Virus record (IMG/VR): IMGVR_UViG_3300033491_000006
Span: 1-24,578 of that record
Source of the DNA: a virus
Direction: 5' to 3' (one strand)
Length of the DNA: 24,578 nucleotides
Made by a program: the position numbers and the translations under genes. Numbering within the stretch: position 1 is the stretch's first letter; every line of letters starts with the position of its first letter. Below the pieces are notes generated by a model that saw nothing but the letters and a program-made list of their open reading frames with translations, made no database searches and was not told the DNA's origin. This document shows positions 1 to 24,578 of the stretch, piece by piece.

Positions 1-1
1 G

Positions 2-574
2 CTCGAAATGGGTCACATCGGAGATTTCGCGATCGGCGGCGGTGTGACGACAAAGGGCAAGTATGTGCCGTTCGAGGTGTCCGCCCGTTTCGGTTATCCC
101 GAAATCTTCGCGTTTCTCCACTGCCATCGGTGCGATCCGATCGAATGGATGAGTTCAATGATCGACGGCGAAGACACGCTCGAAGTAGACGAGCGGCCGG
201 CGGTGTGCGTTGTGATGGCCAAGCCGCCTTTCCCGCGCTCGAGCGACAGGCCGGCGCAGGACGTCGGCGCAGTGATTACCGGAATTGAGGAAGTCTGGCA
301 CCACGTTTCGCCGGTCGAAATGATGCTGGAGAAGGGGCCGTGCATGAAAGGTGGCAAGGTCGACACGGATCTCGTCTACAAAACCACCGGGAATTACATC
401 TGCACGGTTACCGCGCAAGGCTCCGATGTGCATGATGCGATCGAGGAAGTCTACGCGGCGGCCGGCCGGATCAAGTACCAGGACCGGATGCTGAGAACGG
501 ACATTGCCAAGGATCTCGAAAAGAAGATTCCCAAGGCCAAGGCGCTCGGCTTCAGAGAATTGCCTGACTGGTAG
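2..574 (+). CDS. PurD-like ATP-grasp protein, C-terminal part (5' end outside window)
   Basis: The frame is open to the window edge, so the N-terminus is missing. The visible 190 residues resemble the C-terminal part of phosphoribosylamine-glycine ligase (PurD), which joins glycine to phosphoribosylamine in purine synthesis. Seen: EVSARFGYPE (PurD: E-x-N-x-RFGDPE), then DERPAVCVVMAKPPFP (PurD: DERAS-GVVMA-GGYP) and a late TGNYICTVTAQG segment (PurD: GGRVLCVTALG), followed by the closing helix with an R-x-DI motif. The order and spacing fit PurD. The Asn of the RFGDPE motif and the Asp after RFG are changed, so activity on the usual substrate is uncertain. It is followed at once by an intrinsic terminator and the phage lysis block, so it is probably a phage gene. 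Its phage role is unknown. Confidence 0.62.
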   Translation, partial: LEMGHIGDFAIGGGVTTKGKYVPFEVSARFGYPEIFAFLHCHRCDPIEWMSSMIDGEDTLEVDERPAVCVVMAKPPFPRSSDRPAQDVGAVITGIEEVWHHVSPVEMMLEKGPCMKGGKVDTDLVYKTTGNYICTVTAQGSDVHDAIEEVYAAAGRIKYQDRMLRTDIAKDLEKKIPKAKALGFRELPDW

Positions 575-596
575 GACACAACAACCAATCGCATCC

Positions 597-620
597 AGCC
601 CGCTTTGAGCGGGCTTTTTT
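597..620 (+). terminator. Rho-independent terminator
   Basis: A perfect 7-bp stem AGCCCGC / GCGGGCT with a TTTGA loop runs straight into six T residues. It lies 23 bp after the stop of the PurD-like gene and before the lysis block. Confidence 0.9.
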
Positions 621-638
621 ATTCATAAATCGCGCGGG

Positions 639-887
639 GTGAACGTGACGAATCATGACGAAATGCAGGCCGACATCGCCGAGAACAAACAGGGGCTCGC
701 AGTTCACGAGGCCGTTTGCGCTGAGCGATACGCTGGAATCCAGACATCTTTCAACCGCGGCGAAGAGCGGATGCAGCGAATCGAGAAGAAGTCCCAGCGT
801 ATTGAGTATGTCCTTTATTTCCTGCTGCTAGTCGTGATCGGCGGAAAGGATGTAGCTGTCAGGGTATTCGAGTTGCTCGTCAAATGA
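639..887 (+). CDS. Small membrane protein with coiled coil, possible holin-type lysis protein
   Basis: The 82-residue product has a charged, heptad-like N-terminal two thirds (rich in E, R, K, Q up to about residue 53). One membrane segment follows (YVLYFLLLVVIGG, about residues 54-66) and a short tail. This plan, a soluble coil followed by one C-terminal membrane helix, resembles XhlA-type haemolysin/holin helpers, but I see no decisive motif. The GTG start at 639 is used here; a GTG at 645 preceded by GGGGTG and an ATG at 663 are alternatives. Its stop overlaps the lysozyme start (ATGA), so the two are translationally coupled, which supports a lysis role. Confidence 0.72.
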   Translation: MNVTNHDEMQADIAENKQGLAVHEAVCAERYAGIQTSFNRGEERMQRIEKKSQRIEYVLYFLLLVVIGGKDVAVRVFELLVK

Positions 888-1354
888 ATCCGACTATTCT
901 GGCCCTGCTGATCGCCGAGCTGCGCCGCGATGAGGGTGTGAAGTACGTTGAGTATCTCGACAGCAAAGGCATCCCGACGACGGGTGTAGGGCACAACCTT
1001 CAGGTTTCGCCATTGCCAGATGGATGGACGTATCCGCTGAGTGATGCGCAGGTCAATCAGCTTCTGACGCAGGATCTCGCCAATACGTTTGCGCAGCTCA
1101 ACGCCAATCTGCCGTGGTGGCAGAAGCTGGACGCCGTTCGTCAGCGAGTGATCGCGAACATGTGTTTCAACATGGGCATCGGCACGCTGCTTCAGTTTCA
1201 CAACACGCTGGCTGCGATGCAGGCCGGAAATTATGCCTCGGCGGCGAGCGGAATGCTTGCTTCCGTTTGGGCAACGCAAGTCGGCGCGCGTGCGACACGT
1301 CTCGCGCAAGCAATGAAGACGGGCGTCATGCCGGACGAGCCGGTGACTACGTAA
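884..1354 (+). CDS. Phage endolysin, T4-type lysozyme (GH24 muramidase)
   Basis: The 156-residue protein should cut the MurNAc-GlcNAc bond of peptidoglycan at the end of infection. The active site of the T4 lysozyme family is visible with correct spacing: Glu17 in RRDEG, Asp26 in EYLDSKG and Thr32 in IPTTGVGH (T4: E11, D20, T26). The sequence ends in the usual helical C-terminal lobe (R-x-RVIANMCFNMG region). There is no clear signal peptide or N-terminal anchor, so it needs a holin to reach the wall. The ATG overlaps the stop of the preceding membrane protein by 4 bp, and an intrinsic terminator follows. Confidence 0.93.
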   Translation: MNPTILALLIAELRRDEGVKYVEYLDSKGIPTTGVGHNLQVSPLPDGWTYPLSDAQVNQLLTQDLANTFAQLNANLPWWQKLDAVRQRVIANMCFNMGIGTLLQFHNTLAAMQAGNYASAASGMLASVWATQVGARATRLAQAMKTGVMPDEPVTT

Positions 1355-1384
1355 AGCCGCGCGAAATATTCCGAAAATTATTCC

Positions 1385-1406
1385 AACCGCCTCAGGGCGG
1401 TTTTTT
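1385..1406 (+). terminator. Rho-independent terminator after the endolysin
   Basis: A 7-bp stem AACCGCC / GGCGGTT with loop TCAG ends in a T-run, 31 bp after the endolysin stop. Confidence 0.85.
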
Positions 1407-1423
1407 CGTTTCTGGAGCCTCAA

Positions 1424-1972
1424 ATGCCCCGTTGCAGTCACGGAACACCGCTTGAACAGCCATGCAGCAAATGCACCGCCGAAGGAATGGAAAAGGTCAC
1501 GGAGGCGCACACGGAGAAGGAAACCCTGTCTGTGGCTGTGAACATTCCCAGCCACGAAGAGCGCAAGACCACCGCGTTATTCGAGCGCACCCGCAAGGAA
1601 CTGATCGAGAGCGGCGGCGGCCGGTGCTTCATCTGCAACGCAACGGCCGAGGAATCCGGTCACCCGCTCGAGGCTCACCACCACCCAATCGAGCGATCGA
1701 TGGCCGAACTGATCGATTGGGACCGTTTCAAGGCAGACGCGCAAGCCGGCGTGTGGGGCGAAAAGGTCCGTGCGTTCGACTGGGACAACTTCACCGACTG
1801 GACGCAGTTTGTCGACGACATGACGGTCAACGGGCTGCTGCTCTGCAAGGCGCATCACATCGGCAAGGACGAAGGCATTCACGCGATGCCGTTCCCGCTG
1901 TACATCGCGCAGAAGTACGCGAAGGAGGGCTACCAGTTCTCCAACGTGGAAGTCATCCACCACCAGGAGTAA
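1424..1972 (+). CDS. HNH-like zinc-binding protein
   Basis: The 182-residue protein has two likely metal sites. The N-terminus has C4, H6, C14 and C17 in a short finger. The core has C68-x2-C71, a triple His (H85-H87 in LEAHHHPIE) and C141-x2-H144-H145, with N136 five residues before C141. This order of a Cys pair, a His in the first strand, an Asn and a last Cys/His matches a zinc-bound HNH nuclease (beta-beta-alpha metal) fold. Nuclease activity is inferred, not shown. The start has GGAG about 7 bases upstream. It sits inside the lysis block between endolysin and holin-like gene, so a mobile or accessory insertion is possible. Confidence 0.72.
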   Translation: MPRCSHGTPLEQPCSKCTAEGMEKVTEAHTEKETLSVAVNIPSHEERKTTALFERTRKELIESGGGRCFICNATAEESGHPLEAHHHPIERSMAELIDWDRFKADAQAGVWGEKVRAFDWDNFTDWTQFVDDMTVNGLLLCKAHHIGKDEGIHAMPFPLYIAQKYAKEGYQFSNVEVIHHQE

Positions 1973-1975
1973 CCC

Positions 1976-2194
1976 ATGAACCAGACGTCCCCCGCAGCAA
2001 CCGGTACCACCGGGGCTTTGATCGGCGCGCTCGTCGTCATCATTTCGGCGATTAGCACCCATTTCAAGATCGATCTGTCGGCTCAGGATCAGGTCTCGAT
2101 TGCCGGCGGCATTGTTGTTGGCGCGCATTGGATTGCGGAGCAATACGTCGCGCGTATCGCGGCAAAGAAGTCTTCAGCGCCTGTTCAGCAGTAA
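1976..2194 (+). CDS. Small hydrophobic protein, probable holin
   Basis: The 72-residue product has a hydrophobic segment at about residues 11-28 (GALIGALVVIISAIS) and a second, weaker one at about 43-54 (IAGGIVVGAHWI), then a short basic and polar C-terminus (AAKKSS). Size, topology and position in the lysis block fit a two-helix holin that opens the inner membrane for the endolysin. An AGGAG precedes the ATG, and the gene starts 3 bp after the HNH-like gene. No family-specific motif can be named. Confidence 0.7.
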   Translation: MNQTSPAATGTTGALIGALVVIISAISTHFKIDLSAQDQVSIAGGIVVGAHWIAEQYVARIAAKKSSAPVQQ

Positions 2195-2235
2195 TCCAAC
2201 TGCCGCGACCGCGGCACAACTCCGAAGGAACCACC

Positions 2236-2700
2236 ATGAAACGTATGCTGCTTGCGGCAGGCATTGCCGCGTGTCTCGCTTTTTCTGGCTGCGCATCGAC
2301 CGGCTCACCGAAAATTCCAACGCCCCAGCAACTGGTGAGCGACTTCTGCCCGACGGTCAATGCCGACCTCAAACTTCTGGCCGCGTCACCGCTGCTCAAT
2401 GCTTCGCAACAGCAACTGTTGAATGGCGTGCCCGGTGACGCGACGCATCCCGGCATCATCGCGATCAACAGTGCGGTTTGCGCGGCCGGCGGTCAGATCA
2501 ATGTGACCGATCTGCAAACGCTCAACAACACGGCGTTTCCTGCGCTCATCGAGCTGGTCGGGGCGCTCCCGATGCTTCCGAATCAGCCAGCGATTCTGCT
2601 CGGCCTGACACTTGCTCAGCCGATCCTGAATCAGATCGTCGCGCAAGTTATGCCGGCGGCTCCTGCGGCCGCTAGTGCACCGGCCGCCGCGAGCCAGTAA
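2236..2700 (+). CDS. Secreted lipoprotein in the lysis block
   Basis: The ATG at 2236 (GAAGGA upstream) gives a 154-residue protein with a classic lipoprotein signal: basic MKR, a hydrophobic run and the lipobox FSGC, with Cys about residue 19. The mature part has Cys residues that may form disulfides, several hydrophobic helices and an Ala/Pro-rich C-terminus. It should be lipid-anchored in the periplasm, with no Lol-avoidance Asp at +2 (Ala follows Cys). Its stop overlaps the lipase start in a TAATG, so the two are coupled. An outer-membrane lysis role (o-spanin-like) or a lipase partner is possible; neither is proven. Confidence 0.82.
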   Translation: MKRMLLAAGIAACLAFSGCASTGSPKIPTPQQLVSDFCPTVNADLKLLAASPLLNASQQQLLNGVPGDATHPGIIAINSAVCAAGGQINVTDLQTLNNTAFPALIELVGALPMLPNQPAILLGLTLAQPILNQIVAQVMPAAPAAASAPAAASQ

Positions 2701-3299
2701 TGACGCCGCATGACTTCGCGCTGCTGGCGCAGGAAGCCTATTCCGTGGCGCCAGACATTGGCAAAGCGGATAGCGCTTCTCGCGCCATCGTACGTACGAC
2801 TGCGGACGGTCTGTGCGTTGCCTTCCCGGGATCGGACAACGCGGACTGCTGGGGTGCGGACTTCGACATTGTGCCGGTAGCCGTGAAAGGGGTCGGCGAG
2901 GTTCATCAAGGCTTCTGGAACGCCTGGCAGGCTATCGCACCACAAGTGGTGACCGCAATCGGCGATCAGCCTGTGACGCTTGTTGGCCATTCTCTAGGCG
3001 CCGCGATCGCGATTCTCGCTGCGGCATCACTGGTGATGGCGGGAAAGCCGCCGGCGGCTGTCTATGGCTTCGAGCCTCCGCGCGTGAGTCCCGGAATCGG
3101 TGTGCGGTCAGCGCTCTCCAAGGTGCCAGTTCATCTGTATAAGAACGGTCTCGACATCGTGCCGGATCTGCCGCCTAACTGGCAGCACGCCGCAACCCTG
3201 ATTCATATCGGCACGCCACAACTGCCTTTTCCCAACACGCTGGATCACCAGATTGAAAGGGTGATTCTCGCTCTGTCTGCGCAGTCTCCGCCAGCTTGA
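2700..3299 (+). CDS. Class 3 lipase-like alpha/beta hydrolase
   Basis: The 199-residue protein has the Lipase_3 layout. The nucleophile elbow GHSLG has Ser98, the acid is likely Asp152 in NGLDIVPDLPP, and the base is likely His183 in LDHQI. The VAFPGSD segment (about residues 40-46) would supply the oxyanion-hole region. No signal peptide is visible, so it would need release through the holin or act inside the cell. The ATG overlaps the lipoprotein stop (TAATG). In the lysis block it may cut membrane lipids and help open the outer membrane, as LysB esterases do in mycobacteriophages. That role is an inference. Confidence 0.86.
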   Translation: MTPHDFALLAQEAYSVAPDIGKADSASRAIVRTTADGLCVAFPGSDNADCWGADFDIVPVAVKGVGEVHQGFWNAWQAIAPQVVTAIGDQPVTLVGHSLGAAIAILAAASLVMAGKPPAAVYGFEPPRVSPGIGVRSALSKVPVHLYKNGLDIVPDLPPNWQHAATLIHIGTPQLPFPNTLDHQIERVILALSAQSPPA

Positions 3300-3314
3300 A
3301 AAAACCGACCCATC

Positions 3315-3338
3315 AAGCCGCCTTCGGGCGGCTTTTTT
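3315..3338 (+). terminator. Rho-independent terminator after the lysis block
   Basis: A perfect 8-bp stem AAGCCGCC / GGCGGCTT with a stable TTCG tetraloop is followed by a T-run. It separates the lipase from the tailspike gene. Confidence 0.92.
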
Positions 3339-3354
3339 ATTGCCTGGACCAAAC

Positions 3355-5679
3355 ATGACCACCGTTACTCTCGCGCCTCTGGTTAAGCAGCAGTTCAACC
3401 AGAATGGGATTCCGCTGGCCGGCGGCAAGCTGTTCGTCTACAACGCCGGAACGACAACGAAGGCACTCACTTACACGGACGCCACAGGCGACACGCCGAA
3501 CACCAACCCGATCATTCTCGACGCCAACGGCCAGTGCGGCGTCTGGCTTTTGCCAACCCTCGCGTACAAATTCATTCTGTCGCCGGCGACCGATACCGAT
3601 CCGCCGACGAACCCATTCTGGACGGTCGACAACGTAACGACCGTCCAGGGCGTCGCTGTCGGAGACATGACGGACGAAAAAGGCAGCGGCGGCACCTACG
3701 GATTCGCCGCAAACGTCGATTTCACACCCGGCACCACGACGCAACTGACGCTATCCCAGAATTACGGCAGCTCGGGCAATTTGTGGGTGACCTTCGACGG
3801 CACGGAGCAGGGCGCAGATACGTTTTCTCTGGGCGGCACGAACAATACCGTTCTGACGTTCAATGCCCCGATTCCTGTGGGGGTCCAGAAGGTCTACGTC
3901 AAAGGCGGCACTGCGCTTACGATCGGCACGCCTGGCGCGGGGACCGTCGGCGACGCCCAAATCAACCAGAGCAGCAATCTGTACATCCACGCCTATTCCT
4001 TCGTCGGTTCAAAGGATGTCGGCGCGCTGGGCAACGGAACGACCGATGACCATACAGCCGTTCAGAACGCCGGATCGCTGGCGTCGAGTTCTGGAAAGTT
4101 GCTACTCGTGACGCCCGGCACTTACCTTATCGGCTCGAGCATCGCATTCGCGGGGCCGGTCGAGTTCATGCCTGGGGCGCAGTTTGTCGTAAAGAGCGGG
4201 GCTGTCGTTACCTTCAACGGACAACTCACCGGCCCACTGACCAACATCTTCAGCGTGCAAACCGGGGGCAACATTGTTGTCAATCCGGGCACCACGACGG
4301 AAGGTTACCCAGAGTGGTTTGGCGCCCAACCGGGAAATTCCTCGTTCGACTGCGCACCGTATATCAACGCGAGCCTTTCCGTTTTCTCGGTTACGCGTCT
4401 TCAGAATACGGTCTACTACACAGCCACATCGGTCCTTATGGGGCAGAACGGGCAGTCGCTTGTCGGATCAAATCCAAATCTGACCCAAGGCGCTTTTAAT
4501 TCCTCAGTCATTCAGTGCCAAAGCGCCGCGGTTACGATTTTGCAGATCGGGCCAAATGTCAATCCTTACCCCGCGTCATTGCAGACGTCGATGGCGGTTC
4601 ACAACGTTGCGTTCTCTCGGGGTACTGCACCAGACATTTCCCAATCCGCGACGGGCATCAAGATTCAATACTGTTCAGGCGTATTGATGAAATGCGTCAG
4701 CGTAATTGACTCTGTTGAGTGCTTCCATCAACTCGGCTCAGCGTATGTGCGTTACGAGCATTGCAACGCGTTCAAGTTGACAGTCGGCATCAACGGGACA
4801 GATGCGTTCCACGGATTCAATTTAGACGGCAGTGCTTATATTGGTTTCTCTGACAGCGGAAATCCTTCGGTCCTGATGTACGACTGTCAGGTAAGCAATC
4901 TGCGCGACGCAGACACCACCTGGGCGCCGGGTAGTGACTATCAGGGTATGTTTGTCCATGGGCAGTACGGCTGGTCGGATGTCTGGATTTTTGATCTGGA
5001 AACGAATGGTGTCGGCACAGGGATAAACCTCGTTGGGACGGTGAACAATACAACGACGGCGGACTCGTTGAATAAACGCTTCTACGTCTATAACCCGATT
5101 CTCGATACGTGCGTTCTTGCGGGTATTTCGTTCACGAATATCAGTTCTTATGGCGATATTCATGTAATCGGTGGCTATGCCAATTGCAGCAACGCCCAAC
5201 CTAATCCGGTCGGAATCTCGTACTCGTCGTCGAACGGGAACGTCCAGATTTCGCAGTTCATGGTCGAGTGCAATAAGAACCACAGCACGATTGGTGTCGT
5301 GTCGTACGCGTCATCAAAAATGGTTCATCGCGACTGTTCATATCTCGAAGCTTTCGTGACACCCATCCAGCTTAATTCGACTTCACATTTCACATTCATG
5401 GATCAAGTGACGAATGATTCCAGCGCGTCTTCCAATGTGGCGTTCCTCGTGAACAACTGTAACCGGGGCTACATGAACATTGCACTTTCTGGTTACCCAG
5501 GCGCCTACGGAGGCGGGATCGACCTTGCCGATACGTCGATTCAGTACTGTGAATTCGCATGTTCGCGCATGGACCCTGGCGCAATCACCGGCGGCGTCAA
5601 GGTCGTCTACAACGGCACGCCGATCACCACGGCCGGCACTTTCGGAACCGGCAACCTCGCTTCTGGGATTATGAACTGA
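3355..5679 (+). CDS. Tailspike / tail fibre with right-handed beta-helix
   Basis: The ATG at 3355 gives 774 residues. The N-terminal about 100 residues look like a virion-anchoring domain common in such phages: GGKLFVYNAGTTT, then NPIILDANGQ, then YKFILSPA and a closing FWTVDNV. From about residue 221 DVGALGNGTTDDHTAVQ opens a pectate-lyase-type beta-helix, with many short Gly/Asn/Ser-rich strand repeats to the C-terminus. Such proteins bind and often cut surface polysaccharide. I cannot name catalytic residues or the substrate. A TTG at 3340 is an upstream alternative; the ATG is preferred because the conserved N-terminus begins there. The second tail gene follows 1 bp later. Confidence 0.88.
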   Translation: MTTVTLAPLVKQQFNQNGIPLAGGKLFVYNAGTTTKALTYTDATGDTPNTNPIILDANGQCGVWLLPTLAYKFILSPATDTDPPTNPFWTVDNVTTVQGVAVGDMTDEKGSGGTYGFAANVDFTPGTTTQLTLSQNYGSSGNLWVTFDGTEQGADTFSLGGTNNTVLTFNAPIPVGVQKVYVKGGTALTIGTPGAGTVGDAQINQSSNLYIHAYSFVGSKDVGALGNGTTDDHTAVQNAGSLASSSGKLLLVTPGTYLIGSSIAFAGPVEFMPGAQFVVKSGAVVTFNGQLTGPLTNIFSVQTGGNIVVNPGTTTEGYPEWFGAQPGNSSFDCAPYINASLSVFSVTRLQNTVYYTATSVLMGQNGQSLVGSNPNLTQGAFNSSVIQCQSAAVTILQIGPNVNPYPASLQTSMAVHNVAFSRGTAPDISQSATGIKIQYCSGVLMKCVSVIDSVECFHQLGSAYVRYEHCNAFKLTVGINGTDAFHGFNLDGSAYIGFSDSGNPSVLMYDCQVSNLRDADTTWAPGSDYQGMFVHGQYGWSDVWIFDLETNGVGTGINLVGTVNNTTTADSLNKRFYVYNPILDTCVLAGISFTNISSYGDIHVIGGYANCSNAQPNPVGISYSSSNGNVQISQFMVECNKNHSTIGVVSYASSKMVHRDCSYLEAFVTPIQLNSTSHFTFMDQVTNDSSASSNVAFLVNNCNRGYMNIALSGYPGAYGGGIDLADTSIQYCEFACSRMDPGAITGGVKVVYNGTPITTAGTFGTGNLASGIMN

Positions 5680-5680
5680 C

Positions 5681-6859
5681 ATGAAAAAGCTAATCGTATT
5701 TCTCGCTTCGCTGTACATCGCCGCAACGTATGGCGCGACTACCGTCCCTATTCAATTGCTCAATTCGAGCGGGTCGACTTCGGGGCAGGCGATTGTTTCA
5801 ACCGGCGCTTCCAGCGCGCCAGCGTGGGGAAACGTCGCAGCGACCACGCTAGCCGCGCAGGCCGCGAATACGGTAGTGGCGAACGTGACCGGCTCGTCTG
5901 CATCGCCGACGGCTTTTGTCATGCCAAGTTGCAGTGCGACTTCGAATGCACTCACATATACCTCGGGCGCAGGTTTCACCTGCAACACCACGCTTAACGC
6001 GACCACGCTTCTCAATAGTTCCTGGGCCGCGCCCGGCACTATTGGCAGTGCCACACCGAGCAGCGGTGCATTCACGACGCTCAGTGCGAGCAGTACGGTC
6101 AGTGGTAGCGGGTTCAGCACCTATCTGGCTTCGCCGCCGGCGATTGGCGGTACTGCCGCGGCTCCGGGCACATTCACAACTGTCACCGGCACGTCAGCCG
6201 TTATTTCGAATGGTTTGACCAGTGGGAATTCGATATCCGTATCGTCCACGTCAAACACGAGTAACGGCGCATCGATCCTGTTGACGGGCAATGGAGCGAC
6301 TACCCCGAACAAATCAATTCGGGCGTTTAACGGAGCGTTCCAGATCGTGAATTCCGCGTCATCGGCCGTGATTGCATCGGTCGACGACTCCGGAGACCTA
6401 GTGACGACGGGATACATCTCGCCGTCTCAAACTGGCGGCATCGTCGGAACGACGACTAACAACAGCGCCAATGCCGGAAGTGTCGGCGAGTACGTATCCA
6501 GCACTATCGCTGCCGGTTCGGCTGTTACTTTGACGAATGGGACGGCTGCAAACGTAACCTCTATTTCGCTCACTGCGGGCGATTGGGATGTGTTCGGAAC
6601 TGTTTGCTTTACGCTGGGCAGCGGCAATACGACGTATGCCGTCATCGGTTCAATTAGCCTTACGAGCGCCACCTACAACTTTCTGCCGGGCTTTTATTTG
6701 CCCGGGGTTCCTACAGGCACAACTGTAGAGTGCGCCGCGGCAGGAATGATCCGCGAATCGTTTTCGTCCACGACACCGGTATATCTGGTAGCGGGGGCGA
6801 GTTGGGCTTCGGGAAGTGCGGCTGCTTACGGTTTTATCAGTGCGCGCCGTCGTCGCTAG
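5681..6859 (+). CDS. Tail-fibre-like protein with an N-terminal signal-like segment
   Basis: The 392-residue protein is low in complexity and rich in Ser, Thr, Ala, Gly and Asn. It contains fibre-type repeats such as IGSATPSSGAFTTL and IGGTAAAPGTFTTV (about residues 120-175). The last about 130 residues form a compact domain (GEYVSSTIAAGSAV, SLTAGDWDVFGTVCF) also found at the ends of other phage fibres. Residues 1-18 (MKKLIVFLASLYIAATYG) look like a Sec signal, which is odd for a virion part. It starts 1 bp after the tailspike stop. It is probably a second receptor-binding or accessory fibre. Confidence 0.8.
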   Translation: MKKLIVFLASLYIAATYGATTVPIQLLNSSGSTSGQAIVSTGASSAPAWGNVAATTLAAQAANTVVANVTGSSASPTAFVMPSCSATSNALTYTSGAGFTCNTTLNATTLLNSSWAAPGTIGSATPSSGAFTTLSASSTVSGSGFSTYLASPPAIGGTAAAPGTFTTVTGTSAVISNGLTSGNSISVSSTSNTSNGASILLTGNGATTPNKSIRAFNGAFQIVNSASSAVIASVDDSGDLVTTGYISPSQTGGIVGTTTNNSANAGSVGEYVSSTIAAGSAVTLTNGTAANVTSISLTAGDWDVFGTVCFTLGSGNTTYAVIGSISLTSATYNFLPGFYLPGVPTGTTVECAAAGMIRESFSSTTPVYLVAGASWASGSAAAYGFISARRRR

Positions 6860-6861
6860 AC

Positions 6862-6908
6862 AAACCCTGCGAATTTTTCCAGGGACGAAATAACGTCGAC
6901 CAGGGTTT
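6862..6908. repeat. Inverted repeat in the gap between tail and integrase regions
   Basis: AAACCCTG (6862-6869) and CAGGGTTT (6901-6908) are perfect 8-bp inverted copies. A further CAGGG at 6880-6884 can pair with the first arm instead. There is no clean T-run on either side, so this is not a standard terminator. The gap 6860-7025 otherwise shows no gene. Confidence 0.5.
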
Positions 6909-7025
6909 CCCGAACGCCAAGAGTCGGGATAATCACGTCTATGCGGACAGGATTGGTCGGGTTGGTATCTTTCATTTTAGAAAGTCTTCGTAAGACAATT
7001 GGCCTAAGCGACGCAGTATATCGCG

Positions 7026-7196
7026 TCACCACACCGTCATCCGTTTCAAAACGGCGATCAGGACAGGCGCTTCCCGACGTTCATCGAAGTCGAACAGATC
7101 CTGGTTTGGCTCGACATAAACTGCCGCCACAAAACGCTCACCAGAATTCAAAACCATCGTGTAAGTGTTTGATTTTATGAGTTCAGATATGTGCAT
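7026..7196 (-). CDS. Hypothetical small protein downstream of integrase
   Basis: From the ATG at 7196 the product is 56 residues with alternating hydrophobic strands (YTMVLNSG, FVAAVYVEP) and an acidic middle (DLFDFDE). The frame stays open up to a TTG at 7361, which would give 111 residues, but the upstream part looks less protein-like and contains the repeat after integrase. No clear ribosome site is seen for either start. The base composition is lower in GC than the neighbours, which hints at an acquired gene. Function unknown. Confidence 0.45.
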   Translation of the reverse strand: MHISELIKSNTYTMVLNSGERFVAAVYVEPNQDLFDFDERREAPVLIAVLKRMTVW

Positions 7197-7332
7197 TTCG
7201 CTGGGCTGGGAATGCCCGCCAATCCCAGCCACCTCATTGTTTTCTATGAGAAATTTCCGATCTTGTTGGGTAATCACTTTCTGTTGATAACTTTTCCACC
7301 GAACCCTTTGCAGACTGGGTTTTGAGTGTGGT

Positions 7333-7364
7333 GATCCAAAATCGGTCCAAAACTGATCCAAAAT
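7333..7364. repeat. Three TCCAAAA repeats at 11-bp spacing next to the integrase stop
   Basis: TCCAAAA begins at 7335, 7346 and 7357, so the copies are one helical turn apart. The array ends directly at the integrase stop codon. Phased short repeats beside int are typical places for recombinase or accessory-protein binding at attP, but no core site can be defined here. Confidence 0.6.
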
Positions 7365-8492
7365 TCATGCACTTCGTGCCTTGATTTCGGTCCACTCTTT
7401 GCCCCGTGAATCGCGGTACAGAGCCGTCATCTCGGCTGATTTGTGCCCCAGAAGCGCCTGGGCGAACTCGGCGCCGTACTCGTCAGCGTAGAGGCGGGCG
7501 GCTAGAGACCGGATCTCATGAAACGTCGGCGGAGTCTTGCCCGGATCGACCGCAATCTTTGCCTGGTCACGGAAAGTTGCAAAAACGTCTGAAAAGCTGA
7601 CCACATGAGGGCTTCCGCCTGGTCTTGCTGTGCCAACATGCCGCAGGTGATGGATCACGTGCTTGGAGACGATGTTGTCGCGGCATTCCCGTATTACATC
7701 GCCGATCGTCAGGCCATCCAGCGCCTTCAGGCCGACGGTCAGAGGGATTTTCAATCTCGTCCGGCCCTGACTCTTTTTCTGTTCGACGTAGAGGAACCCG
7801 TCCTTCACGTGGTCGAACAGCATGCTTTTTACATCCTCCCGGCGCTGCGCCGTGACCAGTGCCAACATGAAGGCGCGGGCGGCCCAACCCATCAGCGGAT
7901 CCTTTCTGGCCTCCGCAACGACCTTCCAGAAGTCCTCGAGGGTCAATCTTGAACGCAGGACATCTCCTTTCGTTCTCTTTACGGACGAAACCGGATTCTT
8001 TCCGGCCTCAATCAAACCCTCTCCAATCGCCTCGTTGAAGAGGTCGACCAGACGGCTGCGCATCTGCACGGCGTAGGTGTCACTCACCTCCGCGGCGAGC
8101 TTCTTCAGAAAGTCCCTGATATCCCTCGGCGTCACGACATTGACGCGCTGCGCCGCGAAAGGCGCGCGTTTGATGGCCTTCAGGTAGCTGCTGACGGTCG
8201 AGCGGGAACCTTCGTTTTCCGTCCTCTTGGCATAGATAGCCTCGTACTCATCACACCACTGGGAGACGGTCTTCATGCCGCCGTCGATCTTATTAATGAG
8301 CGCAACTGCTCCCTTGCGGCGCTCCAGCTCGGCGTTCGCGGCGCGAGCCTCTGATGAAGCGACCTTGAAGTCGCGCCCCAGACCATACGTCGCCTTGGTT
8401 TCCGGGTGCCGGAACCAGTAATAGCCCTTGGAGTTCTTATACAAGTTGTCGGGCCAGTTACGGCGCGCCGCGATTCGTCGTCTAGCTGCCAT
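7365..8492 (-). CDS. int: Tyrosine-recombinase integrase, lambda type
   Basis: The ATG at 8492 gives 375 residues. The N-terminus (NLYKNSKGYYWFRHPETK then GLGRD) matches the lambda Int arm-binding domain. A core-binding domain follows at about 70-175 and the catalytic domain after about 180. Active-site residues can be placed: Arg217 (TAQRRED), Lys240, His325 and Arg328 (FHEIR), His350 (LLGHKS) and Tyr359 (ALYRD). It should insert and excise the phage at an attachment site. The start overlaps the excisionase stop by 11 bp. It is the last major gene of the leftward early operon, as in lambda. Confidence 0.95.
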   Translation of the reverse strand: MAARRRIAARRNWPDNLYKNSKGYYWFRHPETKATYGLGRDFKVASSEARAANAELERRKGAVALINKIDGGMKTVSQWCDEYEAIYAKRTENEGSRSTVSSYLKAIKRAPFAAQRVNVVTPRDIRDFLKKLAAEVSDTYAVQMRSRLVDLFNEAIGEGLIEAGKNPVSSVKRTKGDVLRSRLTLEDFWKVVAEARKDPLMGWAARAFMLALVTAQRREDVKSMLFDHVKDGFLYVEQKKSQGRTRLKIPLTVGLKALDGLTIGDVIRECRDNIVSKHVIHHLRHVGTARPGGSPHVVSFSDVFATFRDQAKIAVDPGKTPPTFHEIRSLAARLYADEYGAEFAQALLGHKSAEMTALYRDSRGKEWTEIKARSA

Positions 8493-8691
8493 TTGCCATC
8501 CTTTCGATACGATCGGCAACCGGGTCGAAATACTCCGCGTCTGGACGGCAGAAATACTCGCGTCCGACCTTACGGGGTACCGGACGGATCCGCCCGTTGC
8601 GTATCCAGTTGAGCAGGGTATTGCGGTGAGGTTTGTGCTCGCCGAACACATTTTCCGCCCATGACGAGAGTGGTATCAGTTGCGCTGCCAT
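8482..8691 (-). CDS. Excisionase-like small DNA-binding protein
   Basis: The ATG at 8691, with GGGGTG upstream, gives 69 residues. An upstream in-frame ATG at 8703 lacks a ribosome site. The core RNTLLNWIRNGRIRPVPRKVGREYF is cut here to its key parts: a helix-turn-helix (NTLLNWIRNGRI) then a basic wing (PRKVGREY), as in excisionases and AlpA/MerR-like winged-helix proteins. It lies directly upstream of and overlaps int, the usual xis position, and should direct excision of the prophage. Confidence 0.85.
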   Translation of the reverse strand: MAAQLIPLSSWAENVFGEHKPHRNTLLNWIRNGRIRPVPRKVGREYFCRPDAEYFDPVADRIERMANGS

Positions 8692-8743
8692 TTCACACCC
8701 CATGCGTTGCGTGTCGTTTCGATGATTCGTGATGCGGCTTCGG

Positions 8744-9016
8744 TCACTTCATCCCCAACAATTCCAGAATCAACCGCTCCACCTCGCGCACATCTTCCTC
8801 CGATGCCTGCCCGACGAGACCGTTGGCGATCAGGGCGGCGGTGGCTTCGATGGCTGAGGGTGTCGGTGTTTCACTGAGAGCCGCGCGGCGGGATGCTTGC
8901 CAGACGGCCCAGCCGAATTCGAGAATCCACTGATCCCAGCCATGAAAATAGATTGGCCCCTTGAAGTCCTTCTTCCATGCGACGTAATCGGCCCATTGTT
9001 TCTCGCGGTCGCTCAT
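8744..9016 (-). CDS. Hypothetical early phage protein
   Basis: The 90-residue product is Trp-rich in its middle (YFHGWDQWILEFGWAVWQASRR). This resembles the C-terminal segment seen in many Ea22-like accessory early proteins. The C-terminus is helical and acidic (ASEEDVREVERLILELLG). Its ATG overlaps the stop of the upstream gene (ATGA). No function can be assigned. Confidence 0.75.
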   Translation of the reverse strand: MSDREKQWADYVAWKKDFKGPIYFHGWDQWILEFGWAVWQASRRAALSETPTPSAIEATAALIANGLVGQASEEDVREVERLILELLGMK

Positions 9017-10011
9017 TTCGCGTCTCCGCTTGCTGGTTGAGCGGCGGTCAGGGCGCGGATCGCATCGCGCGCATCATCCGTGAGTACTGTTGGGGCGGCG
9101 AGCCGGGCATGGATTGCCCGCAGATCGTCGTCGGTCGGCTCACGCATCAGCAGCAATAGCAGTGCACAAGGGTTATCCGCCATGCGGCTGATACCGTGGA
9201 CTTTCGGCAATGCCACCGCCTCCGCACCCTGCGCCACATTGGTGGAAGTTGATGCGGCGCGGGCGAGCTTGAGGCCAAACCGGTAACCCTCCCATGCGGA
9301 CTGAGTTTCGGGGCAATCGTAAGAACTGCCGTGCCGGTCTACACTTAATTGCTGGTCTTCAGCCCACACCTCGAATGCCGCGCGATCGTCCTGCTCGACC
9401 GAGGGTGCGGTAGTAGCTATACACTCGCTGCATTGGAAGTGCGAATAGACTTCGCGGAGCGCCGACACGAAGTTTGGATATGCCGCCGTGTCCCAGCATT
9501 CCGGGTAGTGGATTGCCTGCGCAATATCGCCAGCGAAAGGAATTTCTGCGGCAGGCTTGTTTGCATCCTTGTCGAGAGGGGCAAGGTAATCTCCCCCACT
9601 CTTGAGGCGGTTCAGAAGAACGTCCATTGGATCGCATGGATCGACAACGACAGGCACTGCGGTAAGAGTGGTGATAATCGAATCAGCCAGTTCAAATGAA
9701 TCGACGCTGCCGTCGTGGGCTTTGTGCTCATCGATCAGGATTGCCCATTTCATTCGATCAGCCACCGCCTCTCTATCGACAGCGGCAGGCTGGGTGGCGG
9801 ATAGCAGGGCGCGCAATCGGTCGACAAGATGCGCGAGTGATTTTTCTCGTTTCGCAAACCACGCGGCTTCGTCGAAGTTCTTTCCGGGATGCTCAAAGTT
9901 GTAGCCTTCGCCACTGGCCGCCCATCCGCTTGCATATGCAGTGCGCAACACGTCGAGAATCTGTTCATCAGTCACAGTCACTTCTCCATCGGGATTTGTG
10001 GGGTGGGTCAT
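9013..10011 (-). CDS. Hypothetical Ea22-like modular early protein
   Basis: The 332-residue protein is mainly polar and helical. Segments such as AAFEVWAEDQQLSV and CPETQSAWEGYRFGLKLAR are recurring building blocks of mosaic early proteins in temperate phages. A Cys pair (CSEC) lies near residue 195. Both ends overlap neighbours by ATGA, so it is part of the coupled operon. No catalytic motif is visible and the function is unknown. Confidence 0.78.
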   Translation of the reverse strand: MTHPTNPDGEVTVTDEQILDVLRTAYASGWAASGEGYNFEHPGKNFDEAAWFAKREKSLAHLVDRLRALLSATQPAAVDREAVADRMKWAILIDEHKAHDGSVDSFELADSIITTLTAVPVVVDPCDPMDVLLNRLKSGGDYLAPLDKDANKPAAEIPFAGDIAQAIHYPECWDTAAYPNFVSALREVYSHFQCSECIATTAPSVEQDDRAAFEVWAEDQQLSVDRHGSSYDCPETQSAWEGYRFGLKLARAASTSTNVAQGAEAVALPKVHGISRMADNPCALLLLLMREPTDDDLRAIHARLAAPTVLTDDARDAIRALTAAQPASGDAK

Positions 10012-10412
10012 GGTGTGGTCTTTGCATGCATCTGGCGAAGCGTTTCGGCAACTTCGGCGGGTACGTCAAAGAAACTCAGCAGCCCTTTGCAACGCACGAA
10101 TGGCAGCGGCTTGGCATCGGCGAGCACGAACCCATACTTTCCGTTGAACCATTTAGACTCGCTTTCGGTGACGCAATCGACGATGGTTGCAACGCCCACG
10201 ATGCCGCCGATCATCTCCTCGCGTTCCGGATACGACCCGTAGTAGCGACGGTAGGCAACGGCATCGTCGGCATAGTCTCGCTTTGGATATGTAACGCCCG
10301 CATGGATCAGAACGCGGCCACGAAACTTGGTCGGCCAGTCGCGGTTCTCAATGTCTTTATGTCCGTTGACAATCAGCCACGCATAGGGCTGACGGATAGA
10401 GAGTGCTTTCAC
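10008..10412 (-). CDS. ASCH/PUA-like domain protein
   Basis: A GTG start at 10412 with GGAGAAGG upstream gives 134 residues. The start KALSIRQPYAWLIVNGHKD, then IENRDWPTKFRG and VLIHAG, matches the ASCH domain, a PUA-like barrel that usually binds RNA or nucleotides. The WP and RG positions lining the pocket are present. The start forms a GTGA overlap with the upstream gene. Phage ASCH proteins are common but their exact role is mostly unknown. Confidence 0.86.
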   Translation of the reverse strand: MKALSIRQPYAWLIVNGHKDIENRDWPTKFRGRVLIHAGVTYPKRDYADDAVAYRRYYGSYPEREEMIGGIVGVATIVDCVTESESKWFNGKYGFVLADAKPLPFVRCKGLLSFFDVPAEVAETLRQMHAKTTP

Positions 10413-10738
10413 GATACCTTCTCCCCGCCAGATGCAGCGGCAATCTGTTCTTCGGAGCCGCCGTGCGCATTGATAATTGCGCGTGCTTGCTCCACGGTTA
10501 GGCCGCTCACAATATGGCCTTGCGGGCCGTGCAAAGCCACCAATTCCTCCTTCCAGTCTCCGCACGCCATATGCCATGTCGCCCGCACTTTGGAAGGGGC
10601 GAGAGCCTGAGCCTCTAGCAGCGCGTTGCGCATGCGCCATTTAAAATCGTGAGCATGCGCTTCGTCATAGGTGAACCACGCGTCGATCGCAGTTTCAATC
10701 TGCTCGTCGCTCGGCCCTGCGTCTTCATTAGTGGTCAT
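10409..10738 (-). CDS. Hypothetical early phage protein
   Basis: The ATG at 10738 overlaps the stop of the upstream gene (ATGA) and gives 109 residues. The product is acidic at the N-terminus (MTTNEDAGPSDEQIE), aromatic in the middle (AWFTYDEAHAHDFKWRM) and helical to the end. No family motif is recognised. Confidence 0.75.
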   Translation of the reverse strand: MTTNEDAGPSDEQIETAIDAWFTYDEAHAHDFKWRMRNALLEAQALAPSKVRATWHMACGDWKEELVALHGPQGHIVSGLTVEQARAIINAHGGSEEQIAAASGGEKVS

Positions 10739-11010
10739 GCGAAAAGCTCCAGTTGACTCGCGTCTATCAATCGGTCTTTGGTCCATACCGACCGTCCGTC
10801 CAAGGTGTGTCCGTTAAGCCAGTAGGTCCGGCCTTTCTCATGGCGCTCCACGCCGATTACAGTCAGGTGGTAGTGAGGCTTCGACGGGCGTTCCAGACCG
10901 TTGATCATGTCGAGGTACTTGACGCACGTGCACGGACCATCGATCTCTTTCACGATGTACGGGCCCGTGCCGTAGGTCGTACGCACGCAGGCGCCTATCC
11001 GGACCAGCAT
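10735..11010 (-). CDS. Hypothetical early phage protein
   Basis: The ATG at 11010, with AAAGG eight bases upstream, gives 91 residues. The N-terminus is a likely small beta-barrel (RIGACVRTTYGTGPYIVKEI). The middle HYHLTVIGV and the end LIDASQLELF are also strand/helix-like. This type of small protein is common in early regions of temperate phages, with unknown role. Confidence 0.76.
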   Translation of the reverse strand: MLVRIGACVRTTYGTGPYIVKEIDGPCTCVKYLDMINGLERPSKPHYHLTVIGVERHEKGRTYWLNGHTLDGRSVWTKDRLIDASQLELFA

Positions 11011-11014
11011 GGCG

Positions 11015-11299
11015 TCAACCTTTGAGCCGATGCACGAAGCCGGTCGGCGTTTTCTCGATTGTCGAATTACTTCCTGCAAGCAGGCGGTCCGGATCGGAGT
11101 TCAGTGGTGAGATGAAAAGCGAATCTCCGCTCGCACCCGTGGCCTTGATGTAATCGACTTCGACCTTGGCGCTATCGACCAGCACACTGGCCACCTGAGC
11201 GACGGCTCGGGCGCGTTCAACGTCCATCGGCTTCTCGCGATCGCGAAGATCGGCGAGCGTTTTCATCAGGTGTTCGCGCATATCGGTAATGGTGCTCAT
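11015..11299 (-). CDS. Hypothetical protein paired with the HNH gene
   Basis: The ATG at 11299 overlaps the HNH gene stop (ATGA) and gives 94 residues. The N-terminal helical part (MREHLMKTLADLRDRE then MDVERARAVAQVASVLVDSA) belongs to a small protein type often found just after phage HNH genes. The C-terminus is polar. Function is unknown; the pairing suggests a shared role or shared transfer. Confidence 0.8.
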   Translation of the reverse strand: MSTITDMREHLMKTLADLRDREKPMDVERARAVAQVASVLVDSAKVEVDYIKATGASGDSLFISPLNSDPDRLLAGSNSTIEKTPTGFVHRLKG

Positions 11300-12006
11300 G
11301 ACTCTTGCTCCTTCGCCTCGCGGGCGATTCGGTTGACCTGTCTGGTGATTGCGCCCTTGAGTTGGACCAGCTTGGCAAGCTCCGGCGAGCGCGACCGGGG
11401 ATGATTGCGACGTGCGAGCTCGCCGCGGTGCACGAGCTCGAGCGCGTCGAGCGTGATCTTTTCGAGTTCCGCCGTGCGCCGGCCGGGCAGGAAGCAGACC
11501 ACATGGCCTTTCGGGATCGGACCGTTCGCGGCTTCCCACACCAGACGGTGCACGCCAACCCAACGTCGCGCCGGCACCGGGTGGTCGTCGTTCGTTTTCT
11601 GCTCGAGGTAGCCGTCTTTGCTGATTCGATACGATCCGATCGGCACGTAGTTGTGCTGCGCCGCGCCGCTCATCGAGCCTTTCTTGAACTGTGTACGACG
11701 AGAATTCGGATGAGTGCCGCAGATACCCTTGACACCTTTATTCCATGACGTCTGGCCTGACTTGAACCGCGTCGAGCCTCCACGCTGGCCATCTGTACGG
11801 CCCGCGAGCGGTCCCGCAAGATAGGCTTCAGACTTGCGCAAGCCCATTCCGAGTGCTTTCTGGTAGACGCGCCCGACACTTAGACCCATTGACGCGGCCA
11901 GAGTCGGCGTGTGCGCATCTGGATACTCAAGCGTCAGACGTTCCTTTTCTGCTTCGGTCCACTTGTGGCGGGGCGCGGTAGTCGATCCGGGTTTGCGCTT
12001 CGTCAT
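11296..12006 (-). CDS. HNH endonuclease-family protein with N-terminal HTH
   Basis: The ATG at 12006 (ATGA overlap with the DUF1643 gene) gives 236 residues. Residues about 12-60 look like a homeodomain-like HTH (WTEAEKERLTLEYPD, LAASMGLSVGRVYQKA). Two FKxG-type DNA-contact modules follow (FKSGQTSWNKG, FKKG). The HNH-type region spans VGVHRLVWEAANGP, then GHVVCFLPGRRT and ITLDALELVHRGELARRN, a common phage variant in which the classic central DH-N residues are replaced. Cutting activity is therefore uncertain. It may be a mobile homing-type gene or a phage DNA-processing factor. Confidence 0.84.
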   Translation of the reverse strand: MTKRKPGSTTAPRHKWTEAEKERLTLEYPDAHTPTLAASMGLSVGRVYQKALGMGLRKSEAYLAGPLAGRTDGQRGGSTRFKSGQTSWNKGVKGICGTHPNSRRTQFKKGSMSGAAQHNYVPIGSYRISKDGYLEQKTNDDHPVPARRWVGVHRLVWEAANGPIPKGHVVCFLPGRRTAELEKITLDALELVHRGELARRNHPRSRSPELAKLVQLKGAITRQVNRIAREAKEQES

Positions 12007-12488
12007 GCTGCCCACTCCATGAGTTGAGTGTCATACCCGAGCATCAGCGGATGCTTCGGGTCACCTCCCTTTGTGAAGCCGAATATCTTCACTGGCTTGC
12101 CGGCGCCGAGAATGCGATGCGCCAGCGTGTCGAGATGTGGCCGCAGCGCCGCGGGCAACTTCGTGCGATCTCCCCAGCACGGGACAAGCAGGTCCGCGTC
12201 CGCGATGATCTGGCCAAGATGCATGTCGTTGAATGGGCCGACCGGATCGAGAACTCGCGAGAGCTCGCGAACGTCGCGCGCACGGTATGCGAACGGGTTG
12301 CCGGCGACGTACTTGCGCGCGCCGAGCAAACGCCCGAAGCCGCGCCACTTCATGTCGGTCTGGTCCGGGATGATCGAATCCGCCCACGACGGATTAACGC
12401 CAAAGAACGCGACCACGATTCCGACAAGCTGCAACTCGCGCTCGAGGCGGTACCGGTATGTGCCACATTCGCTGATGATCGCGGTCAT
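12003..12488 (-). CDS. DUF1643-family protein
   Basis: The 161-residue product has the DUF1643 hallmarks: FFGVNPSWAD near the start, KWRGFGRLLGARKYVAGNPFA shortened here to the key VAGNPFAYRA element, DPVGPFND, and a VPCWGD segment. The family is frequent in phages and mobile elements and its biochemistry is not settled. The ATG overlaps the reverse-transcriptase stop (ATGA), so it is co-translated with the DGR; a link to retrohoming would be speculation. Confidence 0.85.
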   Translation of the reverse strand: MTAIISECGTYRYRLERELQLVGIVVAFFGVNPSWADSIIPDQTDMKWRGFGRLLGARKYVAGNPFAYRARDVRELSRVLDPVGPFNDMHLGQIIADADLLVPCWGDRTKLPAALRPHLDTLAHRILGAGKPVKIFGFTKGGDPKHPLMLGYDTQLMEWAA

Positions 12489-13810
12489 TGTTTGACCTTC
12501 GTGCGGTATGTCTGCGTGAACGTCCTGTTGACGACGTGTCCTCGGTACCGAACGACGTTCGCGATTCGAGCGCGATCGTGATGGCTCGCCGGCGCCTGAC
12601 CGAGCAAGCCGAAATAGCTGTTAGCGACAGGCAGGAAGTCTCCTTCATTGACCTGCGCCACGCGGCGAATTGCTTCGTTCACAGTGCGGCGGCGCGTCGT
12701 GCGGGACCATGGCTTGATCACGTGGCCGACGAAGTCCACGCCGCGCGCGATCGGCTGAAGCACGGTTTTCTTCGGATTGAGCCGAACACCGAGGCGCGCC
12801 GGCAGGAAAGCGTCGACCTCGGCCAGCACCGCGTTTAGCCAGTCGGCAGACGGGTGCAGGAACAGGAAATCGTCCACATAGCGCACGTAGTAACGCGCGC
12901 CGAGCTGGTGTTTTGAGCGCTGGTCGAGCACGTCGAGATAGACGTTGGCGAAGAACTGTGACGACAGGTTGCCGATCGGCAGGCCGAGATGATCCGGCTG
13001 GCTAGTCAGGCGCTTGTGCGGCGGCACACGATCAATCAGCACCGGGTCGCCGCGGAACTCGAAGTTGGTTCGCGGATCGTGCATAAGCACGGTGTCGGTC
13101 AGATTCATCCACCACGCTTCATTGATCTTGCGAGCGAGCAGCTCGCGCAGCTTCAGTTTGTCGATGCTGACGAAGAAATTCGCAATGTCGCACTTCAGGT
13201 AGTAAGCCGGCCGAGACCAGTTCTGCGTAATGCTCCGGATCATCGCCTCGAGCTGCTCTGCGGCATAGAGCGTGCCGCGACCAGGAATGCATGCGCAACT
13301 ATTGGCGATGAAAGAGTTTTCGAAGCGCGCCGCGATGCGGTTGTAAAGCAGGTGGTGAACGACGCGATCGCGAAAGTCCGCCGCCCACACTTCGCGCGCC
13401 TTCGGACGTGTCACGACGAAACAGATCGAGCGGCCCGGCTGATACGAGCCGTCGATCAGTTCGTCATGCAGCTGCGACAGGTTACGTTCGAGGTTCTGTT
13501 CGAATTCGAGTGCGTTTCGCGTGTTTCGCTTTGTGCGACGGCAGTCGAAGTACGCGAGAACGAGCTCTTCGAACGTGAGAGCCTCGCTTCCAGCATCGTA
13601 ATAATCTGCGGACCGCGCGAACCCGGCCTTTGTTGTTCTTGTTGTTCGCATTCTGGTTGCCATTTGTGAAATTCTGGTACCAAGCGTTGTTGGCCGAGTA
13701 CTGCGTTCATTCGCACTATCTACGTCGCCAGGCCGAAGGCTATCGCCGATCGACGAGGAAACTGCACCAGACCGATCCCGGTTACTCCCGGTGGTATCTG
13801 TGATGTGCAT
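12485..13810 (-). CDS. Diversity-generating retroelement reverse transcriptase
   Basis: The protein copies the TR RNA into mutated cDNA that replaces the VRs. With the ATG at 13810 (SD AAGGAT) it has 441 residues. Motif A is Asp208 in YYLKCDIANFF. Motif B is LPIGNLSSQFFAN (277-289), the IGxxxSQ form typical of DGR enzymes. The catalytic box is YVDD (311-314) and LNPKKT follows near 344. There is no maturase or endonuclease domain, which argues against a group II intron. Residues about 35-69 are read from the TR in another frame. ATGs inside the TR (13663, 13651) are alternative starts but have no ribosome site. The true core begins near residue 78 (LTFEEL). The DUF1643 gene overlaps its stop. 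Confidence 0.95.
   Translation of the reverse strand: MHITDTTGSNRDRSGAVSSSIGDSLRPGDVDSANERSTRPTTLGTRISQMATRMRTTRTTKAGFARSADYYDAGSEALTFEELVLAYFDCRRTKRNTRNALEFEQNLERNLSQLHDELIDGSYQPGRSICFVVTRPKAREVWAADFRDRVVHHLLYNRIAARFENSFIANSCACIPGRGTLYAAEQLEAMIRSITQNWSRPAYYLKCDIANFFVSIDKLKLRELLARKINEAWWMNLTDTVLMHDPRTNFEFRGDPVLIDRVPPHKRLTSQPDHLGLPIGNLSSQFFANVYLDVLDQRSKHQLGARYYVRYVDDFLFLHPSADWLNAVLAEVDAFLPARLGVRLNPKKTVLQPIARGVDFVGHVIKPWSRTTRRRTVNEAIRRVAQVNEGDFLPVANSYFGLLGQAPASHHDRARIANVVRYRGHVVNRTFTQTYRTKVKQ
13605..13706 (-). repeat. DGR template repeat (TR)
   Basis: The 102-bp unit lies between avd and the RT core. Its coding strand holds about 35 A residues. In the reading frame of the targets it contains ten Asn codons, all AAC or AAT, which is the expected design for A-directed mutagenesis. 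The end nearest the RT (about 24 bp, from GGCCGGG to GTCCGCAGA) has almost no A and would contain the homology start (IMH*-like). All three VRs match it across the full 102 bp outside the A positions, except one base in VR2. Confidence 0.96.
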
Positions 13811-13860
13811 GTCGGTATCCTTGTGAGATAGCGGTGCGACCAGATTAAATCGCATAGACC

Positions 13861-14232
13861 TCACCGCCTTGACGATGAAGTAACGAGCGACGATGCGGAT
13901 TGCTTCTTCCATCCACCGGCCTGTTTGCCCACTTGTTCGGTTAGCGCGATCGCGGCCGCGTATTGCTTGGTCGCGATGAACCGCATGTCTCTGGACAACC
14001 TGAGCAGAAGATTGACCACTTCAAGACGCTCGAGCAGATCGTTCAGATGCGGTACCTTGTCCATTGCCGCATTGGCGCGAAAGATCAGCGTTACGATCTT
14101 CAGCGTCTCCGCTCGAATCTCTCCGCCGAGCGATTGCTTGAAATCGCGCGGCATATGGCGAGTCGATTCCGTGACCTCTCGGAAGAGGTCGTACGCGACC
14201 TTGTAAATGGGCAGGGCGGTGGTAATGGCCAT
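13861..14232 (-). CDS. avd: Avd-like DGR accessory protein
   Basis: The 123-residue product is almost all helical and basic, as expected for the four-helix Avd/S23-like proteins that assemble into a barrel, bind the RT and nucleic acid and are needed for cDNA synthesis. Visible family features include LPIYKVAYDLFREVTES at the start, then FKQSLGGEIR and the long helices LLERLEVVNLLLRLSRDM. It sits between VR1 and TR, the same order as in Bordetella phage BPP-1. No Shine-Dalgarno is visible before the ATG; it starts 16 bp after the stop of the VR1 gene in an A/T-rich stretch, so coupled translation is likely. Confidence 0.9.
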   Translation of the reverse strand: MAITTALPIYKVAYDLFREVTESTRHMPRDFKQSLGGEIRAETLKIVTLIFRANAAMDKVPHLNDLLERLEVVNLLLRLSRDMRFIATKQYAAAIALTEQVGKQAGGWKKQSASSLVTSSSRR

Positions 14233-14248
14233 GGTTAATTTTTAAATT

Positions 14249-14836
14249 TCAAAAGTCCAATCTGCGGACCGCGCGAACCCGGCCTTTGTCGCTCTTGCCG
14301 CCCGCATCCTGGGTGCCACTCGTGAAATACTGGCACCAAGCGTCGCCGGCCGAGTACTGCGTAGACGTCCAGTGCCACTCTCGGATGAACAGGTCAGGAA
14401 CGTTCGCGTAAAGCACCGCGCTTTCTCGCTTCGAGGGTACGTAATAGTCACGGTGACATTCGAACTCCACCTCGCTGCACTTGCGAGCTGCAGGATGATC
14501 GCCGGTGGCAATCAGTGCCTGCGTGTTTGCGTATCCGTCGAACTCGTCCTTGGCGCCCGGCACGTCAACGCCGTAGCCTCCCCACTCCACGTCGCCGAAG
14601 GCGCCGATCGTGTCGGGGGAGATGATCAACCAGTACGGCCGGCCATCGGCATGCCGCGCGAGGCCACCATTGAACCCGCCTTGGCCGGGCCAAACTTCAC
14701 CGATACGCGGAACGCTGCGCACAGCTTCTTCGGTACGGCCCATGACCTTGTCGAGCCATGCGTTGATGGCAACATCCTTGGGCACGCTCAGCTTGCCGCC
14801 GTGGAACGGAACTTCGATTTCGCTTGTGTTGCTCAT
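14249..14836 (-). CDS. DGR target protein 1 (DUF1566/Lcl-like, C-type-lectin fold)
   Basis: The ATG at 14836, with GGAGA upstream, gives 195 residues. The open frame extends further upstream, but only as a shadow of VR2. Visible elements are VWPGQGGFNGGLAR, WGGYGVDVP, DGYANTQALI, DYYVPSKRE and the hallmark WHWTSTQYSA before the variable part. The VR covers about residues 159-192, and the protein ends RAVRRLDF. The fold displays the variable residues on a rigid scaffold, so this is a probable ligand binder. There is no signal peptide or membrane segment. It lies directly before avd. Confidence 0.92.
   Translation of the reverse strand: MSNTSEIEVPFHGGKLSVPKDVAINAWLDKVMGRTEEAVRSVPRIGEVWPGQGGFNGGLARHADGRPYWLIISPDTIGAFGDVEWGGYGVDVPGAKDEFDGYANTQALIATGDHPAARKCSEVEFECHRDYYVPSKRESAVLYANVPDLFIREWHWTSTQYSAGDAWCQYFTSGTQDAGGKSDKGRVRAVRRLDF
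14261..14362 (-). repeat. DGR variable repeat VR1
   Basis: VR1 aligns with the TR without gaps over 102 bp. There are 15 differences and every one is at a TR A (13 to G, 1 to T, 1 to C). All ten TR Asn codons are changed (to G, D, Y, S, T, D, G, G, S, D). Confidence 0.96.
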
Positions 14837-14898
14837 TGATGCTTTCTCCAATGGTTCGATGCGATCGGTCGTGATGCGCCTTCGAAATGATTGAATTT

Positions 14899-15519
14899 CT
14901 AAATTTTGACTCTGCGGACCGCGCGAAGCCGGCCTTTGCCGTCCTTGCCGTCCGCACCCTGGTAGCCATCTGCGAAACCCTGGTACCAAGCGCTGAGGGC
15001 CGAGTACTGCGTGCTTGTCCAATACCACTCGTCGGCGAAGGACTCTGCGCCGCCTTCACGGAACAGTTCGACGGGCGTCTGGCCCGGCAGGTGGATCGAA
15101 TACGGATAGCCGACCGGCAGACTGCTCGGGTTGTCGCCGCTGCGGTAGACGTAGTTCTCTTCGGTGGTCGGCTTGAAGCCGCGGTAGAGCAGCTCGACCT
15201 GATCGCGCGCGCCGATGTGCCAGTCGTCGAAACCGCCGATACGCAGCTCGAGCACCTGTTGTGCGATCTCGCTGCCGGCCTCGGCCATCGCCTTGGTATT
15301 GGCGAGTCCGTCGAAGAAACTGTCGGCTCCCTCGATCAGCTTGTAATCGGGATGCCAGATGACCGGACCGAGATCGCCTTCGTTCTTCGGCGCGACGACT
15401 TGTGCGAACACGTCACCGTTGAAGGTGATGATGCCGGCGAAGTAACCGCCTTCCCACGGCGTGCCGAAAACGGTCGGAACTTCCTGCTTTGCCAGTGGCA
15501 GATTTGAGATTGCGTTCAT
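14899..15519 (-). CDS. DGR target protein 2 (DUF1566/Lcl-like, C-type-lectin fold)
   Basis: The ATG at 15519, with GGAG upstream, gives 206 residues. It shares the plan of target 1: an N-terminal WEGGYFAGII strand, VIWHPDYKLIEGAD, DGLANTKAMAEAG, a longer middle section with IGARDQVELLYRG (the ARDQ/RE helix of the family) and an extra PVGYPYSIHLPG loop. WYWTSTQYSA precedes the VR (about residues 170-203), and the end is RAVRRVKI. No export signal is visible. It is the first DGR gene of the local cluster, 62 bp upstream of target 1. Confidence 0.92.
   Translation of the reverse strand: MNAISNLPLAKQEVPTVFGTPWEGGYFAGIITFNGDVFAQVVAPKNEGDLGPVIWHPDYKLIEGADSFFDGLANTKAMAEAGSEIAQQVLELRIGGFDDWHIGARDQVELLYRGFKPTTEENYVYRSGDNPSSLPVGYPYSIHLPGQTPVELFREGGAESFADEWYWTSTQYSALSAWYQGFADGYQGADGKDGKGRLRAVRRVKI
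14911..15012 (-). repeat. DGR variable repeat VR2
   Basis: VR2 aligns with the TR over 102 bp with 16 differences at TR A positions (13 to G, 2 to T, 1 to C). One further difference is not at an A: a coding-strand G-to-C at 14928, changing Val to Leu. All ten Asn codons are changed. Confidence 0.96.
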
Positions 15520-15589
15520 AGATGCTCCAGAATGATTTCGAAAAAGAGCGGCCGGGACAGCGCCGCTTTCAACACACGCCACGCGGGGG

Positions 15590-15778
15590 TCAGCGTGACG
15601 TCCCACCCAGTTGCGCGTCGAGCGCGCGAATCCTCTTCACAACACGTTCGGGCAACGCAAGCGCCTGACCGCCATGCAAGGCAGCGAAAGCGGGCCGCAG
15701 AATTTCGCGATCGCTCGGCGGAATGTCGGCGTGTTCCAGCCGGGCCAGTGCGCGGAAAATAGGTTCGTCGGTCGTCAT
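15590..15778 (-). CDS. Small hypothetical early protein
   Basis: The ATG at 15778 (GAGG upstream, ATGA overlap with the preceding gene) gives 62 residues. The product is helical and basic toward the C-terminus (PERVVKRIRALDAQL). No family is recognised. It ends 70 bp before the start of DGR target 2. Confidence 0.7.
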   Translation of the reverse strand: MTTDEPIFRALARLEHADIPPSDREILRPAFAALHGGQALALPERVVKRIRALDAQLGGTSR

Positions 15779-16158
15779 GCTGCGACCTCGACGGGCCGTG
15801 ACCTTTCTAGCCACGCTTCCCACATCTTTTCCATCAGGGACGTGGAGTCGGTCGATCCCTTGGACTCCGGACGATTCTTGAACCACGCTTCGAAACGTTG
15901 GCGTTCGTCGTACTGGTCGATGCGCTGCTGAAGCACGTCGTGCTTTTCCTTCCAGTCATCCGCGCGCCTGATCGCGTCTGCCAGAGAATTGCGGAGTTCC
16001 TCCAACTGTCTGAAGGCGGCATTCGCCTCATCGCGCGTCGTCTCGTGCGCTTTCACTTCCTTGTCGTGCGTTAGCTGCAGGACCGTCGACTTATCGGCGA
16101 GCGTCAAGAACTTCTTCTGCAATTCATCGCGCTCACGCGTCACGGCCTGCAGTTGCAA
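15775..16158 (-). CDS. Coiled-coil protein, same frame as the upstream HTH gene
   Basis: The product of up to 127 residues is a long heptad-like coiled coil up to about residue 85 (RERDELQKKFLTLADKS, VLQQRIDQYDERQRF). It ends in an aromatic C-terminal part (EAWFKNRPESKG, KMWEAWLERS). The only starts are TTG (16158) or GTG (16143), neither with a visible ribosome site. The frame continues directly from the upstream HTH gene, separated only by a TAG stop and six codons. It may be a restarting gene, a readthrough product or the second half of a gene split by a nonsense change. Confidence 0.7.
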   Translation of the reverse strand: MQLQAVTRERDELQKKFLTLADKSTVLQLTHDKEVKAHETTRDEANAAFRQLEELRNSLADAIRRADDWKEKHDVLQQRIDQYDERQRFEAWFKNRPESKGSTDSTSLMEKMWEAWLERSRPVEVAA

Positions 16159-16173
16159 AGCGAGATCGAGAGA

Positions 16174-16509
16174 CTATTCGACGGCGCTAACGTCGGAGTC
16201 GGTCACTTCCGGTTTTTCAACCACCGGTGAGGCCGATTTCGGGGCCGCCACGGCGCCCGCCGCGAGAGTCGAAGGGCGCATGTCCACGCCATCTTGAGAA
16301 ACCTGCGGCGCGTCCTTTCGCGTGAGCCAATAGACGTACTCCGTGTGCCGCGCGCCGGTGCCTTCCAGCTTCCGCTCGAGAATGCCGCTGCTGACCATCG
16401 CGTTGAGCTCGCGAGAAACCGACAGCCGGTCCATGCACAGCTTGTCGGCGATCGTCCTAGCTGTGGACTGCATGACGGTGCCGAGGTACTTCTCAATTTC
16501 TGCTCTCAC
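16174..16509 (-). CDS. Winged-helix DNA-binding protein, ends at an in-frame TAG
   Basis: The GTG at 16509 has GGAGG upstream and overlaps the previous stop (GTGA), giving 111 residues. Residues about 10-60 form a winged HTH: ARTIADKLCMDRLSVSREL as helices 2 and 3, then ERKLEGTGARHTEYVYWL as the wing. The rest is a flexible Ala/Pro/Val linker. The stop is TAG, after which the same frame encodes a coiled coil. Phage proteins that join such an HTH to a C-terminal coiled coil exist, so an originally single gene is plausible. Likely a regulator of phage genes. Confidence 0.78.
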   Translation of the reverse strand: MRAEIEKYLGTVMQSTARTIADKLCMDRLSVSRELNAMVSSGILERKLEGTGARHTEYVYWLTRKDAPQVSQDGVDMRPSTLAAGAVAAPKSASPVVEKPEVTDSDVSAVE

Positions 16510-16970
16510 GCTGCCTCCGTGGGTGCGCCGATGACGGTAAAGCCAGCGGCTACGTAAGTCCTGATTGCGAACGACGTCATGTGCGGCGCCCATATGATCT
16601 CGATCGACGAGTTTGGCGCGGTATCGGATGCCGGCGCCGCACGGCCCATCAGGTTGAACACGCCCCGACCTTGGTATCCGCCTTGGCGAAACACAAACTT
16701 TCCAGTGCCGGGCCAAAAGTCGACCACGCCTAGTTCCGTCCTGACAATGAGATGGGCTGCGCCGTTCTTTTCTTCAAACTGATATCCGCGCTCGCGCAAC
16801 AGAAGGTTCGAGCTTTCACGGTTTGCTGCGCGTCGAGATTTGCTGCTTTCTCTGTCGGCGTCTTCGCTGCATCCCGAACAGCACTGCGGAAATCCAACGG
16901 CCTCGCCAAGGTATTCGCCGCACTGCTCGCAAGATGACCCGTCGAGCATCGATTCAGCGATTTCACCCAT
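16506..16970 (-). CDS. Zinc-ribbon-like early phage protein
   Basis: The ATG at 16970, with GAGGA upstream, gives 154 residues. The N-terminus has a probable zinc site, C-x2-C (SCEQCGEYLG) followed by CCSGC. The middle carries GAAHLIVRTE and VVDFWPGTGKFVFRQ, a small strand-rich motif seen in other phage early proteins, with RGVFNLM after it. The last part has APHMTSFAIRTY. It may bind nucleic acid; no activity can be named. Confidence 0.78.
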   Translation of the reverse strand: MGEIAESMLDGSSCEQCGEYLGEAVGFPQCCSGCSEDADRESSKSRRAANRESSNLLLRERGYQFEEKNGAAHLIVRTELGVVDFWPGTGKFVFRQGGYQGRGVFNLMGRAAPASDTAPNSSIEIIWAPHMTSFAIRTYVAAGFTVIGAPTEAA

Positions 16971-17064
16971 GACATTCCTCAAAAGGGTGGGGTACTTGCA
17001 TGCCGCGAAACGGAGATTCACGCCTCAATCGGCTTCATCCGGATCGTGGGCTTTCCCCCGTTGA

Positions 17065-17652
17065 TCAGGCGACCAGTTCCGGTTGTTTCTTGCGGCCGCG
17101 CTGAGCTTTCAACTGGTCATCGACCTCGTTCGCGCCGGTACCGGTGTCAGGTTTTTCTTCGTCACCGTCTCCGCCTTCAGGATCGACAGTCACGAAGACT
17201 TCCTGATTGAGCTTTCCGGCGATCTTCTCGATGTCGCCGTTGCTGGGATGACAGCGGACCTGAAACGAAAAGACCACGGTGCCGCCTTGCTTCGGCTCAA
17301 TGACGAACCTGCGCACCTTGGCATCGCCAAAAACGGCGTCTCCCTTTCCGCTGGCGCCGATGTGCACGGTCACCGAGGCGTTCTCGTAGACCTCGTCCCA
17401 TTTGATCGGTCCCATCTTCGGATTCTTGACGACAGTCATGTGGTCGGCGTCGGGATTTACTTCCTGTTGCGGCGAGTCCTCTTTCTCGTATAGCGAGGAC
17501 TTCAGCGTCGGCGAGAACATCGCGAGCGCCTGATTGCTGGCGGTGTATCGGAAGTCGATGTCCATAGCATTGACGTCCTGATTGCCATGTTTTTCCTGTC
17601 CGACGTTGATGTGAGTGATCTTGGTGAGCTGCCGTTCGTACTCAAATGCCAT
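17065..17652 (-). CDS. Hypothetical protein of the recombination module
   Basis: The 195-residue product starts at an ATG with AGGAGAG upstream. It is strand-rich up to about residue 155 (FEYERQLTKITHINVG, ASVTVHIGASGKGDAVFG, RRFVIEPKQGGTVVFSFQV). It then has a very acidic tail (DPEGGDGDEEKPD) and a basic end (QRGRKKQPE). A beta-rich body with an acidic C-terminal stretch is the general plan of single-strand-binding proteins, and the gene follows the exonuclease and annealing genes. That role is only a suggestion. A 94-bp gap after it shows no clear gene. Confidence 0.78.
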   Translation of the reverse strand: MAFEYERQLTKITHINVGQEKHGNQDVNAMDIDFRYTASNQALAMFSPTLKSSLYEKEDSPQQEVNPDADHMTVVKNPKMGPIKWDEVYENASVTVHIGASGKGDAVFGDAKVRRFVIEPKQGGTVVFSFQVRCHPSNGDIEKIAGKLNQEVFVTVDPEGGDGDEEKPDTGTGANEVDDQLKAQRGRKKQPELVA

Positions 17653-17676
17653 GGTGTCTCTCCTGGGGGGAAAAGG

Positions 17677-19245
17677 TCAGAACGCGGTTGCCAGACGTTC
17701 GTTGGCCGCCTCGAGGTTCATGTCGAGCAGCCACGAAAGAACGACGCTCTCGTGCACACGGTAGTTCGTCGCGAGAGTCGCGATGATCTCGTCGTCGGTG
17801 GGGCGCTTCGGTGCGGCGGCGCGACCAGTCCGGGCGGGTGTCTTGACCGGCTGCGCGGCGGCCACGGCAGGCGTGCTGGCGGCCGCAGTCGGCGCGAAGC
17901 TGGCTTCCTGAGATGCGGTCTGTTCGGCGGCGCACGCCTGCGCCTGACGAGTCTGTTCGAGTCGTTCTTCCTCGACCTTCTTGTGCTGCTCGATGCGCGA
18001 CGTCACGGCGAGCTTGAAGTCATCGGCCGGCTTCTGGATAAGCGTCTGCAGGTCACGGAACAGGAAACCGTATGCTTCGTCCTGTGGCCGGTACCAGTCG
18101 AGTTTCGAGCGCATCTCGCGCGCGGCCGCGTCGGCGGCGATCTTGCCGTTGGCAACGGTCGTATCGATCGATTCATGCAGGCTCGCAAGCGTGCGCTTGT
18201 TCTTCGCCGCAGCAACAAAGTCTGGAGCCGCAATATCGAGGCGCACCATGCTGAGTTCCGCATTCAGCGCCGCAACATGGTCGGCGAACCGCTTGCGGCC
18301 GTCGGCGATGATCTGATCCTTGATCTCGCCCTTGCGCTTCGTCACCAGTTTGTCGAGTCCGAGACGCTTCTCGCGCAGCTGCGCCTTGATGTGGTCCAGC
18401 GTGCGCATCAGATCGTCGATGCTGGCCGTCTGCGAGATCGCGGCGTTCTTGGCGACCTCGAGTTCCTTCTCGGCCTTCTCGCAGAACTTGACTGTTTCTT
18501 CCGCGTCCGCGAAGTCCTGATCCGTTTGCAGATCCGTCTTGATGTTCGCGATGAACTGTTCGGCGGCCGCCTTGAAGCGCGGCAGATTGCTCGTGACGAC
18601 CTTGCCTTCGATCTGCACGGCGAGAGTCGGGAGGCCCATGATCACTTCCGCTTGGGGCTTCTCGGCGAGTTCGCGCGGTTTATACTCGGCCAGATCCTTC
18701 TCGAACTGGGCCCAGCCTGCGCGCAAGCGTTCGAACCACGCCGGATCTGGCTTGACCCACATCGAGGCCATGTTGTCCCGCGTGCCGTCGGAACAAACGA
18801 AAAGCAGTTTGCTGGCGCCGCTGACCATCAGCAACTGCTGCGCCTGTGGCATGTAGGCGTCGGGCAGTTCCTTGCGCTTGATCGAGTCGAACAGCGCCTG
18901 GTTGAACTGCTTATGCTCGAACGCAATGGTTTCATCCATCGTCAGACCGTCGAACGATCCCGACAGCAGACCTTCAGAGCCGACGACCGGGTAAAGATCT
19001 TCGCCGATGGCTTCTTCGACGAGCGGCCGGGCAAGCGCTTCAACTTCGTGACCTTTGTCGAGGATGTGCTCTTGGAACCAGTCGCTGTATTCCTTCGCCG
19101 TGCCGGTGTGCTTCATGTGAAGCAGCTCGTTGCGCTTCACGTTGGCGGACAGGCCGAGCATCGCCGCGGCTTCGCTAGAGCCGAAATGCTTGTGGCGAAA
19201 GGCAAGCCATTCGTCGGAACCCTGAATTAGGTCGTGAGTTTCCAT
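17677..19245 (-). CDS. YqaJ/lambda-exo-type recombination exonuclease with long C-terminal extension
   Basis: The ATG at 19245, with GGAGCG upstream, gives 522 residues. The first about 200 form a PD-(D/E)xK nuclease: GSDEWLAFRHKHFGSSEAA, a Glu69 helix, Asp99 in GSFDG and Glu110-x-Lys112 in FEHKQ. It should degrade one strand of a DNA end so the annealing protein can pair the other. Residues about 230-430 are a long helical/coiled region, then an Ala/Pro/Thr-rich linker and a small C-terminal helical domain (EIIATLATNYRVHESVVLSWLL). The annealing gene lies 5 bp upstream. Confidence 0.92.
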   Translation of the reverse strand: METHDLIQGSDEWLAFRHKHFGSSEAAAMLGLSANVKRNELLHMKHTGTAKEYSDWFQEHILDKGHEVEALARPLVEEAIGEDLYPVVGSEGLLSGSFDGLTMDETIAFEHKQFNQALFDSIKRKELPDAYMPQAQQLLMVSGASKLLFVCSDGTRDNMASMWVKPDPAWFERLRAGWAQFEKDLAEYKPRELAEKPQAEVIMGLPTLAVQIEGKVVTSNLPRFKAAAEQFIANIKTDLQTDQDFADAEETVKFCEKAEKELEVAKNAAISQTASIDDLMRTLDHIKAQLREKRLGLDKLVTKRKGEIKDQIIADGRKRFADHVAALNAELSMVRLDIAAPDFVAAAKNKRTLASLHESIDTTVANGKIAADAAAREMRSKLDWYRPQDEAYGFLFRDLQTLIQKPADDFKLAVTSRIEQHKKVEEERLEQTRQAQACAAEQTASQEASFAPTAAASTPAVAAAQPVKTPARTGRAAAPKRPTDDEIIATLATNYRVHESVVLSWLLDMNLEAANERLATAF

Positions 19246-19250
19246 GCTTG

Positions 19251-20150
19251 TTACGCTCCCTGATTGCCGTTGTCCTGCGCCCACGACCGGATTTCTTTCT
19301 TCTGCGATTCGGTCAGCGACGCACCTTTGGTTTCGATGAACGCGATCATCTTTTCGGGCGTCTTTCGACCGGTCGCGACGACGGTCTTCCAGTCGTCCTT
19401 GTTCTTGTCGAACTTCTCCTGGTCGTAGGTCACCTTCTCGGTGGCTTGAGAAGAAGCTGCCGCACGATTACTGTTTCCCTGCTGTTCCGTGTGGGACGAC
19501 TGACCGGAATCTCCCTCTGCACCGCCCTGACCGTCGTCGTCTTCACCTTTGGTGGACATGCCGGATGCCGCTAGCAGGGTGTAACGCTGCAGGTATGTGA
19601 TCGTGCTGCCGCCCTGTTGCAGAACGTTTTTCTTTCCGCTGTTGTCCGGAGGGCCTTCCATCGACACTTTCTTCGAATGCCCCATGACATGCGTCACGAT
19701 GCAATCGACCTCGATCTTTCCCGGGCTTTGACGGATATCCCAGTCATAGGTAAGTCCGTGCGCCCCCATGGCGGGACCAAGAACATCGGTGACGTCTGAC
19801 AGTTCGGCGTGCCTGTAGCCGACAAAGTCGCCGTCCTTCGTGTTGTAGCCGACGGCCTTGCGCTTGAAAATCGGCGGGCAGGTACGCTTGAACTCGGTCA
19901 TCGCCGCGACGAACGCCTTGCGTGCTTCGTTTGCCTCCCAGCGCTGCTGCAGTTCCATCAATTTCTCAAGACGATCGAGATCGGCGTTCGTCTGGATCGC
20001 CAGGCGCAGCAGATCGGCGGGGGTCGTGAGAGAGATGCCCGTGCCGTGGTTGGTGGAAAGAGCCGATTGCTGCTGCGCAACCGGAGGCCGCGCCGTCGGC
20101 GTCTCTGAGGTATCGACGTCGATGACGTCGGCCATGGTTGCGGTGTTCAT
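19251..20150 (-). CDS. erf: Erf-family single-strand annealing protein
   Basis: The 299-residue protein should anneal complementary single strands made by the neighbouring exonuclease. Family signs are RWEANEARKAFVAAMTEFKR, then the FVGYRHAELSDVTDVLGPAM and AHGLTYDWDI strand region, VTHVMGHSKKVS, and the conserved GSTITYLQRYTLLAASGM followed by an acidic GEDDDGQGG stretch. A low-complexity Ser/Gln linker and a C-terminal helical domain (KMIAFIETKG) follow. The start overlaps the KTSC gene stop (ATGA). Confidence 0.92.
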   Translation of the reverse strand: MNTATMADVIDVDTSETPTARPPVAQQQSALSTNHGTGISLTTPADLLRLAIQTNADLDRLEKLMELQQRWEANEARKAFVAAMTEFKRTCPPIFKRKAVGYNTKDGDFVGYRHAELSDVTDVLGPAMGAHGLTYDWDIRQSPGKIEVDCIVTHVMGHSKKVSMEGPPDNSGKKNVLQQGGSTITYLQRYTLLAASGMSTKGEDDDGQGGAEGDSGQSSHTEQQGNSNRAAASSQATEKVTYDQEKFDKNKDDWKTVVATGRKTPEKMIAFIETKGASLTESQKKEIRSWAQDNGNQGA

Positions 20151-20431
20151 GATTGGCTGACGTCCTTTTCAATCTTCGCGTACGGGTGCTTCGTCGTATG
20201 CGGCTTGATGTGCTTGCCGAAGTGGCTGCCGATCGACTCGGCGGCCTTGAACTTCGCGAAGTCCTCGGCGGTGAAGTTCGCGTAGTGATACGTCGAGCCA
20301 GCACCGGCCTTCGACTTGAAACAGATGGCGAGCGTGTTCGTTTCGGGGTCGTGGCCGATGCTGTGAATCTGGCTGGACTCGACAGGCGACAGGTCGATCG
20401 GCGCGCGGCTGATTTCGGTGGTTTCGTTCAC
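20147..20431 (-). CDS. KTSC-domain protein
   Basis: A GTG at 20431 with a strong TAAGGAG gives 94 residues. The KTSC fold is seen as QIHSIGHDPETNTLAICFK, then STYHYANFTAEDFAKFKAA and IGSHFGKHIKP. The domain is common beside phage recombination genes and is suggested to bind RNA or DNA. It overlaps the small membrane gene upstream (GTGA) and the annealing gene downstream (ATGA). Confidence 0.9.
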   Translation of the reverse strand: MNETTEISRAPIDLSPVESSQIHSIGHDPETNTLAICFKSKAGAGSTYHYANFTAEDFAKFKAAESIGSHFGKHIKPHTTKHPYAKIEKDVSQS

Positions 20432-20598
20432 GTTGAACTCCTTACGTTTGACATCAGTTGAAGGCGCAGGGTGGCGGTTTCGTCCTGATCCCATTGGTGG
20501 GCGATCTCCATGATTGCGAACGCGCAGCAGATCGCGATCAGGAAGGAAATGGTTGGGTGCTTCTCGTAGAAGCGGTCCATCGATCTAACGAGTCGCAT
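20428..20598 (-). CDS. Small single-pass membrane protein
   Basis: The ATG at 20598, with GGAGG five bases upstream, gives 56 residues. A membrane helix lies at about residues 15-31 (TISFLIAICCAFAIMEI) after a basic N-terminus. The C-terminus is polar. Function unknown. Confidence 0.8.
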   Translation of the reverse strand: MRLVRSMDRFYEKHPTISFLIAICCAFAIMEIAHQWDQDETATLRLQLMSNVRSST

Positions 20599-20599
20599 G

Positions 20600-21070
20600 T
20601 CAGCCTCCGGTGGCTTTGGCAATTGCAGCTAGCACATTCACGTAGGCGACGTGATCCACGGAAACGACATGCATGCCATCTCCCGATGAATTGGTGGGGC
20701 ACTTGACTAGTTGAATAAGTGCCTTCAGTAAATCCGGCGCAGCAGCAATTAGAAGAGCGTTAGCCTCTTTGTCGGGACCGTAACAATGGGCGATATCACC
20801 GGACTCAGTCGACCAGATGTTCCTATCAATGAACATATTTTCGAATTCCGGATAGATCGCAGCGCAATCTTCGTCAACAACAATTTGGTCCCATGGACCG
20901 GGCGTTCCTTTGAAGTCACCCGTACTGACCTCACGGTTCTCCATGAAGCTGATAGTTTTGTACGGCTGAAGGGTGTATATCTCGCCATTGATGAGCCACG
21001 CACGATCATGTGGCGGTTCATCATCTACCTGAACCAAGGGCCGCCCGTTCACTACGATATGTTTGATCAC
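20600..21070 (-). CDS. Hypothetical early protein with KGTPGPW motif
   Basis: The 156-residue protein carries FKGTPGPWDQIVVDED, the start of a small domain found in many phage early proteins. It continues with IAHCYGPDKEANALLIAAAPDLLKAL, the usual second half. About 50 extra residues precede it, including a strand-rich VNGRPLVQVDDEPP part. The ATG overlaps the upstream stop (ATGA). The domain is widespread but its role is unknown. Confidence 0.82.
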   Translation of the reverse strand: MIKHIVVNGRPLVQVDDEPPHDRAWLINGEIYTLQPYKTISFMENREVSTGDFKGTPGPWDQIVVDEDCAAIYPEFENMFIDRNIWSTESGDIAHCYGPDKEANALLIAAAPDLLKALIQLVKCPTNSSGDGMHVVSVDHVAYVNVLAAIAKATGG

Positions 21071-21264
21071 CGCATACCTCCGATCGGCAGGTACACGTAC
21101 TGCGCCGAAATCGACTTCGGCACGTAGCCTTTGGCAATTCGATCCCAGGGCGCCACGCCGCGACGAACCAGATCAGCTTTTGCAGCCTCCTGACGGCGCC
21201 TGGTGCGCTCGCAGAGCATTTCGTATTTCAGGTCCAGCACGCGTTCGCGCATAAAGCTCGACAT
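21067..21264 (-). CDS. Small basic hypothetical protein
   Basis: The ATG at 21264, with GGGGG upstream, gives 65 residues. It has a charged N-terminal helix (FMRERVLDLKYEMLCERTRRR) quoted here in its key part ERTRRRQEAAKADL. The C-terminus is strand-like. Function unknown. Confidence 0.75.
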   Translation of the reverse strand: MSSFMRERVLDLKYEMLCERTRRRQEAAKADLVRRGVAPWDRIAKGYVPKSISAQYVYLPIGGMR

Positions 21265-21266
21265 GG

Positions 21267-21419
21267 TCAACCCCCGAACGAATGAAACATCGCGTTGACG
21301 ATCGAATCACCGAAGATCGTCGACAGCAATGCGACACACAGAAACGCTGCACCGAAAACGATGCAAGCCACGGTCACCACCACTTGCGTTTGCTTGAATT
21401 CGACGTCTGTGGGGTTCAC
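21267..21419 (-). CDS. Small membrane protein
   Basis: A GTG at 21419 with GGAG upstream gives 50 residues. A membrane helix spans about residues 12-31 (VVVTVACIVFGAAFLCVALL), and the C-terminus is mildly hydrophobic. The open frame extends further upstream but without a plausible start. Confidence 0.7.
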   Translation of the reverse strand: MNPTDVEFKQTQVVVTVACIVFGAAFLCVALLSTIFGDSIVNAMFHSFGG

Positions 21420-21448
21420 GTTTTTTCTCCTGAATCTGCGACGCTCGA

Positions 21449-21529
21449 TCACGAGCAGCCGCGCATGAATACGACGAAGCAGCCAGCGACGAACGCCCAG
21501 ATGCCCGCGTAGATGAAGATTCCAGTCAT
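21449..21529 (-). CDS. Membrane microprotein (26 aa)
   Basis: A very short gene with a strong ribosome site (GGAGGAAGGAAG) and an ATGA overlap with the gene upstream. The product is one hydrophobic helix (GIFIYAGIWAFVAGCFVVF) with a short basic tail. The good start signals and coupling make it credible. Confidence 0.65.
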   Translation of the reverse strand: MTGIFIYAGIWAFVAGCFVVFMRGCS

Positions 21530-21717
21530 GGCTTCCTTCCTCCGAGCTGGACATGACGAAGCCCGGGTGCGTACATCTCGTCACCGAGAATGACGCGGCG
21601 CGGCTCGTAGTCATCCCAGCTTGCCGCGCGTTGTGCTTCGGTCATCGGCTCAACGAGTTCGTCGCCGGCGCCGCGCGTCAGCGGGTCGTCATGGATTGGC
21701 AATTTATCGACTAGCAT
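21526..21717 (-). CDS. Small hypothetical protein
   Basis: The ATG at 21717, with GGAG upstream, gives 63 residues. It is acidic (MTEAQRAASWDDYEPRR in the middle) and soluble. It overlaps the 26-residue membrane gene downstream. Function unknown. Confidence 0.72.
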   Translation of the reverse strand: MLVDKLPIHDDPLTRGAGDELVEPMTEAQRAASWDDYEPRRVILGDEMYAPGLRHVQLGGRKP

Positions 21718-21729
21718 TGCGGACTCCAG

Positions 21730-21819
21730 TTATGGCCTGATCAGCCGGCGAAGCTCGAAACCGAGTGCGACGGCGAGGATTACGGCCGTGCCCAGAACGG
21801 GGTAGAGGATCGGGCTCAT
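21730..21819 (-). CDS. Membrane microprotein (29 aa)
   Basis: The ATG at 21819 overlaps the upstream stop (TGATG) and has GAGG upstream. The product has one hydrophobic segment (ILYPVLGTAVILAVALGF) and a basic tail (ELRRLIRP). Confidence 0.62.
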   Translation of the reverse strand: MSPILYPVLGTAVILAVALGFELRRLIRP

Positions 21820-21959
21820 CAGCAGCCTCTTCGTTCGTCGGCGACACCTTCGCCGATGATGTCGGCGGCGAATTCGCGCAACAGATGCTCAGTCAGGGCA
21901 CCCGCGCCACCTTCGGCCAGGCGCTTCAGTTCGATCAGGTCTTTCGCGATCACCGACAT
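21819..21959 (-). CDS. Small helical protein (46 aa)
   Basis: The ATG at 21959, with AGGAG upstream, gives 46 residues, helical and amphipathic (IAKDLIELKRLAEGG, LTEHLLREFAADIIGEG). It is coupled to the 29-residue gene downstream. Function unknown. Confidence 0.7.
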   Translation of the reverse strand: MSVIAKDLIELKRLAEGGAGALTEHLLREFAADIIGEGVADERRGC

Positions 21960-21968
21960 GACGAACTC

Positions 21969-22202
21969 CTACAGCCCTTCGCCCGTGACACGGAAGAACC
22001 GCAGCGAATCGACCGGCTCGCGATAGGCCAGTTGCGTATCGTCGTCGGCCCTGTTCGCCTTCCAGATCAGACCCAGCTCGGCGAAATCGTCGAGGCTGAT
22101 GTGCCGCGTCGTGCGGCCGATCGTGAAGGAGACGATGCGGTTCGAGCGCAACACGCCCGTCGCTTCGTTTCCTTCTTCATCAACAACCGTTCCTGTGGTC
22201 AT
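21969..22202 (-). CDS. Small hypothetical protein downstream of DGR target 3
   Basis: The ATG at 22202 (GGGAG upstream; a GTG at 22205 is an alternative) gives 77 residues. The product is strand-rich (GTVVDEEGNEATGVLRS, RIVSFTIGRTTRHISL). It has a FAELGLIWKA helix. Its ribosome site lies in a 6-bp hairpin after the VR3 gene. Confidence 0.75.
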   Translation of the reverse strand: MTTGTVVDEEGNEATGVLRSNRIVSFTIGRTTRHISLDDFAELGLIWKANRADDDTQLAYREPVDSLRFFRVTGEGL

Positions 22203-22205
22203 CAC

Positions 22206-22221
22206 GTTCTCCCGTGAGAAC
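22206..22221. repeat. Short hairpin between VR3 gene and the next gene
   Basis: GTTCTC and GAGAAC pair perfectly around a 4-base loop. It lies about 30 bp after the VR3 end and contains the ribosome site of the following gene. It may regulate translation, or act as a structure near the retrohoming site as in BPP-1. Confidence 0.5.
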
Positions 22222-22239
22222 TACGAAATAAATAAATTC

Positions 22240-22734
22240 TTAAATTTTGACTCTGCGGACCGCGCGAACCCGGCCTTTGACGTTCTTGCCGTCCGCAAAC
22301 TGGAAGCCATATGCGAAACCCTGGCACCAAGCGCCGTAGGCCGAGGACTGCGTGCTCGACCAGTACCAGGAGGGCGCAAATTTTTCGGCGATCGTCGCGT
22401 AGCAGAGGTTCAGCTCACGCTGGGCCGGCAGATAGAAATCGGTGTGTCCGTCTTTCGAGTACTCCGCGGCCCAGGCGGCGGCCGGGTGCTTCGAAGTCGC
22501 GCCAAGAAGTGCCCGCGTGTTCGCGGCACCGTCGAGCCGGCTGTCGCACTCCGGAACCTTCATGCCGTACGGACCCCACTCGAAATCCATGCCTTCGTCG
22601 AGCGAAGCGATCAGGTGGTAGTCGGGCGCGTCGCCTTGGCCGGGCATCAGGCCGGCGTAAATGCCGCCTTGGCCCTCCCAATAGACGCCAAGGCGTGGTG
22701 CGACGAGAACGGGTTTGTCTTGGACTTCGGACAT
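22240..22734 (-). CDS. DGR target protein 3 (remote DUF1566/Lcl-like target)
   Basis: The ATG at 22734, with GGAG upstream, gives 164 residues, the shortest of the three targets. It shares VYWEGQGGIYAGLMPGQ, then WGPYGMKVPE, DGAANTRALL, HPAAAWAAE, DFYLPAQRELNLCYA and WYWSSTQSSA before the VR (about residues 128-161). The end is RAVRRVKI. It has no signal peptide. It is the second gene after PL and lies about 7 kb from the RT and TR, so mutated cDNA must reach it in trans along the genome. Confidence 0.92.
   Translation of the reverse strand: MSEVQDKPVLVAPRLGVYWEGQGGIYAGLMPGQGDAPDYHLIASLDEGMDFEWGPYGMKVPECDSRLDGAANTRALLGATSKHPAAAWAAEYSKDGHTDFYLPAQRELNLCYATIAEKFAPSWYWSSTQSSAYGAWCQGFAYGFQFADGKNVKGRVRAVRRVKI
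22252..22353 (-). repeat. DGR variable repeat VR3
   Basis: VR3 aligns with the TR over 102 bp with 18 differences, all at TR A positions (10 to G, 7 to T, 1 to C). Nine of ten Asn codons are changed. It shares with VR2 the last codons and the A/T-rich flank after the repeat (AGAGTCAAAATTTA). Confidence 0.96.
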
Positions 22735-22761
22735 GGTTGACTCCGGATTGAGGCAAGCGGT

Positions 22762-23025
22762 TTAGTGAACGACGCACGCACGATAGGCGTCGGTCGGGTC
22801 AAGTTCTTCGTCTTGCAAAAGCGTCCAGACGAAGCGGTCGTAGAAGCGAGACTCCATGAAGTGGAGCGCCTGATCGATGATCAGATCCGCGGCCGCCTGG
22901 TCTTCCTTGAAGATCGCGTTGACATCGATTTCGTTGCCAAAGTCGTCGGTGATCAGTTCGATGCACGGCAGAACTCGGCCACGCGACGTCTGGATGCGAT
23001 GTACTGAAAAAGGGATGAGGCGCAT
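22762..23025 (-). CDS. First gene of the leftward early operon, hypothetical
   Basis: The ATG at 23025 has GGAG six bases upstream and gives 87 residues; an ATG at 23037 is possible but has no site. The protein is acidic (DEELDPTDAYRA near the end) with a strand-rich start (IQTSRGRVLPCIELITDDFG). It has the genome position of lambda N but not the Arg-rich RNA-binding start of N, so I do not call it an antiterminator. Confidence 0.78.
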   Translation of the reverse strand: MRLIPFSVHRIQTSRGRVLPCIELITDDFGNEIDVNAIFKEDQAAADLIIDQALHFMESRFYDRFVWTLLQDEELDPTDAYRACVVH

Positions 23026-23062
23026 GTCGGTCTCCATCTGGTTTGGTGCTGCGATGGAGTGA

Positions 23063-23090
23063 ACTATACGTCAACGAATAGAAATGTCAA
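23063..23090 (-). promoter_or_regulatory. Leftward early promoter PL with operators
   Basis: On the minus strand TTGACA (23090-23085), a 16-bp spacer and TATAGT (23068-23063) form a near-consensus sigma-70 promoter, about 35 bp before the first gene. The operator-like 16-mer TATTCGTTGACGTATA (23080-23065) overlaps the -10. A second related element, ATTCATTCGCGCATT, lies just upstream of the -35 (23103-23089). Both recur at PR, so the same repressor should control both. Confidence 0.85.
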
Positions 23091-23122
23091 TGCGCGAATG
23101 AATAATTCAAGGCATGGGGAAA

Positions 23123-23137
23123 CCCGCTTGCTGCGGG
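23123..23137 (-). terminator. Possible terminator after the lipoprotein gene
   Basis: CCCGC and GCGGG can pair around a 5-base loop, followed on the minus strand by TTTCC. The stem is short and the T-run weak, so this is tentative. It would end the repressor transcript before PL. Confidence 0.4.
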
Positions 23138-23159
23138 CCAGGACTACGCGAAGATGGGA

Positions 23160-23462
23160 TTAGTAGCTGTTACAGTGGATCGCGTTGCCGTACGTGTAGC
23201 AATTCGTCGTTTGCGGTTGCCGTGCGGCGTTCGCCCGTTGGGCATTATTGATGCTCTGCATCTCTTCGTGATACCACTGTTGCTGTTGCGACTGCTGCTG
23301 TGCGGACATCGACTGAATCGCGGCTTGTCGCTGAGCGTATCTATTCTGCATGCAGTTCGCAAAGCCGTCAGTTCCAGGCGTAAATCCAAAATTCGAGCAG
23401 ACTTGCTGATCACTGGCGCAACCGGCCAGGAGAAGTGCGATGGCGAAGGCGCTCCATTTCAT
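23160..23462 (-). CDS. Lipoprotein of the lysogenic gene set
   Basis: The ATG at 23462, with GAGGAG upstream, gives 100 residues. The signal is MKWSAFAIALLLAGC, with lipobox LLAGC (Cys about residue 15). The mature part has Cys pairs (CSNFGF, FANCMQN and a late CYTYGNAIHC), a Gln-rich helix (MSAQQQSQQQQWYHEE) and an Asn/aromatic end. It lies downstream of the repressor in the direction of the repressor transcript, the place of lambda rex. A surface or periplasmic superinfection-exclusion role is plausible but not shown. Confidence 0.82.
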   Translation of the reverse strand: MKWSAFAIALLLAGCASDQQVCSNFGFTPGTDGFANCMQNRYAQRQAAIQSMSAQQQSQQQQWYHEEMQSINNAQRANAARQPQTTNCYTYGNAIHCNSY

Positions 23463-23478
23463 GGCTGTTGCTCCTCGA

Positions 23479-23682
23479 CTACGAGTTAGGTTGTCCTTCG
23501 TCAATGAGCTGCGTCAGCTTCATGCACATCATCAGGCAGGCCATTACGAGCGCGGGGGCGTCGTGCCGTTCGGCTCGTACGATGTCGAAATCGACCTTGC
23601 CGTTTTCGTCAATGTGGACGTACAGGTTTCCGCGGTAGACGGTGCTCTGCCCGTCAAAGCCGCCCGGTTCTCGTGTGGCCAT
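23479..23682 (-). CDS. Small hypothetical protein of the lysogenic gene set
   Basis: The ATG at 23682, with GAGG upstream, gives 67 residues. Visible parts are GGFDGQSTVYRGNLYVHIDE (beta-rich), then KVDFDIVRAERHD and a hydrophobic helix ALVMACLMMCMKLTQL. The frame is open to 23823, inside the repressor gene, so a longer N-terminus with a basic KRKRR stretch is possible. It sits between repressor and lipoprotein. Function unknown. Confidence 0.65.
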   Translation of the reverse strand: MATREPGGFDGQSTVYRGNLYVHIDENGKVDFDIVRAERHDAPALVMACLMMCMKLTQLIDEGQPNS

Positions 23683-23734
23683 GTGTGCTGCCTCGCGATC
23701 GTTTGGTATTCGCCGCTTTCGCTTTCTGTAAGCT

Positions 23735-24388
23735 TCAATGTCGAATATTTTTTGATCGCTTTTCCCCGACTCTTCGCGCCGCACGTTTTTCCTCGGTACG
23801 TGTGGCGAGGTGGCTCTCAGCATCCTCCATGGCTCTCGCGGCCTGCTCGCTGATGCTCTGCATCGCGGGTGAGGACTTTACCGCCTCGTCTTTCTTCAGA
23901 GGGGTCAGTTTGCCACTTTCCGGCGCTCTGAGTTGGGAAAAAAGCACGCGCACTGCATCAAAAGTTTCACGCGGAGCGTCTCGTTTGTATGCCTCCCGGA
24001 TAGCCGCAATCGCGTCCTGAACATAGGCCGGCAAAAGCGCATCCACATACTGTTCGGCTTGAGATCGGGCTTCCTCTTCAGTGAGTGAAGACTGATTTTT
24101 TGCCTCAAATACGGCGGTTGGAACCTTGTTTCTGTCGAGCTGCACGTAGTCGATGCTGTGCTTTGGCTCGCGGCCAGTCAGCAGCCAGTCGGTGGTGACA
24201 TTGAACTCGTGCGCCAACTTGGCGAGGGTCCCCATCTCTGGCGTCGATTTTTTCCCCAGGATTCGGTTGATGGTGGGCTGTGGAACACCCGTCTTTTTGC
24301 CGAGCGCACTTTGGCCGCCGCGCCCCCTGTACAGCGGGTTTGCCTGCATTAGTTCGTTCAGTCGATCGCCTACATCATCTTCTTTCAT
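23735..24388 (-). CDS. CI-type phage repressor without a cleavage domain
   Basis: The ATG at 24388 gives 217 residues. Residues about 25-70 form a Cro/CI HTH: GQSALGKKTGVPQPTINRIL then a TLAKLAHEFNVTTDWLLTG helix pair. The C-terminal 130 residues are helical and charged and do not show the Ser/Lys protease domain (S24/LexA) of lambda CI, so RecA-driven self-cleavage is unlikely. It should hold PL and PR off in the lysogen. No Shine-Dalgarno precedes the ATG, and the promoter -10 lies 7 bp upstream, so the mRNA may be leaderless as for lambda cI. Confidence 0.88.
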   Translation of the reverse strand: MKEDDVGDRLNELMQANPLYRGRGGQSALGKKTGVPQPTINRILGKKSTPEMGTLAKLAHEFNVTTDWLLTGREPKHSIDYVQLDRNKVPTAVFEAKNQSSLTEEEARSQAEQYVDALLPAYVQDAIAAIREAYKRDAPRETFDAVRVLFSQLRAPESGKLTPLKKDEAVKSSPAMQSISEQAARAMEDAESHLATRTEEKRAARRVGEKRSKNIRH

Positions 24389-24395
24389 AAGCCCG

Positions 24396-24424
24396 ACTAT
24401 GCAAGGGTGAATAGATCGGGTCAA
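24396..24424 (-). promoter_or_regulatory. Repressor maintenance promoter (PRM-like)
   Basis: On the minus strand TTGACC (24424-24419), a 17-bp spacer and CATAGT (24401-24396) form a moderate sigma-70 promoter. It ends 7 bp before the repressor ATG. The operator element at 24430-24445 lies just upstream of its -35, the place from which a bound repressor could activate it. Confidence 0.65.
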
Positions 24425-24429
24425 AGTTC

Positions 24430-24467
24430 GATTCATTCGCGCATTGACAAATATTCGTTCGCGTATA
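24430..24467. promoter_or_regulatory. Repressor operator region at PR
   Basis: Two elements are seen: GATTCATTCGCGCATT (24430-24445) and TATTCGTTCGCGTATA (24452-24467). The second has the partial dyad TATnCGnnnnCGnATA, also present at PL. The first and its following TTGACA match the PL region over 19 bp. Confidence 0.7.
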
Positions 24468-24471
24468 GAAT
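24444..24471 (+). promoter_or_regulatory. Rightward early promoter PR
   Basis: TTGACA (24444-24449), a 16-bp spacer and TAGAAT (24466-24471) lie 8 bp before the ATG of the Cro-like gene. The -10 overlaps the operator 24452-24467. The transcript would start at or just before the ATG. Confidence 0.85.
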
Positions 24472-24479
24472 TGGCATTC

Positions 24480-24578
24480 ATGAACACGCTAACTCCCTCC
24501 CAGCTGCTTGCCGAGATCAAGTCGATGACCAAACTCGGCGAAAAGGCTATTGGCGACCGGATTGGCTGTTCTCAGCCG
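24480..24578 (+). CDS. Cro-like early regulator, N-terminal part (runs off window)
   Basis: The 33 visible codons start at an ATG just after PR and run off the window. The residues (SQLLAEIKSMTKLGEKAIGD, then RIGCSQP) fit the first helices of a small HTH protein. With divergent orientation next to the repressor and PR, it is most likely the Cro-type gene. No ribosome site is visible before the ATG. Confidence 0.7.
   Translation, partial: MNTLTPSQLLAEIKSMTKLGEKAIGDRIGCSQP

Follow-up and report, generated by a model that had tools for sequence, protein, structure and literature searches.

The question raised by this locus is how the copying apparatus of a diversity-generating retroelement (DGR) is arranged around its template, and what kind of protein it diversifies. 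The window, by which we mean the whole 24,578-nucleotide stretch of the viral record IMGVR_UViG_3300033491_000006 that was analysed, was described in the initial annotation as carrying a complete DGR in which one template serves several targets. This description was borne out: an RT, an Avd, the template (TR) and three targets were located, with every DGR part on the minus strand (Table 1). The RT matched RVT_1 (E 4e-16) and phrog_1423 (E 7e-117), with the catalytic YVDD present in its translation; Avd also matched its family, and against the NCBIfam model NF033474 it reached E 9e-18 and 64.5 bits, under the cut-off of 80. The target holding VR3 was found 8.6 kb upstream of TR, beyond the interval 12485-15519 to which the element had been assigned.

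Table 1. Positions of the DGR parts and neighbouring genes in the window
Feature	Position	Strand	Remarks
DGR reverse transcriptase	12485..13651	-	RVT_1, phrog_1423, YVDD; start codon uncertain
avd, 123 aa	13861..14232	-	bAvd E 2e-14 (over cut-off), phrog_3206 E 2e-32
RT-15 structured RNA (RF03018), 5' part of putative template RNA	13704..13892	-	168.6 bits, E 3.7e-41
Long-range helix, 5' strand (UUAAUCUG)	13841..13848	-	covariation on alignment A1; within RT-15
Long-range helix, 3' strand (CAGAUUAU)	13601..13608	-	last 6 nt of TR and 2 nt beyond
TR	13603..13706	-	104 bp; A-only match to three VRs
VR1	14259-14362	-	in target gene 1
VR2	14909-15012	-	in target gene 2
VR3	22250-22353	-	in target gene 3 (remote)
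AT-rich block, 30 nt, after VR1	14229..14258	-	AT content
AT-rich block, 30 nt, after VR2	14879-14908	-	AT content
AT-rich block, 30 nt, after VR3	22220-22249	-	AT content
Target gene 1, 195 aa	14249..14836	-	Lcl_C E 1e-4, under cut-off; holds VR1
Target gene 2, 206 aa	14899..15519	-	Lcl_C E 3e-6, under cut-off; holds VR2
Target gene 3 (remote), 164 aa	22240..22734	-	Lcl_C E 7e-7, under cut-off; holds VR3
HTH repressor-like gene, upstream end of operon	23735..24388	-	HTH_3 E 3e-7
YqaJ/RecE-like nuclease and ERF annealing protein; target 3 lies upstream, targets 2/1 downstream	17677..20150	-	
Tyrosine integrase, downstream of DGR	7365..8492	-	Phage_integrase E 7e-16

The substitutions separating each VR from TR were counted over the first 102 bp. 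All 15 in VR1 and all 18 in VR3 were located at TR adenines, as were 16 of the 17 in VR2, the remaining one being G>C. Across the three VRs (3 x 102 bp), 49 of the 50 changes were at TR A (36 A>G, 10 A>T and 3 A>C), and both the positions and the types reproduce exactly the counts given in the initial annotation. Adenine occupies 35 of the 102 positions of the compared TR segment, and the chance of such clustering on A (hypergeometric) is 9e-9 for VR1, 3e-8 for VR2 and 1e-10 for VR3. A T>G change shared by VR2 and VR3 lies two bases past the 102 bp, at the end of the TR/VR homology.

The same A-only pattern was observed in 148 of the 164 loci examined (window included), which contain 337 VRs, all upstream on the RT strand; 4317 changes were at TR A vs 73 elsewhere. 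The TR/VR search favours A-only matches, and in a control with 45 loci that have A matches, the search was repeated with the free base set to C, G or T and matched 2, 22 and 8 loci, respectively. In one search, five over-cut-off places without a locus and three places under the cut-off were left out of the count. Across the family an A before C was often changed and an A before G almost never (13/1121). This bias resembles that of BPP-1, for which the accessible part of PMC12875486 gives G misincorporation of 26.8% at NAC and 0.08% at NAG.

The space between avd and TR is occupied by a structured RNA of 189 nt, which at 168.6 bits (gathering score 82) is a member of the Rfam family RT-15 (RF03018). 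It overlaps the end of avd and reaches with its 3' end to 2 nt beyond the start of TR; in 16 of 17 relatives this end was 0-3 nt past that point. When loci were sought by the RNA alone, avd and RT were present in 31/31 and TR/VR in 30/31, and RT-15 ended no more than 3 nt from the start of TR in 29/30. No mention of RT-15 by name was found in the literature searched, a scope outside which its original description lies; that description is reportedly the one by Weinberg et al. in 2017.

The Rfam model ends at the TR start, and a further pairing reaches outside it. A conserved unpaired segment of RT-15 pairs with the 3' end of TR across ~230 nt, forming an 8-bp helix that covaries strongly. In 100 aligned sequences, 91.1% of 799 cells were paired, vs 82.0% when shuffled and at most 46.4% when slid; two-sided changes were seen at six of the eight pairs, and none of 500 shuffles reached any of five measures. 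Seven of the eight pairs form in the window, where the outermost is U-U, and columns 67-363 fail to pair in 33 of the 100 sequences. Two of the 100 sequences, with off anchors, were left out of one helix count and kept in the covariation and shuffle test; for the loci found by RNA alone the best-pairing candidate was taken, making that helix count a generous one. By linking RT-15 with the 3' end of TR, the helix sets the RNA element beside the expected cDNA start. Its named base pairs can be changed and rescued, which offers a way to learn how copying starts.

On the other side of TR, the point at which similarity among the RTs sets in ranges, over all 148 loci, from 50 nt upstream to 35 nt downstream of the TR end, which leaves little or no room for a 3' spacer of the BPP-1 kind. 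Some 40 nt from TR, synonymous conservation in RT has already dropped to background, the exceptions being single raised bins at TR +240 (0.67) and +624 (0.68). Both candidate RT start codons of the window (ATG 13651 or 13663) are within TR, and the frame is open to 13912 and beyond. An in-frame ATG within TR is present in 121 of the 148 loci. An in-frame stop within TR excludes an upstream start in 48 of them, and 47 of these 48 have the in-frame ATG. The RT start assigned by depositors varies: for Magia it is 94 nt ahead of TR, for Cruim01 it is within TR, and in Haboob (12 nt), LPPA56 (51 nt) and QDWS (91 nt) it follows TR. According to the accessible part of PMC10612066, TR is likewise read as an N-terminal extension of RT in the DGR of Pseudoalteromonas phages ACA1/ACA2; their target is an antireceptor, unlike those of the window.

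The BPP-1 gene order noted in the initial annotation, VR-avd-TR-RT, holds, and the RT, the Avd, the A-only mutation and the C-terminal VR are also common to both elements, but the layout of the RNA is not. In BPP-1, TR adjoins avd, 144 nt lie between TR and brt, and the structured RNA (Rfam Phage_DGR) is 3' of TR; in the window RT-15 is placed between avd and TR, on the 5' side, and RT similarity sets in at the TR end or near it. One possible explanation is that this is nevertheless an ordinary BPP-1-type DGR, in which a spacer-like RNA 3' of TR shares sequence with the RT reading frame, with RT-15 as an extra. The common gene order, the two raised synonymous bins and the annotated RT start of QDWS are compatible with it. 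We regard it as quite unlikely: at E 0.5 the window gave no RF03022 match, 18 relatives gave none over the gathering score in a search where BPP-1 was positive, synonymous conservation is otherwise at background soon after TR, and the helix, with its covariation, connects the 3' end of TR with sequence on the 5' side. A structured spacer RNA between TR and RT was found neither by the RF03022 search nor from synonymous conservation or the start of RT similarity. An Sp-like RNA inside the RT gene was also considered, and was not found by RNA model search or RT synonymous conservation. An additional scenario is that RT-15 and the helix control translation or processing of avd/RT and have no part in copying, as might be suggested by the extension of the helix 3' strand past TR towards RT and by the frequent in-frame ATG within TR. 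This is unlikely, as the RNA ends at most 3 nt past the TR start in the 16/17 and 29/30 loci described above, and as the helix pairs RT-15 with the 3' end of TR, the point from which copying has to begin. The two roles, in control and in copying, could nevertheless coexist.

A relic, with a dead RT and fixed VRs, would agree with the comparison of the window to one near-identical second record: the VRs are identical, and the sole mismatch in the whole window is base 17848. Against it, the RT catalytic residues, the breakage of which had been raised in the initial annotation, are intact (YVDD kept, frame open), as is the RNA, and relatives differ mainly at VR adenines; a relic is thus very improbable. 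Over 7.4 kb the near-identical records L039 and L040 differ at 14 bases, every one of them in a single VR and at a TR A (14/14), and recent A-only VR change was also detected in the pairs L056/L057 and L030/L080. The activity expected from VR changes is in this way shown for relatives, but not for the window phage, because its two records do not differ in their VRs.

Taken together, these results are probably best explained by a temperate-phage DGR in which the template RNA is one folded molecule, with RT-15 at its 5' and TR at its 3' side. RT and Avd would bind RT-15, and the helix would bring the TR 3' end beside the invariant G-U that follows the helix 5' strand. The cDNA would start at the TR 3' edge, where a 2'-OH of RT-15 near the invariant G is a candidate primer, as in retrons. 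TR would be copied with errors opposite A, and copying may stop where the RT-15 closing stem begins, which fits the TR 5' edge. The VRs, for which the shared 3' end (IMH) and the AT-rich block serve as marks, would then be replaced by the cDNA.

In retrons, a structured RNA is followed by the template and then by the RT, and a helix joins the 5' RNA to the template 3' end. The window has the same succession and a corresponding helix. Its RT is set apart from those of retrons: the single retron model matched, NF038233, gave 43 bits, far under its cut-off of 235 and below the 91 bits of a group II intron RT model (cut-off 300). We tentatively suggest, at less than even likelihood, a second class of DGR RNA, which would have this retron-like layout, be primed from RT-15 on the 5' side and not from a 3' spacer, and diversify early intracellular proteins and not receptors. 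The results place the RNA family RT-15 in a mutation machine, and indicate that the RNA element considered central to DGR copying can lie on the opposite side of the template.

The three targets are C-type-lectin (Lcl_C/DUF1566) proteins with a C-terminal VR, encoded within the early operon between the repressor and the integrase. Across the loci, the integrase was downstream in 51/51 where found, the repressor upstream in 34/34 and the recombination genes upstream in 36/38. All 16 VRs in six complete phage genomes are in the early region, and none was found outside it in G001, Cruim01, Magia, LPPA56, QDWS and Haboob (50,000 of 50,033 bases scanned in the last). A hydropathy rule applied to 333 target ORFs gave a hydrophobic N-terminus in 24 and a hydrophobic stretch in 27; 4 of the 337 VRs, without a whole target ORF, were left out. 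Judging from place, size and this rule, the C-type-lectin targets would be small, for the most part soluble, and expressed along with the early genes. The AlphaFold model of target 1 (pLDDT 94) had its best PDB match in 8q4e, the C-terminal domain of Legionella Lcl (E 2.4e-6).

The closest solved fold is thus an adhesin domain, and some viral fold neighbours are tail fibres, both of which would suit virion or surface adhesins acting in host range, as in BPP-1, where the target is the tail protein Mtd. A host range role has also been suggested for the DGR of Burkholderia phage Magia (accessible part of PMC7883833), which belongs to the same family, with an RT 71% identical to that of the window. 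That text names a potential DGR with the two short targets 47 and 57, vs three targets found here, and the part available does not name the RNA element. We consider adhesins fairly unlikely, as the window targets are of 164-206 aa among early genes, the VRs are confined to the early region of the six genomes, and most targets lack a signal peptide or membrane helix (hydropathy). The most likely role, at a little short of an even chance, is not adsorption but variable binding inside the infected or lysogenic cell, with molecules of the host or of rival phages as partners, possibly in counter-defence or superinfection control. The locus directs attention to phages whose diversified proteins are early ones and not tail proteins. 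A DGR acting in trans on the DGR-less phages found no support in the analysis; a relative of the HNH gene of these phages was present in 1/398 Pseudomonas genomes (54% identical, limit E 1e-40). Natural DGR-less relatives provide a control.

Downstream of the VRs, the mean AT content across the family was 0.64-0.69, vs 0.41-0.49 after TR and 0.40 at control ORF ends. The GC-rich GRNA-loop hairpin that follows the VR in BPP-1 was found just after 0/3 VRs in the window and 4/224 in the family, with the BPP-1 control positive, and BPP-1-like hairpins were rejected as a feature of these sites. Other short hairpins were commoner after VR1 than after VR2.

A repeat search of the window recovered four copies of one stretch, the template repeat (TR) and the variable repeats of the three target genes (VR1, VR2 and VR3). 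When the TR was compared in register with VR1, VR2 and VR3 over 102 bp, 15, 16 and 18 differences, respectively, were found at TR adenines and one at another base; 36 of the adenine changes were A>G, 10 A>T and 3 A>C, and the hypergeometric chance of such a bias was 9e-9, 3e-8 and 1e-10. These are the counts reported in the initial annotation, which were therefore correct. The window is an entire record of 24,578 bp and is included in full in a second IMG/VR record, G001 (53,747 bp), with a single mismatch at base 17848, outside the diversity-generating retroelement (DGR). The two ends of G001 share 253 bp, in which they differ once, and it is thus probably a complete genome.

The RT was used as query in one scan of viral and one of bacterial contigs, from which 80 of 286 and 80 of 82 relatives were kept; addition of the window and of three named phages brought the set to 164 loci. 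Around each RT a script sought a template with copies differing at one base type only, using a score that favours A-only matches. With A as the free base, a TR was found in 148 of the 164 loci, together with 337 VRs, in which 4317 of the changes were at A and 73 at other bases. Among the 16 loci without a TR are contigs truncated close to the RT, as well as seven with a distant RT (43-51% identity). All VRs of the 148 loci lie upstream of the RT and on its strand; the distance exceeds 2 kb for 48 VRs, distributed over 45 loci. As a control, the same search of 45 A-positive loci with C, G or T free gave matches in 2, 22 and 8 loci; the matches with G free are presumed to be due largely to VR1, since it has many A-to-G changes and falls inside the region scanned. 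Several loci represent the same phage present in two collections, and a non-redundant set of 100 sequences was defined at 95% identity.

An Rfam search placed the structured RNA RT-15 immediately 5' of the TR. In BPP-1, the reference Bordetella phage DGR, the same search placed a different RNA, Phage_DGR (RF03022), between TR and brt, on the opposite side of the TR; RT-15 was found neither there nor in the distant locus L165. Of 18 relatives tested, 17 had RT-15 and the other (L019) is cut before that stretch. The RNA extended 0-3 nt beyond the start of the TR in 16 of the 17; in the exception, L097, the TR call was shortened by the contig end. A search that used RT-15 as its sole query gave 35 places over the cut-off, in 30 of 398 Pseudomonas genomes, and none beyond G039 itself among 369 genomes of the class of G039. 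The 31 RNA-found loci that were read (30 from the Pseudomonas search and one from the G039 class, some genomes being shared with the first set) all carried avd and RT, and 30 had an A-only TR/VR within 3.2 kb. In 29 of these 30, RT-15 extended 1-3 nt beyond the start of the TR; the thirtieth is a cut locus, to which the script's reckoning is inapplicable. Five Pseudomonas genomes (G011, G012, G014, G240 and G397) contain two RT-15 places each, so that two templates could meet in one cell. No mention of RT-15 or its accession was found in the literature searched, which comprised few subscription papers and had the paper describing RT-15 outside its scope.

Features located in the window and in relatives lacking the DGR
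Feature	Coordinates	Strand	Basis
TR	window 13706-13603	-	in-register comparison with VR1, VR2 and VR3
RT-15 RNA (RF03018)	window 13892-13704	-	Rfam, 168.6 bits
AT-rich 30-nt blocks	window 14229-14258, 14879-14908, 22220-22249	-	composition, 224 VRs
HNH gene, first kind	L181 (Aurca01) 12204-12695; L182 (Medea1) 28092-28586		position of avd-TR-RT in relatives
HNH gene, first kind	L184 6855-7343; L243 2042-2530		position of avd-TR-RT in relatives
HNH gene, second kind	L239 6906-7280; L201 6701-7081		position of avd-TR-RT in relatives

On the other side of the TR, no RT alignment in the 148 loci started earlier than 50 nt before the TR end or later than 35 nt beyond it; judged from sequence, there is no room for a BPP-1-like spacer between TR and RT. 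An in-frame ATG lies inside the TR in 121 of the 148 loci, and in 47 of the 48 with an in-frame stop there. The RT start annotated by depositors is 94 nt before the TR start in phage Magia, inside the TR in Cruim01, and 12, 51 and 91 nt after the TR in Haboob, LPPA56 and QDWS. Synonymous conservation among 109 RTs was 0.71-0.78 across the TR and just beyond, 0.57 in the next bin and mostly 0.34-0.60 farther into the RT, with lone bins of 0.67 at +240 and 0.68 at +624. A TR running into the RT has already been reported in ACA phages (PMC10612066, in part), and the overlap alone is therefore not new. At the other end of the RT, a DUF1643 gene (window 12003-12488, minus strand) shares four bases with it; two Rhizobium phage records contain similar DNA.

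The consensus sequence of 100 loci contains a segment, NNAATCTG, that is unpaired in the Rfam drawing of RT-15 and complementary to CAGATTNN, which comprises the 3' end of the TR and the two bases beyond it. Pairing was seen in 717 of 784 cells across 98 loci, against maxima of 664 in 2000 permutations and 363 in slid versions; in a second alignment of all 100 sequences 91.1% of 799 cells were paired, against 82.0% when shuffled and at most 46.4% when slid, kinship between sequences being lost in the shuffles and kept in the slid versions. None of 500 shuffles attained any of five helix measures. Two-sided changes were seen in six of the eight pairs, and the pair immediately past the TR was GC in 47 sequences, UA in 28, CG in 12 and AU in 6. 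The stems of RT-15 itself were also supported, all but one being >88% paired. Seven or eight helix pairs could be formed in 29 of the 31 RNA-found loci, a generous count as the best-pairing candidate was taken.

The helix would enclose the RT-15 main domain and the entire TR, placing an invariant G-U directly 3' of its 5' strand beside an invariant UCCG directly 5' of its 3' strand. Copying of the TR would have to start near this junction, and RT-15 may both recruit the enzymes and prime copying. Retrons carry a conserved RNA structure on the 5' side, as found here, whereas the BPP-1 spacer is 3'. In BPP-1 that spacer recruits RT and Avd, and one of its internal adenines is the primer (PMC12875486, in part). 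Among the papers listed for retron-like priming and for early targets, in a literature with few subscription papers, none was seen to show such a layout.

Near-identical relatives were compared for signs of activity. L039 and L040 differ at 14 of 7,384 aligned bases, all 14 at TR adenines of one VR, with the remaining two VRs free of any difference; L056 and L057 differ at 41 of 2,876, of which 19 are within a VR and all 19 at TR adenines. L030 and L080 show 90 differences in 11,593, and one VR, flanked on each side by 150 identical bases, carries 17 at A and one elsewhere; the other VR of this pair contains an indel and was left out of the count. In L080, the VR located some 670 nt 5' of the TR has a one-base shift giving two registers, and VRs can therefore acquire indels too. 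Nine further pairs, mostly one phage in two collections, have identical VRs. A-only change, initially proposed as a sign of activity, is thus borne out by the relatives; for the window, G001 adds no proof, since its VRs are the same. In the TRs of non-redundant loci, A before G was changed in only 13 of 1121 cases, across several codons, the first A of AAC in 69%, and A before C, once changed, mostly became G. This context bias is close to the misincorporation bias printed for the BPP-1 RT (PMC12875486, in part), and the RT therefore seems to work in the same way, although selection on the proteins may add to the bias.

In BPP-1 a hairpin with a GRNA loop follows the VR (PMC3240598, in part). 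Such a hairpin followed 4 of 224 VRs and none of those in the window, the BPP-1 control being positive in the same test. Other GC-rich hairpins follow 47 of 99 VR1, 25 of 96 VR2, 11 of 29 remote copies and 14 of 100 TRs. The 30-nt block 3' of every VR class is 64-69% AT, compared to 41-49% after the TR and 40% at 3498 control ORF ends, and is possibly a target mark replacing the BPP-1 hairpin.

Natural losses of the DGR were also seen. The Cruim01 target protein as query yielded 62 loci, 56 with an RT; of the six others, two end early and four lack avd and have an HNH gene directly downstream of the target. Phages Aurca01 and Medea1 bring the DGR-less cases to six. In these the HNH gene takes the place of avd-TR-RT, from approximately the 3' end of VR1 to a point close to the C-terminus of the RT, of which a remnant of 24-29 residues with a clear match is left in five of the six (that of L243 is longer, with a mixed match). 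The two kinds of HNH gene are 34-36% alike and have nearly the same right breakpoint. The 12 VRs of these cases match TRs of relatives with 3 non-A changes; the losses therefore look recent, or a second phage sharing the cell has rewritten the VRs. DGR terms were absent from the Cruim01/Aurca01 and Medea1 papers in a word search; the Magia DGR has been named (PMC7883833, in part), and there are earlier examples of DGRs with multiple DUF1566 targets (PMC6642488, in part).

The targets are short (median 197 aa in 333 ORFs, their start codons assigned by rule). For target 1, the model (pLDDT 94) matched the Lcl C-terminal domain in structure; a similar fold (E 1.6e-6) is predicted for an uncharacterised Pseudomonas phage D3 protein of 186 aa (BFVD Q9MBK5). 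Among the 148 loci, an integrase was downstream in all 51 showing one, a repressor upstream in 34 of 34, recombination genes upstream in 36 of 38, and tail/packaging genes downstream on the other strand in three. In all nine loci showing both, the remote VRs have the repressor on one side and avd on the other, and in six complete phages 16 of 16 VRs are within the early region. Early expression of the targets, as predicted from this gene order, points to a putative intracellular role. In the main DGR survey, most viral targets in three clades are named as tail proteins (PMC8144416, in part). In the late region of the window, 2700-3299 on the plus strand encodes a class 3 lipase-like gene (Lipase_3, E 6e-15).
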